In this document: positions 1-64,000 of the stretch, piece after piece
Layout: every line of letters begins with the position of its first letter
How positions within the stretch are numbered: the stretch's first letter is position 1
Assembly (NCBI RefSeq): GCF_900474185.1
Contig: NZ_UCNW01000008.1
Location: 496,001 to 560,000, forward strand
Origin: Synechococcus sp. UW69
GTDB taxonomy: Bacteria; Cyanobacteriota; Cyanobacteriia; PCC-6307; Cyanobiaceae
Direction: 5' to 3'
DNA length: 64,000 nt
Notes under the pieces: model-generated
The model's database searches: none
Seen by the model: only the letters and a program-made list of their open reading frames with translations
Told to the model about the DNA's origin: nothing
Program-made: the position numbers and the translations under genes

Positions 1-3
1 AAC

Positions 4-549
4 ATGCGCCAGGGAGAAGTAGATCGCTACACCCAACAATTGGAGGCAGGATTTTTCGGACTTAGAGCTAAGCTTGGTCGACAGAAGACCAGTTGCACGT
101 TGAAATTCGACCAGAATGGACTGGATAATTTTGTTGCTCCAACTGACTTGGTAGAAATGCAAAAATACCCTGGGCGAATTGAATGCTGCAACAGTGATAT
201 TGAAGCAGCAGGCCAAGCCAGCGGGTGTGCCAATGGGCCGGAAATTGGTGCATTACTAGCACAAGGCCAACCAGCAGAAGAACAACCCAAAATCATCCGC
301 GAGCGATCCTTACGCCTCCTCGACCAAGAAGGAACACCAGAATCGCAAGCGGTGGAGGTGGCTGTGAATCTCCGTCGCTATGAGCTCACGCCTCCGGGAA
401 CGAGCACGATGTCGGATGACCTGATTTTTCTAATCCGATCGACCAACACCCAGGGACAACGACTGCGCACACGCTGCCTGCAAATATCAGGAACTGGAAC
501 TGTCATCCGCGCCAGTTGGGACGCTTCATCATCAAGGTGCGAGAAATAA
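4..549 (+). CDS. Hypothetical protein, possibly a minor pseudopilin C-terminal part
   Basis: The reading frame is open from the window edge to a TAA at 547-549, so the ATG at 4 may be internal and the N-terminus may lie outside. The visible 181 residues have no transmembrane segment. Cysteines occur near residues 36, 61-62, 75, 157 and 178. The tail (RCLQISGTGTVIRASWD) resembles the last beta-strands of GspH/FimT-type minor pseudopilins. A prepilin-like gene follows 92 bp downstream on the same strand, which fits a pilus or pseudopilus context. The pilin assignment is inference from this tail and the neighbour; no catalytic motif is present. Confidence 0.5.
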   Translation: MRQGEVDRYTQQLEAGFFGLRAKLGRQKTSCTLKFDQNGLDNFVAPTDLVEMQKYPGRIECCNSDIEAAGQASGCANGPEIGALLAQGQPAEEQPKIIRERSLRLLDQEGTPESQAVEVAVNLRRYELTPPGTSTMSDDLIFLIRSTNTQGQRLRTRCLQISGTGTVIRASWDASSSRCEK

Positions 550-641
550 AAATCTCACCCACTCCTCATAACATCATCATCCCAAACTCATATCATCAAC
601 TTCAAAAACAACGATAGTAAAAGGATCAAGCTATACGGGTC

Positions 642-2333
642 ATGAAATCAAGAACCTTGCTTGCCCATATCCCTCAAAAACCAGAGAAAAATGGCTTTGC
701 AGGCATGAGTGAATTGGTGATTGCTGCAGGGGTCGGAACACTCTTAATCATGGCCTCTGGGGTAGCACTGCAATCCACTGGAACACTTATTAAGCAGTCC
801 GAAGAAAAAACAACACTCCGTCAAAACTCAACCAATGGCCTGCGATTACTACGTTCAGAAGTTGAACGAAGCATGCACCTTGTGATCAACAAGACAGAAG
901 CCTTTACAGAAGAGCAAGCCCATATCAATCTAAGCGACAGTCGGTATACATCACTGCTAGATGAATGCAATCAGTTGGCTGGGGCCCGACCCTTCAAACC
1001 GCTTTTCGGAGTGAAAATGGTCGAGCTCAATAAACCCGTTTTATACGGCATGAGTTTGAGATCAGGTGGTTACACCATTGAGCGATGCGGAGCACCACTG
1101 GATCCGGATGGAAAATACAACGAAACGGCGAATGTTTTCCTTTCTCGCGTCCTGGAAGACATCGGCGCCATTCCCTGCCGCAAGGAAAGCGAACTCAATG
1201 AAGGTGAAAGCCTGGCCACCGTGTGTGAAGAGGATGGTCCGACTAGGGCTGAGATTCTGAACAGCACGGATTTCACCTTCACGGCAGGCAAAACACCAAG
1301 CCGAACGGAGCGTCAACCCGGACTACGCATTGAAACCGACACCAACTACAAATTGGTGAAATTCATTGACCCGACGGAAACTGGCGAGGGTCAAAATGAA
1401 GATACCATCACCGAAAGCTTCATCAACAAGCTCGGCGTTGGTGACAAGCAAGTGACCTACCAACCGCTTTATTTCACCGCCTTCGCACGTGCCGACAAAC
1501 GCGTTGACAACTTCGGGGAAGGAGACCAAGGAGGGCCTCTTAACGGTGCTTTCTTCCAAAACATTGCGAGCAGCAATGTTCGCTTTGTGCTCGACGGATC
1601 AGGCTCCATGAGTGCCTGTGTGATGTGGGGCGATGGCTACGGGGCCTGGAGAACCTTCTACGATCCAAACAAGAAGAGATATCGCGATACTCGAAAAATT
1701 TGCGCACTGACAAGAATGGAGGCTCTTATCAGTGAGATGACAATGATCCTAGAACAATTGCCAGACAACACGAATATCGGGATCGCAGCTTTTAGCTCTG
1801 GCAGCTACCAAAACAATAAAGAGTGGGCAGAATCGTCCGACGGTTTGGTTCGCCTAGGCGACGCCGGCAAACGTGATTCAGCCTTGGCATTTGTGAACAG
1901 TCTTGATGCAGGAAAAGTCAGCAGATGGGGAGGAACAGACCCGTGGTTATCCATTGAAAATGTCTTCAACGACAAACAAACCGATACCCTTTATCTACTC
2001 ACCGACGGCGAACCCGATCAAGACCCTGATGGTGGAGACTGGAAGAACAACGATCATGAGCCCACGGCCATTAAATACGCTGAATTCAACAACAACAGAA
2101 GTTACGGAGGCAAGGATCAACCGCTGATCGTTAACACCACATCAGTGGATTTAAAATCCAACTGGCTGATGAAGCTTTCAGAATTAACACGCGGTACTTA
2201 TCTGGAAGTCGGGAAAGACAACAACGGCCATGGAAATAATCTCGGAGATTGTGACCCAAGCAATCCAAGCGCGAACTTCGATCACTGCAACGACGCAGAC
2301 GACATTGAACTCAACGGAGGCCAAACGCCTTGA
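642..2333 (+). CDS. Prepilin-like protein with von Willebrand factor A domain
   Basis: The 563-residue protein begins with a charged leader, then a prepilin-like junction (KNGFAGMSELVIAAG) and a hydrophobic helix at about residues 23-45, as in type IV pilins. Residues from about 313 to 520 form a vWA domain with a complete metal-ion-dependent adhesion site: D318-G-S320-G-S322, T432 (GGTDPW) and D455 (LTDGEPD). Such proteins are expected to be exported through a type IV pilus-like machine and to bind a ligand at the tip. The Glu normally at +5 of the mature pilin is at +6 if cleavage follows the Gly of KNG, so processing is uncertain. It converges on lepA with 24 bp between stops. Confidence 0.8.
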   Translation: MKSRTLLAHIPQKPEKNGFAGMSELVIAAGVGTLLIMASGVALQSTGTLIKQSEEKTTLRQNSTNGLRLLRSEVERSMHLVINKTEAFTEEQAHINLSDSRYTSLLDECNQLAGARPFKPLFGVKMVELNKPVLYGMSLRSGGYTIERCGAPLDPDGKYNETANVFLSRVLEDIGAIPCRKESELNEGESLATVCEEDGPTRAEILNSTDFTFTAGKTPSRTERQPGLRIETDTNYKLVKFIDPTETGEGQNEDTITESFINKLGVGDKQVTYQPLYFTAFARADKRVDNFGEGDQGGPLNGAFFQNIASSNVRFVLDGSGSMSACVMWGDGYGAWRTFYDPNKKRYRDTRKICALTRMEALISEMTMILEQLPDNTNIGIAAFSSGSYQNNKEWAESSDGLVRLGDAGKRDSALAFVNSLDAGKVSRWGGTDPWLSIENVFNDKQTDTLYLLTDGEPDQDPDGGDWKNNDHEPTAIKYAEFNNNRSYGGKDQPLIVNTTSVDLKSNWLMKLSELTRGTYLEVGKDNNGHGNNLGDCDPSNPSANFDHCNDADDIELNGGQTP

Positions 2334-2357
2334 GCCTCTGCCCAACAAACGTCAGCC

Positions 2358-4178
<1,821 letters not shown>

Positions 4179-4311
4179 GCAGCGGCGGAATCCCGTCTCG
4201 GGTCCAGAGATCGTCGTTGTCACAATCCTAAGGAGTGGCGATCAATAGAAAGGCAGGCCTTACAGAAATTGGCTTGCTCGAGTGGATGTGCCGCCTGGTA
4301 CGGATGAATGA

Positions 4312-4644
4312 TCAGCTCACGTAGTAGCTGAGGGGCTCCTCCGGCGTTCCTTCCCGGTCAATCTGCATCTGGATCTTGGCCAAATAGCGACGGGCCACAA
4401 AAGCATTTTCCATCTCATAAGAAGCAAAACGCTCCAGCTGACAGCACTGGCTTACCACCACATCGGCACGATCGAAATGGAAGCCAGTCTCAGCCGCCAG
4501 GGCAATGACTGCATCCAGGTCAATGTCGAGAGGCAAATGGGTGTCTCCCCATTGGTCCACGCGAAACGTGACAAGTTGCTCCTGCAACTTGACATCCGAA
4601 CGTACCCTGGCGAGAAAACCCAGAAGCTGCTTTTGACCACTCAT
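4312..4644 (-). CDS. Nif11-domain protein coupled to sulfatase
   Basis: This 110-residue protein has the Nif11-like fold signature in its first 60 residues: a helix LLGFLARVRSDVKLQEQL followed by DLDAVIALAAETGFHFDRAD. The start ATG overlaps the sulfatase stop as ATGA (4641-4644), and an AGGAG lies just upstream, so I prefer this start to an upstream in-frame one that would overlap the sulfatase by 40 bp. Nif11 domains act as leader peptides in some RiPP precursors, but there is no double-glycine cleavage site or Cys/Ser/Thr-rich core here; the C-terminal half is a charged helical extension. Its role with the sulfatase is unknown. Confidence 0.8.
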   Translation of the reverse strand: MSGQKQLLGFLARVRSDVKLQEQLVTFRVDQWGDTHLPLDIDLDAVIALAAETGFHFDRADVVVSQCCQLERFASYEMENAFVARRYLAKIQMQIDREGTPEEPLSYYVS

Positions 4645-7064
4645 CCAGGAGCTCCTAGAGGCAAGAAACCACCGATCCACTCGACTGCCAAATCGGAAAG
4701 CTGAAGATCACCCGAAAGACCTGACAAGTACTGATACGACGGACCATTGGTTCCACTGATGTTGGGAACAAGTAAATCTCCGACGCTAACGACAAGATTG
4801 CCGGCGTCATCAATTTGCCGCTGAAGGGCTACCAGGTTGTAGCTCTGGCCAGCTCGTGTGTTGAAGGCAAGCTCCAATGCTTGGGTTCCACCGTCTTCGG
4901 CCATTAACCGCACAATGCGATCACCATCTGTATACGCAGACTCATCTCCTGAAGAACCTCCGCGATAGCGGGTGATCGTCGGTGCCTTTGATGGCCACGG
5001 CAACAAAGGGTTAAGTCTCGACTCAATTTGCTCATCCAGAAGTTGCGACATCTGCGTATAAGCAAACCTTTGCCCTTCGGTCGCAAGAGGATCTTCACCA
5101 TTGAGCACTCGCAATGCTTCTGCCTTGGGATCCAGATTTCGCAGCTCTAACGGAGCAGCCTTGAACGGATTCAATTCACCAGTGAGCGGATCCACATTGG
5201 GGTAATAGTCACCCCCTCGAGGGCGCAGGTCATAAAGCTCACCTTGCCAATTAGAAGGTTCATACTCCTGATCACCAGAGAAATAACGCACATATTTAAA
5301 GTCCTTAGTATGAACAGCCTGCAAACGATTTGGCCCAGGTAGAAGACCATGATCCCAAGCACCCTGAGGCATAGAATCGCGAGGATCTTGCCCAGCATAG
5401 ATATCATCGTAGGTGTAAAGGAGCGATGACTGCACATCAAGCTGATCAAACGAAAGCGAAGAATCTGATGCAGCCCTGCGGATGATTGAGGAGTAATCGA
5501 CACCACTAAAGTCATAACCATCTAATTGCTCTTCACTGGAGCCATAGAGCCCTGCAACAGTGGGGAGGAAGTCAACAAGCGAGACCAAAGCTTCACTAGA
5601 CTGTCCACCTTTAAAGTATTGAGGATTCGACCAGATCATCGGGACCCTGATCGATTCGTCATAGGCATTGAACATCTTCTGCACCATGCCGCCATGCGAA
5701 AGCCCCATTTCACCATGATCACCCGTGCTCACAAACATGGTGTCGTCAACAGCCTGATGGCGAAATAGAGTTTTAATCACATCCCCCATCTGCGTATCAG
5801 CTATTTTCATGAGATTGCCATAGAAATTAAGGTAATTGAGTTTCATCTCGTCCGTCGGCAAGGGCTGTGCAGCGGCCTGCGCAAGCAGCCACTCTCTTTG
5901 CACCTGAGGCTTATAATTACCTGCAAAATCAATTCCATTTTCCACAAAAACTGGATCAGAGATAGGCTCAACAACAGTCGGAGGAAGGATATTAATATCT
6001 CCCTTAATCATGTTCTTATCGTAACCAAAATACTCATCAGGATCGCCCTCACCCCAACTCTTTGGATACGACAACACATCGTGGGGATTCACCAACGACA
6101 CAACCATGGCGAAAGGTCGATCATTTCCGGAATCAAAACGATCATCAAGCCACTTATTGGCCTGATCAATAAAGCGAGAGTCATTATCTGCATACCCTCC
6201 TCCTGCATGTTTGGGATTCATGTCCTGACCAGCATCCGGCCCTTGCCAATTACTGAACCCATACGGCTGCATGTCCTGATACACCACCTCACCATCTTCA
6301 AGGGTGATGGTCTTACTTAAATGTGTTTTACCAAAGTAAGAAACGTCATACCCTTGATCCAACAGAACATCCCCAAGCGTGGACAAATCAGGATTAAGCT
6401 GAACTTGAGAATCAAGAATAGGATTGTCAATATCACTCAAGAGCAATCCAACCTCATGCTGAGCTGGAAATTTGCCCGTAAAAAAAGTAGCCCTGGCTGA
6501 TGAACACATCGCTGTGTTCGTGAAGGAGTTCTCAAATGACAGACCGTTGTCGAGAAGCCACTGGCGGGTTGGGAGATTTTCCTTGGCCCAGTCGCGAGGA
6601 AGCCACAGATCCTCTGGCTTGACTTGATCCCTAATGAAAACAACAAGATTTTGAGGTCGGTCCGCCGCAGACTCAGCATCCGTGATGGCCTGACGTACCT
6701 GTTGGATTTCTTCCGAGGTGCGCAACTCCTCTAATCCGATCTGCTCGGCAACATTCAAATAATCACGGCTGGTCAGAAGCTCTGCATCGCCCAGCTGCTC
6801 AGGATTGAATCCAACCAACTCGGCAACACGCCGTTCATCGTTAGTGGCCTGCAAACCCAATGGATCTTCTTGCAAAGCCTTTTCTGCCAGAAAATCACGG
6901 ATCTCTTCTACTTCGCGCCGCTTATCAAGCCGCCTGATTTCTATGTCTTTGGCAACACTCAGGAGTTCTTGCACCTCCTGAAGATATTCGTCTTTAAATG
7001 AGTTTCTTTCGTAACCGATCAGACGAGCAACTCGACGCTCATCTGAGCTGAGAGATGACCACAT
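4641..7064 (-). CDS. Sulfatase-family hydrolase with N-terminal tandem repeat
   Basis: This 807-residue protein belongs to the alkaline phosphatase/sulfatase superfamily. The putative nucleophile region is C187-S-S-A-R191-A-T-F-F-T-G, and metal-site residues are visible in TGDHGEMGLSHGG and around D146. The third position of the motif is Ser instead of the Pro or Ala expected by formylglycine-generating enzyme. Residues 8-59 and 76-127 are two copies of a charged helical repeat (DERRVAxLxG...LxVAxxI...IRxx) with a 68-residue period. No signal peptide is seen. A C-terminal segment of about 90 residues (720-807) lies outside the sulfatase fold. The gene looks AT-richer than its neighbours, suggesting acquisition. 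Substrate unknown; sulfate or phosphonate esters are possible. Confidence 0.85.
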   Translation of the reverse strand: MWSSLSSDERRVARLIGYERNSFKDEYLQEVQELLSVAKDIEIRRLDKRREVEEIRDFLAEKALQEDPLGLQATNDERRVAELVGFNPEQLGDAELLTSRDYLNVAEQIGLEELRTSEEIQQVRQAITDAESAADRPQNLVVFIRDQVKPEDLWLPRDWAKENLPTRQWLLDNGLSFENSFTNTAMCSSARATFFTGKFPAQHEVGLLLSDIDNPILDSQVQLNPDLSTLGDVLLDQGYDVSYFGKTHLSKTITLEDGEVVYQDMQPYGFSNWQGPDAGQDMNPKHAGGGYADNDSRFIDQANKWLDDRFDSGNDRPFAMVVSLVNPHDVLSYPKSWGEGDPDEYFGYDKNMIKGDINILPPTVVEPISDPVFVENGIDFAGNYKPQVQREWLLAQAAAQPLPTDEMKLNYLNFYGNLMKIADTQMGDVIKTLFRHQAVDDTMFVSTGDHGEMGLSHGGMVQKMFNAYDESIRVPMIWSNPQYFKGGQSSEALVSLVDFLPTVAGLYGSSEEQLDGYDFSGVDYSSIIRRAASDSSLSFDQLDVQSSLLYTYDDIYAGQDPRDSMPQGAWDHGLLPGPNRLQAVHTKDFKYVRYFSGDQEYEPSNWQGELYDLRPRGGDYYPNVDPLTGELNPFKAAPLELRNLDPKAEALRVLNGEDPLATEGQRFAYTQMSQLLDEQIESRLNPLLPWPSKAPTITRYRGGSSGDESAYTDGDRIVRLMAEDGGTQALELAFNTRAGQSYNLVALQRQIDDAGNLVVSVGDLLVPNISGTNGPSYQYLSGLSGDLQLSDLAVEWIGGFLPLGAPG

Positions 7065-7185
7065 CAGTGAAGAGGCAACTAGGCCCGATCGACTAACTAA
7101 ACAGTAGTCATAGGGACATAACTGTCAATTGGAATCTGAATAAACCAGCATTTTGTTGAATGGGTGATCTCTGCCCTGAAGTCCG

Positions 7186-7506
7186 ATGCGTACGCCATGG
7201 ACCCTGCTGCTACTTGCGATCAGCGCTGAGGTGATTGGCACCTCTTGCCTGCGGTTGTCGGAAGGCATGACCCGACCGCTGCCCACCCTTCTGGTGTTCA
7301 GCGCCTATGCCATCGCCATGGCCCTGCTCTCCAAGGTGGTGCTGAGCATTCCCTTGGGCATCACCTATGCCCTCTGGAGCGGCATCGGCACCGTGGTGAT
7401 CGTGCTGGTGGGGCGCTTCGCCTACAGCCAGATGCTGCAGCCCACCCAGTTGATCGGCATCGGCCTGATCACCGCCGGGGTGGTCTTGGTGAATCTGGCG
7501 AAATGA
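7186..7506 (+). CDS. Small multidrug resistance (SMR) transporter, EmrE-like
   Basis: The 106-residue protein has four predicted transmembrane helices and the SMR hallmarks: the essential membrane-embedded acid E15 (SAEVIGTSCLRLSEGMTR), the GITYALWSGIGTV segment of helix 3, and a C-terminal helix ending GVVLVNLAK. Family members are proton-coupled antiporters of quaternary cations or guanidinium. The sequence is closer to the EmrE type than to SugE/Gdx, but the substrate cannot be read from it. It converges on mqo with only 3 bp between stops and is divergent from the sulfatase. Confidence 0.9.
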   Translation: MRTPWTLLLLAISAEVIGTSCLRLSEGMTRPLPTLLVFSAYAIAMALLSKVVLSIPLGITYALWSGIGTVVIVLVGRFAYSQMLQPTQLIGIGLITAGVVLVNLAK

Positions 7507-7509
7507 GCT

Positions 7510-9048
7510 TCAGGGGGTGAGTCCCAGCAAGTTATCGCTGCGCTCCCGCATCCGCTGCAGCACCTGCGGATCCTGCTGAGGGTCTTCATTGATGCTGGGC
7601 AACAGTGCTTGCAGCCGCTGCTGCCAGGCGTCGCTGTCGAGGCGTTGCTTGAAGCAGCGCTTCAGCACCTCCAACATGATCGTCACCGCCGTGCTCGCTC
7701 CCGGGGAGGCCCCCAACAACGCCGCCAGGGAGCCATCACCGGAGGCGACCACCTCCGTCCCCAGCTGCAGCCGACCACCCTGCTTGCTGCGTTTGATGAT
7801 CTGCACCCGCTGACCGGCCACCGAAAGGGTCCAATCTTCAGCGCGGGCGGTGGGCATGAACTGCTGCAGGGCCTCATGCCGCTCGGCAGGACTCTGGCGC
7901 AGCTGATTGATCAGGTATTGCACCAGTTCGAAATTGGTGGCGCCCACTTGCAGCATCGGCACCAGATTGGTGGCGCGAACGGAGGCGGGCAGATCCAGCA
8001 AGGAACCCTGCTTGAGGAACTTGCTGCTGAAACCGGCAAAGGGGCCAAACAACAGCGACCGCTTGCCATCGATCCAGCGGGTGTCGAGGTGGGGCACCGA
8101 CATCGGCGGGGCACCCACCGCTGCCTTGCCGTACACCTTGGCGCGTTGCCGGTCGGCCAGCTGCGCATCGCCGCAGACCAACCAGAGGCCACTCACCGGG
8201 AAGCCAGCAAAATCGTCCGCCTCCGGAATCCCAGAACGTTGCAGCAGCGGCAGGGCTCCACCACCGGCACCGAGGAAGACAAAGGGAGCCCGCACCTCCT
8301 TCTTGCCGGAGGGCCCCTTCAGCACCACGCGCCAGTCGGCTTCGGTCATGTCGCTGCGGCGCAAGCGCTTGAGGTCTTGCACCTGGGTGCCGTACACAAC
8401 AGTGAGTGCTCCGCTCTGCTGAAGCGGCATCAGATAGGCCCGGGTGAGGGTGCCGAAATCCACGTCGGTACCCCGATCAATCCGCGTCGCCGCCACCGGC
8501 TGCTTGAGATCACGCCCCGCCATCACCAGGGGCATCCATTCGGTGAGCTCGCTTTGCTCCTCGCTCCAGCGCATCCGCGCAAAGGCCGGCAGCTCCTTCA
8601 ATTGGCTGAAACGCTGACGCAGAAAAGCGATGTTTTCTGGCGTCCACACCGCGCTGATGTGCGCCGCTTGCTGCAGAAAGCTGCCGGTGTCGAGCTCGCC
8701 CCGCTCCCGCAGCGACCCCCAGAACTCCAGGCTTCGTTCAAACGACGCATTGATGGCCACCGCTTTAGCCGTGGCGACGGTGCCATCCGCCTGGAGAGGG
8801 GTGTAATTGAGTTCGCAGTTGGCGGCATGGCCGGTGCCAGCGTTGTTCACCGCGGCGCTGCTTTCCAATGCAGGGGCTTCGAGCCGCTCGACAAGAAGAA
8901 TCCGCAGTTGCGGGTCCAGTTCGTGCAGCAAGGCCGCCAGGGTGGCGCTCATGATTCCGGCACCCACCAGCACGGCGTCGTAACGAGCCTCTGGGTTGAA
9001 CGAACCGTCGTGCTGCACCGGAGCTGGAGGGTTAACCGCTCTCGTCAC
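7510..9048 (-). CDS. mqo: Malate:quinone oxidoreductase
   Basis: FAD-dependent membrane-associated enzyme oxidising malate to oxaloacetate with electrons passed to quinone. The dinucleotide-binding motif VGAGIMSATL is at residues 28-37, and the Mqo signature NNAGTGHAANCELNYTP follows near 68-84. The 512-residue length is normal. The start is a GTG at 9048; no in-frame ATG lies before the FAD motif. Pico-cyanobacteria have an incomplete citric acid cycle, in which Mqo can replace an NAD-linked malate dehydrogenase. Divergent from nfu. Confidence 0.95.
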   Translation of the reverse strand: MTRAVNPPAPVQHDGSFNPEARYDAVLVGAGIMSATLAALLHELDPQLRILLVERLEAPALESSAAVNNAGTGHAANCELNYTPLQADGTVATAKAVAINASFERSLEFWGSLRERGELDTGSFLQQAAHISAVWTPENIAFLRQRFSQLKELPAFARMRWSEEQSELTEWMPLVMAGRDLKQPVAATRIDRGTDVDFGTLTRAYLMPLQQSGALTVVYGTQVQDLKRLRRSDMTEADWRVVLKGPSGKKEVRAPFVFLGAGGGALPLLQRSGIPEADDFAGFPVSGLWLVCGDAQLADRQRAKVYGKAAVGAPPMSVPHLDTRWIDGKRSLLFGPFAGFSSKFLKQGSLLDLPASVRATNLVPMLQVGATNFELVQYLINQLRQSPAERHEALQQFMPTARAEDWTLSVAGQRVQIIKRSKQGGRLQLGTEVVASGDGSLAALLGASPGASTAVTIMLEVLKRCFKQRLDSDAWQQRLQALLPSINEDPQQDPQVLQRMRERSDNLLGLTP

Positions 9049-9098
9049 CCTATGGGGCCACTCCGTAACCTTGGGACCCTGATGTCTGGTTCATCCCA

Positions 9099-9344
9099 AT
9101 GAGCACTGAAACCATGGCCCTCACGCTGGAGAACGTGGAGAAGGTGCTGGATGAACTGCGCCCCTTCCTGATGGCCGACGGCGGCAACGTTGAAGTGGTG
9201 GAACTGGATGGCCCGATCGTGAAGGTGCGTCTGCAGGGAGCCTGCGGCAGCTGCCCCAGCAGCACGATGACCCTGAAGATGGGCATTGAACGCAAGATGC
9301 GCGAATCGATTCCCGAAGTGAGCGAAGTGGTGCAAGTGCTCTGA
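9099..9344 (+). CDS. nfu: NifU-like iron-sulfur scaffold (Nfu)
   Basis: The 81-residue protein is a stand-alone NifU C-terminal domain, the principal iron-sulfur carrier type in cyanobacteria. The cluster-binding C49-G-S-C52 pair sits in [19 protein letters not shown], preceded by the conserved [16 protein letters not shown]. Two such proteins bridge a labile [4Fe-4S] or [2Fe-2S] cluster and deliver it to targets such as photosystem I. An alternative in-frame ATG five codons downstream exists ([12 protein letters not shown]). Confidence 0.95.
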
Positions 9345-9394
9345 GAAGCATTTCGGTGAAAGCCGAATAAATTTGAAGAGGTCAAGTCGGCTGA

Positions 9395-10249
9395 ATGGTC
9401 ACCGAGGAACAACTCGCAGCACTCGATTTGACCCTATGGCTGGGCTCGACAGAGCGAGCAGCGGAAGTTGAGTTCTCGAACCAGAGCACGATTTCTCGGC
9501 GCCACCACAAGGTTCTGCGTCAATTCGGAATCGAGCTGAAACGCACCAAGGGTGAGTTGGAGGTGTCAGGCGACCTTCAGCTTCTGGATCTGGAACGCCA
9601 GGTGCACCAGATGGCTCGACTCAAACGCCGGCTAGGTCTTCGCCTCCAGGCTCCCTTCTGGCTTCAGAACAGTCCCGGCGTTGTTCCACCCGAGGGCTGG
9701 ACAATGAACCCGCAGCGAGTGGACCTCAACTGCACAGATCCCGTGACGCTGTTGAGAGAACACGTCCTGGACGCCTGTCTGGCCACGCCGACGCAGATTC
9801 CCGACGATCGCGACGATCTCTTCATCCTCAAGCTGCACAACCGCCCGATCGAGCTAACCCTTCTGAACCAGAACAATCAGAGCGAATGCGACCTCGCGGA
9901 TCGTTTCCAATGGAGCTTGGAAAGGGGCAATCTGCAGCTGAAGCTGATGCCCTTCCTCCCCGCCAGTTGTCGCGAGCGCTCCCAAGAGTGGTTTGAAGAG
10001 TTGCTCACGATCAACCAGCCAGAGCGGCACAGAACCATGGCCCTGCGGCCGTCAAGGCATTCGGGACAAAGCTTCCAGATGGCTTATCTCACCCCAGAGA
10101 TGCGAGTAGCTCAACCACTGCCCTGGCTAGTGGATCAAAACTTCGAGCCGTACACCTACACCGAACACCTTCTGGTTTTGGCGCAACATGCCAATGAACC
10201 GGCCGTACTGGCCTTGATTGAGAGCCTTCATCAGCAAATCGGCCAATAA
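9395..10249 (+). CDS. HTH DNA-binding protein, LysR-like N-terminus, unknown effector domain
   Basis: The first 65 of 284 residues read as a winged helix-turn-helix of LysR type: LDLTLWLGSTERAAEVEFSN followed by QSTISRRHHKVLRQFGIEL. The remaining 200 residues include a substrate-domain-like segment (TLLREHVLDACLATPTQIP) but lack a clear LysR effector domain, and a tryptophan-containing region near 195 is unusual. It probably acts as a transcription regulator; no target can be assigned from position, as it lies alone between nfu and a short membrane ORF. I do not recognise a named family. Confidence 0.7.
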   Translation: MVTEEQLAALDLTLWLGSTERAAEVEFSNQSTISRRHHKVLRQFGIELKRTKGELEVSGDLQLLDLERQVHQMARLKRRLGLRLQAPFWLQNSPGVVPPEGWTMNPQRVDLNCTDPVTLLREHVLDACLATPTQIPDDRDDLFILKLHNRPIELTLLNQNNQSECDLADRFQWSLERGNLQLKLMPFLPASCRERSQEWFEELLTINQPERHRTMALRPSRHSGQSFQMAYLTPEMRVAQPLPWLVDQNFEPYTYTEHLLVLAQHANEPAVLALIESLHQQIGQ

Positions 10250-10303
10250 AAGATTGGAGTTCCAAGCAAGGCTTCTGTCTTGTCGCTGGACGTTCATCAC
10301 GCT

Positions 10304-10591
10304 CTACGGACAGCTCCGTAGAACGAAATCGCACCCAAACACCGCTGGTTTTTGCCAGCTCAGCGGAATCTCCAGCAGATCCCGCGTGCCAGTCGCGCCC
10401 TGCATGAGAAACAACACAGCCGCCAGCACCGACGCCGTGACATGCAAACGGCGCAGGCGGAGGTCTCGCAGGATCTCAGGCAGGGCCGCTATGGACAGTC
10501 CTGTGACCGCTATGCCAGCCCAGTCATGGAACTGCCAGGGCGGGATGGAGAATCCAGAGCCAGGCGGATGTTGTCCCAAGGCTGTTGTCAC
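10304..10591 (-). CDS. Short DUF4079-like membrane protein or remnant
   Basis: From a GTG at 10591 the frame encodes about 95 residues with two hydrophobic segments. Its second half (RRLHVTASVLAAVLFLMQG then ATGTRDLLEIP) matches the end of the DUF4079 protein at 16264-16890 (RRLHISSNLLVALLLAMQA then ISGTRNLLLSG). Full DUF4079 proteins have four or more membrane segments, so this is either a naturally short paralogue or a 5'-truncated remnant. A TTG at 10648 would lengthen it without adding the missing helices. It converges on the HTH gene with a 54 bp gap. Confidence 0.5.
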   Translation of the reverse strand: MTTALGQHPPGSGFSIPPWQFHDWAGIAVTGLSIAALPEILRDLRLRRLHVTASVLAAVLFLMQGATGTRDLLEIPLSWQKPAVFGCDFVLRSCP

Positions 10592-10777
10592 AAGTGCGTT
10601 TCTATGCCCTTCAAAGCTCAAGCATGGCCAGCAGCCTTGATGCCTCAAGTGGCCGCCCTGCGAATTAAATTAATCGATCAAATTAAAATCAACAAAGCGC
10701 AAAGTATCGCACTGCATATTTACAGAAAATAAAAAATGAATGTCTTAGACCACAGGCATGCCTAGCGAGCTGAACCA

Positions 10778-11473
10778 ATGCGGACAGCACCCAAGCCGAT
10801 CAACGAAGCAGCCAGGCTGAGATCACTCAGTGAATATCGAATTCTGGGAACAAAGCCTGAAAAGGCTTTTGACAACATCACCAGAATGGCCTCAGAGATT
10901 TGCCAGTCGCCGATTGCTCTGATCTCTCTGGTGGACGAAAAACGTCAGTGGTTCAAATCAAAGGTGGGACTTGAGGCCAGCGAAACAGACCGGGACATCT
11001 CCTTTTGCGCCCATACGATTCTCGATTCCAAACCGCTTGTTGTTGAGGACGCACTTTTTCACGAAAAATTCCGCGACAATCCCCTCGTTCAGGAAGAACC
11101 CCACATCCGCCTCTACGCAGGATTCCCCCTCAAAACCGATATCAATCACCGCATCGGAACGCTTTGTGTGATTGATCGCATTCCCAAATCACTCACCAAT
11201 TCGCAATACAAGGTGATGGAAGGCCTGGCTGATCAGGCCACCACTCTTTTGGAACTCAGGCGCCGCTCACTGGCCCTGATGGATGAGTTCTGCCAGATGC
11301 ATCACCATCAGGGCTTGGTCACCACCTGCAGCTACTGCAAGTCCATCCGCGACAGGGAAGGATTCTGGCAACCGATCGAACGGTTCCTGATGCAGCACAG
11401 CACGCTGAATTTCAGCCATGGCATCTGCCCCGAGTGCATGAACGAGCACTTTCCAGATGTCCCAACGAGCTGA
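10778..11473 (+). CDS. GAF-domain sensor protein with C-terminal CxxC tail
   Basis: Residues about 15-165 of 231 form a GAF domain (ALISLVDEKRQWFKSKVGL, then DISFCAHTILDSKPLVVEDA, then FPLKTDINHRIGTLCVID), the arrangement usual in cyanobacterial GAF proteins linked to kinases or cyclases. The C-terminal 55 residues carry two Cys pairs (CSYCKSIRD and CPECMNEHFP) like the tails of some GAF and histidine-kinase-associated proteins. No kinase, GGDEF or EAL domain follows, so it is a free sensor or adaptor. No chromophore-binding cysteine in a canonical CBCR context is apparent. Confidence 0.8.
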   Translation: MRTAPKPINEAARLRSLSEYRILGTKPEKAFDNITRMASEICQSPIALISLVDEKRQWFKSKVGLEASETDRDISFCAHTILDSKPLVVEDALFHEKFRDNPLVQEEPHIRLYAGFPLKTDINHRIGTLCVIDRIPKSLTNSQYKVMEGLADQATTLLELRRRSLALMDEFCQMHHHQGLVTTCSYCKSIRDREGFWQPIERFLMQHSTLNFSHGICPECMNEHFPDVPTS

Positions 11474-11590
11474 CTCGATTCCTCCTCGAACAGTCTCGGT
11501 TGAGCCCATTGAAGATGAGTGATTGAGAGAAGCAACACCACGAACACTTGACATCACCGGAAAATAAACTTGATGTTCTGGTGATGCGTT

Positions 11591-11824
11591 ATGCGAATTG
11601 CAGATTTTCTGTATCGCAAGCTCGGGCTCAATATTTTCAAAGCTGCGCCACACCTGCAAACGCAGACCCAAGATATTTCCACATCTCCAGTGGTCGAAGC
11701 AGAACGCTTGGAACCACCGACCCCAATCCACACATCGCTATCGGATGTGATTCACATCGGCCCTCGGGGTGGTCGATACAAAGTGGACGCTAAAGGTCGC
11801 AAGGTGTACCTCAAGGCCAGCTGA
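11591..11824 (+). CDS. Small hypothetical protein
   Basis: A 77-residue protein with an N-terminal amphipathic stretch (MRIADFLYRKLGLNIFKAA) and a distinctive basic C-terminus, IHIGPRGGRYKVDAKGRKVYL. The GPRGGRY...KGRKVY ending recurs in small proteins of marine picocyanobacteria and cyanophages, where it may be a compact beta-hairpin. Function unknown. It stands alone on the plus strand, 117 bp after the GAF gene. Confidence 0.6.
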   Translation: MRIADFLYRKLGLNIFKAAPHLQTQTQDISTSPVVEAERLEPPTPIHTSLSDVIHIGPRGGRYKVDAKGRKVYLKAS

Positions 11825-11951
11825 AGCTTTCCAGGCCCACAAGATTGCGATGCAAACTGAGTTGAAATACTGATCGATTGCGTTTGGTATCAAATAGAAC
11901 CATCACGCAACCAACCTGCAAGACAGGGTTGGTTCACATCGGGATAACTAG

Positions 11952-12116
11952 GTGAACGCTGGTCCTACTTGCCCCATCCGATTTGCCACTCCGGCGTACC
12001 AACATGAATCGCTCGCCGATCAATGCCTGACGGCAGCTGAGATCGAATGGCGACGCTGGTCTGGATGGCAGATGGAACGCACAGCGGAAAAACTGTTCAG
12101 AAAGAAGTGGTGCTGA
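11952..12116 (+). CDS. Possible small protein (54 aa)
   Basis: A GTG-started frame ending TGA at 12114-12116 encodes 54 residues, with a Trp/Arg-rich core (LTAAEIEWRRWSGWQMERTA) and a basic end (KLFRKKWC). The composition looks like a real small protein more than random frame, but there is no strong ribosome-binding site and no family recognised. An imperfect inverted repeat (AACCAACC...GGTTGGTT) sits just upstream at about 11909-11935. Confidence 0.35.
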   Translation: MNAGPTCPIRFATPAYQHESLADQCLTAAEIEWRRWSGWQMERTAEKLFRKKWC

Positions 12117-12196
12117 ATTCATTGACCCAGCCCTGAAACGATCACGCAGCAGGCTCAGCGTCTAGCGCCTGGCTACGACCCAATGGTCTTGGCAAC

Positions 12197-13405
12197 GTGG
12201 TGGCAACCCATCCTTCGGCTCACGCCAGTGCCGTGACCATGCGCGACCTCTGTCCTGCCCTGCAGAACAAGACGTACTTCAACTACGGCGGCCAAGGGCC
12301 ATTGCCCAGGCCTTCCCTCGAGGCAATCACCGCGAGCTGGACACGCATTCAGGAGTTGGGACCGTTCACAGCAGATGTTTGGCCCTACATCGCCACGGAG
12401 GTGAACAGCACCCGACGCCTTCTGGCCCAGTGCTGCGGGGTCCCGGCCCATCGGTTGGCCCTCACCGAGAACGTCACCAGCGGCTGCGTGCTGCCGCTGT
12501 GGGGTCTGCCCTTCGCTGAAGACGACCGACTGCTGATCAGCGACTGCGAACACCCAGGTGTGGTCAGCGCCTGCGTTGAGTTGGCCAGGCGCCAGAACCT
12601 CGCCATTGACCTGCTGAAGGTGAAGCATCTGCGTGGTGATCAGGCCCACTGCGATGCCGCCGTGATCAAAGCGGTCGCACAGGCTCTCACCCCACGCACC
12701 CGACTGGTGGTGCTGAGCCATTTGCTCTGGAACACGGGACAGGTGATGCCGATTGCCGCCGTCGCCGAACAGCTCAATCAACACCCACAACAACCGTTTC
12801 TGCTGGTGGATGCCGCCCAAAGCTTCGGGCAGATTCCCGTCGAAGAAGCTGCTGCCGCAGCTGATATCTATGCCTTCACCGGGCACAAGTGGGCCTGCGG
12901 GCCAGAAGGCCTGGGAGGCGTGGCACTTTCAGAACGTGTGCTGGCTGAGGCTGCTCCGACCGTGATCGGCTGGCGCAGCTTGCGCGATGAAAGCAAGGCC
13001 GATCTGAACTGCAGCGATCTGTTTCACCACGACAGCCGCCGATTTGAAGTGGCCACCAGCTGCGTGCCCCTGATGGCCGGCCTGCGCTGCTCCCTTGAAC
13101 TGCTGGAACGACAGGGGTCAGCCGACCAACGCTGGGACAGCATTCGAAAACTCAGCGGAAACCTCTGGCAGGCACTCCAAGGGCTAAACCACGTCACACC
13201 CCTGCTGGAAACGGCGCCCGCCAGCGGACTGGTGAGCTTCCAGATCAACGGCGAAGTATCCCCCGCTGAGCATGTGAAGCAGTTGGGTGCCCAAGGGCTT
13301 TGGATTCGCGATTTAGCCGACCCCAGTTGCCTACGCGCCTGCACCCACATCAGTACAACAACAGACGACATCAACACCCTGGTGGCAGCGATCAGCGCCC
13401 TTTGA
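12197..13405 (+). CDS. Class V aminotransferase-fold PLP enzyme, cysteine desulfurase/lyase-like
   Basis: A PLP-dependent enzyme of 402 residues from a GTG start; an ATG 14 codons on (12239) begins the conserved part (MRDLCPALQNKTYFNYGGQG). The Schiff-base lysine is K231 in FTGHKWACGPEGLGG, and the phosphate/PLP site includes HLLWNTGQVMPI and LVDAAQSFGQIPV. The family contains IscS/SufS desulfurases and the cyanobacterial cystine C-S lyase C-DES; the TGHKW context and lack of an obvious SufS-type active-site Cys loop favour the C-DES side. It is not beside suf genes. Convergent with murE, 19 bp apart. Confidence 0.8.
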   Translation: MVATHPSAHASAVTMRDLCPALQNKTYFNYGGQGPLPRPSLEAITASWTRIQELGPFTADVWPYIATEVNSTRRLLAQCCGVPAHRLALTENVTSGCVLPLWGLPFAEDDRLLISDCEHPGVVSACVELARRQNLAIDLLKVKHLRGDQAHCDAAVIKAVAQALTPRTRLVVLSHLLWNTGQVMPIAAVAEQLNQHPQQPFLLVDAAQSFGQIPVEEAAAAADIYAFTGHKWACGPEGLGGVALSERVLAEAAPTVIGWRSLRDESKADLNCSDLFHHDSRRFEVATSCVPLMAGLRCSLELLERQGSADQRWDSIRKLSGNLWQALQGLNHVTPLLETAPASGLVSFQINGEVSPAEHVKQLGAQGLWIRDLADPSCLRACTHISTTTDDINTLVAAISAL

Positions 13406-13424
13406 TCGCTTCACAGCAACCGCT

Positions 13425-14930
13425 TCAGAGCAACTTCTGGCGCAGGGCTTGTTCCGCTTCCTCGCGGTCGTCAAAGTGCACCTTCTCGGTGCCGAGAATC
13501 TGGTAGTCCTCATGCCCCTTGCCGGCCACCAGCACCAGATCATCGGCCTCAGCCTCTGCAATGGCTGAGGCGATCGCACTGGCCCGATCGCCCTCCACAA
13601 GGAGATCGATTCCGTCCGGAATCCCCGTCACCACGTCATCGAGGATCTGCTGAGGATCCTCCGTTCGCGGGTTGTCGGAGGTGACCACCACGCGGTCAGC
13701 CAGGCGGGCTGCAATCGCGGCCATTTGGGGACGCTTGCCCCGATCCCGGTCACCACCACAACCGAACACACAGATCAGCCGGCCGGTGCAGAACGGACGT
13801 GCTGCTGAAAGAGCATTGTCCAAGCCATCCGGGGTATGGGCGTAATCCACCAACACCGGCGGCAGCACTTCATCGTTAACCCCGTCCACGATCACCCGCT
13901 CCATCCGTCCAGGCACACCGCCGAAACGGCCGATGGCCTCCAGCAACACCGGCAAGGGCAACTGCTGCTGAAGCAGCACCCCAACCGCCTGAAGCAGGTT
14001 CATCAGGTTGAAGCGTCCCAGCAGGGGCGAGCGGAAGCGTCCCTCTCCCACAGGGCTGATCAAGCGTCCCTCCACGCCAGCCCCCGTCATCTGCAGGTCG
14101 GTCATGTGCAGTTCAGCCGATGGATCCTCCAGCGAGCTGCGCCAACAAGCGGAGCCCAGGCGTTCGGCCAAGCGCGCACCCCAGGGATCATCGCTATTCA
14201 CGACAGCGCGCCCCCCACCATCGAGCAACAAAGGATCGGCAAAAAGCGTTGCCTTGGCCTCGAAGTAGTCCTCCATCGAGGCGTGGTAGTCGAGGTGGTC
14301 CTGCGTGAGGTTGGTGAACACGGCACCGCCAAAGCGGCAGCCCGCCACCCGCTGCTGCGCCAGGGCATGGGAACTCACTTCCATCGCCGCCAGGGAGCAG
14401 CCAGCAGAGGCAGCCTCCGCGAGTTGCCCCTGCAGACGGTCGGCAAATGCCGTGGTGTGGGTGGCCGTGATGCTGTGACCGGGCCAGCGGTTGACCAAGG
14501 TGCCGAACAAGCCCACGGGCTGGCCCGCCGAGGCGGCCAGATGCTCAATCAAATGGGTCGTGGTCGTTTTGCCATTGGTGCCCGTCACACCAATCAAGGC
14601 CATCCGGCGGCAAGGGTGATCCCAGTACGCAGCAGCAATCTCACCGATGCGGCGCGCCACCGGCTCTTCAATCACCACCACAGGGTCATCAGCTCCAGGA
14701 GGGTGCGCTGCAGCAGCCCCAGGTCCGATTACCGCGGCGGCAGCACCTGCCTCGAGTGCTTGAGCCCAGAACGTCCCCCCATCGACTTGCTCCCCTGGAA
14801 GCCCAAGAAACAGACTCCCCGGCCCAACCCGGCGTGAATCAGTCGTGATCGCTTCCAGTGTGGGATTGGCCAGGCCTTGCGGCACCGCAATCCCTGCATC
14901 ACTCAACAGGGCATGCAACGCCTGAGTCAT
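13425..14930 (-). CDS. murE: UDP-MurNAc-L-Ala-D-Glu:meso-diaminopimelate ligase
   Basis: Cytoplasmic Mur ligase adding the third residue of the peptidoglycan stem. The ATP loop GVTGTNGKT is at residues 115-123, and the DNPRTEDP motif at 419-426 has the Arg that specifies meso-diaminopimelate over lysine. The 501-residue length is normal. It is the last gene of a minus-strand group yidD-glutaredoxin-murE, 36 bp after the glutaredoxin-like gene. Confidence 0.97.
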
Positions 14931-14966
14931 CCCCTCTCCCCGGTTCTTGAGGGAGTTTTAAGCCGT

Positions 14967-15239
14967 TCAGAGCGCCGTGGACAGGCAGCGTTGCAACCAA
15001 TTCAACAGTCCCTCACCAGTAAGACGCGGGGAAACCCGGGGCAGCTCACAACCATCGAGCGCGAGCACAGGCACTTCGAGGTCGTAACGCGCCCTTTGTT
15101 CCTGGGGAGTTTCTGGCGCATCGATATCAATCACCTTCAACGTGATCGATATCCCCACAAGATCGAGGGCGCGCAAGCGGGATTCCAGGCCTTCACACAA
15201 ACAGCATCCTGTGCGGCTGAACAGCGTGAGCTCATGCAT
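14967..15239 (-). CDS. Glutaredoxin-like (DUF836) thiol protein
   Basis: A 90-residue thioredoxin-fold protein with N-terminal CxxC site C12-C-L-C15 (FSRTGCCLCEGLE) and the conserved cis-proline region YDLEVPVLALDG. DUF836 proteins are small glutaredoxin relatives of uncertain substrate. The ATG at 15239 shares its A with the last base of the yidD stop (TGATG), which implies translational coupling; a TTG one codon upstream is less likely. Confidence 0.85.
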   Translation of the reverse strand: MHELTLFSRTGCCLCEGLESRLRALDLVGISITLKVIDIDAPETPQEQRARYDLEVPVLALDGCELPRVSPRLTGEGLLNWLQRCLSTAL

Positions 15240-15463
15240 CAATCGGGCACCGGATCACATCCGCAGGGAGTGAAGGGATGGCACCGCAGCAGCCGTTTCA
15301 CGGTCAGCCAGCCTCCCTTCCAAGGACCATGCTTCTGGATGGCCTCCAAGCCATAGGCACTGCAGGTGGGCGTGAAGCGGCAACGGGGCCCGATCATCGG
15401 GGAGATGAAGCGCCGATAGAAGGCGATGCCGGCCAGGAGAACAGCAGCGAGAGCCTGATTCAT
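15239..15463 (-). CDS. yidD: Membrane protein insertion efficiency factor YidD
   Basis: A 74-residue protein carrying the YidD signature: [20 protein letters not shown] then [12 protein letters not shown] and a cysteine-containing [17 protein letters not shown]. It assists YidC-dependent insertion of inner-membrane proteins. The ATG at 15463 gives the normal family length; the frame is open another 40 codons upstream but that part is not conserved. Divergent from rpsD across 130 bp holding promoters for both. Confidence 0.93.
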
Positions 15464-15593
15464 CGCCCGTCGCAGGTGGTCGGCGAGTCCGCCAGATAGA
15501 ATGCTCGATTCGTGCATCGCGGGAGATGCCTGGGACTGTTTCGGTTCCAGCATGCCCAACAACTGCACGATCTCAACAAACACCTTCCCACTT

Positions 15594-16202
15594 ATGTCTC
15601 GTTACCGCGGCCCTCGTCTGAGGATCACGCGGCGCTTGGGAGACCTCCCCGGTCTCACCCGGAAGGCCGCAAAACGGTCCTATCCCCCCGGTCAGCACGG
15701 CCAAGCCCGTCGCAAGCGCTCTGAATACGCGATCCGTCTCGAAGAGAAGCAGAAGCTTCGCTTCAACTACGGCGTCTCCGAGCGTCAGCTCGTGCGCTAC
15801 GTGAAGAAAGCGCGCGCCCAGGAGGGTTCCACAGGAACCAACCTGCTCAAGCTGCTCGAGAACCGTCTCGACAATGTTTGTTTCCGCCTCGGCTTTGGTC
15901 CCACCGTGCCTGGCGCCCGTCAGCTGGTGAATCACGGGCACGTCACCGTGAACGGTCGTGTGACCGACATCGCCAGCTACCAGTGCAAGCCTGGCGACGT
16001 GATCGCCATCCGCGAGCGCAAGTGCAGCAAAAAGCTGGCTGAAGCCAACCTCGAGTTCCCCGGCCTGGCCAACGTGCCAACCCACCTGGAGCTCGACAAA
16101 GCCAAGCTGAGTGCCAAGGTCACCGCCCGCTGCGAACGCGAGTGGGTTGCCCTTGAGATCAACGAACTGCTGGTGGTGGAGTACTACTCCAGAAAGGTCT
16201 GA
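15594..16202 (+). CDS. rpsD: 30S ribosomal protein S4
   Basis: The 202-residue protein starts [20 protein letters not shown], as cyanobacterial S4 does, and contains the S4 RNA-binding domain ([20 protein letters not shown] then [12 protein letters not shown]) in its second half. S4 is a primary 16S rRNA binder nucleating 30S assembly. The frame extends 31 codons upstream, but the ATG at 15594 matches the family start. A strong terminator follows 30 bp after the stop. Confidence 0.98.
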
Positions 16203-16232
16203 TCCAGATCCTCAGTTCACAGGCCCACGATG

Positions 16233-16265
16233 CGCAACCCTGGGTTCAGGGTTGCGTTTTTTTTT
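16233..16265 (+). terminator. Rho-independent terminator of rpsD
   Basis: A perfect 10-bp stem CGCAACCCTG/CAGGGTTGCG with a GGTT tetraloop spans 16233-16256 and is followed by nine T residues at 16257-16265. It is a textbook intrinsic terminator. Its T tract overlaps the proposed TTG start of the next gene. Confidence 0.93.
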
Positions 16266-16890
16266 GGCTGATCCCTTAGCACTGCAAGCGCTCACCAGCA
16301 ACGACTGGCTGGGACTGATCCATCCCGTGCTGATGATCCTGTTTGTCTACCCAGTGGTGGGGGCCACGATCCGACTGGGGATCTTGGTGCGGGAAAAGCG
16401 ATTGAAGATCAACCCGATCGCCGACACCGTGCCGGTTGAGCATGCGCAGCATGGGGCCTGGGTGACCGGCGGAGTGCTAATGGCGGTGCTGATCGGCCTC
16501 AGCCACAGCCTTTGGGCCACCCATCCCCTAGGTCTGCTGCTCACTGGAAGCGCTGTGCTGTTCTGCTTTGGGCGCCTGCTCTCGAGCCGAATCGTCTGGC
16601 AGCGCCTGCTGTGGGCTGCCGCCAGTGGGGGCGGCCTGCTTCTGCTGGGACTACAACCTGCCGTGGAACGGTTCAGCGATGTTCCCTGGAGCCCCTTGTT
16701 TTGGCAGTCCCATTTCTGGATGGGCCTGTTGCTCACTGGCCTATTGCTGAGCTCTACAGCGCTGCAGCCCTTAATTGGTCATTCCGTGACTGCGCGACGC
16801 CTTCACATCAGCAGCAATCTGCTGGTGGCCTTGCTTCTGGCCATGCAAGCGATCTCAGGCACAAGGAACCTTCTGCTGAGCGGGTTCTGA
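16264..16890 (+). CDS. DUF4079 family membrane protein
   Basis: An integral membrane protein of about 208 residues with five or so hydrophobic segments, beginning LADPLALQALTSNDWLGLIH. DUF4079 is common in cyanobacteria and plants; the family resembles cytochrome b561-like four-helix membrane proteins, and His residues are visible in LIHPVLM, HAQHGAW, QSHFWMG and RRLHISS. The start is uncertain: the only plausible codon before the conserved part is the TTG at 16264, inside the rpsD terminator T tract; the first ATG (16333) lies inside the first helix. A shorter relative is at 10304-10591. Confidence 0.75.
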   Translation: MADPLALQALTSNDWLGLIHPVLMILFVYPVVGATIRLGILVREKRLKINPIADTVPVEHAQHGAWVTGGVLMAVLIGLSHSLWATHPLGLLLTGSAVLFCFGRLLSSRIVWQRLLWAAASGGGLLLLGLQPAVERFSDVPWSPLFWQSHFWMGLLLTGLLLSSTALQPLIGHSVTARRLHISSNLLVALLLAMQAISGTRNLLLSGF

Positions 16891-17162
16891 AGCTTGCATT
16901 ATTTGGGCGAGTAGCAAGAGGGGCGGAAAGAAAGGACTGCTTGGAAAACATGCAGCGCTACGCCCGCCTTGCCCGCATCTAGCGCTAGCCAACCCGTTAC
17001 CAGAACCACCGACCCGCAATGAGTACCGCAGCACTTCACGGCAAGGACATGGAGGCGTGGTGGACTGCAACCTCACCGCTCCGACAGCTCAAAACAACGC
17101 AGGGGTGGGGATTGGCAGCCTGATTGCAGCATTTGGTACACCAGAAGCCCTAGATCGCTTGT
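16891..17162. other. Non-coding gap before hli
   Basis: I see no convincing gene, RNA gene or repeat in these 272 bases. Short ATG-led frames here end within 35 codons and match nothing. The right end presumably holds the hli promoter. Confidence 0.5.
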
Positions 17163-17324
17163 ATGGTTGTTACGTTTTTTAATAACACTATGGGCAGCAA
17201 GTTCGGCTTCTCTTCTTTCGCTGAAACCTGGAACGGTCGCCTCGCAATGATGGGATTCATCATTGGCTTAGGGACTGAGCTGCTCACTGGCCAAGGGATC
17301 CTCTCTCAGATCGGAATGGGCTGA
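17163..17324 (+). CDS. hli: High-light-inducible protein (one-helix LHC-like)
   Basis: A 53-residue single-helix protein with the chlorophyll-binding motif ETWNGRLAMMGFIIGLGTE (ExxNGRxAMxGF), followed by LLTGQGILSQIG, as in cyanobacterial Hlips. Hlips bind chlorophyll and beta-carotene in the thylakoid and protect photosystem II assembly and chlorophyll synthesis under excess light. An in-frame ATG at 17190 gives a 44-residue form. The stop overlaps the next ATG as TGATG. Confidence 0.92.
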   Translation: MVVTFFNNTMGSKFGFSSFAETWNGRLAMMGFIIGLGTELLTGQGILSQIGMG

Positions 17325-17482
17325 TGCCCAGAGAGGAAAGCGATGTTTGGGTGCCCGAGACACGTCTCGGGTACGTCAAGCTCTTTTACTTCGGGATGAT
17401 CGTGGGAGCGATTTGCGTTGGATGCAACACTGCAATCAGCTCCCTATGGTCAGCCGTAGCCCAGTCTTCTGTGGCTTTTTAG
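17324..17482 (+). CDS. Tiny membrane protein coupled to hli
   Basis: This 52-residue frame starts in the hli stop (TGATG at 17322-17326). It has a charged N-terminus (MPREESDVWVPETRLGYVK), one predicted membrane helix (LFYFGMIVGAICVGCNTAIS) and a short polar tail. The coupling, composition and single helix argue that it is translated, possibly as a partner of the Hlip in the thylakoid. I do not recognise a named family. Confidence 0.6.
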   Translation: MPREESDVWVPETRLGYVKLFYFGMIVGAICVGCNTAISSLWSAVAQSSVAF

Positions 17483-17527
17483 GGCTCAACCTCAGCACCC
17501 CAACGAGGGTCAGTGGTTGACCAGCCC

Positions 17528-17570
17528 AGTACTCAACATCCCGTCAGCAATGGCAAGGATGTTGAGTACT
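17528..17570. repeat. 14-bp perfect inverted repeat
   Basis: AGTACTCAACATCC (17528-17541) pairs perfectly with GGATGTTGAGTACT (17557-17570) around a 15-base loop. It lies 45 bp after the hli-linked gene and 23 bp before the end of the convergent lipoprotein gene. There is no T tract on either side, so it is not a classic intrinsic terminator; it could act as a bidirectional transcript end or an RNA stabiliser. Confidence 0.85.
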
Positions 17571-17593
17571 ACCCAGGTGGGGGAGCGAATCAA

Positions 17594-17767
17594 TCACTCG
17601 GATTGAGCCTCGCGGTCCGACCTAATCGCTGCAGCGTTGTTGCATGCAATCCGCTCTGCCTCTGTTTTGGCATTCTCCAAACAAGCTTTGCGCTCGGGAG
17701 ACAGACCTTCGCCACTGCAAGCAGCCATCAGCGAAGCAAGCAATAGGACAATCCAGGAAATCTTCAT
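17594..17767 (-). CDS. Small lipoprotein
   Basis: A 57-residue protein: MKISWIVLLLASLMAACSGE is a lipoprotein signal with lipobox LMAAC, giving a mature peptide of about 41 residues with two Cys (CLENAKTEAERIACNNAAA) that could form a disulfide-bridged helical hairpin. The ATG at 17767 is chosen because it places the signal peptide at the N-terminus; the frame runs 19 codons further upstream. Function unknown. Confidence 0.75.
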   Translation of the reverse strand: MKISWIVLLLASLMAACSGEGLSPERKACLENAKTEAERIACNNAAAIRSDREAQSE

Positions 17768-17926
17768 CGCAATAATGCAGAGATAATCATGTGATAGCAA
17801 TCCAAAACTGAACAGCCAGGTCACGCTCTTAGGGCATCAAAAAAGCAGGATGCAACACCAGCACAGTGAGACCTAAGGAAGCGGAGCAAGCTCTGGGCAC
17901 CGACCCAAGCCAGCTGAAGCAAGGGG

Positions 17927-19687
17927 CTAACGGGTACCGGGATCAACAACTCTTGAAGAGGAAAGGTCTAAACCGTCCGCTAATAGAACCCCACGGCGAT
18001 GCAAGGCCCGGAGGGCACGGCGTTGGAATTCGCGCTCAGTGGTCCACTGCTCACCTGCTTTGGTGATCAACAACACCTGCATATGCACGCCGAGGGCAGA
18101 GGTGCGCTTCACCCCCCGCAGCACCGGCTCACTGATCAACCGACTTCCCCAGACTGGGTCGTGACGGAAGGCGTCAATCTCAGCGTCGAGAACGCGGTAC
18201 ACCACTTCCAGATCAGGCTGGCGATGTGAAATCAACAACGTCACCAAGCTGCCGGATCGCAGCTTGGTGTGATTGCGCATCTGCAGGATGGATGCGTTGT
18301 TGAGGATGTTGACCCGCTGATCCAGGCAGCGGATCTGGGTGCCAAACAGGCCAACATCGATCACTTCCCCATCGATGCCATCCACCTCCACCCAATCGCC
18401 GATGGCACAGCGGTCCTCCAGCAGCATCAATAGGCCAGCCGAAAAATCACGCAAAACGCCCTGAAACACGAACGCCAGTGCACCCAGCAGTGCACCTCCA
18501 GCGAGTAACAGCGATGCCGACGTGGAGCGGACACCGGGAATATCCAGCACGATCCAAAGGCTCACCAACAACACCCCCATCACATCGATCAGGCGATGGA
18601 TGACCCGCACCAGACTCCGGTAGCGCTGCTGACGGCGGGCCTGCTCCTGCGGCGGCACATCCACATCGGCCATCCACTGCCGCAGCAGAAACATGCTGAG
18701 GCTGCGCAGCAGGAATGTGGCCAAGGTGAGGACCAGCAACTTGGCGACCGCCAAGGAGGGCTGAAGCATCAAATCAATACCCAAAGGGACCTGGCCGGGG
18801 ATCGCACTGACGCCCAACGCCAGCATCAACACCAATTCGGTGATGATCAGCATCAGCAAAGCGATCGTGAGCGCCTGCTCGGCATGCAGGCGAATCTCCA
18901 CCCGCTTTAACCGCTGCCGCTTCTCCAAGAGTTCCCGCTGCAGGCGCGTAATCCTTTGCCGCATCCGGTTCCAAAGGATTGTGGTGGCCACCACCAGCAG
19001 CCCCAACAGCAGCTCCAGCACCAACGCCATGCGGAAGCGGCGGATCAACTGAGCCGGCGCATACACCCTTCGGGCATGGTTCAAGCGTTGCTCCAAACGT
19101 GCGCGCCAGGCCTGGGCCAGCGCCAGCTCCTTGGCACCATTGATCTCGGCATCAGCGGTGGTAACCGTCAGCAACGGGAACGGCTGATCACGACCTGGCA
19201 GAAGTGCAGCCAGTTCATAGGGTCCTCGACCTTCGCGCAGCACCACCAGCTTCAGAGGATCACCCGAGCGGACCAAGCCGTAACGCTGACCGGCACTGCA
19301 GATCTGATCTTCAACCTGAAGGAGAGAATCCAGCATCCATTCGCTGACGCGCTCGCTGAAACTGCACAGCTGATTGGGGTCGTACAGGGCCCGAAGGTTG
19401 CCTTCAATCACCCGAGCTCGTGTGGATGCCGCGATGGTGGTGCGATCACCGAGAGGAACCGGGCTGGCAACACTGATCGCCGGCACTCCAAGAATGCGAA
19501 CTTTGGCGAGCTCAAACTTGCCTTCCAAGGTTTGATTGAGCTGCTCCTCGACCGAACCCTGGCCTTCCAGCTGCGGCATCAAATCCATCAAGGAGGCTCG
19601 ACTGGCCACAGGGCCGATCAGCAGTGCCAGCACCAAAGCCAATCCGAGAGTGATCAGCCGCCGGAACCAACGCACCACGGGCAACAA
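17927..19687 (-). CDS. MscS-family mechanosensitive channel with periplasmic domain
   Basis: A 586-residue membrane protein: a signal-like segment (about 10-30), a periplasmic domain of about 190 residues, several membrane helices (about 225-250, 275-300, 315-340, 375-400) and an MscS pore and beta domain (GALLGALAFVFQGVLRDFSA; then IGDWVEVDGIDGEVIDVGLF). Such channels gate on membrane tension to release solutes during hypo-osmotic shock. The start is uncertain: 19687 is TTG, with another TTG and two GTG codons directly after it. Confidence 0.88.
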   Translation of the reverse strand: MLPVVRWFRRLITLGLALVLALLIGPVASRASLMDLMPQLEGQGSVEEQLNQTLEGKFELAKVRILGVPAISVASPVPLGDRTTIAASTRARVIEGNLRALYDPNQLCSFSERVSEWMLDSLLQVEDQICSAGQRYGLVRSGDPLKLVVLREGRGPYELAALLPGRDQPFPLLTVTTADAEINGAKELALAQAWRARLEQRLNHARRVYAPAQLIRRFRMALVLELLLGLLVVATTILWNRMRQRITRLQRELLEKRQRLKRVEIRLHAEQALTIALLMLIITELVLMLALGVSAIPGQVPLGIDLMLQPSLAVAKLLVLTLATFLLRSLSMFLLRQWMADVDVPPQEQARRQQRYRSLVRVIHRLIDVMGVLLVSLWIVLDIPGVRSTSASLLLAGGALLGALAFVFQGVLRDFSAGLLMLLEDRCAIGDWVEVDGIDGEVIDVGLFGTQIRCLDQRVNILNNASILQMRNHTKLRSGSLVTLLISHRQPDLEVVYRVLDAEIDAFRHDPVWGSRLISEPVLRGVKRTSALGVHMQVLLITKAGEQWTTEREFQRRALRALHRRGVLLADGLDLSSSRVVDPGTR

Positions 19688-19711
19688 CTCAGTGGAACCC
19701 CATGATGCGCA

Positions 19712-20287
19712 CTACGCCAGCTGTTGTCCCAAGACTGTTCGGAGCCAAGGAAGGCTGAGGCCGATCACGTTCGAATAACAACCCTCCAAGCCATCAATAC
19801 ACAGTCCGCCGCGGCCCTCGAGGGCAAAACCACCGGCACATTGCAAGGGTTCTCCACTGGCCACATAGGCCTCGATCTCGGCCTGATTCAGCGGCGCAAA
19901 CCGCACCACCGTCTCCACACACGCCAGCACGTCAGGTTGTCCTCGACGCATCAGGCAATGGCCCGTCAGCAGGGATCCACAACCACCAGCCATCCGCTGC
20001 CAACGCTCGATCGCTTCGCCTCGCCCCGTGGGTTTACCGAACACCTGTCCCCCAAAACTGAGCACGGAGTCGCATCCCAGCACCGCTGTGATCTCGGCAT
20101 CGCCAACAGGATTAAGCGCCTGAGCCACCGCCTCAGCCTTGGCCTGAGCCAGCAATTTCACCAGCTCTGCTGGATCTGAATGGTGGATCTGCGCCTCATC
20201 CACACCGCTGACGCGCACCCGATGCGGAACTCCCGCCTGCTCCAGCAAGCGGCGACGCGCCGGCGAGGCGGAAGCAAGCAAGAGCAC
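19712..20287 (-). CDS. maf: Maf-like nucleotide pyrophosphatase
   Basis: A 191-residue Maf/YhdE/YceF-family protein that hydrolyses non-canonical or canonical nucleoside triphosphates. The family N-terminus [19 protein letters not shown] is placed first by the GTG at 20287; the open frame extends 19 codons upstream with no conserved residues. Later motifs include [17 protein letters not shown] and the [14 protein letters not shown] segment. It lies 24 bp upstream (in its own sense) of the MscS gene, so they may be cotranscribed. Confidence 0.92.
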
Positions 20288-20399
20288 GGAAACACACCAC
20301 AGAACAACGCTCCTTAGGCTGCCAGGGACGGGAGGCTTCGCCATCGCTCACCCCACAGACCTGCTGGATCAACGCAGCCGCGACCGGGCCTGCAGGGCG

Positions 20400-20723
20400 A
20401 TGGGATGTCTGCCCTTCTCGGAGGCCCTCTACCGAGATCTTCAGCAGCAAGGCTTGGATGCTGGCGACCTCTGGAGCGAGCCGGGCCGCTACAGCCGCAA
20501 GGAGCGCTGGTTCCGCAACAGCGAGGCCCTCGAAGACGATCTCCGTTGGCTGATCAGTGTGGGCGTGCTGCGCCGGGAAGTGGATGGGCAGGGGCTGACC
20601 AGCCGCTTCAGGCTCACCCCCCTGGGTCGCCAGCTTCTGGATGAAGATCCTGCAATCCTGCAGCGTCAGATCCCAGTGCTGGATCGACTGCGTCACAGCC
20701 TGCGTCGGCACTGGCCGTTGTAA
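20400..20723 (+). CDS. Npun_F0494-like protein
   Basis: A small protein of at least 107 residues, helical and charged ([40 protein letters not shown]), with the look of a winged-helix-like fold. It resembles the cyanobacterial Npun_F0494 family of unknown function. The conserved-looking sequence extends upstream of this ATG ([20 protein letters not shown]), so the real start is probably a non-ATG codon between 20319 and 20399. Its stop overlaps the cobQ ATG (TAATG). Confidence 0.65.
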
Positions 20724-22216
20724 TGCAAACCACTCCTCGCCCTCTCATGGTGCTTGGCACCTCAAGCGGGGCTGGCAAATCACTGATGACGGCGGCGTTA
20801 TGCCGGGTGCTCCAACGACGGGGAGAGCAGGCGCTGCCCTTCAAGGGGCAAAACATGAGCAACAACGCCTGGGTGGATGCCGATGGCGGGGAGATGGCCT
20901 ACTCCCAGGCCATGCAGGCCTGGGCGGCCGGTCTTGAGCCCTGCTGCGCCATGAATCCAGTGCTGCTCAAACCCCGGGGAGACAGCACCAGTGAGGTGAT
21001 CCATGGGGGCCGGAGCGTGGGGACAGCCCGCGCAGAGCACTACTACCGCGACTGGTTCCGACCGGGTTGGCAGGCCATCCGGACCGGGCTGATGCAGCTC
21101 CAGCAGCAATGGCCCCAGGGTCGGCTGGTGCTGGAGGGGGCGGGAAGCCCTGTGGAGGTCAATCTGCAGCGCCGCGACCTCACCAACCTGCGCCTGGCCC
21201 AGTACCTAAGGGCCAACTGCCTGCTGGTGGCCGACATTGAGCGAGGCGGAGTTTTTGCCCAGGTCGTCGGCACGCTCGCCCTACTGCGACCGGTGGAGCG
21301 CCCCCTGATCAAGGGCATCCTGATCAACCGCTTCCGCGGCCGTCGAGAGCTTTTTGATGAGGGTCGAAGCTGGCTGGAGGCCAACACAGGGGTTCCAGTG
21401 CTGGGGGTGATGCCCTGGCTCAACGATCTGTTCCCGCCAGAAGACTCCCTCGATCTGCTGGAACGCAAACCCACCCGCGGGACCACCGATCTGGAGATCG
21501 CTGTGCTGCGGCTGCCCTCCATCAGCAATTTCTCCGACCTCGATCCTCTGGAGGCCGAACCCAGCGTGAGGCTGCGCTGGATTCAGCCCGGTGAACCACT
21601 GGGAGAGCCCAATGCCGTGATTCTTCCGGGAAGCAAACAGACGCTGCGCGATCTGGAGGCGTTGACCAACAGCGGACTCGGCGACCAACTCAAGACTTAC
21701 GCCCGCGCTGGTGGCTCCGTCCTGGGCATCTGCGGCGGAATGCAGATGCTGGGCCAAACATTGAACGATCCTGAGGGGCTCGAGGGCATGGATCAGATGG
21801 GGCTACAGAGCGGATTGGGACTCCTGCCCTTGGCGACCACGTTCACCGGCACGAAAAGCCTGCGCCAGCGCAGCATCCAAAGCCTTTGGCCCATGGACAC
21901 GCAGCTGACGGGATTTGAACTGCATTACGGAACCACCATCCCAGACCCCGGTCTTCAGCCGCTGAGCAGCGACCCTGGCTTGGGTTGGTGGACTCCCGGC
22001 CCGAAGGAATCGAGCGTGGTGGGCACCTACCTACACGGTCTTCTCGACAATGGCCCTTGGAGACGAGCCTGGCTCAACAGCCTTCGCCGGCAGCGTGGTC
22101 TCCAGCCGTTGCCCAACGAGCCCAAAAACCACAGCGTGCACCGTGACCTTTTGCTGGATCGATTGGCCGACGCCTTCGAGCAGCATGTGAACCTTGCACC
22201 ATTGCTCCAGCCATGA
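20723..22216 (+). CDS. cobQ: Cobyric acid synthase
   Basis: Glutamine-dependent amidotransferase that amidates four carboxyl groups of adenosylcobyrinic acid a,c-diamide in B12 (pseudocobalamin) synthesis. The N-terminal ATP loop GTSSGAGKS is at residues 12-20; the C-terminal triad glutaminase domain has its nucleophile C337 in [12 protein letters not shown], with YLHGLLDNG near the end supplying the His. Length 497 is normal. It overlaps the preceding gene by one base and the following ferredoxin by four. Confidence 0.97.
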
Positions 22217-22452
22217 CCTCGATCCCCGTGCGCTGGCCCGATGGCCGCACAACTCAGGAACGCATCGGTGACGACTGGTTGGTGGCCGCCAATGGAGCAG
22301 GCATCAACATTCCCACCGGCTGCCTAGGAGGCAGCTGTGGGGCTTGCGAAATCGAGGTGAATGGAAAGGTGGTGCGCGCCTGCATCAGCACCGTGCCCGC
22401 TTCGAAATCAGCGAAACTCTCCGTTGACTTCGCCACCGACCCGCACTGGTGA
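22213..22452 (+). CDS. Small [2Fe-2S] ferredoxin-domain protein
   Basis: A 79-residue protein with the [2Fe-2S] ligands C37, C42, C45 and C57 in [16 protein letters not shown] and VVRAC. The C-x4-C-x2-C start is plant-ferredoxin-like, but the last cysteine is only 11 residues on, the spacing found in the N-terminal cluster of CoxS/xanthine dehydrogenase subunits, not the about 29 of PetF. Coupled to cobQ by an ATGA overlap and to the ClC gene by a GTGA overlap. A role as reductant in cobalamin metabolism is possible but only inferred from position. Confidence 0.85.
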
Positions 22453-23672
22453 CTCCCTTTCGACTCAGCCTGATGGCTCTGCTCACCGGAGCCTTGAGCG
22501 GCGCCGGTGTCGCTCTTGGTATGGGCTGGATCGACAGCTTGAGCCGGATGCTCTGGGGAGACCCAATCCTGGAAGGGTTGGACCGCGGCCTGCCCCTGGG
22601 CTGGTCGCTGCTCATCTGCGGCGGCTGCGGCTTGATCTTGTCGCTGCTGCATCGACCAGGCCCCACCACATTGCTGCCTGAGCTCAGGGAGACCCTGAAC
22701 GATCTGAATCATCCGGACCAGGCTCCGAAGCGCGATGAAGGCCGTGGTCTTCTTGGAGCGGCCTTGGCCCAGATCGGTGGAGGTGCCGTCGGGCCGGAGG
22801 CCCTGATGAGCCGCCTGGCCGCACTGATCAGCCAAAGGATTTGGCGCGGGCGAGACCAGAAACTCCAGGCGGCAACGGTGGCGGGAAGCCTCGGGATGTT
22901 CGGGGCGCCACTGCTCGGGGGTGCTGTTGTTGGCGAAGCCCCCCAACCGAACAGAAAACAGACTTTCCTCGACCGCTGGCTGCCAGGAAGCCTCGGCGGC
23001 CTGGCTGGTTTTGCTGCATTTCATGGCATCGGTGCCGCCAGCGGCGGATCGCTCCAACGGCTCCCCTACATCTGGCCCAGCACTCTGGGGGAAGACCTCG
23101 GCACCCTGAGCGCAGGCGCACTGGGTGGAGTAATCGGCTGCGGGCTGGGTTGGCTGCTGCTGCGCTGGCAAGGCTGGCTCAAGCGTCGCCAACTCATGGC
23201 CCACTGGCCCTGGTGGCCGCTGCTGACCGGTTTACTGCTGGGGGCCTGCATGCATTGGCTGCCATTGGTTCCCTTCGCAGGAGAAGACCAGATGCGGCCC
23301 CTGCTGGAAGGCCAGAACTCGAATGAGGCCTGGCTCCTACTGCTCTCCGCGATGGTGAAACTGCTGATGCTGGGCCTGTGTCTGGAAACCGGTTGGCGCG
23401 GGGGGGTGTTTTTTCCCCTGTTCCTGGTCGCCTGCGCGATCGGGATGGGGCTGCATCTACTCCTCCCGGATCTGGGCAGTCTTGGCAGCTGGTGCGGAGC
23501 ACTCACCGGTGCCTTGTACCGCTACGTGCTTCCTGCGCCGTTGGCTGTTCTGGTGCTGGGGCTCGCCCTACTGCAGGGGCACGGCGCGGCAGGCCTGCTC
23601 ATTGGCCTCTGCATGGCTCAACTGATCAGGCTTCATGTTTCCCCGGATGGTGGCCCTCCACCTCGCCATTGA
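22449..23672 (+). CDS. ClC-family chloride channel/transporter
   Basis: A 407-residue polytopic membrane protein with ClC selectivity-filter motifs: [17 protein letters not shown] (GxEGP-like) and [16 protein letters not shown] (GxFxP-like). The proton glutamate position is occupied by E in AVGPEA. Cyanobacterial ClC proteins move chloride, sometimes in exchange for protons. The GTG start overlaps the ferredoxin stop. The 3' end overlaps the convergent cbbX by 47 bp. Confidence 0.85.
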
Positions 23673-24531
23673 ACACACGACTGGCCCGGATATCTGCCGC
23701 CTCAATCGTGGTGAGATCCAGCCTGGTCAGGGACTCCCCCATCCGCGAAAACAAACGGTTGGCCTGACGAAGACGGGCCCGATCCAAGGCATTGCGTATC
23801 GAGCGCGCATTGGCAAAAAAGGGCAGTTGACGCCGGCGCGACACGTAGTCCCAGAAAGCTGTTTCGGCCTCAGCGCTGAATTGGTAATGCTGTTCATCCA
23901 GAAGCAAGCCTGCGATCGCCATCAGCTCGTCGTCGCTGTAATCCGGAAAATCCAGATGATGGGCCACCCGTGAGGACAGTCCGGGATTGGAGCTATAGAA
24001 CGTCTCCATCCGATCTTTGTAACCCGCAAAGATCACCACCACGTCGCTGCGCCGGCTCTCCATCTCCTGCAGCAGAATTTCAATCGCCTCGGCGCCGTAG
24101 TCGCGTTCGTTATCCGGTTTGTAGAGGTAGTAGGCCTCATCGATAAACAGCACACCGCCCTGGGCCCGCTTGAGCATCTCTTTGGTTTTAGGGGCGGTAT
24201 GGCCCACGTACTGACCCACCAGATCGTCACGGCTGGCCGTGACCACATGGCCTTTGCGCAGGTAGCCCAGGCGGTGCAGGATTTGCGACATCCGCTGCGC
24301 CACAGTGGTCTTGCCGGTACCGGGGTGCCCGGTGAACGACATGTGCAAACTCGGCGCGGTGCTGGGCAGATCCAATTGCTGTCGAGCCTGATCCACCAGG
24401 AGCAGGGCAGCGATCTCACGGATCCGCGTCTTAACAGGGGCGAGTCCGATCAGCTCTTGATCGAGTTGGTCCAACACCTCAGCCACCCCGGAATCGGCAT
24501 AGGCCGATGCCAGATCAACGGAGGAGGGCAT
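23626..24531 (-). CDS. cbbX: RuBisCO activase CbbX (AAA+)
   Basis: AAA+ remodelling motor that releases inhibitory sugar phosphates from RuBisCO by pulling on the large-subunit C-terminus. From the ATG at 24531 (301 residues) the Walker A GHPGTGKT is at 68-75, the pore loop YVG at 108-110, and Walker B VLFIDEA at 127-133. The open frame begins with a TTG five codons upstream, less likely. It overlaps the acRAF gene by 17 bp and closes the CO2-concentrating island. In alpha-cyanobacteria CbbX usually acts with a second subunit (CbbQ/CbbO are absent here). Confidence 0.95.
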
Positions 24532-24766
24532 CGATCTCAGCGGCAAAGGCGCGATCGGCCTCGCTCAGCTGTGCATCGGGGCTGTCCTCTTCAGGACGAA
24601 GGGTGATGTTCACGTAGGTGCGCCCGAAGCTGATGTCGGGGAAGCGTTGGGTTGCCTCGCTGTGCTCGCCAAGCTTGTCAAGGAAATCACGGGTGGCGTC
24701 GTAGCTGTCGAACTCAAAGCGACATTCGAGGCACACGGGTCGTTTCCGCTCCTGCCACTGATTCAT
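24515..24766 (-). CDS. acRAF: Alpha-carboxysome RuBisCO assembly factor (PCD-like)
   Basis: An 83-residue protein of the pterin-4a-carbinolamine dehydratase-like fold: RRFEF-type strand ([20 protein letters not shown]), then [20 protein letters not shown]. The dehydratase histidine triad is missing, as in acRAF proteins that chaperone form IA RuBisCO. It sits between chpX and cbbX, the expected location in cyanobacterial cso islands. It starts 35 bp after the chpX stop. Confidence 0.88.
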
Positions 24767-24801
24767 CAGAGCCCCCCGATCAACCTGAACCTGTTGAAAA
24801 C

Positions 24802-25941
24802 CTAGAGGAGCGCCACCCGCTGGCAGCCCATCAAGCGCCCGGCCCAGGACTCCGCATAGGCCCGATTGGCCGCCTGCTGCTCAGGATCATCGCTGTCGAG
24901 CGGATGGGGCATCGTTCCAGCGATGGCGGCATTGGTAACGCAGAACATCGACTTCTGGAAGCTGACGCAGATTTGCACATGCACATCGGTCTGCCCCCGA
25001 CCGTGGTCGTCGTACCAGAGGCTTAGTTCCTCAGGCAGATGGCGGTACATATCCTGCATGCAGAGGCTTGGGGGAATCCCCGCACCCATGCTCGGAATCG
25101 GATCGGCGTAAAGGGCGCCGTACTTGAAATCACTGATGTCTGGTGAGATCTGACGTGCCTGGGCGTTGTACGACACCGTTCCCAAGAAGGGCATGCCTCG
25201 GAAGAAGACAGCCTCCACGTAGGGCACCGCCACATCCATCAGGAAGGTGAGGCCGGCTTCGGGCGGCAACACCCAGATCTCTTCACCGCCGATCGACACC
25301 TTGTATTCAATCGGGCTTCCCGCAGCCGCCACCAAACCGTCACGGATGTGATGCACCACATCGTTGACGCAGGTGACTTCCTTAATCGCATAACGGCGCG
25401 CCAGGTCGATGAAGATGTCACTCATCACCCGCCAAAACAAGCCGAGGCAGTAGATCGTGGTGAGCGAGCGAATGGCCTCAGGCGCGAAGTCGGGATAGAG
25501 GCGGTTGTTTAGAGCAAGTAGCGGATCTCGAGCCGACTTGCGCTTGATCACCCGCTGGCAGGCCTCTGCAAATTCGGGCGTGTCCAGGTAGGCATCAAGC
25601 CCCCCGGTGCCGTGCCAGAACATCGCCTTCTGGCAGTACTCGGCGTACTCAAAATTGATCCGGTCACCCAACAGGTGCTTCCAGAGGCGCTTGACGCTGA
25701 ACCCCTCATGGAAAAAGCGGAACACCGGGAAGGGGTTGAGCATCTGCTTCTCGCCCTGGTCCACCAAGTTCTTGCTGTAAGCATCGAGAACCAGGCCGTA
25801 GCTCTCCAAGACATTGACCACCTGAAGCAGATGATCGGGGGTGTCTTTGAGCAGAGGCGTATCGCTGAGCAGCCGGCGGATCAGCTCCTCCTGAGCCGGT
25901 AAAACCGGGGGCTGAACGGGGGACACGGATGTCGGGGTCAT
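24802..25941 (-). CDS. chpX: CO2 hydration protein ChpX/CupB
   Basis: A 379-residue subunit of the NDH-1MS' complex that couples electron transport to vectorial CO2 hydration at the thylakoid membrane. Conserved ChpX/Y stretches are visible (MLNPFPVFRFFHEGFSVKRL; FWHGTGGLDAYLDTPEF; LCMQDMYRHLPEELSLWYDD). Presence beside ndhF4 and ndhD4 identifies the low-affinity, constitutive system, the only CO2-uptake NDH type usual in marine Synechococcus. Its ATG overlaps the ndhD4 stop (ATGA). Confidence 0.94.
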   Translation of the reverse strand: MTPTSVSPVQPPVLPAQEELIRRLLSDTPLLKDTPDHLLQVVNVLESYGLVLDAYSKNLVDQGEKQMLNPFPVFRFFHEGFSVKRLWKHLLGDRINFEYAEYCQKAMFWHGTGGLDAYLDTPEFAEACQRVIKRKSARDPLLALNNRLYPDFAPEAIRSLTTIYCLGLFWRVMSDIFIDLARRYAIKEVTCVNDVVHHIRDGLVAAAGSPIEYKVSIGGEEIWVLPPEAGLTFLMDVAVPYVEAVFFRGMPFLGTVSYNAQARQISPDISDFKYGALYADPIPSMGAGIPPSLCMQDMYRHLPEELSLWYDDHGRGQTDVHVQICVSFQKSMFCVTNAAIAGTMPHPLDSDDPEQQAANRAYAESWAGRLMGCQRVALL

Positions 25942-27428
25942 GACAGATCTCCGGTGATCAGGCTGAGGCCCGTTGTCGCCGCTTCACTGAGGTTCGAAAG
26001 CAGCTCAGGAGCAAGGCCAAGCACCAGCACACCAAGGCTCAGGGCGATGGCCGGAAACTGCTCCCGCAACGCCACGGGGTTGAGGATACGGGGATTCACG
26101 ACCTCGCCGGGGGCAATCGCTAGGCGACCGAAGAAGGCACGGTTGACCAGCAACAGGAAATACACAGCCGTTAGGCCTGATCCCACCATCGACAGCAACG
26201 TGGCCAGGGGGAAAGGTTGGAGACTGCCGCGGAAAATCAGGAATTCGGAGATGAAGCCCGCCATCCCCGGAATTCCGGCGCTCGCCATAACGCCAATGAT
26301 CATCAGTGATCCGGTAAGGGGCAGGCCGCGCTGGGGATTCAACAGGCCACGGAGAACATTGAGGTCGCGGGTCCCGGTTTGGGCGTAGACGACACCCACC
26401 ACGAGGAACAGCACCCCAGAGATCAGGCCATGGCTGACCATCTGGAAGAGAGCACCCATCAGGCCAAGCGGTGTGGCGGCGGCGGCGGCAAGCAGCACAT
26501 ATCCCATGTGGCCCACGGAGCTGTAAGCCACCATTCGCTTCATGTCGGTCTGGGCGATAGCCGCCAGGGATCCGTAAAGCACGGAAATTGCAGCCCATCC
26601 CGCTAACCATGGAGCAGCCATCTGCCAGGCTTCCGGGAACAAGCCGAGGCAGAAGCGGAGCAGACCGTAAGTTCCAAGCTTCAGGAGAACGCCAGCCAGG
26701 AGAACCGACACCGGCGTTGACGCCTCAGTGTGGGCGTCCGGAAGCCATGTGTGGAAAGGGAAGAGGGGAATTTTGATGCCAAAGCCGATCAGCAGAGCCC
26801 CCATGAGAATCAACTGGGCCGTCATGCCCAATTCACCAGCCAGGATGGGGCGAAGGCTGAAGTCCATGGTCCCGGTGACCAGGGCGATGCCGAGGAAAGC
26901 CCCCAAGATCAGAACCCCTGAGACCGCCGTCACGATCAAAAACTTGGTAGCGGCATAGGCACGATTGGCACCGCCCCAAACCGCGATCAGCATCCACAGC
27001 GGGATGAGTTCCAATTCGTAGAACAGGAAGAAGAGCAGCAGGTTCTGGGCCAAGAAGGCTCCATTCACGGCGCCGGAGATCACCAACAACAGGGCGAAAT
27101 ACACACGGGGGCGGTTCTCGATCGTGCGAGACGCGATGGCGGCCACCAGGCAAAGCACCCCATTCATCAGAACCAGCGGCAGTGACAGGCCATCCAGCGC
27201 CAGGGCGTAATCCAGGCCAATGGCATGCACCCAGCGGGCCTGTTCCACCAGCTGAAGGCCGGCATCGGCTGCGTCAAAGGGCAACAGCAGCGCAAAGCTC
27301 ACCAGGCACTGAACCACCAGCACAACGATGGAGACATCACGCAAGCGTGCGCTCGATGGCGATCCTGGCCAAAGTATCAACACGAGGGCCCCGAGGAAGG
27401 GGATCAGGAGGAGAAGGGAAAGCAGCAT
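25938..27428 (-). CDS. ndhD4: NDH-1 subunit D4 (NdhD4)
   Basis: A 496-residue antiporter-like membrane subunit of NDH-1 with about 14 helices, including the conserved KIPLFPFHTWLPDAHTEAST region and the membrane lysine/glutamate sites (FLFYELELIPLWML). D4 assignment rests on its place between ndhF4 and chpX. In this complex NdhD4/F4 replace NdhD1/F1 and carry ChpX for CO2 uptake. It follows ndhF4 by 10 bp. Confidence 0.94.
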   Translation of the reverse strand: MLLSLLLLIPFLGALVLILWPGSPSSARLRDVSIVVLVVQCLVSFALLLPFDAADAGLQLVEQARWVHAIGLDYALALDGLSLPLVLMNGVLCLVAAIASRTIENRPRVYFALLLVISGAVNGAFLAQNLLLFFLFYELELIPLWMLIAVWGGANRAYAATKFLIVTAVSGVLILGAFLGIALVTGTMDFSLRPILAGELGMTAQLILMGALLIGFGIKIPLFPFHTWLPDAHTEASTPVSVLLAGVLLKLGTYGLLRFCLGLFPEAWQMAAPWLAGWAAISVLYGSLAAIAQTDMKRMVAYSSVGHMGYVLLAAAAATPLGLMGALFQMVSHGLISGVLFLVVGVVYAQTGTRDLNVLRGLLNPQRGLPLTGSLMIIGVMASAGIPGMAGFISEFLIFRGSLQPFPLATLLSMVGSGLTAVYFLLLVNRAFFGRLAIAPGEVVNPRILNPVALREQFPAIALSLGVLVLGLAPELLSNLSEAATTGLSLITGDLS

Positions 27429-27438
27429 CTCGAGGCGA

Positions 27439-29283
27439 TCAGGTGAGGAACCAGCTCACCGCGGTGAGGAAGAGAACGATGGCCAGAAGCACCGTGAGCA
27501 CATAGGACTGGCTCTGGCCGCTGACGCTGAGCTTGAGGCTGTCGGCGCTGGCCATGGAGAAACGAGCCACACCATTGAGCAGCCCATCTACAACATTTCG
27601 GTCGAACCAGGAGGCGAGCCGGGAGAAGCCAGCCACCACATTGACGATGGTGAGGCGATAGAAGCGCTCTGTATAAAAGTCGTAGGCCAAGAGGTCTTGC
27701 CACCAGCGCAGCAGAGGATTGAGCGAACGGGACCAGGCCTTGCTCAAGGGGAGCACCGCGCCGGCCAGCAGTCCCAGCAGGCCGCTTCCCACCACAAGCG
27801 CTGCTGCCCAGAGGGGGAAGGCCAGCAAACCATCGAGAGACTCAAGCCGCACCAGCAGCAGCGGCGTGATCAGCACAATCACGGTGAGCGCCACCATCGG
27901 CAGGGCCATCTGCCAGTTGACCTCAGCAGCCCGGCGGGACTTGATCAATGCATTGCCCATGAACACATGGCGGAACAGCCGCACCAGCCCAACGGCAGTG
28001 AGGGCATTGGTGAGCAAGAACACAGCCATGAACGGCACTGAGCGCACGCTCAGCAACTCGATCGACTGAGCAAGCGCCAGGAAACCACCCAGAGGAAGGA
28101 ACCCGACCAGGCCGGCACCCCCCACCAGGAAGGCTGTGGTGGTGGCAGGCATCCGGCTGCCCAGACCACCCAGCTCCGTGATGTCCTGGCAGTTGGTGGA
28201 AGCAATCACCCCACCAATGCTCATCGACAGCAGAGCTTTGGAGACGGCATGGGTGAACAGGAGCAACAGGGCCAGCACCGGGATCTGCAGCGCAATGGCG
28301 ATGAAGACCAGACCCATATGAGCAGTGGTGGAGTACGACAGCGTTCGTTTGATGTCGACCTGGGCCAGGGCCACCAGGGAGCCACCGATCGCACTGATGC
28401 TGCCGATCACGAGCATCACGCCGATAGCGATGGGAGAGAGCTGCAGGATCGGCATCACCTTCAACAGCACAATCGCGCCGCAGGTCACCACAACCGAATT
28501 GCGGAGAATCGAGGCGGGATTCGGGCCCTCCATGGCTTCGTCCAGCCAGAGGTGCATGGGGAACTGGGCACATTTGCCCGTTGGGCCTGCGACCAGACCC
28601 AGGCCTAACAACGTCGCCGCCAGCGGGGAGAGGGTGTCCTGGGCGGCCCAGGCATAGAGATCGTTGAACCCCATCACGCCGGAGTAGCTGCAGAGCGCCA
28701 CCACACCCATCAGCAGCAGCACATCTCCAACGCGCTTGGTGAGGAAGGCATCCCGTGCGGCGGTCACCACAAGGGGTTGGGCATACCAGAAGCCCACCAA
28801 CAGATAGGTGGAGAGCGTCAGCATCTCCAGCAGGAAATAGCTTTGGAACAGGGAGTCGCTGAGCACAACGCCGCTCATCGCCCCCTCAAAGAACCCGAGC
28901 AACGCAAAGAAACGGGCCAACGCCCATTCCTTATCCATGTATCCCAGGGAATACACCTGAGACAGCAGGCTGAGGCCCGTAATCAACTCGAGGGCCACCA
29001 GATTGGTGAGCGAAAGGCTGAAGCTGATATCCAGCTCCAGGTCGGCCACAGTGAGCCAAGGGAAGGCCAGATCCACTGGCCCTGATTGGTACACCTCCTG
29101 CAGGATCAGGCTTCCGTGAACGAAGGCCACCAGGGTCAGGAAAATATTCAGATACGCCGCCGGTCGATGCGCATCACGCCGGAACCAGCCACAAGCCCAG
29201 GGCAAAGAGACCAACATCCCGATGAACCCGTAGAGCGGGATCAACCAGGCGGTCTGCTGAGGTAGCGAAAGCTCCGGAGTCAA
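27439..29283 (-). CDS. ndhF4: NDH-1 subunit F4 (NdhF4)
   Basis: A 614-residue NuoL-like antiporter subunit; conserved regions include GKCAQFPMHLWLDEAMEGPN and VDIKRTLSYSTTAHMGLVFI. The long lateral helix and C-terminal membrane segments are present. The start is a TTG at 29283 without a clear ribosome-binding site; the next ATG removes the first helix. First gene of the CO2-uptake trio, 111 bp after csoS1E and codirectional with it. Confidence 0.94.
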   Translation of the reverse strand: MTPELSLPQQTAWLIPLYGFIGMLVSLPWACGWFRRDAHRPAAYLNIFLTLVAFVHGSLILQEVYQSGPVDLAFPWLTVADLELDISFSLSLTNLVALELITGLSLLSQVYSLGYMDKEWALARFFALLGFFEGAMSGVVLSDSLFQSYFLLEMLTLSTYLLVGFWYAQPLVVTAARDAFLTKRVGDVLLLMGVVALCSYSGVMGFNDLYAWAAQDTLSPLAATLLGLGLVAGPTGKCAQFPMHLWLDEAMEGPNPASILRNSVVVTCGAIVLLKVMPILQLSPIAIGVMLVIGSISAIGGSLVALAQVDIKRTLSYSTTAHMGLVFIAIALQIPVLALLLLFTHAVSKALLSMSIGGVIASTNCQDITELGGLGSRMPATTTAFLVGGAGLVGFLPLGGFLALAQSIELLSVRSVPFMAVFLLTNALTAVGLVRLFRHVFMGNALIKSRRAAEVNWQMALPMVALTVIVLITPLLLVRLESLDGLLAFPLWAAALVVGSGLLGLLAGAVLPLSKAWSRSLNPLLRWWQDLLAYDFYTERFYRLTIVNVVAGFSRLASWFDRNVVDGLLNGVARFSMASADSLKLSVSGQSQSYVLTVLLAIVLFLTAVSWFLT

Positions 29284-29394
29284 AACAGCGAGCGGGAAGA
29301 TGATCGAGCTGGTCGCTAGATGGCCGGCGAATCTAAGAGCCGGTCATCAGCAAAAGAGCTCTTTGTGAACGGCAATGAGGTGGCTTTTTGTCCC

Positions 29395-29931
29395 TCAGCT
29401 ACGGCGAGCTGCACCACTACCGGCCAACACCGGTTCCACTTCGTTGTGGGGGCGGGCAATGATGTGAGCAGCAACGAGGCCGTCACCGACCCGCTCGCAG
29501 GCATCAGCACCAGCACGCACAGCGGCATTCACGGCACCGGTTTCACCGCGCACCATCACCGTGACGTAACCACCACCCACATATTCACGGCAGATCAGGG
29601 TGACTTCCGCAGCCTTGGTCATCGCATCGGCTGCCTCAATGGCAGGAACCATCCCGCGGGTTTCGATCAAGCCCAAGGCCACACCGGGGACTTTGGGGGA
29701 AGGCGTCGCAGCGGGTTTAGCCACCGCCGATCTGCCACCTGAACCCGTGCTGGATCCACTGCTGCGGCGCGTCGTCGTGGTCGCGCGAGAAGTTGTTGTT
29801 GCAGGAGCAGCTTTGGCGGGGGTGGATGCTGCTGCAGAAGTGCTGGCCACTGGCTTCACATCCACGGTCTTGTTCGCCGCAGCAGAGGTGCGGGTGGTGC
29901 GACGACGGGGAGTGGGGGAAGGAGTAGCCAT
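29395..29931 (-). CDS. csoS1E: Carboxysome shell protein CsoS1E (BMC-H with N-terminal extension)
   Basis: A 178-residue protein: residues 1-80 are a Ser/Thr/Ala/Pro-rich basic extension (TTTSRATTTTRRSSGSSTG), and residues about 82-172 a BMC-H domain nearly identical to CsoS1 (ALGLIETRGMVPAIEAADAM; AHIIARPHNEVEP). CsoS1E is a minor hexamer-forming shell protein found in marine Synechococcus and low-light Prochlorococcus; the extension may face the lumen or cytosol. It follows csoS4B by 53 bp. Confidence 0.93.
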   Translation of the reverse strand: MATPSPTPRRRTTRTSAAANKTVDVKPVASTSAAASTPAKAAPATTTSRATTTTRRSSGSSTGSGGRSAVAKPAATPSPKVPGVALGLIETRGMVPAIEAADAMTKAAEVTLICREYVGGGYVTVMVRGETGAVNAAVRAGADACERVGDGLVAAHIIARPHNEVEPVLAGSGAARRS

Positions 29932-29984
29932 GGCTGTGAAGGTGTGGAAACGGAACGGAAACGGCGGAGGGAGATGGGTGGTCC

Positions 29985-30236
29985 CTATCCGTCCGGATTC
30001 CAGAAATCGATAATTCCACCGATGGTCAGATCGGTGAGGACGGTGTTGTCAGGGCAGGCATGCCGTGCCGCCGAACCGCTGGCGGTGAACACCCAGTTGC
30101 CCTCACGGGCACCAACGGGATCGACGGCCACCAGCTTCTTACCCTTGTTGTTGCGCAGAATGCGCAGATGCATGTGATCAAGCCCTGCAATCCTGTAGGA
30201 GCAGATCAACGTGCCCATCACCTGCATGATTTCCAT
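29985..30236 (-). CDS. csoS4B: Carboxysome vertex protein CsoS4B
   Basis: An 83-residue BMC-P (EutN/CcmL-type) pentamer capping icosahedral vertices of the shell. Family motifs are VAVDPVGAREGNWVFTASGS and LTIGGIIDFW. The ATG at 30236 overlaps the csoS4A stop by one base (TGATG); a second ATG three codons on is also possible. Confidence 0.95.
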   Translation of the reverse strand: MEIMQVMGTLICSYRIAGLDHMHLRILRNNKGKKLVAVDPVGAREGNWVFTASGSAARHACPDNTVLTDLTIGGIIDFWNPDG

Positions 30237-30550
30237 CAGCTGGCTTTGCCTCCTGCAGGCTTGCTGCTAGGGCTGGGCGAAGGAGAGGGCGCCGCAGTCT
30301 TCGGCGGATCAGGCTCCCAGTGATCAATGATCCCCACAATGGTGAGGTCACTTGGGTACGACTTACTTCCGGCAGCTTCGCGGGCCGCTGAGCTGCTGAC
30401 GCAGATCACCCAGTCGCCAGGTTTGGCACCGACAGCATCGACGGCCACCTTCTTGGTGCTGCCATCGAGAACCACTTGGAGATGTTTGTGCTCGAAATCG
30501 GGGATCCGGTTGGTGGAGACGAGCGGCTTGATGACCTTGACGATGAGCAT
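30236..30550 (-). CDS. csoS4A: Carboxysome vertex protein CsoS4A
   Basis: A 104-residue BMC-P pentamer protein (VAVDAVGAKPGDWVICVSSS; LTIVGIIDHWEPDPP), the paralogue of CsoS4B with which it shares the vertices. It has a Pro/Ser-rich C-terminal tail (SPSPSPSSKPAGG) absent from CsoS4B. It starts 2 bp after the csoSCA stop. Confidence 0.95.
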   Translation of the reverse strand: MLIVKVIKPLVSTNRIPDFEHKHLQVVLDGSTKKVAVDAVGAKPGDWVICVSSSAAREAAGSKSYPSDLTIVGIIDHWEPDPPKTAAPSPSPSPSSKPAGGKAS

Positions 30551-30552
30551 GA

Positions 30553-32298
30553 TCAGTGAGCCTCCGGAAGTTGCGGGTCGAGCGTGGAACCGACGACCTC
30601 GGCCGGAGCCGTCTGGTTACGGTCGCGAATGGTGAGACAAGTGTGGAGCAAACCCTCGTTGACGAGAGCTGCATAGCGATCGGCGATGGCCTGATTCACC
30701 CGTTGGCAATCAGCGATGGCCCGTTCTCGGGCTCCTGGGACACGGCCTGAGTAGTCGAAACGCACCACGATCGGAATCGGAAGATCCCGCGCCACATTCA
30801 GGCCCTTGAAAATTTTGACCCCCACATCGAGATCAGGAGCTCCCTCCTCAACCGTGTCGAGGTGGGCGAAATAGGTGAGGTTGCGCAGATGCACCTCCTT
30901 GAAACCGATACCAACGCCGATGAAACGCTCCGCGTGGCCAGCATCCGGATAGGGACCACCGTGCAGATCCTGCACGTAATCGATCTGGGAGATGTTGTTG
31001 GCGATCAATCGGGTCAGGAAGGCCACCATCCCCGCATCCATGGGGGCAGGTGCGGAGCTTTCGACGGCTTCAGCAATTTGAGCCATGGCCTGATCGGCAG
31101 TCATGGATGCCGTGGCTGCATGCAGTTCCCTGGCGCAAAGCCAACGGTCGAGCACCATTTCGCTGTCACGGCTCGGGGGATGAACACGGATCGCATCGGT
31201 GTCGGTGTCGAGGCCGATCAAGAGAAGATCAACGGAAGCACCGCAGCAGAAGCTGTTTTCCACCGACTCACGGAAATCCAGCAGTCGCTGATGACCAGCC
31301 GAAGCCGCCAATTCATCGTTGCTGCCATGGGCAGCGCAGCCCTGGTGGGAGGGGTCGAGGGAACTGAAGTGGTAAGTCACCACCTTCAGATAGCGGGTTG
31401 GTTCGGTGGAGGGATTCGGAGCGCCTTCGCGATAACGGCGATGCTCTGTTTTGACCCAACGATTCACCGTGTTTTCCACGTCAAACATGGCGCCGGCATG
31501 GGAGCGTCGACGCACAGCGCTGAAGGGAATGCGCAGGGCGTAGGCCACGGTGTGCGCAAGGCGCCCGTCAGCACAGGGGGTCAGATCAAGAAGATGAATG
31601 CCGCAGTCGAGCAGGAACTGTTCAAACTCTCTGGAGGCATCACTGCCAGTGGCTCCACTCAGGGGGTCGTCTTGGAAAAAGCGGTCGCTGAACAAGCGAT
31701 GGCTTTCAAAAACACACCACGCGAACAGGGCGCGCATGTCGAGAGGACGCACCCAAGCCCTCTGAAGGATGTGATCCGGCAAGTCGAAACCGAGTTCTGA
31801 CCTGCAAAGCCGTTGGGCCTGGGGAATGAAATCGGTTTCATGCTGCAACGCTGAAACCTGCTGAAGCAGGGGAACGATCCGATCGAAACGTCCCTTGATC
31901 TCTTCCTCATAGGCCTGCAGACGGCCATTGGCCGCTGCATCCGTGAGCGGATGACGCCGATGGGTGATCGGCAGTGAGCTACGACTCAGATTGAAAGGAA
32001 CAGCCCGGGTGGCTGCTTTCTCGCGCCGCACCCAACCGGGCTGGGAGGGAGCAGGACGCTGAGCGTCGTTGCTGGAGCGAATCCGGCCTGCAGCGACCGA
32101 ACCACGATCCAATTGCGCTGCTTTGCCAGAGGTTGTTAAGGCACGACGCCTTTGCAAAGCAGCCTGGCGGGTCGACGACTCCATATCCGGAGCCATCTCT
32201 GCAGGATCAGTGATGTTGGCCAGCTGCTGAAGCTGGAGACGGGTTGGAGCCGAGGGGGCCTGAGGTCGCCCGCCACGGAAAGGCTTGGAGCGAACCAT
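30553..32298 (-). CDS. csoSCA: Carboxysomal carbonic anhydrase CsoSCA (CsoS3)
   Basis: Beta-type carbonic anhydrase inside the carboxysome, converting bicarbonate to CO2 for RuBisCO. Counting from the ATG at 32298 (581 residues), the zinc ligands C242, H310 and C321 and the catalytic dyad D244/R246 (PCADGRLAH) have the spacing known for CsoSCA. The N-terminus has a segment RQAALQRRRALTTSGK that closely resembles the RuBisCO-binding N-repeats of CsoS2, consistent with anchoring on RuBisCO. A TTG one codon upstream is unlikely as start. Gap to csoS2 is 7 bp. Confidence 0.97.
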   Translation of the reverse strand: MVRSKPFRGGRPQAPSAPTRLQLQQLANITDPAEMAPDMESSTRQAALQRRRALTTSGKAAQLDRGSVAAGRIRSSNDAQRPAPSQPGWVRREKAATRAVPFNLSRSSLPITHRRHPLTDAAANGRLQAYEEEIKGRFDRIVPLLQQVSALQHETDFIPQAQRLCRSELGFDLPDHILQRAWVRPLDMRALFAWCVFESHRLFSDRFFQDDPLSGATGSDASREFEQFLLDCGIHLLDLTPCADGRLAHTVAYALRIPFSAVRRRSHAGAMFDVENTVNRWVKTEHRRYREGAPNPSTEPTRYLKVVTYHFSSLDPSHQGCAAHGSNDELAASAGHQRLLDFRESVENSFCCGASVDLLLIGLDTDTDAIRVHPPSRDSEMVLDRWLCARELHAATASMTADQAMAQIAEAVESSAPAPMDAGMVAFLTRLIANNISQIDYVQDLHGGPYPDAGHAERFIGVGIGFKEVHLRNLTYFAHLDTVEEGAPDLDVGVKIFKGLNVARDLPIPIVVRFDYSGRVPGARERAIADCQRVNQAIADRYAALVNEGLLHTCLTIRDRNQTAPAEVVGSTLDPQLPEAH

Positions 32299-32305
32299 CA
32301 ATGAA

Positions 32306-34675
32306 TCAGCCCCGTGCGCCGCCGGAGACGGTGATCAGGGACCCCTTCTCGGTGTTACCGCTGGAACCAGTGACCCGACTAACAGGCCATTCGGTCTCTT
32401 CATTGCGCTTGCGCTCAAAAGAGGACATGGCACTCATCGGACCAGGACGGCTGGGATTGCGACGGCGCGCCGATGCACCCTCTGTACCGGTCACATGCTC
32501 CCCACGATCCCAGTCATCGCCTGTGATCTTGGTGGAAGAGCCTTCACCGGTGACCCGCGATGCGGGCTTGTCAGTGGGCTCACTGATTACAGCAACGGTG
32601 GGCTGGAACTGACGTTGTTGCTGGCGGTTTTGGAACTCGCGGTTATCGAAGCGAAATTGCTCGGTACCGGTCACCTTGCCGCCAGCCATGTCAAAAGGGC
32701 CGGTGATGCGATTCCCCTCCTCGTAAGACGTGCCGGTTACACCGGAGCGTGCATCACGCTGCTGCTGAGCAGCGCGGGCGGGAGAAACAACACTGAAACG
32801 GGTCCAGGCAGCACCCTCAGGGGATTGACCGTGGGTGTCGGTGCCGGCAGGGGCATCAGCGCCACAGGCAGAAGCCAACTGATCAGCGCCGACATAAGGA
32901 GTGCCGGTCACCGCTTCACAAGCGCCGCGTTTATCCCCAGTCATGACACCGCCGACTCCGGGTTGAATCCCAGTCATCGCAGCGGAAGGGGTTCCGGGAC
33001 GCACAGGGGTGCGCTCACGAATGGCTTGGACTGCGGGAGTACCGCAGTTTTGGCCGGCCTGCTCGAGGCCTGCATAAGGAGTTCCCGTTACTGCCTGGCA
33101 GCTACCGGGCTCGTCACCTGTGACGTGCTCCGAACGGCCGGTGCGGGTTCCGCTCACCACCTGGTTGCGGTTGGTGACACTGAAACCAACTTTGGCAGCT
33201 TCAGGCTCAGGCTTGCCGCCGCAAAAGGCATTGACCTGCTCAGCACTGATGTATTGATCACCTGTCACACGGTGGCAGGAGCCGAATTCATTACCGGTGA
33301 CCTGGGAGGAGCGACCCACCAAAGTTCCAGTAACTCCCGTACCCGACAGGGTGCCGGACAAACCGACTTTGGCGGCCGGACGGCCTTCGGGGAGGGGATC
33401 AGAACCGAGGTATTGATCGCCCGTGAGGCTGCGGCTTGCACCGGCTTCGTCGCCGGTGACACTGGCGGAACGACCCACCATCACGCCACTGACGGGACGA
33501 CCTTGTTCCGTGAGGCTGTGACCCACCTTGCGGGGGGAACTCACACCTCCACCGCAGTAAGCAGCAGACTGGTTGGCCGAGATGTACTCGGTGCCGGTCA
33601 CGCTCTTGCAGGTGCCAGGCTCATCACCGGTGACCTTCTCAGAGCGACCCACTTCATTGCCTGTGACACGGTTGCCATGGCTGGTGGCCGTCACACGCAC
33701 TTTGGCTGGCGTCGTGGCAGCCGGAGCGGTCTGACAGAAGGTCTGGAAGACTTCAGCCCCCAGATACTCCGTACCTGTGATCGATCGGCAGGTGCTGGCT
33801 TCGTTACCGGTGGTTTTGACCGAGCGGTTGGCCTGGGTGCCGGTCACTGTTTGACCAGCAGTGGTGGTGCTTTCACCAACTTTCCAATGGGCATCAGCGG
33901 CAGCAGCCTGCTTGGCGCCATGGCGGTTGGGACCGGTGGGGCGAGTAACACCGGCACTCTGCTTGTTGCGTGCACCGGCCTTGGTGCGCAACTCGCGCAC
34001 CTGCTGGGCCAGCTCACGGCTGGTGAGATCAGGGTTGGCCTGACGGGCAACAGCAGCGGCACTGGTGGACTGCTTACCGGCGGTTTTGCCGTGCTTGGCC
34101 ATGGCGTCGCGGCGGGCCAAGACGAGGGCGCGACTGGGATTCTCGATAGCGCGACGCTTAGGGGCCGATGCGCGACGTTCCGTGCGCACGGAAAGCTTGG
34201 GAGCTGATGCACTCAATGAGGTCAGTGCAGTCTTTTCGGCAGCGCGCTTGCCTCCGCAGCCACAGCTCTTGGTGGTTTCAGCGGGTGCAGGAGCTGGAGC
34301 AGCTTTGGTTTGACGGGCCAAATCAGCGCGGTTGCGATCGCGGCTGGTGTCTGCGGTTTTGCCGCGACGGGACAGGGCCTCACGGCGTGCAAGCACCAGA
34401 TCACGACTGGCATCGCGATGGGGCTTGACCTGTGAAGTGCGCCTGGAAGGAGCAGCTGTGAACGAAGTTGTTCGCTGCGGAGCTACAGCAGCGGAAACAA
34501 CAGGTGCGGAAGCAGGTTCAGCAACTGCAGCCACGTTCGTGCGGGTGGGACGGGCGTCATCAACGGTGCGAACACGGTTGGCGCCAGTACCAGCTGCCGC
34601 TGAGGACTTCTTACCGGAAGTGGTCAGCGCCTTACGGCGTTCTAATGCGAGTTCGCGACTGGAGAGTCTTGCCAT
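32306..34675 (-). CDS. csoS2: Carboxysome scaffold CsoS2
   Basis: A 789-residue intrinsically disordered protein linking RuBisCO to shell. The N-domain has four helical RuBisCO-binding repeats at about 6-22, 90-106, 181-197 and 219-235. The middle domain (about 263-600) has six repeats built on VTGxExGxCxxVTGTxY with paired Cys, the third lacking both Cys and the sixth degenerate. The C-domain (about 600-789) ends VTGSSGNTEKGSLITVSG, the conserved shell-anchoring tail. I see no obvious slippery site; only the full-length form is expected, as in cyanobacteria. Confidence 0.97.
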   Translation of the reverse strand: MARLSSRELALERRKALTTSGKKSSAAAGTGANRVRTVDDARPTRTNVAAVAEPASAPVVSAAVAPQRTTSFTAAPSRRTSQVKPHRDASRDLVLARREALSRRGKTADTSRDRNRADLARQTKAAPAPAPAETTKSCGCGGKRAAEKTALTSLSASAPKLSVRTERRASAPKRRAIENPSRALVLARRDAMAKHGKTAGKQSTSAAAVARQANPDLTSRELAQQVRELRTKAGARNKQSAGVTRPTGPNRHGAKQAAAADAHWKVGESTTTAGQTVTGTQANRSVKTTGNEASTCRSITGTEYLGAEVFQTFCQTAPAATTPAKVRVTATSHGNRVTGNEVGRSEKVTGDEPGTCKSVTGTEYISANQSAAYCGGGVSSPRKVGHSLTEQGRPVSGVMVGRSASVTGDEAGASRSLTGDQYLGSDPLPEGRPAAKVGLSGTLSGTGVTGTLVGRSSQVTGNEFGSCHRVTGDQYISAEQVNAFCGGKPEPEAAKVGFSVTNRNQVVSGTRTGRSEHVTGDEPGSCQAVTGTPYAGLEQAGQNCGTPAVQAIRERTPVRPGTPSAAMTGIQPGVGGVMTGDKRGACEAVTGTPYVGADQLASACGADAPAGTDTHGQSPEGAAWTRFSVVSPARAAQQQRDARSGVTGTSYEEGNRITGPFDMAGGKVTGTEQFRFDNREFQNRQQQRQFQPTVAVISEPTDKPASRVTGEGSSTKITGDDWDRGEHVTGTEGASARRRNPSRPGPMSAMSSFERKRNEETEWPVSRVTGSSGNTEKGSLITVSGGARG

Positions 34676-34723
34676 GTCCGCCCGAGGGAGTCGTCGTGAG
34701 GTGGAAGGGCACTTGCCCCTCCG

Positions 34724-34756
34724 AAAAAAGCTGGAGCCCTGATCAGGTCAGGGCTC
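34724..34756 (-). terminator. Terminator-like hairpin between rbcS and csoS2
   Basis: On the minus strand GAGCCCTGA pairs with TCAGGGCTC (34756-34734, five-base loop), followed after CAG-C by six T residues (about 34730-34725). It sits in the 101-bp gap after rbcS. It could partly terminate transcription, lowering csoS2 and downstream shell transcripts relative to rbcLS, as described for the Halothiobacillus cso operon. Confidence 0.75.
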
Positions 34757-34776
34757 AGAACCATGGGTCCGAAGGA

Positions 34777-35118
34777 TCAGCGTCCTTCGAAGACCACGAA
34801 GCAGGCACCCTGGCTCTGGGTGTAGGCGTCGTAACCGACGATGCGCACGTGGTGATCGGGGTATGCGCGGTGGCAAGCCTCGAGCTCACTGACGACAACG
34901 TTCAGATCCTTCTCACCGAAGAAGGGGAGCTTCCAATAAGACCAATAGATGGCCATGGAGTTGCTGGGATGGACGTGCTCAACGAGCGGGCTCCAACCCT
35001 GGGCAATGATGTACGCGATCTGGTCGTAGATCTCGTCCTGGGTCATCGGCGGGAGGAAGCCGAAGGTCTCCAGGGTGGCGACTGTTTGATAGTCACCCAC
35101 GGTGCTCTGGAAAGGCAT
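34777..35118 (-). CDS. rbcS: RuBisCO small subunit, form IA
   Basis: The 113-residue small subunit (ETFGFLPPMTQDEIYDQIAY; YWSYWKLPFFGEKDL) capping the L8S8 enzyme. The sequence lacks the long beta-A/beta-B loop of plant form IB, as expected for form IA. Located 59 bp after rbcL, with a terminator-like hairpin between them. Confidence 0.98.
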   Translation of the reverse strand: MPFQSTVGDYQTVATLETFGFLPPMTQDEIYDQIAYIIAQGWSPLVEHVHPSNSMAIYWSYWKLPFFGEKDLNVVVSELEACHRAYPDHHVRIVGYDAYTQSQGACFVVFEGR

Positions 35119-35133
35119 GGGGATCCTGGGTTT

Positions 35134-35167
35134 AAGAAAAAGGGGTGGCCGGTTGCATCAACCGGCC
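35134..35167 (-). terminator. Terminator-like hairpin between rbcL and rbcS
   Basis: On the minus strand GGCCGGTTG (35167-35159) pairs perfectly with CAACCGGCC (35155-35147) around a three-base loop, then ACCCC and five T plus CTT (about 35141-35134). Inside an operon such a structure would attenuate or mark an RNA-processing end protecting the rbcL message. Confidence 0.7.
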
Positions 35168-35177
35168 GAAGAAACGA

Positions 35178-36593
35178 TCAGTTCTGAACGTCGAGCTTGT
35201 CGACGGTGTCGAACTCGAACTTGATCTCCTTCCAGGTCTCGAGAGCGATGGCCAGCTCAGGGCTGTGCTTACCGGCTTCCATGAGGATGTCCCGGCTTTC
35301 CTTCTCGATCTCGCGACCGGCATTGCGTGCCTTGACGCAGGCCTCGAGGGCCACACGGTTGGCAGCAGCACCAGCAGCGGAGCCCCAGGGGTGACCGTGG
35401 GTACCACCACCGAACTGCAGCACGGAGTCGTCACCGAAAATGGCGACCAGTGCGGGCATGTGCCAGACGTGGATACCGCCGGAAGCAACGGCGAACACAC
35501 CAGGCATGGAACCCCAGTCCTGATCGAAGAAGTTGCCGCGGCTGCGGTCTTCGGGCACGAAGGATTCGCGCAGCTGGTCGATGTAGCCGAGGGTGGTCTG
35601 ACGATCACCTTCCAGCTTGCCGACCACGGTGCCGGTGTGGAGCTGGTCACCACCAGACAGACGCAGACACTTGGCGAGAACGCGGAAGTGAATGCCGTGC
35701 TTGGGATGACGGTCGATCACCGCGTGCATGGCGCGGTGGATGTGCAAGAGCATGCCGTTCTTGCGGCACCACTTCGACAGACCGGTGTTGGCTGTGAAGC
35801 CACCGGTGATGAAGTCGTGCATGACGATAGGCATACCGAGTTCTTTGGCGAACTCAGCGCGCTCGTACATCTCTTCGGGAGTGTTGGCAGTCACGTTGAG
35901 GTAGTGACCCTTGCGCTCACCGGTCTCCTGCTCGGACAGCTTGATGGCTTCCGCAACGAATTCGAAGCGGTTCTGCCAACGCTGGAAGGGCTGGGAGTTG
36001 ATGTTCTCGTCGTCCTTGGTGAAGTCCAGACCGCCGCGCAGGCACTCATAGACAACACGGCCGTAGTTCTTACCGCTCAGGCCGAGCTTCGGCTTGATGG
36101 TGCAACCCAGCAGGGGACGGCCGTACTTGTTCATCCGGTCGCGCTCGACCTGGATGCCGTTCGGCGGGCCGTAGCAGCTCTTGATGAACGCCATCGGGAA
36201 GCGGATGTCTTCCAGACGGAGGTGGCGGAGAGCCTTGAAACCGAAGACGTTGCCGACCAGGGAGGTCAGAACGTTGGTGATGGAACCCTCTTCGAACAGG
36301 TCGAGGGGGTAAGCGATGAAGGCATAGAAAGACTCCTTGTCACCAGGGACGTCTTCGATGCGGTAGCAACGGCCCTTGTAGAAGTCGAGATCGGTGAGGA
36401 GCTCGGACCACACAGTGGACCAGGTGCCGGTGGAGGATTCAGCGGCCACAGCAGCGGCAACTTCTTCCTTGGGCACACCTTCTTGGCCGGTGCACTTGAA
36501 GCAGGCCAGCAGGTCGGTGTCGAGGGGGACGTAATCAGGAGTCCAGTAGGTATCCCTGTACTCCTTGACCCCAGCGTCGTACTTCTTGCTCAT
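35178..36593 (-). CDS. rbcL: RuBisCO large subunit, form IA
   Basis: The 471-residue catalytic subunit that carboxylates or oxygenates ribulose-1,5-bisphosphate. Active-site lysines K167 and K169 lie in [18 protein letters not shown]193, the carbamylated residue, in [10 protein letters not shown]; loop 6 is [11 protein letters not shown]. The short N-terminus ([20 protein letters not shown]) is of proteobacterial/alpha-cyanobacterial type. It follows csoS1 by 71 bp. Confidence 0.99.
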
Positions 36594-36664
36594 GGGAAAA
36601 CTCCGTTAGGTCGGTGAAGAGGGTGAGACGTTCGCGTGCCTCGTCAGAGGCTCAGCGGAAGATC

Positions 36665-36976
36665 TCAGTCCTTCTGACCAAGGAAGTTGCCGTTGCCCAG
36701 TGCAGGCTCCACTTCGCGGTGGGGGCGGGCAATGATGTGAGCAGCAACCAGGCCGTCACCGACGCGCTCGCAAGCATCAGCGCCAGCACGCACTGCAGCG
36801 TTCACAGCACCGGTTTCGCCGCGCACCAGAACGGTGACGTAACCGCCACCGACGAACTCGCGACCAATCAGGCGCACTTCGGCAGCCTTGGTCATGGCAT
36901 CAGCTGCCTCGATGGCGGGGACCAGACCGCGGGTCTCGATCATGCCGAGGGCGATGCCCATGGTTTCGTTAGCCAT
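36665..36976 (-). CDS. csoS1: Carboxysome shell protein CsoS1 (BMC-H)
   Basis: The 103-residue hexameric major shell protein (GMIETRGLVPAIEAADAMTK; VRAGADACERVGDGLVAAHI). It is the first gene of the main cso operon and the most abundant shell component. Its central DNA is nearly identical to the BMC part of csoS1E. The ATG at 36976 follows a region with candidate regulatory dyads. Confidence 0.98.
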   Translation of the reverse strand: MANETMGIALGMIETRGLVPAIEAADAMTKAAEVRLIGREFVGGGYVTVLVRGETGAVNAAVRAGADACERVGDGLVAAHIIARPHREVEPALGNGNFLGQKD

Positions 36977-37320
36977 TGCCTACCGGGAAAAGAGGTGGAA
37001 TGTTCGCTCGGGACATTGCTTTGCCGGAACCCTTCCCGTCAAGCGATTCGGAAGACTTTCTTGATCACTGTCCATAGTGAACTAAATAAGCTGGGCTTAT
37101 CACGCAGTGCCTCACTGTTCCGGTCTGCTGTGGTGGTTCCTGTGATCACATCCGCACAAGTCGTTGTCGAGCGTGGTGAAACTCCATAGCTTCACGCTGC
37201 AACACGTTCCCAAAGCCTTGCTGAGGGGTGGAATGTTCAACCCAAATGCGTGTTGCTCGGTCGAATCCAGAGATTTTTAAGTCCTACCCCCCAATCAGCC
37301 CGCACAATGGAGGCCCTCAT
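36977..37320. other. Intergenic region between csoS1 and rdgB
   Basis: These 344 bases separate divergent csoS1 and rdgB. They contain two adjacent dyads (37065-37100), a GGAGG ribosome-binding site for rdgB at 37309-37313, and presumably both promoters. I see no coding frame with support: frames crossing it start in non-conserved sequence. Confidence 0.6.
37065..37100. promoter_or_regulatory. Paired dyads upstream of csoS1, LysR (CbbR/CcmR)-type candidate operator
   Basis: ATAAGC-TGG-GCTTAT (37086-37100) is a perfect dyad holding TAA-N7-TTA, which fits the TNA-N7-TNA half-site pattern of CbbR-type LysR regulators and T-N11-A. Five bases away, TCACT-N6-AGTGA (37065-37080) is a second dyad. 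They lie about 90-125 bp upstream of the csoS1 start, a usual place for LysR sites. Confidence 0.45.
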
Positions 37321-37914
37321 TTGTCGGCCCCCTTGTCGCTTCAGCTCACCATTGCCACGGGTAACCCCACCAAGGTTGCTGAAATTGAGGCCATGCTGGG
37401 TCCGCTTCCCATCCACGTTCAGCGTCAACCCGATGATCTGGATGTTGAGGAAACGGGAAGCACCTACCGGGAAAACGCCGAGCTGAAGGCCACCGCAGCA
37501 GCACTGCGAACTCAAGGTTGGGCGCTTGCAGACGATTCCGGGCTTGAAGTTGATGCACTCCAGTGCGCGCCTGGCCTGTTTTCCGCCCGATACGCCGAAG
37601 GCAACGACGCCAAAGTGCAGAGAATCCTTGCGGAGCTTGGCCCGTCCCTTTATCGCAGCGCCTGCTTCCGCAGCACGATGGTGCTGAGCGACCCCACAGG
37701 GACGTGCCGAGCGGCGGCAGAGGGCATTTGCTGGGGTGAGCTCCTCAGCGCACCGGCCTACCCAGGTGGCGGCTTTGAATCCTTGCTCTGGGTGCGTGAA
37801 GCCCGTTGCACCTATGGCGAACTGAACCCGGCACAACTCAGCCGACTGGGCAGTCGTGGCAAAGCAGCACGAGCTCTGGCACCTCAATTACGCCAACTTC
37901 TTGACCTGAACTGA
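37321..37914 (+). CDS. rdgB: RdgB/HAM1-type dITP/XTP pyrophosphatase
   Basis: House-cleaning pyrophosphatase removing inosine and xanthosine triphosphates. The family N-terminus LTIATGNPTKVAEIEAMLG follows the TTG at 37321, which has a GGAGG seven bases upstream and is preferred over an ATG 31 codons earlier. Motifs ALADDSGLEVDALQCAPGLF and SARYAEGNDAKV hold the nucleotide and metal sites. 197 residues. It separates csoS1D from the rest of the cso genes. Confidence 0.93.
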   Translation: MSAPLSLQLTIATGNPTKVAEIEAMLGPLPIHVQRQPDDLDVEETGSTYRENAELKATAAALRTQGWALADDSGLEVDALQCAPGLFSARYAEGNDAKVQRILAELGPSLYRSACFRSTMVLSDPTGTCRAAAEGICWGELLSAPAYPGGGFESLLWVREARCTYGELNPAQLSRLGSRGKAARALAPQLRQLLDLN

Positions 37915-37939
37915 GTTCAACGATCAGCGAGCAGAGCGA

Positions 37940-38725
37940 TCAGCGCAATCGTGCGTTGCGGTTGACATGGTCGATGGCGCGCATCGCTGCTGCCGCCGCT
38001 TCCTCAACATCACCTTCACGCCCCGCCAGGGTGAGGCGTCCAAAGGCACCCACAGCTTTCACGTCCACCAAAGTGATATTCGAGGATTTTTCAGCCTCAT
38101 TGGCAGCAATCAGCACATACCCCGCCGGCTCAGTCTCCAGGATGAACATGCTCATCCCGGCCTCAATCATGGAACCGCGTCGGTTGAGGCGGTTAATCAA
38201 CACGGCGTGGTCCGGCGTAATTGCTCGAATGACTTCGGTCCAGCTCACCTCTGCTGGAGAACGCTGCTCAATCGTGCTGCCAATCGCTTCCAGCACCACA
38301 TCTCCGGAATGGAGAACAGTGCTCTGGTCGCGGTGATAAAGGGCCATCGAACCAAAAGCCCGCTCCACCACCATCTGGCCGAGGCGAACATTGCTGGCTT
38401 TCAGAGCAATGTCGGTGACGCGGTGAACCGCCATGCCCGGAGAAACCTCCATCCAGAGGCAGGCGTCTCCAGGAATGGGCAGGAATCCTTGACTCACCGA
38501 CCCCATGTAGGCCGCAAGTTGAGGTTGCAGCGAGTCGATGAACACGTGGGTGCGCAGTTCGATCGACTGCACTTGGCTGTTTTGGCGAAGCAGCCGGGGA
38601 GACTCAGAATCCGTCGTGACAACACAACTTGCCCCTCCCTGCTGGGAGGTCACCTCAGTCCCGGTGACGAGAGCACTACCGCCGCGTCGCCGCTCCCGAG
38701 CATCGAAGCTGGCAAAACGGGTCAT
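37940..38725 (-). CDS. csoS1D: Carboxysome tandem-BMC shell protein CsoS1D
   Basis: A 261-residue protein with two BMC domains after a 50-residue N-terminal extension; the repeats contain [20 protein letters not shown] and [20 protein letters not shown]. CsoS1D forms stacked pseudohexameric trimers with a gated pore thought to pass larger metabolites such as ribulose-1,5-bisphosphate. The gated-pore E-R pair is plausible but not assigned by me. It converges with rdgB, 25 bp apart. Confidence 0.95.
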
Positions 38726-38841
38726 GGCGGGGAGTGTACCGGACGAATCCGGGGCAAACGGGCCCTCAAAGAGTTAGAGCCAGCGGTCTTGCACCTTGAA
38801 AGACAGCCGATACCGTCCAGAAAACCTCTCGAGATCCTGCA

Positions 38842-39219
38842 ATGACTGAGCAGTCTTCTTTAAAACCAGTTGATCTCAACGCTGATCAAGCCCTTGGGAT
38901 GGTGAGCTTCGGCCTGATGCAACGCCTCGCGCAGGATGGGCAGGTGGATCTGCCCTGGCTGGAGGCATCAGGCAATCAAGACAGAGATCGTCTGCGTCAG
39001 CTGCGTCAACGCCTAGAGCTGACTGCATTGGCCATCGAAACAGGTGCCCCCCTGACCACGGCTGAAGTGAGCATGCTTCTTGGCGCCCGACCGGGAACGG
39101 AACGGGCAGAACGCGGCGGCCTCGTTGCCCGTCGGGTCAGCCGCAACGTTTGGCGTTTGAGCAAAACAGAGGAGAGCGACCGTTCAGAGCGTTACGACGG
39201 ATTCCGCCGCCGCCTTTGA
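38842..39219 (+). CDS. Conserved hypothetical protein upstream of chlN
   Basis: A 125-residue soluble, helical, Arg-rich protein (NQDRDRLRQLRQRLELTALA; LTTAEVSMLLGARPGTERAE; GLVARRVSRNVWRLSK). The AEVSMLLGARPG segment looks like a helix-turn-helix recognition region, so DNA binding is possible. It lies divergent from csoS1D and 111 bp upstream of chlN on the same strand. I do not recognise a named family. Confidence 0.7.
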   Translation: MTEQSSLKPVDLNADQALGMVSFGLMQRLAQDGQVDLPWLEASGNQDRDRLRQLRQRLELTALAIETGAPLTTAEVSMLLGARPGTERAERGGLVARRVSRNVWRLSKTEESDRSERYDGFRRRL

Positions 39220-40608
<1,389 letters not shown>

Positions 40609-40612
40609 TCCC

Positions 40613-42187
40613 ATGCAACTAACGCTCTGGACCTATGAAGGGCCACCCCATGTGGGGGCCATGCGTATCGCCGCCTCGATGCACGGCGTGCACTACGTGC
40701 TCCATGCCCCCCAGGGGGACACCTACGCCGACCTGCTGTTCACGATGATTGAGCGGCGCGGGCAACGTCCGCCGGTCACCTACACCACTTTCCAGGCCCG
40801 AGATCTCGGGGGTGACACCGCAGAACTGGTGAAACGGCATGTGCGCGAAGCCGTGGACCGCTTCCAACCCGATGCCCTGCTGGTGGGTGAGAGTTGCACC
40901 GCGGAGTTGATTCAGGATCAACCGGGCGCCCTGGCCCAGGGCATGGATCTAACCATGCCGGTAGTGAATCTTGAGCTGCCGGCCTACAGCAAGAAGGAGA
41001 ACTGGGGAGCTGCGGAGACCTTCTATCAATTAATCCGCAACCTGCTCAAAGCGCAGGCCCCCACAGACATCAACCATGACCCCCAGGCATGGAAAGAGGA
41101 GGGCCGTCGACCCCGGGTGAACCTGCTGGGGCCGTCTCTGCTCGGTTTCCGCTGCCGCGACGACGTGCTGGAGGTGCAGAAGCTGCTCACCTTGCACGGC
41201 ATCGATGTGGGCGTGGTGGCACCGCTCGGTGCGGGGGTGGACGATCTGAAGCGCATCCCCGATGCCGATCTGAACGTTTGCCTCTATCCGGAGGTAGCCG
41301 AATCCACCTGCAGCTGGCTGGAGCGCAACTTCGGCATGCCCTTCAGTCGAACGGTACCGATCGGTGTGGGCGCCACCCACGATTTCCTCGTCGAAGTGCA
41401 CACCCTGCTGGGGCTCGAGGCACCCGCTGCTGACGAGGGCTACAAACGCTCACGCTTGCCTTGGTATTCGGAGTCTGTGGACTCCACTTATCTCACCGGC
41501 AAGCGGGTGTTCATTTTCGGCGACGGCAGCCATGCCATTGCAGCAGCACGGATCTGCAGCCAAGAACTGGGCTTCAGCGTTGTGGGGCTGGGAACCTACA
41601 GCCGGGAGATGGCCAGGCCCGTCCGGGCGGCCGCCAAGGCCCTGGGCCTGGAGGCCTTGATCTGTGACGACTACCTAGAAGTGGAAGCCGCCATGGCCGA
41701 GGCAGCGCCAGAACTGGTGCTCGGAACACAAATGGAACGACACAGCGCCAAGCGGCTGGGGATTCCCTGCTCCGTGATCAGCACGCCGATGCATGTTCAA
41801 GACGTGCCGGCCCGGATGAGCCCCCAAATGGGCTGGGAAGGGGCAAACGTGATCTTCGACGACTGGGTGCATCCGCTGATGATGGGACTAGAGGAACACC
41901 TGATCGGAATGTTCCGCCACGACTTCGAATTCGTGGATGGCCACCAGAGCCATTTGGGCCATGCCGGTGGTGCCGGAGCAGCAGACATTTCCGCATTGAG
42001 CGACGTCCCGGAGGACGGCCAAGATTGTCTGCAATGGACAGCCGATGGGGAAGCCGAACTGAAGAAGATCCCCTTCTTCGTACGGGGCAAGGTGCGTCGC
42101 AACACCGAGGCTTACGCCCGCGATGTGGGCTGCCGGGAGATCAGCAGCGAAACGCTCTATGACGCCAAAGCCCACTTCAAGGCATGA
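40613..42187 (+). CDS. chlB: Dark protochlorophyllide reductase subunit B
   Basis: The 524-residue NifK-like subunit. D36 ([12 protein letters not shown]) is the unusual aspartate ligand of the shared [4Fe-4S] cluster. The C-terminal domain ([20 protein letters not shown]) is typical of ChlB and closes over the substrate. It starts 4 bp after chlN, so the two are translated from one message. Confidence 0.98.
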
Positions 42188-42337
42188 GCAATTGCACTCA
42201 TTTCTTTTTATTTAATTGAAAGAAATTCTGCTCTTGCCACCTAGCCAAGGGCCAGATCTTTCATTTCTTAGTGAAAACCAACCACTGCACATCTGCTGCT
42301 GTTGAATGAAAATGACTTCTCTTGCACAGGTCGCTGA

Positions 42338-43228
<891 letters not shown>

Positions 43229-43446
43229 AGAGATTATTTCTGCGTCCTGGAGCAATAAAACCAGCCCAACTTGGCCATTTAACTTCAGCCCTTCCTGGAG
43301 TGTGATCCTGAATGTGATTGCACTCCAGAGAAATAAATCGAATATCTAGGCAACGACCACCTCAATCAAACCACCGCTTCGAGGCTCATCGCCTGGATAG
43401 AGAGCCGATACGAGCAAGCAAGCTTTTAGCCCCCTGCTAATCAGGC

Positions 43447-44460
<1,014 letters not shown>

Positions 44461-44469
44461 TCACGAATC

Positions 44470-44823
44470 TCAGCGCCAGATCACACGTAAGCGATTGGGG
44501 CCGATCCACTGATCCTGCTCGCTGATCAGGCGCTTCTCTCCTCCAATACTGAACAGACGATCAAACCGCTGCTGCAGCGTGTCCAATTTGGCCGTCTCGA
44601 TGGACACCACTGCCGAAATTTCACTGTGACGGTCCATCCGTTCCTGATAGGCCACCGACAAGCGGATCAAGCTCACACAGCCCAACAAAACAAGACCTGC
44701 CTTGGCAGCCAGGGCGAGAAGGCTGCACTGCAGTTCTTGTTGGTCGGTCTGTCGCTGAATTGCTGCAGCCATGGTGGCTGCATCCGTGCGGGGAGCTGAA
44801 CTTTGAGCCTGACTGGCGGTCAC
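44470..44823 (-). CDS. Hypothetical membrane-anchored protein
   Basis: A 117-residue protein from a GTG; an ATG at residue 18 (44772) is an equal candidate. It has one membrane helix (LALAAKAGLVLLGCVSLIRL) followed by a coiled-coil-like segment (SIETAKLDTLQQRFDRLFSI). The frame is between psaM and por on the same strand. No named family recognised; septum-type or cell-envelope roles cannot be argued from the sequence. Confidence 0.6.
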   Translation of the reverse strand: MTASQAQSSAPRTDAATMAAAIQRQTDQQELQCSLLALAAKAGLVLLGCVSLIRLSVAYQERMDRHSEISAVVSIETAKLDTLQQRFDRLFSIGGEKRLISEQDQWIGPNRLRVIWR

Positions 44824-44912
44824 CGCATCAGCACGAACATCCGCTTTTAACGCAATCCGTTGACGGTGCCAAGACCAGCTCCACGCCCGTTGATATCACG
44901 AGCCGATTGAAA

Positions 44913-45017
44913 TCAGGCTTCGTAGAGGCTGATGGAGAGACGCAGGGCCAGAACAGCGGCATGGGCAGCCACCACGAGGGCAATGAACACCTCAGGTGCA
45001 GAGAGAAGGGTTTCCAT
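44913..45017 (-). CDS. psaM: Photosystem I subunit XII (PsaM)
   Basis: A 34-residue one-helix protein: METLLSAPEVFIALVVAAHA then AVLALRLSISLYEA. It matches the picocyanobacterial PsaM pattern, with the LRLSISLY C-terminus. PsaM lies at the trimer-facing side of PSI near PsaI and PsaL and helps PSI trimerisation and pigment binding. Too short for a default gene finder and easily missed. Confidence 0.9.
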   Translation of the reverse strand: METLLSAPEVFIALVVAAHAAVLALRLSISLYEA

Positions 45018-45100
45018 GGGAACCATGCATCAAACGCTCCCATTCTTCTCCGAGGGAGGGGCTGCAGGCCATCATTCGCAAAGGCCTGTCACACCAGCCC

Positions 45101-45571
45101 ATGGATTCGGTTCTGATCGATGCCCCTGCAATCCGGTCGTTGGATCTGCGGCCGCTGGAGATCTGGAGCGATCAGCCGCTGAACACACTGCTCGGCCAAG
45201 GGCCAGTGCTCGAGCTCCGTTTCGACTGGCCCCGAGCCCAGGATGACCCGCGCGAACTACCGGAATGTCCGGAACCTCGCCTCTGGGCCCTGCGGGCGGA
45301 TGCACGGTTCCCTTGGCTGCCACTGTTGCTTGAACGCGACCAGGGCAGCCTGATCCGCCATGTCGCCCTGGTGGTGCCCCACAGTTTCAGCCGCAGCGAA
45401 GGCCTGCGTTTTGATCCTGAGGCCTTGGAGCTCTGGGTGACGCATCGCTTGATGCTGCTGGACGACCTCTGCCAACAGCAGCTGGGACGGCCGATGCGAG
45501 GCAACCTCTCCCAGATGGCCGCAGCCCTGGGTTATGAGCTCGATGCAGGGTTCTGGTCATTACTGAACTGA
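45101..45571 (+). CDS. CRR6-like NDH-1 assembly factor (DUF1817)
   Basis: A 156-residue protein starting MDSVLIDAPAIRSLDLRPLE, with LRFDWPRAQDDPRELPECPE and a C-terminal helical region (LWVTHRLMLLDDLCQQQLGR). It looks like the DUF1817 family, whose plant member CRR6 is needed to assemble the stromal arm of the NDH complex. The ATG at 45101 is chosen over an upstream in-frame one. The stop codon lies within a tandem ACTGA repeat. Confidence 0.8.
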   Translation: MDSVLIDAPAIRSLDLRPLEIWSDQPLNTLLGQGPVLELRFDWPRAQDDPRELPECPEPRLWALRADARFPWLPLLLERDQGSLIRHVALVVPHSFSRSEGLRFDPEALELWVTHRLMLLDDLCQQQLGRPMRGNLSQMAAALGYELDAGFWSLLN

Positions 45572-45595
45572 ACTGAACTGAACTGAACTGAACTG
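45562..45595 (+). repeat. Tandem ACTGA repeat, about 6.8 copies
   Basis: Six perfect ACTGA units run from 45562 to 45591, followed by ACTG to 45595. The repeat starts in the last codons of the CRR6-like gene and provides its TGA stop. A repeat of this type can change copy number by replication slippage. Confidence 0.95.
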
Positions 45596-45611
45596 TTGAA
45601 CAGTTGGCCAT

Positions 45612-46379
45612 TCAGCTCAGCAAGAGCTGCAGGGCCCGCCTTGAGCTGTCGATCGCCAGGATGATGGCGAGAGCCTTCAGGCAGCGAACCAAAAGAGCTG
45701 CGTCAAATTGATCGAGACGGCTGGCTGCCCATTGGGCGGCAATGGCCGCCACCCCACCCAGCAGCAACCCCATCAGAGGAACCCCGCGGCCCTCATGCAG
45801 GAACTGCAGAGACGCTGCGCTGGCTGAACAGAGCACCGCTACCGTGCTGAGCCGCACAGCCTGATGAATCGGCACGGATAACGGACCGCTCATCAGCGGC
45901 ACCATCACCAGCCCCCCGCCTAGGCCCAACATCCCGGCGGTCCAGCCGGCGATGCAACCCACACCAGCCAACTGCGGTGCGCTGCTGTCATCGACGTCCT
46001 CGCTTGCATCTTCCTCGGCCCGTTCCCGAACGCAGAACGCCAGCACGATGTACATCAATGTCTGCATCGCCAACAGCATCCATCCCGCCGCAAAGCCAGC
46101 CAGGCCACCGAACAACAGGGCCGAGCCAAAGGCCGCCAAGCCGATGGCGAGCCCGGGCCGTGTCGGTACCCGCCCTTGGCGCAGGTGAGTGATGGTGCCC
46201 GCCAGCGCCGTGGGCACAATGGCGAAACTGCTCGTGGCCAGGGCCTGATGGGGCGGGAGATCGAGCCAAAGCAGGAGCGGCGCAAAGATCAACCCGCCGC
46301 CAATGCCCAGCAGGCCGGCCAGCCCCCCCGCCAGCAGACCGAGGGCAATCAAGATCGGCACATCCCACCAGGGCACCAT
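45612..46379 (-). CDS. TauE/SafE-family sulfite/anion exporter
   Basis: A 255-residue membrane protein with about eight helices and two internal repeats carrying GLLGIGGGLIFAPLLLWLDL and GMLGLGGGLVMVPLMSGPLS, the TauE/SafE signature. The family exports sulfite, sulfoacetate or other organosulfur anions. A hydrophilic acid-rich loop (ERAEEDASEDVDDSSAPQ) divides the halves. The ATG at 46379 begins the first helix. Divergent from the lipoate ligase-like gene, 12 bp apart. Confidence 0.9.
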   Translation of the reverse strand: MVPWWDVPILIALGLLAGGLAGLLGIGGGLIFAPLLLWLDLPPHQALATSSFAIVPTALAGTITHLRQGRVPTRPGLAIGLAAFGSALLFGGLAGFAAGWMLLAMQTLMYIVLAFCVRERAEEDASEDVDDSSAPQLAGVGCIAGWTAGMLGLGGGLVMVPLMSGPLSVPIHQAVRLSTVAVLCSASAASLQFLHEGRGVPLMGLLLGGVAAIAAQWAASRLDQFDAALLVRCLKALAIILAIDSSRRALQLLLS

Positions 46380-46391
46380 GGCGTGCGATCG

Positions 46392-47123
46392 ATGCTTCCT
46401 TCCAGCATGCCCGCAACCGGGCGCCTGCTTCCCACCCAGCAAGCAGATGGACACACCCAGATGGCCTTGGATGCCTGGCTTCTGAAGCGGAGCAATGGTC
46501 CGGCGCTGCGTTTTTACCGCTGGGATGGGCCCTGGCTCTCACTTGGACGCCATCAACGCCAATGGCCTGAGCACTGGAATGATTTAGCCCGTCGCGGCCG
46601 CCTCAGCCTGGTGCGACGTCCCAGCGGCGGTCGGGCAGTGCTCCATGCCGGCGGTCTCACCTACGCCTTGATCTGGCCTGATGCACCACGACGTCGCCAG
46701 GAGGCCTACCGCCAGGCCTGTCAGTGGTTGGTTGATGGCTTCAAGGGACTCGGTCTTCCGCTGCACTTCGGATCAGACCCGGCTGGAGCCGAAGCCAGCA
46801 ACTGTTTCGCCAGTGCAACGGTGGCCGACCTGGTGGATGGATCCGGAGTCAAACGGGTCGGCAGCGCCCAGCGCTGGCAGAACGGTCGTCTGCTTCAGCA
46901 CGGAGAAATCCTGCTGGATCCGCCCGCCGACCTTTGGTCCGAGGTGTTTGGGGAAGCGGCACCGGCAGTAGCCCCGACGCAGATCAGCCGACTGGATCTG
47001 GATCAGCAGCTGCGCCAGAGCATGATTCAGTCGTGGCCTGACTTCTGTTGGCAAATGCAGCCCCTGAACACCAAAGAAGTTCAGGAGTTGGACGACGAAC
47101 TGGCGTCCTGGTCGGAGCTCTGA
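46392..47123 (+). CDS. Lipoate-protein ligase/octanoyltransferase-like protein
   Basis: A 243-residue member of the BPL/LplA/LipB cofactor-transfer fold. RRPSGGRAVLHAGGLTYALI is the family RRxxGGGAVxH-type motif (with R for the third Gly), and VKRVGSAQRWQNGRLLQHGE the KxxGSAQ...HG lysine-containing motif. It could attach lipoate to the pyruvate dehydrogenase E2. The ATG at 46392 is chosen since the 72 codons upstream overlap the divergent exporter. It overlaps the convergent M50 gene by 43 bp. Confidence 0.87.
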   Translation: MLPSSMPATGRLLPTQQADGHTQMALDAWLLKRSNGPALRFYRWDGPWLSLGRHQRQWPEHWNDLARRGRLSLVRRPSGGRAVLHAGGLTYALIWPDAPRRRQEAYRQACQWLVDGFKGLGLPLHFGSDPAGAEASNCFASATVADLVDGSGVKRVGSAQRWQNGRLLQHGEILLDPPADLWSEVFGEAAPAVAPTQISRLDLDQQLRQSMIQSWPDFCWQMQPLNTKEVQELDDELASWSEL

Positions 47124-48373
47124 GCCTGCATCGTCTGGACCATTTGAGGGAGCATCGCCAGCCCCAGGGGATAGCCATTGCGCTTGCGCGCCTCCTCAAG
47201 GATCGCGGAGGGGAGGCTCACCCCAAGACGCTTCAGCACCGCATCCCCCACATCCATACGATCGAGAGTGCCGGAGGGAAGCCCCGCAGCACTCATCACC
47301 AGAAGGCGTCCCTGGGATGCCTTCTCAACGGCCGGCACCGCTTCCACCAGAGAGGCGGAACACACGATTGAGGGCAGTTGAGAGAGGGGGCGCAGATGAT
47401 CCTCGAGTCGCTGCTGGTCCCATTGCTGCACCGGCAAGAGCTTCAATGGCTGATCGTCAATCCAGCCCACCCAACGACCGCTCTTGCAGACGAGCACCCA
47501 ATTGGCGGGTCCCTCCCCCTCGCTGGCGGTTAGCCGCAGCTGGCTGAGGCGCCGCAACGTCTGATCCGCCTCCAGCACGCGAAAGCGTCGGCCCGCTGCG
47601 GCCTCCACCTTCAACTCCCGCAGCACGTTCTGCAACTGCAGCATCTGGGTCTGACTGCGGTTGGCACTCAGCCCGAACCAGCCGATCAACATCAACAGGA
47701 TCCCGTTGATCCCCCAGCCCTGCCAGAGCAGGACACCGCCCATCAGAATCATCAAAATCGACAACGCACGACCGGACGCCGACGCCACCTGAACGCCCTT
47801 CTGCTGACTGCCACTGATCTGCCAGACCAGGGCCTTCAGGATCAGCCCGCCATCGAGAGGAAGACCTGGCAGGAGATTGAACAGACCCAGCATCAAGTTG
47901 AGCAACCCCACCTGGCTCAACAGCTGCGTCGCCAAGGGCTGGGTGTCTGAGAGAGCTGCAGCACCCACCAGCATCCCGAAGGCCAGCAAAAGGCTGACAA
48001 TCGGGCCAGCAGCAGCAATGCGCAGATTCCCCATCGCTGTGGGGCATTCCTTCTCAACCCGGGCGATACCGCCCAGATGAAACAGGGTGATGCTCAAGAC
48101 CTTCACCCCTTCCCGCAGGGCCATCAGGGCATGACCCAGCTCATGCAGCAGAACGGAGCTAAACAGCAGCAAGGTTGTTAGAAAAGCCAGACCCCAGCTG
48201 GCTGTTCCCGAGGTCGTGGCGGCATATCGAGATTGGAACAACGTGGTGAAGATCGCCACAGCGAACAACCAGCTGGGCTGGAGCCGCAGTGGAATTCCGC
48301 CGATCTTGAGCAACTGCCAGCCCTCTCCCACCGCCAATTCCGTCGTGTGCCGCTGTCGCGGGCTGTCATCCAC
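47081..48373 (-). CDS. Site-2 protease-like M50 metallopeptidase
   Basis: A 430-residue intramembrane protease: six or so helices with zinc ligands in H77-E-L-G-H81 and D174 (LLPGLPLDGG). The C-terminal half (about 240-400) resembles a pair of CBS-like domains, as in cyanobacterial S2P homologues. Such enzymes cleave anti-sigma factors or other membrane regulators. The start is a GTG at 48373. Divergent from trpF, 20 bp apart. Confidence 0.9.
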   Translation of the reverse strand: MDDSPRQRHTTELAVGEGWQLLKIGGIPLRLQPSWLFAVAIFTTLFQSRYAATTSGTASWGLAFLTTLLLFSSVLLHELGHALMALREGVKVLSITLFHLGGIARVEKECPTAMGNLRIAAAGPIVSLLLAFGMLVGAAALSDTQPLATQLLSQVGLLNLMLGLFNLLPGLPLDGGLILKALVWQISGSQQKGVQVASASGRALSILMILMGGVLLWQGWGINGILLMLIGWFGLSANRSQTQMLQLQNVLRELKVEAAAGRRFRVLEADQTLRRLSQLRLTASEGEGPANWVLVCKSGRWVGWIDDQPLKLLPVQQWDQQRLEDHLRPLSQLPSIVCSASLVEAVPAVEKASQGRLLVMSAAGLPSGTLDRMDVGDAVLKRLGVSLPSAILEEARKRNGYPLGLAMLPQMVQTMQAQSSDQDASSSSNS

Positions 48374-48393
48374 GATCCTAGGGAGAGCAATCG

Positions 48394-49065
48394 ATGCAGC
48401 CCTTGCGTGATCCCCGCCCCACTCCAGACCTCAAGATCTGTGGGATCACCGACCTTGAGCAAGCACTCGCCATTGCGCGCATGGGCGTACAGGCGATTGG
48501 CGTGATCGGCGTTGAAGACACGCCGCGCTACGTCGAACCATCCCAACGCAGGGCCTTGTTCAGTGTGCTCGAGCAGCAGCATCCGCCACTGCATCGGGTT
48601 TGGGTTGTCGCAGATCCCGACGATGCGGCTCTTGAGGAAGCGCTGAGCGGTGCAGGCCAGCCCTCCGTGGTGCAGCTCCACGGCAGCGAATCAAGCGATC
48701 GCTGCCGGATCTTGAAACAGCGCTATCCCCAGCAGCAGTGGTGGAAAGCGTTGCGGGTGCGCGAGCCCGACGATCTCAAGCAGCTCGAGCACTACGACAC
48801 CCATGTGGACGCCTTGCTCCTCGATGCCTGGAGCTCCGATCAACTGGGCGGCACCGGCCACCGGTTGCCCCTCGATTGGCTCAGTGAGACCGAGCTATCA
48901 GTGCCGTGGTGGTTGGCCGGGGGCGTGAGTGCGGAGTGGGTTCCAGAACTGCTCAGCAGAGTGAACCCTCAAGGTCTGGATGCCTCGAGCCGACTCGAAG
49001 AACGACCTGGATGGAAAAACCTCGACAAGGTTCAGGCCCTTGTCGAGGCAGTACATCAGGGTTGA
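48394..49065 (+). CDS. trpF: Phosphoribosylanthranilate isomerase
   Basis: Tryptophan-pathway TIM barrel converting N-(5'-phosphoribosyl)anthranilate to CdRP. The catalytic Cys is C16 (DLKICGITD), and the Asp is in VDALLLDAWSSDQLGGTGH near 150. 223 residues, normal length. A GGGAGAG ribosome-binding site lies upstream of the ATG. Not adjacent to other trp genes, as usual in cyanobacteria. Confidence 0.97.
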   Translation: MQPLRDPRPTPDLKICGITDLEQALAIARMGVQAIGVIGVEDTPRYVEPSQRRALFSVLEQQHPPLHRVWVVADPDDAALEEALSGAGQPSVVQLHGSESSDRCRILKQRYPQQQWWKALRVREPDDLKQLEHYDTHVDALLLDAWSSDQLGGTGHRLPLDWLSETELSVPWWLAGGVSAEWVPELLSRVNPQGLDASSRLEERPGWKNLDKVQALVEAVHQG

Positions 49066-49076
49066 TTCAGACCTGA

Positions 49077-49838
49077 TCAGTTGCTGAGCAGCGCTTCTTG
49101 CTGACGCACTAGCTCGAAGAACTCCTGCTTGAGGCTTGGATCGTGGCGGAAATCACCGCGCACCACCGAGTTCACCATGCTGGTTTGGGGCTCCTTCACA
49201 CCACGCCATTTCATGCAGTAGTGCTGAGCCTTGATGATGATGCCAAGCCCCTGAGGCTCGCAGAGCTTCTCAATTTCATCGGCAAGGATCATCACCGCTT
49301 CCTCCTGGATGTGCGGGCGAGAAAACACCCAGTCGGCGACACGCGTGAACTTGGAAAGACCGATCACCCGAGCTCCAGGCTTGATCCCGATCCAGCAGTT
49401 GCCCATGATCGGCACAAGATGATGGGAACAGGCGGAGCGCACCGTGATCGGACCAACGGTGTAGATCTCATCCAACTGCTTCACATTGGGGAAGCTGGCC
49501 ACTTTGGGTTGCTGGTGGTAGCGCCCTTTGAACACTTCCTGCAGGTACATCTTGGCGACCCGCTCGGCCGTCTCATGGGTGTTGTGATCGTTATCGATAT
49601 CGATCACCAAGCTGCGCAGCAGGTCGCGAACCTTGTCTGCAACTTCAACCTGCAACTGATCCAGTTCTCCGGGGTGGAGGTGATCAGCAATGTTGTCGTT
49701 GGCCAAGAAGGAAACACCAGATTCGACCAACCGTTCACGAATACGGGCTGAGACCTGGGGCTTTAAGAGCTTGTTGCCGTTGCCGTTGGAAACGCCGTTG
49801 GAAACGCCGTTGGAAACGAAAGGGACTGTAGTGGTCAT
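49077..49838 (-). CDS. folE: GTP cyclohydrolase I
   Basis: First enzyme of folate/tetrahydropterin synthesis, making 7,8-dihydroneopterin triphosphate. The zinc and substrate motif SACSHHLVPIMGNCWIGIKP lies near 135-155, and the second Cys/His sites in IKAQHYCMKWRGVKEPQTSM. The N-terminus contains an in-frame 12-bp repeat (VSNG units), so residues about 7-22 are low complexity. 253 residues in total. Confidence 0.97.
   Translation of the reverse strand: MTTTVPFVSNGVSNGVSNGNGNKLLKPQVSARIRERLVESGVSFLANDNIADHLHPGELDQLQVEVADKVRDLLRSLVIDIDNDHNTHETAERVAKMYLQEVFKGRYHQQPKVASFPNVKQLDEIYTVGPITVRSACSHHLVPIMGNCWIGIKPGARVIGLSKFTRVADWVFSRPHIQEEAVMILADEIEKLCEPQGLGIIIKAQHYCMKWRGVKEPQTSMVNSVVRGDFRHDPSLKQEFFELVRQQEALLSN
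49776..49817 (-). repeat. 12-bp tandem repeat in folE 5' end
   Basis: Three exact copies of GCCGTTGGAAAC (plus-strand view, 49782-49817) preceded by half a copy GCCGTT. They encode SNGV units and, being 12 bp, can gain or lose copies without a frameshift. Confidence 0.95.
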
Positions 49839-49847
49839 GGTGTTCGT

Positions 49848-50555
49848 TTAAAAGGCGCCGGCGGCCGGCATAAGGGTGAGGTCTTCGATCAACTGGTTGC
49901 TGGGTTGCATCGCCAGATTCGCCAGTGTCTCTGCTGCCTGATCGACAGAGAGCATGGCACGACGATCGAAATCGCTTTGTACGGTTTCCGCGTCCCAAAG
50001 CGGTGTGTTGACGGCTCCGAGGGTGAGGGTGCAGGCACGAATGCCATGGCCTCGCTCCTCTTCTGCCAGACAGCGGGTGAAGCTGGCCAACGCAGCCTTG
50101 GTCACGCAATACGCTCCCCATTGGGGGAAGGCATTGCGGGCCGCATGGCTGCTGATGTTGATCACCAGTCCGCCGTTCTCACGCATGGAGGGAACGACAG
50201 CAGAACAAACCTGCATCACGCTGGTGACATTCAGCTGTAGCAGCCATTGCCAACGCTCCAGCGGCATGGACAGAAGTTCACCGGTGTAAGCAGCACCGGC
50301 GTTGTTGATCAACACCGAAGGGGTCGCCCCCCGCTGCAATAGATCAGCCATCGCCAAAGCGATCGCATCGGGCTGGGTGAGGTCAATGGCTGCAGACGCC
50401 ACAGAGACGCCCTGCTCACTGAGCTGTGCAGCGAGCTGATCAAGTTGATCGGCACTACGGGCCGTCAGCAGAAGGTCCCAACCCTGTTGAGCCAGAAGTT
50501 CGGCTGTGCGGCGACCAATGCCTCGGCTCGCACCCGTAATTAGAGCCGTTGGCAA
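49848..50555 (-). CDS. Short-chain dehydrogenase/reductase
   Basis: A 235-residue SDR: TGASRGIGRR cofactor loop near 7-16, NNAG near 87, and catalytic Tyr-Lys in AYCVTKAALASFT near 153-157. Substrate unknown. The start is a TTG at 50555, with no ATG in frame before the cofactor loop. It lies between accA and folE on the same strand, so a role near fatty acid metabolism (a FabG-like reductase) is possible but not shown. Confidence 0.9.
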   Translation of the reverse strand: MPTALITGASRGIGRRTAELLAQQGWDLLLTARSADQLDQLAAQLSEQGVSVASAAIDLTQPDAIALAMADLLQRGATPSVLINNAGAAYTGELLSMPLERWQWLLQLNVTSVMQVCSAVVPSMRENGGLVINISSHAARNAFPQWGAYCVTKAALASFTRCLAEEERGHGIRACTLTLGAVNTPLWDAETVQSDFDRRAMLSVDQAAETLANLAMQPSNQLIEDLTLMPAAGAF

Positions 50556-50579
50556 AAACCGTTAGCAAACCGCGATACT

Positions 50580-51569
50580 TTAAGCCGCTTTCTCGACATC
50601 CTGTGACGTTTTTTCGAGAAAGCGCCCCATCGCCCTGAATTTGGAGTAGCGGGCATCGCGGAGCTCCTGTTCCGACAGGCTCAACAATTCATCGAGATGC
50701 CGGTCAATCGCCGCCCGCAGAATTGCGCCGGCCTCCAACGGTGCCCAGTTGTTGCCACCGGATGGCTCCTCGAGAACCTCATCCACCACCCCCAGCTCCA
50801 ATAAATCGCGGCCGGTGATTCGCAAAGCCGCCGCTGCATCCGGCGCCTTCGCTGCATCACGCCAGAGAATGGAGGCGCAGGCTTCAGGGCTGGCAACGGT
50901 GTAAACGCTGTGCTCGAACATCAGCAATCGGTCCGCAACCCCGATCCCCAACGCACCGCCGGAACCGCCTTCGCCGATCACAGTGGCGATCACCGGAACG
51001 CGTAAGCGGAACATTTCACGCAGGTTGACTGCGATTGCTTCACCCTGGCCCTGCTCCTCCGCTTCGAGTCCGGCATAGGCGCCAGGAGTATCGATGAAAG
51101 TGAGGATGGGCAAGCGAAAGCGATCGGCGTGGTCCATCAACCGCATCGCTTTGCGGTAACCGCCCGGAGCGGCCATCCCGAAATTGCGGGCAACATTTTC
51201 CTTGGTGTCGCGTCCTTTCTGATGGCCGATCAACATGATCGGTCGATCACCCACCCGTCCAACGCCGCCAATCAACGCCTGATCGTCATTGCCACGACGG
51301 TCTCCATGCAGTTCGACCCAGTCGTCACAGAACATCTGAATGAAATCCAGCGTGCTCGGACGATGCGGGTGGCGGGCGACCTGAATCTTCTGGGCGGGAG
51401 TCAGACCTTGAAAGATCTCCTGACGCCGACGGGCTGCGAGGGTCTCCAGCTGCTGCAGCTGCTGCGACACGTCAACTTCGGAATCCCTGGCCAACTGGCG
51501 GATTTGCTCAATCTGCTGCTCCAGCTCAACAAGCGGTTTTTCGAACTCAAGCAGGGGGCGACGGGGCAT
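50580..51569 (-). CDS. accA: Acetyl-CoA carboxylase carboxyltransferase alpha subunit
   Basis: A 329-residue subunit that with AccD transfers CO2 from biotin to acetyl-CoA, the first step of fatty acid synthesis. Conserved segments: [20 protein letters not shown] and [20 protein letters not shown], and the carboxyltransferase oxyanion region [19 protein letters not shown]. It follows aar by 13 bp and so probably shares its transcript. Confidence 0.98.
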
Positions 51570-51582
51570 GGCTCTCCGGGGG

Positions 51583-52623
51583 TCAGGCGGCAGTGGCCTG
51601 CAGGTTGGGATGGAGGTTCAGGGTGCTGAACCCATGGCGGACCGATGCCGCACCGATGAAATCCATCTTCTCGAGGGTGATGTTGTTGCGCCCCCAGCTG
51701 AAGTTGGTGTGACAGCGCTCGAACTCGAGCAGCATGGCCTCTGCGAAACAAGCAAACATCTGGCGCTGAGGTTTCTCCATCTCGGCGATGGCCATCATCG
51801 ACCAACCGATGTCGCGGCAGAACTCAACGATTCCACCCTTCAAGACGTGAATCCCGCCACCAGCGACCTTGGTATCCAGATTCTTGGGGTAGCCCCCATC
51901 AATCATCAAACAAGGCTTCTTCAGGCTGTTGTGGTCGATCTCAAGCGTCTTAGGCATGCTTGCCACCCAGACGACCACATCCGCCTCCGGCAGAGCCTCA
52001 TCGAGCGTCAGGATCCTTCCACCGCCGAGCTCCTGTTGCAGGTCCAGCAACGGTTGCTGCTGTCGCGCCACTAGTAACAGTTCTTCGACGCCGGTTCGCG
52101 CCTGCAGCCAACGGCAGACGGCGGAACCGATGTCACCGGTTGCTCCAACAACGGCGACCTTGGCCTTACTTAGGTCGATACCGAGAGTTGGCGCGTTGTT
52201 CTCCACCTGGCGGCAGATCACCCAGGCCGTGTGAGTGTTCCCGGTGGTGAACCGCTGCCAATCCAGGGTGGTGCTGCGCACCGTCTGGTGCTGCAGGAGA
52301 TTGAAGTTCTCAAAAATGATCGAGGTAAAACCGCCCAGGGCGGTGATGTTGATGCCCTTCTTCTGGGCAAGTTCCATCGCGTTGAGCACCTTGCGGCGAG
52401 CCGTCTTGAAACGGCTCAACATCTCGGGCACAAAGCAGGAATCGATGTAGGCACCCTCGATGGTCGTGCCCGTTGGACTGGTGACTTCAACGTGCTCCAC
52501 AAGCTGCGGAGGTGCGCTGCACCACACATCAAGATCACCATCCGAGATGTGATCGAACCCGAGTTCCATTGCCTTGCGGCGAGCGGCCTCAAAACTCGTT
52601 GAATGTCCGATCAGACCAAACAT
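51583..52623 (-). CDS. aar: Long-chain acyl-ACP reductase (AAR)
   Basis: A 346-residue cytosolic enzyme reducing fatty acyl-ACP to the aldehyde with NADPH. The Rossmann motif [17 protein letters not shown] is near 158-174, and the acyl-enzyme cysteine is C292 in [13 protein letters not shown], matching C294 of the Synechococcus elongatus enzyme. It lies between ado and accA. Confidence 0.97.
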
Positions 52624-52736
52624 GTACTACTGCTGACGTCTCAAAGAACACCTCAAGGGACCATGCTCCCACGCCAACCGGTATCGACGGCAACGTGCCT
52701 GTCGAAAAACCGGCGTCAATTGGGTCCCGAACTGGC

Positions 52737-53456
52737 TTAAACGGCCAGAGCTGCCGCCGCCATCCGGGCGATGTCACGGGAGGTGAAACCGATTTCACCC
52801 AAAGCTTCTTGGTAGGCAATCAGGAAGTCTTCGATCAGGTCTTCCTTTTCCATATGGAGGACGGCAGCGTCAGCAGCCACGTCTTCCAGCATCGAGCGGA
52901 TTAGGGGAAGGTTGGCCTTGTTTGCTTCGAACAGCTCATCCTTGCTGGTTTCGAAGTTGGCCTTCAGCCATTCCTGGCCATAGTTCAGATGGGTGTACTC
53001 ATCTTTGACAACACCCTCAGTGATCTTGCGAGCGAAGGGATCAGCAACGGGGATATAGATGTGATATGCCGAAATGGCAAACGCTTCGATCAACAGAGCC
53101 TGGATCAACAGGCAAGTAACCACCTTGCCTTCCTTGAGCGCAGCCTGGAAGTTGCCGTGAAGCGGTTCGAAGAACTTCTTGGCGAAAGGCAGGTCAGCTT
53201 CAACGCCCAGGTTCCGGCCGCAGGAGGTGAAGCCCTTCATATGCTTCATTTCCATCCGAGCCAGGCGCTTGAGCTCCTCAGCCTGGTCAGGGATCAGCGT
53301 CCCGAGAGAGATGTAGTTGTCGTGAGCTTCCTGCTCGCCCTCGATCACGATGGCGTTGATCCGGCTGTAGGCGTCCTTGTAGGCAGCGGTTGTGAAATCG
53401 GGCAGTGCGTCTTGGCCCTCCAGCACAGGTGCTTCAGGTGCGTTGAGGGTCGTCAT
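52737..53456 (-). CDS. ado: Aldehyde-deformylating oxygenase (ADO)
   Basis: A 239-residue ferritin-like diiron enzyme converting fatty aldehydes to odd-chain alkanes plus formate. The iron ligands can be placed at E41, E69, H72, E124, E153 and H156, with the spacing of the Prochlorococcus enzyme. It heads the ado-aar-accA group with a 113-bp gap to aar. Alkanes such as pentadecane and heptadecane accumulate in thylakoid membranes. Confidence 0.97.
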
Positions 53457-53531
53457 AGGACGCTTGCTACCGCTTTAGTGGGACCGACAATAACCAGTGC
53501 CCCAAGAGTTGGGGACACATGCGTTCAAAGT

Positions 53532-54374
53532 TCAGGACTTGGGCGCGCCATTTGACGGGTTGGCGAGCAGGCTTTGGGAGGGGGGCCAGTCACTTGCCAT
53601 AAGGGTTTGAAAACGCGCCTGCCAATGGCGAATCAGACGTTCCTCCAAGCGGCGGCCCAGATCTACCGATGCCGGACGCGCATCCCCGATCACTCCCGAC
53701 ACGCTTAGATCGTCGGTGAGCCAAGCGCAGGGTGCCGCTCCTTCGAGGCTCCACCCCTCCGGCGGTTCCTGAGAGGAGCCAGACGATACAAGTCCATCCA
53801 CAGGGCGGGCAGAACCGACCAGGTCTGGCTCCAGCTGCAACATCAAGCTGGTTTCGGCTTGCCCGGCATGCAGACCATGGAGCAACTCCTCTTCTGGCAG
53901 CAGAGCAGCCAACCCTTCCACACCACTCCAGAGGAAACAGGGAAGAACAGCCAGCGACGGACAGCGGGCCCGCAGCTGGCGGGCCGCAACCTGCAACAAA
54001 CCGATTTGGCCGCCGTGGGCATTGAACAGAACGAGACGTTGCATCCCCATCGCCGCCAATTGCATGCCCACCTGATCAACCAATTCGAGGATGAGAGGAG
54101 CCGAAAGGCTGAGAGTGCCTGAGAAATTCTTGTGCTCGGGCGAAAAGCCAAGGGCCTGACAAGGCAGCCGCCAAAGCGGCAGAGCTGGATCAAGCCCGAG
54201 CAGAACCGCATCAAGGATGCTTTCAGCGAACACGGCATCCGTCGACAGCGGCAGGTGAGGTCCGTGTTGCTCACAGGCTCCGAATGGCCAGATCACCGTG
54301 GCACCAGGCCGGCTGGCAGCATTTCTGGCCTCGGGCCATGTCAGCTGATCAAATCGCTTTCGGAGCTGGTCCAT
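53532..54374 (-). CDS. Creatininase-family amidohydrolase
   Basis: A 280-residue metal hydrolase: FGACEQHGPHLPLSTDAVFA, then LGFSPEHKNFSGTLSLS and LVLFNAHGGQIGLLQVAARQ, with metal ligands in E-x-HGPH, D and the HAGQAETS motif. Cyanobacterial members are related to 3-dehydro-scyllo-inosose or FAPy-type deformylases (ArfB); the substrate here is unknown. It is the next codirectional gene upstream of ado. Confidence 0.85.
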   Translation of the reverse strand: MDQLRKRFDQLTWPEARNAASRPGATVIWPFGACEQHGPHLPLSTDAVFAESILDAVLLGLDPALPLWRLPCQALGFSPEHKNFSGTLSLSAPLILELVDQVGMQLAAMGMQRLVLFNAHGGQIGLLQVAARQLRARCPSLAVLPCFLWSGVEGLAALLPEEELLHGLHAGQAETSLMLQLEPDLVGSARPVDGLVSSGSSQEPPEGWSLEGAAPCAWLTDDLSVSGVIGDARPASVDLGRRLEERLIRHWQARFQTLMASDWPPSQSLLANPSNGAPKS

Positions 54375-54448
54375 GGAGTTGCACAGGCAAGGGGGTGCTG
54401 ATCCCAGCCCAGCCTGTCAAAATGGTCGATCGATGACCCCGATGGTCC

Positions 54449-55696
54449 ATGCCCGCAGCCGGCAGTCCGCAGCCCAACCGCCCCAAGGCACCAAAGCCGG
54501 CAGCGACCAAACCGCTGCAGGTCATGCAGATTAATCGCCGTGAAGAGCAGGAGCAGCTCGCACGGGAGGCAGCAGAAGCGCGCGCGGCAGCCGAGGCAGC
54601 GGCTGAAAAAGCACGAATCCTGGAGGAGCGGGCTGGTCTGGCCATGCCGCCAAAGCCGGCCCAACAAGACGGAAGAACGTCTCCCAGCACGGACGATGAC
54701 GCCCGGTTCGACATGGGTGCCATGGAAGGCATGACCATGGCCGACTTGATGGGTGCGCCTGATCAGCAACCCAAGAAGGAGCAGCGCAATCAACCGCGCA
54801 GCGTTGATGATTTCGATTTCGATGAAGAAGCCTTCCTCGCCGCTCTGGACGAGAACGCTCCTGTGGGCACGACAGGGGAGGTGATCAAGGGCACGGTGAT
54901 CGGTATCGAAAACGATGGCGTGTATGTCGATATCGGCGGGAAAGCTCCTGGCTACATGCCCAAGAGCGAGGCAGGGCTTGGCGTTGTGACCAACTTCCGG
55001 GAACGCTTCCCGAAAGGCCTGGAAGTGGAGGTTCTGGTGACCCGTGAGCAGAACGCTGATGGGATGGTCACAATCAGCTGCCGCGCCCTGGAGCTGCGCA
55101 AGAGCTGGGACCGGGTGAAGGAGATGGAGAAGCAGGGGAAAGTCGTTCAAGTCATTGTGAATGGCTTCAACCGCGGCGGTGTCACCTGCGATCTCGAAGG
55201 ACTGCGCGGCTTTATCCCCCGCTCACAACTCCAGGACGGTGAGAACCATCAGGAGCTGGTGGGCAAGACCATGGGAGTGGCCTTCATCGAGGTCAATTCC
55301 GAGACACGCAAGCTGGTGCTATCCGAGAAACGTGCTGCCGTTGCTGAACGGTTCCAGGATTTGGAAGTGGGGCAATTGGTGGAAGGGCAGGTTGCAGCGG
55401 TCAAGCCCTATGGCCTGTTCATTGATCTCGGAGGCATCAGCGGTCTGTTGCATCAATCGGCAATCACCAATGGCAGCCTGCGCTCGATCCGTGAGGTTTT
55501 CGATCAGGGTGATCGGGTGTCGGCCCTGATCACAGAACTGGACCCGGGACGGGGACGCATCGGCCTCAACACAGCACTGCTGGAAGGCCCCCCCGGAGAG
55601 CTACTCATCGAAAAAGACAAAGTGATGGCTGAAGCAGCCGATCGCGCCAGCCGAGCACAAAGCGTTTTGAAACAGCAGGAGCAATCTGCCGGATGA
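54449..55696 (+). CDS. S1-domain RNA-binding protein, ribosomal protein S1 homologue
   Basis: A 415-residue protein with a charged Ala/Glu coiled-coil (about 29-63), an acidic linker, and three S1 domains at about 142-215, 229-296 and 308-377 (GTVIGIENDGVYVDIGGKAP; EGQVAAVKPYGLFIDLGG). Cyanobacterial three-repeat S1 homologues bind mRNA or the 5' end of transcripts. It overlaps the next gene by 4 bp (ATGA), so the pair is translationally coupled. Confidence 0.9.
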   Translation: MPAAGSPQPNRPKAPKPAATKPLQVMQINRREEQEQLAREAAEARAAAEAAAEKARILEERAGLAMPPKPAQQDGRTSPSTDDDARFDMGAMEGMTMADLMGAPDQQPKKEQRNQPRSVDDFDFDEEAFLAALDENAPVGTTGEVIKGTVIGIENDGVYVDIGGKAPGYMPKSEAGLGVVTNFRERFPKGLEVEVLVTREQNADGMVTISCRALELRKSWDRVKEMEKQGKVVQVIVNGFNRGGVTCDLEGLRGFIPRSQLQDGENHQELVGKTMGVAFIEVNSETRKLVLSEKRAAVAERFQDLEVGQLVEGQVAAVKPYGLFIDLGGISGLLHQSAITNGSLRSIREVFDQGDRVSALITELDPGRGRIGLNTALLEGPPGELLIEKDKVMAEAADRASRAQSVLKQQEQSAG

Positions 55697-56574
55697 GCAC
55701 TGCTGCCCTGACAGCCGCTGAGGACTGGGAACTTGACTTCTATTCCCGACCGATCCTGGAGGCCGATGGCCGAAAGCGCTGGGAACTTCTGATCACCTCC
55801 ACTCCTGCTGTGAGCGGCGACGCACCGTTTCGCTTCGCCAAGGTTTGTCCCTCCGGTGAGGTGAATTCACTGTGGTTAAGCCAAGCCCTAGCAGAAGCCA
55901 AGGAGGCGTCCGCCAGTGGGGGCTGGGGATCCCCCGTACGCCTGCGTTGCTGGCGCAGTTCAATGCGAACGATGGTGCAACGGGCCGCCACCGAACAAGA
56001 TCTTGAAGTAATCGCAAGTCGCCGCACCTTCGCCCTGCTCGATTGGCTCCAGCAGCGCGAAAGGGAGGTGTACCCACAGGACGAGGGGTTCATGGCAGGA
56101 CCACTCGCCCCCCCGCCGGCTCCCGTTACGACTCCACCGGTGCCCCTGCCGGAAGAGGTTCAAGGAGATGCCTGGAGCTGGGCCGCCTTGCCGGCGAGCC
56201 TGCTGCTGGAGGCATCGGAATGGCCAATGAGTTTCAGCGGGCTTCTGCCGGTGCCCGATGGCATCGATCCCGATGCTTCCGTCCCGGGTTTACGCCTGTT
56301 CAGCCAAAGTCGATCTCTGGCCATGGCGGGCTGGTTGGGGGGTCTCGAACCGGTGCGCATGGTCGTTGAAGACCGGCAGCTGGTGCTGGAAGCCGGTCAG
56401 GACGACCGCTGGCTGGTGAGTGACCTCGAATCGGGTGTTGCCACTGAAATCGCCGAAGCACTCATGACCTCACAACAGCAGGTGCGCGGCCTGCAATTCA
56501 TCGCCATCCAGGCCAGCCCCGAGGAGCAGACCTTTGGCGGCTTCTGGATGCTGCGGGACATCCCGATGGCCTGA
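55693..56574 (+). CDS. Tab2/Atab2-family RNA-binding protein
   Basis: A 293-residue protein beginning EDWELDFYSRPILEADGRKR, the family WELDFYSRP signature, and ending QTFGGFWMLRDIP. In algae and plants Tab2 activates translation of psaB and other photosystem mRNAs. Coupling to an S1-domain protein supports a translation role in photosystem I biogenesis, which remains inference here. The central Pro-rich stretch (APPPAPVTTPPVPLPEE) is a flexible linker. Confidence 0.88.
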   Translation: MSTAALTAAEDWELDFYSRPILEADGRKRWELLITSTPAVSGDAPFRFAKVCPSGEVNSLWLSQALAEAKEASASGGWGSPVRLRCWRSSMRTMVQRAATEQDLEVIASRRTFALLDWLQQREREVYPQDEGFMAGPLAPPPAPVTTPPVPLPEEVQGDAWSWAALPASLLLEASEWPMSFSGLLPVPDGIDPDASVPGLRLFSQSRSLAMAGWLGGLEPVRMVVEDRQLVLEAGQDDRWLVSDLESGVATEIAEALMTSQQQVRGLQFIAIQASPEEQTFGGFWMLRDIPMA

Positions 56575-56585
56575 TCGCAAGGCTG

Positions 56586-57374
56586 ATGCACGACGGGCCT
56601 TTTGATCGACCAGACAGCAGCTTCAACACGTTGAAGAACTGGACCTGGATCGGTTGTTACGGGGGCTACTACCTCCAGAGCGATCTGCTGCACGAGCACG
56701 GCTTTGAGCACGGCTTCTTCACCCGGCGCTGGCAGGGCCGCGGACCCGACCAACTGGCGGGCTACATCAGTGCGGGCATCAGCGTCCATCGTCCCCAGCA
56801 GGTCCATAGCGGAATCGTTCTGAAGGCCAGCGAAGCTCGTCAGGATCCCTGGCCCGAGGCCGACGGCCTGGTGAGTGATCGCGGAGGCCAGAGCCTCTGG
56901 GTGTGCGGTGCGGACTGCACGCCAGTTCTGATTGCCGATCCCGGCACCGGGCATGCCGCTGCCTGTCATGCCGGCTGGCGTGGGGTGGCCGCTGGAATCC
57001 TGATGTCGGCCCTCGATCAGCTGTTGGAGCTGGGAGCCCGTCGAGAGGATCTGGTCATTGCCCTGGGCCCTGCCGTGAGCGGCAAGCGCTATCAGGTGGG
57101 AGAAGACGTGGTGGAGGCCATCACTGCCGCGATTCCAAGGGATGCTGATCTCCAGGAGAGCGAAGCCCTCCTGCCGGATGAGCAGCCTGGAAGGCATCGC
57201 CTGGACATCCGCGCCGCTGCCAGGGTGCAACTCCAGAGCGCAGGAATCGCCGGCGAACGGATCGCCCACTGCCCGCTCTGCACCGTCAGTGAACCCGAGC
57301 TGTTCCATTCCTGGCGACGGGATCAGGTAAAAGCCGTGCAATGGAGCGGAATCGTGGCGCAAGCCCCAACCTGA
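56586..57374 (+). CDS. pgeF: Peptidoglycan editing factor PgeF (laccase-domain protein)
   Basis: A 262-residue protein of the YfiH/LACC1 family with the metal site GADCTPVLIAD, CHAGWRGVAAGI and the ALGPAVSGKRYQVGEDVVEA segment. YfiH family enzymes act as purine nucleosidases/adenosine deaminases or in peptidoglycan precursor editing. The start follows the Tab2-like stop by 11 bp. Confidence 0.93.
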   Translation: MHDGPFDRPDSSFNTLKNWTWIGCYGGYYLQSDLLHEHGFEHGFFTRRWQGRGPDQLAGYISAGISVHRPQQVHSGIVLKASEARQDPWPEADGLVSDRGGQSLWVCGADCTPVLIADPGTGHAAACHAGWRGVAAGILMSALDQLLELGARREDLVIALGPAVSGKRYQVGEDVVEAITAAIPRDADLQESEALLPDEQPGRHRLDIRAAARVQLQSAGIAGERIAHCPLCTVSEPELFHSWRRDQVKAVQWSGIVAQAPT

Positions 57375-57457
57375 GCCACGCCAATCACGGCTAAAGGGCT
57401 AAGGCTGACGAATTTCCAACCACGAGCCAATTTGAAGAAAGCATTTCAGCTTTCACG

Positions 57458-58054
57458 ATGTTCCAATCGATCCTTCGCCTGGGTTTGGCGAGTGCAGTCT
57501 CCCTCGCCCCCCTGATCGCTTGTGCCGGTGCCGCTGATGCCAAGCCTTCGGTGATGTCGGAAACCATCAGGGTGAGCGAAGTCAAGGCTGCTCAGGAGGC
57601 CTGGTGTGAGGCCCTCATCACCATCAGCAAAACCCACGATGAAGGAGGTCTGGCCCAATCCAAACCCCTGGCCGGAGAGATCATCGATGCGGCCTACGGC
57701 TACCAGTTCGGTCCTGTGGCCTTCAAGCCGACCTGGGCCAAGGGTGACGTCACCTTCCGCGACACTCGCAGTGGCGCTGTGTCCTATTTCGTCGGGGACG
57801 ATCCCGCCTTTGGCGACTCCGGCTTTGCCATTGGCACCCCCGGCACCACGCGCAGCCCCTGGGTGAAATGTAAGCCTGAAATTTTCGTGATTCAGAGCTT
57901 TGGGAACACCGCCAATGCCATGGGCTGGGTGCATCTGGAAGCGGCCGATGGCACCACCAGCAAGGTCGATAAAACCTTCGGTTACGTGCGTGATGACGAA
58001 GGTGCTCTACGGATCGTGGTGCATCACTCCTCCACCCCCTTTGCCGGGTATTAA
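57458..58054 (+). CDS. Secreted protein of unknown function
   Basis: A 198-residue protein with signal peptide LRLGLASAVSLAPLIACAGA ending ADA-K, and a mature domain that looks like a SnoaL/ketosteroid isomerase-type cone (AQEAWCEALITISKTHDEGG; TFRDTRSGAVSYFVGDDPAF; VHLEAADGTTSKVDKTFGYV). Homologues are often misnamed phosphoribosyl-AMP cyclohydrolase; none of that enzyme's motifs is visible. The role is unknown. Confidence 0.75.
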   Translation: MFQSILRLGLASAVSLAPLIACAGAADAKPSVMSETIRVSEVKAAQEAWCEALITISKTHDEGGLAQSKPLAGEIIDAAYGYQFGPVAFKPTWAKGDVTFRDTRSGAVSYFVGDDPAFGDSGFAIGTPGTTRSPWVKCKPEIFVIQSFGNTANAMGWVHLEAADGTTSKVDKTFGYVRDDEGALRIVVHHSSTPFAGY

Positions 58055-58073
58055 TCGCCTGGACGGGTGAGGG

Positions 58074-59741
58074 TCAACGGGACTGGCGGCCGGTCCCCAG
58101 GATTTGAATGGCTAGGGCTTCAGCGGCCCGAATGCCATCGATTCCTGCGGAAAGGATGCCACCGGCGTATCCCGCCCCCTCACCCGCCGGCACCAGCCCT
58201 CTCACATTGAGCGATTCCAGCGCGTCATCCCTGGGTATGCGAACGGGCGATGACGTGCGGGTTTCGACGCCCGTCAGTACGGCATCGGGGTGGTCGTAGC
58301 CCTTCAGCTTGCGGGCAAAGGCTGGCAGCGCCTCCCGCAAGGCCTCAACAATGGGAACCGGCAGCAGATCGTTCAGGTCGGCCGGATGCACACCCGGTTG
58401 ATAGGACGCTGGGATAGCACCAAGACGTGTTGACGGACGGTCAGCAAGGAAATCCTCCAGCCGCTGTGCCGGCGCGGCATAGCTTCTGCCTCCCAGTCGA
58501 AAGGCACGCTCTTCGAGCTCACGTTGAAGGGCAATCCCCGCCAACGGATCCCCGGGAAAACGTTCAAACGGTGCAAGGTCGTCTGCCTCCAAGGCCACGA
58601 CCAAACCACTGTTGGCGTTGCGTTCGTTGCGGGAATGCTGGCTCATGCCGTTGGTCACGACCCTGCCCTCTTCTGAGGTCGCACCCACGACAAATCCACC
58701 GGGACACATGCAGAAGCTGTAGACGCAGCGTCCGTTCTCTGCATGGTGGACCAACTTGTACTCAGCGGCCCCGAGGCGAGGATGGCCGGCCGCCTCCCCC
58801 CATCGGGCTGCATCGATCAGGTGCTGTGGATGCTCAATCCGCACGCCGACCGAAAACGGTTTGCGCTGCAGTTGCACGCCGATCTCTTCCAGCATTTCAA
58901 AGCAGTCCCGCGCCGAATGCCCCGGGGCCAACACCAGATGGCGGCAGGGGATCTCCGTGCCATCCGCCAGCACCAATCCCTCAAGTTGATGCGGCTTGTC
59001 ACCGGTGCTGGCACTGAGCTGGAGACGTGTCATGCGACTGTCGAACCGCACCTCGCCTCCCAGGGCTTCAATGCGCGCCCGTAGACCGCGCACCACGGTG
59101 GCGAGCTTGAACGTGCCGATATGGGGCCGATGCAGCGTCAAGATCTCCTCGCTGGCGCCACAAGCCACCAGCTCCTCCAGCACCTTGCGCCCGTAGTGCT
59201 CAGGATCGCTCACCTGGCTGTAAAGCTTGCCGTCCGAAAAGGTGCCAGCGCCTCCCTCACCGAATTGGGCGTTGGATTCCGGGTTGAAGGGGCTGGTTCC
59301 CCGCCAGAAGCCGAAGGTCTGCAGGGTGCGCTGCTTCACCGACTGCCCCCGTTCCAGCAACAGCGGCTGGAAACCCATCTGCGCCAAGAGCAGGGCAGCG
59401 AAATAGCCGCAGGGGCCTGCGCCCACCACCACCGGCCGATCAACCGAATTCAACGGGAAGCCCTCAGGGGCATCGCCGACAGGCCAGTAACGAGTATCCG
59501 GTGCAAGACGAACGCGTCCTTTATTGCCGATGCGCCGCAACAAGGCAGCTTCACCCTTCACCTGCACATCCACGCTGTAAATCAGCTGAATCCGATCGCG
59601 GCGACGCGCATCGACACTGCGCTTCACCAGGGTCTGGCCTAGGAGTTGATCCGGCGGAATCCGCAGGCGCTTGAGCACCGCCTCCCGCAGGGCCTCCTCC
59701 CCATGATCCAGGGGCAGCTTCAACTCACTCAGGCGCAGCAT
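58074..59741 (-). CDS. FAD-dependent dehydrogenase, COG2509 family
   Basis: A 555-residue flavoprotein with the FAD loop VVVGAGPCGYFAALLLA at about 105-121, preceded by an N-terminal ferredoxin-like extension. C-terminal motifs GLVPAGEGAGYAGGILSAGI match COG2509, a family of uncharacterised reductases. It ends 20 bp from the secreted protein gene, convergent. Substrate unknown. Confidence 0.9.
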   Translation of the reverse strand: MLRLSELKLPLDHGEEALREAVLKRLRIPPDQLLGQTLVKRSVDARRRDRIQLIYSVDVQVKGEAALLRRIGNKGRVRLAPDTRYWPVGDAPEGFPLNSVDRPVVVGAGPCGYFAALLLAQMGFQPLLLERGQSVKQRTLQTFGFWRGTSPFNPESNAQFGEGGAGTFSDGKLYSQVSDPEHYGRKVLEELVACGASEEILTLHRPHIGTFKLATVVRGLRARIEALGGEVRFDSRMTRLQLSASTGDKPHQLEGLVLADGTEIPCRHLVLAPGHSARDCFEMLEEIGVQLQRKPFSVGVRIEHPQHLIDAARWGEAAGHPRLGAAEYKLVHHAENGRCVYSFCMCPGGFVVGATSEEGRVVTNGMSQHSRNERNANSGLVVALEADDLAPFERFPGDPLAGIALQRELEERAFRLGGRSYAAPAQRLEDFLADRPSTRLGAIPASYQPGVHPADLNDLLPVPIVEALREALPAFARKLKGYDHPDAVLTGVETRTSSPVRIPRDDALESLNVRGLVPAGEGAGYAGGILSAGIDGIRAAEALAIQILGTGRQSR

Positions 59742-59763
59742 CTCGAGGTCGTATCCCCAGACC

Positions 59764-60951
59764 TCATTCGATCAGACCGGCAATGGCCTGACCTGACGGA
59801 GCCTGGCCGGCACGAAATCGGGAATCACTGGCAACTGCCTGAAGACGCAGGCGCTCACCGCGGCGCCGCTGATCGAAGGCCTCGCAAATCGGGACTGCCT
59901 CCTGATCGGGATCGAGCCAACCCATGGCATCGTTGGTTCCATCATCGGACAGCTGCAGCGGTGCTGCATCCGCCAGAGCCAACAGCCTCGCCGTATCGAA
60001 GCCGGCACCGGCGAGCAGAGAGGGAGCCGTGCCGGTGTGCTGCTGGAAATTCTCCTGGAAGTCAGACCAGGCGTCCCCACGCGCTGGGTGCTGCAGGCCA
60101 AGCTGTTGCCAAGGAACCTCGGGAGCATCCTGCAGACCTTCAGCCTCAGTGAGCCAGATCCAGTTCGGCGTTCGCGGTGCCCCACCACCGAAGCGTCCCT
60201 GCTGCTGCTCAGCCCGCAGCTGTTGCGAGAGAGGGCCATCGGGGGCATCAGCCACCACAACAGTGGGCACCCACGACCAAGCCATGTCGTCCTTGAACCG
60301 TTGCAGACGCCGGTCGTTGCTGGGATCCACCCGCTGAACCGGCTCGGCTTCGTAGCTCTCAACAATGCCGCCAGCGGCCTGGAACAGTTCGACAAAACCC
60401 TTGGAGCTTGTGGACTCCAGGGCTGACGGGGCCTCCACCACCATGGCCCGTCCCCAGCCGGCCTCCATCGCCGCCGCCACCATCGCTTTCAGATCCTCCT
60501 GTTGGGAGGGAACCAGCGGCCAGAGCCGTTCACGGCCTTCGAGGCCACGCAAGGTGTCCAGAGACTGCCCCCGCTGAAAGGGCAACAGCACGGTGAGATC
60601 CCGCTCAACCGCCAAAGCAGCAAAGGTCCGCAAATCCGCGGATGGGGGTGCCACCAGCAGCTTGAGTTCGCTGGAAGGCATCAACTGCGCCTCAGGCGCC
60701 TCGCCGGAGTTCAGTCCATGCCAGGCCACCGGGGGGAAAGACTCACCACAGGCCTCCACCGAAGACTGGCCGAGACGAAAGCCCTGCAAGAAGTCCTGCC
60801 GCAATGCAGCATCGCGATGGCCCATCGGCAGCAGCACCGCCAGCCGTGGGCGACTGAAGCCACTGGCGACCATGGATTGGCAGCCAATCAACGTCGCTGC
60901 AACAACAGACCATGACAGCCAAGGCCAGCATCGCCACTCAGGCTTCGACAT
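59764..60951 (-). CDS. Periplasmic-binding-protein-like lipoprotein
   Basis: A 395-residue protein with N-terminal helix ending TLIGC, a lipobox, then a type 1 periplasmic-binding fold (RLAVLLPMGHRDAALRQDFL; GWGRAMVVEAPSALESTS), like LppC/LpoA or branched-chain amino-acid binding proteins. No ABC transporter is adjacent. The ATG at 60951 is chosen over a TTG six codons upstream. Its role could be in peptidoglycan synthase control, but that is inference. Confidence 0.75.
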   Translation of the reverse strand: MSKPEWRCWPWLSWSVVAATLIGCQSMVASGFSRPRLAVLLPMGHRDAALRQDFLQGFRLGQSSVEACGESFPPVAWHGLNSGEAPEAQLMPSSELKLLVAPPSADLRTFAALAVERDLTVLLPFQRGQSLDTLRGLEGRERLWPLVPSQQEDLKAMVAAAMEAGWGRAMVVEAPSALESTSSKGFVELFQAAGGIVESYEAEPVQRVDPSNDRRLQRFKDDMAWSWVPTVVVADAPDGPLSQQLRAEQQQGRFGGGAPRTPNWIWLTEAEGLQDAPEVPWQQLGLQHPARGDAWSDFQENFQQHTGTAPSLLAGAGFDTARLLALADAAPLQLSDDGTNDAMGWLDPDQEAVPICEAFDQRRRGERLRLQAVASDSRFRAGQAPSGQAIAGLIE

Positions 60952-60984
60952 GGAATCGGAGGGAAGCAACCCGATTCCCGAAAG

Positions 60985-61209
60985 TTAGGGAGAGGGATCG
61001 GAGTCGTCTGGTTTTGTCACAGAGGTCTCAGACCCGCCTCCCAACTGGGACAACCAACCGGCCAATAGCAAGCCAACGCCGAGTCCGATGGCCAGGGGGC
61101 GATTTTCGGCGGCGGCTCCCTGACCCCACACGGCCGTTGCCAGAAAAGCACCGCCCAACAGAAGGCAAGGCACCAGCACAATGCCTCGGGCGACTCTGTT
61201 ATCAGCCAT
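60985..61209 (-). CDS. Small membrane protein
   Basis: A 74-residue protein with two hydrophobic segments (ARGIVLVPCLLLGGAFLATA; PLAIGLGVGLLLAGWLSQLG) and a hydrophilic C-terminus. The ATG at 61209 overlaps the preceding small gene by 8 bp, suggesting one transcript with it and ilvB. Function unknown. Confidence 0.65.
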   Translation of the reverse strand: MADNRVARGIVLVPCLLLGGAFLATAVWGQGAAAENRPLAIGLGVGLLLAGWLSQLGGGSETSVTKPDDSDPSP

Positions 61210-61549
61210 CGACCCCACAGCTGTTGACAGCCAAACCTGCGGCAATCAAGCCACTGCTGAGGTCACGCTCGGCACCGATTGGCGTCACCCGAGCCATGAG
61301 CTGACCCTCGCTGGAACCGACCGGTCGGAGATTGACCCTGCGCCGGCGCGGCAGTTCTTTACGCAACCAGGCGGTCGCTTCGGCTTCGTGGCTCAGATCA
61401 ACGGATGTGCAGGCCAGGGAAACGGTGTAGGTGCGGTTGTGATCGCCGACCTGAAGCAGGGAGCTGCTGCGCACCTGAAGCACCTCAGCGGCCTGAACCG
61501 GAACTGCCCAAAGCAGCAGCAGCAATCCGGTTAAGACAAGTCGAATCAA
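61202..61549 (-). CDS. Small secreted protein, nuclease-like
   Basis: A 115-residue protein with signal peptide (LVLTGLLLLLWAVPVQA) and a mature domain reminiscent of a truncated staphylococcal nuclease fold (YTVSLACTSVDLSHEAEATA; RRRVNLRPVGSSEGQLMARV; GLIAAGLA). The catalytic Arg-Glu-Arg set of thermonucleases is not clearly present. The TTG start (TTGA overlap with the ilvB stop) couples it to ilvB. The function is unknown. Confidence 0.65.
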   Translation of the reverse strand: MIRLVLTGLLLLLWAVPVQAAEVLQVRSSSLLQVGDHNRTYTVSLACTSVDLSHEAEATAWLRKELPRRRRVNLRPVGSSEGQLMARVTPIGAERDLSSGLIAAGLAVNSCGVDG

Positions 61550-63333
61550 GGGGTCGTGGCATTGAGAACCGGCATAGGGGCCGGGAGGCCCACCATTTCA
61601 GCATTGCTTTTGCCGGGGGGAACCATCGGATAACAGTTCTCACCGCGGCGCACATGGATATCAATCAGCATCGGGCCGGGGGCCTTCAAAGCGGCCTCCA
61701 GGTCAACGCGCAAGGTCTCCCGCTCGCGGATGTGCACACCGTCCACACCGAAAGAGCGGGCGAGAGCAACGAAGTCCGGCATGCCATTGAGCATGTCGGA
61801 AGCTGAATAGCGCTCGTCGTAGAAACTCTCCTGCCATTGGCGCACCATGCCCTGCCAATGGTTGTTGACGATCACCACCTTCACCGGGAGGCTGTAGGCC
61901 GCCAGTGTTCCCAGCTCCTGAATGTTCATCAGGATGCTGGCGTCACCGGCAATGCACACCACTTGACGATCGGGGCAAGCCACCTGGGCGCCCATCGCGG
62001 CCGGCATGCCGAAACCCATGGTGCCGAGACCAGCACTGCTGATCCAGCCGCGGGGACCATTGCGTAGGTACTGGGCGGCCCACATCTGATGCTGCCCCAC
62101 ATCCGTGGTGACGATGGCATTTGGAGCCAGGTCGCGAACAGCCAGCAGCACCTCCTGGGGATACAGGGGACCCTCCGCAGGAGGAACGGTGAGTGGATAG
62201 GTCTGTTTCCACTCGGCAATGCGCGCAAGCCAGGGAGCGGTGCGTGGTTGCACCTGCTGTTGCAGGCTCAGCTCCACCAACCGCGCCACGCTCAGGCCCA
62301 GATCACCCAGCACCGCCACCTCAGGACGACGGGTCTTGCCAATCTCAGCCGGATCAATCTCAAAGTGGATCACCTGGGCCCGAGGGGCAAAGGTATCGAG
62401 CTTGCCGGTGACCCGATCATCAAAGCGGGCGCCGACGGCAATCAGAAGATCGCATTCGGTGACGGCGAAATTGGCGTAGGCCGTACCGTGCATTCCGAGC
62501 ATCCCTACGGATAAGGAGTCGTTCTCATCGAAGACACCCTTGCCCATCAAGGTGCTGGTTACGGGGATCTGGAAGCGCTCTGCGATGACGCGAAGGCTGT
62601 CGTGAGCACCAGCAGAGATCGCACCACCCCCCACGTACAGCAGGGGGCGCTCCGCCTCCATGATCAGCTCAAGAGCTGACAGGATCGGCTCATCCCGCGG
62701 TGGCTGCGGCTTGCGAAAGCCCTGGGGAACAATCGACCCAGGCTCAACGGGCACATAGTCGAACATCTCCTGACCGACATCCTTCGGGACGTCGATCAGG
62801 ACCGGACCCGGACGACCACTCGCTGCGATCAGAAAGGCCTGGGCAACGATGGACGCAAGATCGGCTGGATCCCGCACCACCCAGGAATGCTTCACGATCG
62901 GCAGGGTGATGCCAAAGATGTCGGTCTCCTGGAAGGCATCGGTGCCGATCGCCGGACGGGGCACCTGACCGGTGATCACCACCATGGGCACCGAGTCCAT
63001 CTGGGCGGTGGCGATGCCAGTCACCAAGTTGGTGGCACCGGGACCGGATGTGCCAAAGCAAACGCCCACCTTGCCGGTGGCGCGGGCATAGGCATCGGCA
63101 GCATGGGTTCCAGCCTGCTCATGTCGCACCAGGATGTGCTTGACCCACCCCTCGCTCTCGGCGATATGGAGAGCGTCGTAAATGGGAAGAATCGCCCCGC
63201 CGGGGTAGCCGAAGATCGTGTCGACGCCGTGACGTCGCAGTGCATCCATAAGGGCTGTGGCCCCGGACATTCTCTGCCCACCGTTACCGGCCTGCTGCCC
63301 AGTGACGGCCGAGGACGCGGAGGTGAGAGTCAC
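61546..63333 (-). CDS. ilvB: Acetolactate synthase large subunit
   Basis: ThDP enzyme making acetolactate and acetohydroxybutyrate for branched-chain amino acids. The catalytic glutamate is in VRHEQAGTHAADAYARATG; the ThDP/Mg motif is GDASILMNIQELGTLAAYSL; FAD-site residues are in VGARFDDRVTGKLDTF. The GTG at 63333 gives 595 residues; the ATG at 63270 (MSGATALMDALRRHGVDTIF) is an equally good start. The stop overlaps the next gene. Confidence 0.97.
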   Translation of the reverse strand: MTLTSASSAVTGQQAGNGGQRMSGATALMDALRRHGVDTIFGYPGGAILPIYDALHIAESEGWVKHILVRHEQAGTHAADAYARATGKVGVCFGTSGPGATNLVTGIATAQMDSVPMVVITGQVPRPAIGTDAFQETDIFGITLPIVKHSWVVRDPADLASIVAQAFLIAASGRPGPVLIDVPKDVGQEMFDYVPVEPGSIVPQGFRKPQPPRDEPILSALELIMEAERPLLYVGGGAISAGAHDSLRVIAERFQIPVTSTLMGKGVFDENDSLSVGMLGMHGTAYANFAVTECDLLIAVGARFDDRVTGKLDTFAPRAQVIHFEIDPAEIGKTRRPEVAVLGDLGLSVARLVELSLQQQVQPRTAPWLARIAEWKQTYPLTVPPAEGPLYPQEVLLAVRDLAPNAIVTTDVGQHQMWAAQYLRNGPRGWISSAGLGTMGFGMPAAMGAQVACPDRQVVCIAGDASILMNIQELGTLAAYSLPVKVVIVNNHWQGMVRQWQESFYDERYSASDMLNGMPDFVALARSFGVDGVHIRERETLRVDLEAALKAPGPMLIDIHVRRGENCYPMVPPGKSNAEMVGLPAPMPVLNATTP

Positions 63334-63389
63334 AGGGGCGACAGGTCAATGACCCTCAAGATTAAGGGCCGGAAGCGCCCCTGGCTCAA

Positions 63390-64000
63390 TCAGAGCAATC
63401 CGAGGGCATGAAGCGGCCCTTGACCACTGATCAACTCGAGCAGAAAAGCCGAAAAACCAACCATTGCCAGACGGCCGTTCCAGACTTCTGAACTGTTGTT
63501 CCAACCCCATTCCCACTTCTCCTGGGGATACAGCTTCACCTTGGTGGGCAGTTCCGCCGCCGCATCCAGGCTCACTTCAGGACCCTTCAGGCTGGTCGCC
63601 ACGAGATCAGCCAGCCCTTCGATGAAGGGAACATAGGTATCGAGAGCCCGCACGCGGCGGAAATTCACCACACCAGCTTCAGTGGCCAACTCCCGGTATT
63701 CGATATCGATTTCCTCGAGCGTCTCGATGTGTTCGCTGACGAAGCTGATCGGCACCACCACGAGATCATTGGTCTTGGCTTTGCCTAATTCTTCAAGCGC
63801 CTCCTCCGTGTAGGGCTTCAGCCATTCAACCGGGCCCACACGGCTTTGATAGGCCAGGGTGAAGGGGTTGTCGTGGCCCATCTGAACGGACAGTTCCTTC
63901 ATGATCAAACCCGTGCAGGCTTCGATCTCTTTTTGATAGGGGTCGCCAGCCTCTTCCACGTAGCTCTTCGGCACACCGTGGGCGCTGAAGAACACATGGG
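63390..64000 (-). CDS. hemH: Ferrochelatase, C-terminal part with chlorophyll-binding tail (partial)
   Basis: The gene runs off the window end; about 203 C-terminal residues are present. The catalytic-domain segment [20 protein letters not shown] and the iron/proton site [20 protein letters not shown] are clear. After a linker, the tail [20 protein letters not shown] is a CAB domain like that of Hlips, typical of cyanobacterial and plastid type II ferrochelatase. It inserts Fe2+ into protoporphyrin IX. Confidence 0.96.

What the first reader, a model, noticed from the sequence alone, without database searches (positions are those of the whole stretch)
4312..7064. Sulfatase translationally coupled to a stand-alone Nif11-domain protein
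A sulfatase-superfamily enzyme overlaps by ATGA with a 110-residue Nif11-like protein lacking a leader cleavage site and core peptide. Nif11 domains are known as RiPP leaders or as unassigned proteins near nif genes; a Nif11 protein as a sulfatase partner is not a pairing I know. It could be a folding or delivery factor, or mark the sulfatase as a Nif11-guided modification target. The AT-rich composition suggests import.
Basis: partly seen in the sequence, partly recalled or inferred. Interest (0 to 1): 0.6.

Follow-up and report, generated by a model that had tools for sequence, protein, structure and literature searches.

The report
Sulfatase with a dedicated Nif11 partner
In some picocyanobacteria a sulfate-removing enzyme without a clear export signal is encoded beside its own small Nif11-type protein, which suggests that such stand-alone Nif11 proteins can act as dedicated helpers of large enzymes and not only as peptide leaders.

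Summary
On the minus strand, an 807-aa sulfatase (7064-4641) overlaps by ATGA a 110-aa Nif11 protein (4644-4312).

The pairing is conserved. Of 400 genomes searched in the same family, 14 carry this Nif11 subfamily; in all 14 the same sulfatase family lies directly beside it. Ten overlap by ATGA, two are same-strand with a gap, two convergent, in at least six settings. Of 15 genomes with a close sulfatase, only G139 lacks the Nif11 gene. Its sulfatase alone carries RTX repeats, and is sister (100/100) to a Nif11-paired, RTX-less one.

I infer that the Nif11 protein is a dedicated chaperone or adaptor of a leaderless sulfatase, most likely for type I-like export; binding and export are not shown. 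Not supported: a RiPP precursor, a C39-exporter leader, or an obligatory adaptor of the known maturases. Three near-complete genomes have the pair but no detected FGE (with its Cys pair) or anaerobic maturase.

My searches found no paper describing the pair. Import is undecided: six genomes of another genus carry the pair at the same site.

The parts
4641..7064 (-). leaderless sulfatase-superfamily enzyme, 807 aa
   Evidence: PF00884 E 1.9e-35; 14-member family alignment A2
4312..4644 (-). stand-alone Nif11-domain protein, 110 aa, the sulfatase's partner
   Evidence: PF07862 25.8 bits; subfamily alignments A1 and A3; AlphaFold2 pLDDT 79, helices 3-16, 18-25, 43-52, 59-94
4641..4644 (-). ATGA stop/start overlap of the two genes
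   Evidence: the same ATGA in 10 of 14 genomes
4652..4656 (-). AGGAG, candidate ribosome-binding site of the Nif11 gene (7 nt spacer)
   Evidence: read from the sequence
6882..7064 (-). N-terminal helical repeat unit 1 of the sulfatase (aa 1-61)
   Evidence: 30% identical to unit 2, E 2e-9; helices in the model
6678..6860 (-). N-terminal helical repeat unit 2 (aa 69-129)
   Evidence: two, one or no copies among the family members with a complete N-terminus (by eye)
6492..6506 (-). active-site motif C187-S-S-A-R191 (candidate formylglycine site)
   Evidence: Cys and Arg invariant in A2
4659..4913 (-). C-terminal beta-rich domain (aa 718-802); a second, divergent copy, then RTX repeats, follow it in G139
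2358..4223 (-). lepA, flank shared with g34 genomes
   Evidence: compared in five g34 genomes; the sixth contig, G641, ends before it; named from sequence resemblance (recalled)
7186..7506 (+). SMR-type small membrane transporter, shared flank
   Evidence: named from sequence resemblance (recalled)

Best explanation
The two genes encode an enzyme and its dedicated small partner. Shown by genomics: the partner belongs to its own Nif11 subfamily. That subfamily has a WGDxHxPLDID insert, a long C-terminal helix (SQC..L..F..FEMENaFVARRylARIQ) and a Tyr near its end. In everything searched it is found only beside one family of sulfatases that keep the active-site residues and lack a clear Sec signal, and it stays beside them after changes of locus and of orientation. 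Inferred: the Nif11 protein binds the fresh sulfatase in the cytoplasm as a chaperone or adaptor and passes it to a non-Sec, type I-like export route. This would do in trans what an RTX tail does in cis. The outside enzyme would then remove sulfate from polysaccharides or small esters (substrate inferred from the superfamily only).
For: (1) 14 of 14 genomes with the Nif11 subfamily have the sulfatase adjacent; 14 of 15 genomes with a close sulfatase (E <= 6.1e-167, over 500 bits) have the Nif11 gene. (2) Two of 14 pairs are convergent (G069, G626) and two are same-strand with gaps of 92 and 36 nt, so adjacency is kept without the operon overlap. (3) At least six settings without shared flanking genes (G106, whose contig holds little else, is left out). 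(4) Nif11 and sulfatase distances correlate (r 0.88, 13 genomes, 0 of 2000 label shuffles as high), and Nif11 Ka/Ks is 0.07-0.23 in six pairs. (5) No clear Sec signal: for the window protein the best 15-residue hydropathy in the first ~75 residues is 0.17, against 1.83 for the genome's other sulfatase (crude). (6) The only close member without Nif11, G139, has RTX repeats (PF00353 9.9e-14), the only one of 16 sequences with the motif. It is sister to Nif11-paired, RTX-less G626 at 100/100, the two being 58% identical over 660 residues. (7) The window's genome has a foldase followed by ABC-exporter-like and HlyD-like genes (the last two named from resemblance). In G626 two genes near the pair match metalloprotease domains, one over and one under its cut-off, without an evident leader.
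Against: Binding and export are not shown. The RTX/Nif11 exchange rests on one lineage, and G139 is 78% complete, though the gene sits inside a 16-kb contig with no Nif11 beside it. The tree tool flags G626 and G139 as unlike the rest in letter make-up. G171 (99% complete) has the pair but no match to the type I foldase. The hydropathy test is crude: four complete sequences reach 1.1-1.6, three of them in a doubtful upstream start (G641, G656, G600) and one not (G069). The mirror correlation is also what common descent gives. No solved fold resembles the Nif11 model (best Foldseek E 3.7). A resemblance of the Nif11 helix to the type I foldase was tested and failed.
Confidence: 0.4

Rival explanations
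1. Maturation or folding chaperone of a cytosolic sulfatase: the Nif11 protein holds the sulfatase open so that its Cys187 can be turned into formylglycine, or so that its extra domains fold. Export is not involved.
For: The Cys and other active-site residues are invariant. The window's genome has an FGE with the Cys pair, but it sits beside the other sulfatase. No clear export signal was seen. 14 of 15 genomes have some PF03781-domain protein over cut-off.
Against: Only 9 of 15 genomes have a PF03781 protein with the FGE-type Cys pair. Three genomes of at least 99% completeness (G064, G171, G165) have none in the loci scanned, and no genome of 15 has an anaerobic maturase over cut-off; two of the sub-cut-off hits were checked and score best as GrrM. 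So at least the FGE-adaptor form does not fit all pairs.
Confidence: 0.25
2. Regulatory subunit or inhibitor: the Nif11 protein stays bound to the sulfatase as a subunit that tunes activity or keeps it off inside the cell.
For: The near 1:1 co-occurrence and a conserved long helix with invariant polar residues (Q66, C67, E77, N80, R86, Q92) suggest a fixed interface. Unk10, a stand-alone Nif11 protein, is encoded at the chromatic-acclimation island (PMC3877281, passage).
Against: Does not explain why the one Nif11-less member has an RTX tail.
Confidence: 0.2
3. RiPP precursor, or Nif11 leader read by a C39 peptidase exporter.
For: Nif11 leaders are RiPP leaders, and 9 of 15 of these genomes hold a C39 domain over cut-off.
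Against: TIGR03798 under cut-off; no conserved Gly-Gly; the C-terminal part is conserved, not variable; I saw no lanthipeptide-type synthetase among the neighbours listed (by eye). No C39 match in G000, G656, G171 or G106.
Confidence: 0.04
4. Passive hitchhiking: two genes that moved together without a functional link.
For: Composition suggests that the pair has moved between genomes.
Against: Orientation differs with adjacency kept, at least six settings, and no Nif11 of this kind found away from a sulfatase.
Confidence: 0.05

Closest known systems
Nif11-leader RiPP precursors (N11P, TIGR03798; prochlorosins)
   Same: Nif11 domain; many paralogues in cyanobacteria; some adjacent to ABC transport clusters (PMC2887384, passages)
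   Different: No conserved Gly-Gly site, no variable core, conserved C-terminal half, partner is a large hydrolase
Unk10, stand-alone Nif11 protein of the marine Synechococcus chromatic-acclimation island
   Same: 107-118 aa with an N-terminal Nif11 domain, encoded at the 5' end of that gene island (PMC3877281, passage)
   Different: Different neighbours as described there; not compared here by sequence
Type I sulfatases (PF00884; yidJ-type and glycan sulfatase structures)
   Same: Domain and active-site residues; best solved-structure match by sequence is putative sulfatase yidJ (2qzu)
   Different: Extra N-terminal helical repeats and C-terminal beta domain; no clear Sec signal; dedicated Nif11 partner; CSSAR instead of C-x-P/A-x-R (motif recalled)
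RTX proteins of type I secretion
   Same: One family member (G139) has RTX repeats
   Different: The Nif11-paired members have none

Membership tests
Nif11 domain (PF07862) | score over Pfam gathering cut-off | tested here: met
   25.8 against 23.8 bits for the window protein; 14 of 14 members match at E <= 0.01, the only Pfam family that they match (their scores against the cut-off not shown)
Nif11-leader RiPP precursor (TIGR03798) | score over NCBIfam cut-off | tested here: not met
   26.9 against 32.3 bits (window protein only)
Nif11-leader RiPP precursor (TIGR03798) | Gly-Gly leader site followed by a core | tested here: not met
   none in the window protein; a GG after the long helix only in the g34 members, not conserved
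Nif11-leader RiPP precursor (TIGR03798) | modification enzyme or C39 exporter available | tested here: not met
   no C39 match in the window's genome; no modification enzyme seen among the ORFs listed beside the pair (by eye; the rest of the genome was not searched for them)
Type I (formylglycine) sulfatase | sulfatase fold and domain | tested here: met
   PF00884 1.9e-35; sequence and structure matches are sulfatases (model confidence low, pLDDT 59)
Type I (formylglycine) sulfatase | C-x-P/A-x-R maturation motif | tested here: inconclusive
   CSSAR in the window; Cys187 and Arg191 invariant in A2, third position Ser; motif definition recalled
Type I (formylglycine) sulfatase | catalytic and metal residues (D, K, H, H, D, H/N, K) | tested here: met
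   D146, K246, H248, H328, D449, H450, K463 invariant in 14 sequences; roles assigned from recalled arylsulfatase knowledge
Type I (formylglycine) sulfatase | formylglycine actually formed | not testable with these tools
   needs mass spectrometry; FGE present in the window's genome
RTX / type I secretion substrate | RTX nonapeptides | tested here: not met
   motif absent in 15 of 16 family sequences, the window's included, present in G139; Pfam agrees for the window, G106, G165 and G626
RTX / type I secretion substrate | exporter in the genome | tested here: met
   foldase with ABC-exporter-like and HlyD-like genes on G000:C9 (Pfam run on the G626 homologues of the foldase and ABC protein)

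The most novel reading that the evidence does not exclude
The Nif11 domain serves here as a trans-acting export adaptor: a free 'leader protein' that delivers a large, RTX-less enzyme to a type I-like exporter, interchangeable in evolution with an RTX tail on the enzyme itself. Stand-alone Nif11 proteins, so far without function, would then be a class of enzyme-specific escorts from which RiPP leaders may derive.
Probability: 0.22. Interest if true: 0.8.

Novelty: new variant of a known kind. Interest (0 to 1): 0.55.

Why it matters
Stand-alone Nif11 proteins occur in many copies in marine picocyanobacteria, and in the passages I saw they have no assigned function (PMC2887384; PMC3877281). This pair gives one subfamily a single, testable partner enzyme, conserved across 14 genomes. 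It also offers a natural exchange (Nif11 against RTX tail, one case) that points to a role in delivery, and it shows sulfatases with no detected maturase in three near-complete genomes.

Tried and rejected
(a) RiPP precursor or C39-exporter leader: rejected. (b) FGE or anaerobic-maturase adaptor as an obligatory role: not supported. TIGR03942 rang in 13 of 15 genomes under cut-off; I checked two (G000, G171) and both score best as GrrM, TIGR04261; the other eleven were not checked. (c) A resemblance of the Nif11 helix (ENSFvAR) to the type I foldase (ENSFlAR in G626): profile comparison gave probability under 1% in both modes tried, so chance. (d) Phage carriage: no relative among viral contigs or phage records. 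(e) Plasmid carriage of the sulfatase: only matches at 26-28% identity on 4 records, none covering 80% of the query. (f) Fold search of the Nif11 model: nothing. (g) Sulfatase model: pLDDT 59, used only for coarse anatomy. (h) Six of the 21 sulfatase genomes (167-196 bits) and two outside the family (G509, G512) are distant sulfatases; I left them out of the pair count. (i) A published vesicle sulfatase of Prochlorococcus MIT9313 (PMT_1515; PMC9298688, passages; one further search) may or may not belong here; I could not test it. The genome-contig scan returned seven loci, none named MIT9313.

Full report
What is there. On the minus strand a sulfatase gene (7064-4641, 807 aa) ends in ATGA, within which a 110-aa Nif11 protein starts (4644-4312). 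Pfam gives Sulfatase 1.9e-35 and Nif11 25.8 bits, over its cut-off; the RiPP-leader model is under its cut-off. The window lies in G000, 2.37 Mb, with 9 Nif11 matches and 2 sulfatase matches. The other sulfatase (L033) starts with a signal-like hydrophobic stretch and stands beside an FGE (PF03781 E 1e-71) with no Nif11 next to it.

Is the pairing general? In 201 genomes of the family, 9 had a relative of the sulfatase (E <= 1e-10, G000 included). A homologue of the Nif11 protein lay beside it in five of the other eight. These five and the window's Nif11 protein align as a subfamily with 27 invariant columns. With that profile, 14 of 400 genomes of the family match at E <= 1e-6; 3 of 386 genomes drawn over the phylum match, all three in this family. 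In 14 of 14 the sulfatase gene is the immediate neighbour. With the sulfatase profile, 21 of 400 match at 1e-40: 15 at over 500 bits and 6 at 167-196 bits. All 14 Nif11 genomes are among the 15; the two 400-genome draws look the same, which I did not verify. Seven loci of the genome-contig scan have the contig lengths of seven of these genomes (Synechococcus sp. AG-673-A03, 8F6, CS-1328, AG-679-B05, CS-1330 and two metagenome-assembled genomes), so I do not count them again.

Arrangement. Ten of 14 pairs overlap by ATGA. G106 and G165 have gaps of 92 and 36 nt. G069 and G626 are convergent. The window and six g34 genomes share flanking genes (4 to 6 matching ORFs with the window, the sulfatase and Nif11 included), G064 and G171 share two flanking genes, and G592, G069, G165 and G626 share none beyond the pair; the G106 contig holds too little else to tell (ORFs of 100 aa or more, flanks of unequal length). 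Nif11 Ka/Ks is 0.07-0.23 in six genome pairs; a seventh pair was saturated.

Anatomy. The sulfatase has two N-terminal helical repeats, present in two, one or no copies in the family, a sulfatase core with invariant active-site residues, and a C-terminal beta-rich domain. G139 has a second, divergent copy of that domain and then RTX repeats. The Nif11 protein is predicted as four helices, the last one long (59-94; pLDDT 79). The conserved columns outside the Nif11 domain proper are the WGDxHxPLDID insert and the long helix.

The exchange. On the sulfatase tree G139 (RTX, no Nif11) is sister to G626 (Nif11, no RTX) at 100/100; the two are 58% identical over 660 residues. This suggests that Nif11 was lost as an RTX tail came, though it is one event. 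The tree tool warns of long branches among the distant rows and G106b, and of unusual letter make-up in G626 and G139 among others. None of the other 15 sequences has the RTX motif.

Machinery. The window genome's FGE matched 11 of 15 genomes at 1e-5, some of them only in fragments. PF03781 is over cut-off in 14 of 15, but the FGE-type Cys pair (recalled motif) was found in 9 of 15 (the scan covered the 30 loci returned). Of the 10 genomes at least 90% complete, 7 have it and G064, G171 and G165 do not. No genome of 15 has an anaerobic maturase over cut-off. C39 domains are over cut-off in 9 of 15, under it in 2, and absent in G000, G656, G171 and G106. The type I foldase is matched in 13 of 15, missing in G641 (80% complete) and G171 (99%). 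In G000 it is followed by ABC-exporter-like and HlyD-like genes (by resemblance).

Origin. The sulfatase is AT-rich in G000 (GC3 0.46 against 0.81 for lepA). Its GC is lower than its locus in G641, G064, G592, G171, G069, G106, G165 and G626 too, but not in G656, G606, G624, G600 and G547. G000 and g34 sulfatases are 74-79% identical, much as the flanking mqo-like gene is (70-72%), at a shared site; lepA there is 94-96% identical. Of the same-genus genomes, G000 and G626 have the pair, and the 20 others that the listing shows do not. Transfer and loss are both possible.

Literature. Searches: Nif11 with sulfatase, 3 papers (passages of all three read; none on the pair); Nif11 domain with chaperone, 0; Nif11 with Prochlorococcus, 14 (passages of four read, PMC10783134, PMC3877281, PMC2887384 and PMC11928666; the other ten listing only); unk10 with Synechococcus, 3 (PMC3877281 passage, others listing); sulfatase with Prochlorococcus, Synechococcus and MIT9313, 1 (PMC9298688, passages); PMT1515, the same paper; Nif11 with type I secretion, 4 (listing only, apart from PMC2887384); cyanobacteri with sulfatase, type I secretion and RTX, 3 (listing only). 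None seen describes this pair. Nif11 genes near enzyme, photosynthesis and clock genes are known (PMC10783134, passages; PMC3877281, passage).

Judgement. The functional pair is, in my view, near certain (about 0.95). That the Nif11 protein is a chaperone or export adaptor is the best-supported mechanism (0.4), followed by a maturation chaperone (0.25) and a regulatory subunit (0.2).

Noticed in passing
window 4-549 and 642-2333 (+): Genes resembling pseudopilins (by eye), one of 563 aa with a weak VWA match below cut-off, lie near the pair; similar genes lie near it in g34 loci L062-L066 (by eye).
   Followed up: partly
L033:7046-10317 (own genome): The genome's second sulfatase starts with a lipoprotein-like signal and is followed directly by an FGE carrying both catalytic-type cysteines.
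   Followed up: partly
L037:4745-5089, 14190-14471, 14533-14766 (own genome): Nif11-type genes inside a region of what look like phycobiliprotein and lyase genes (by eye); compare Unk10 in PMC3877281.
   Followed up: no
window 6678-7064 (-): A duplicated helical unit of about 61 aa at the sulfatase N-terminus without a Pfam match, present in two, one or no copies across the family.
   Followed up: partly
G064, G171, G165 genomes: Cys-type sulfatases in genomes at least 99% complete with no FGE (Cys-pair type) or anaerobic maturase detected: an unknown maturase or an unmodified enzyme.
   Followed up: partly
L029:1404-5972 (G106): Two tandem sulfatases of this family with a single Nif11 gene; the upstream one lies at the contig end and lacks a normal N-terminus.
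   Followed up: no
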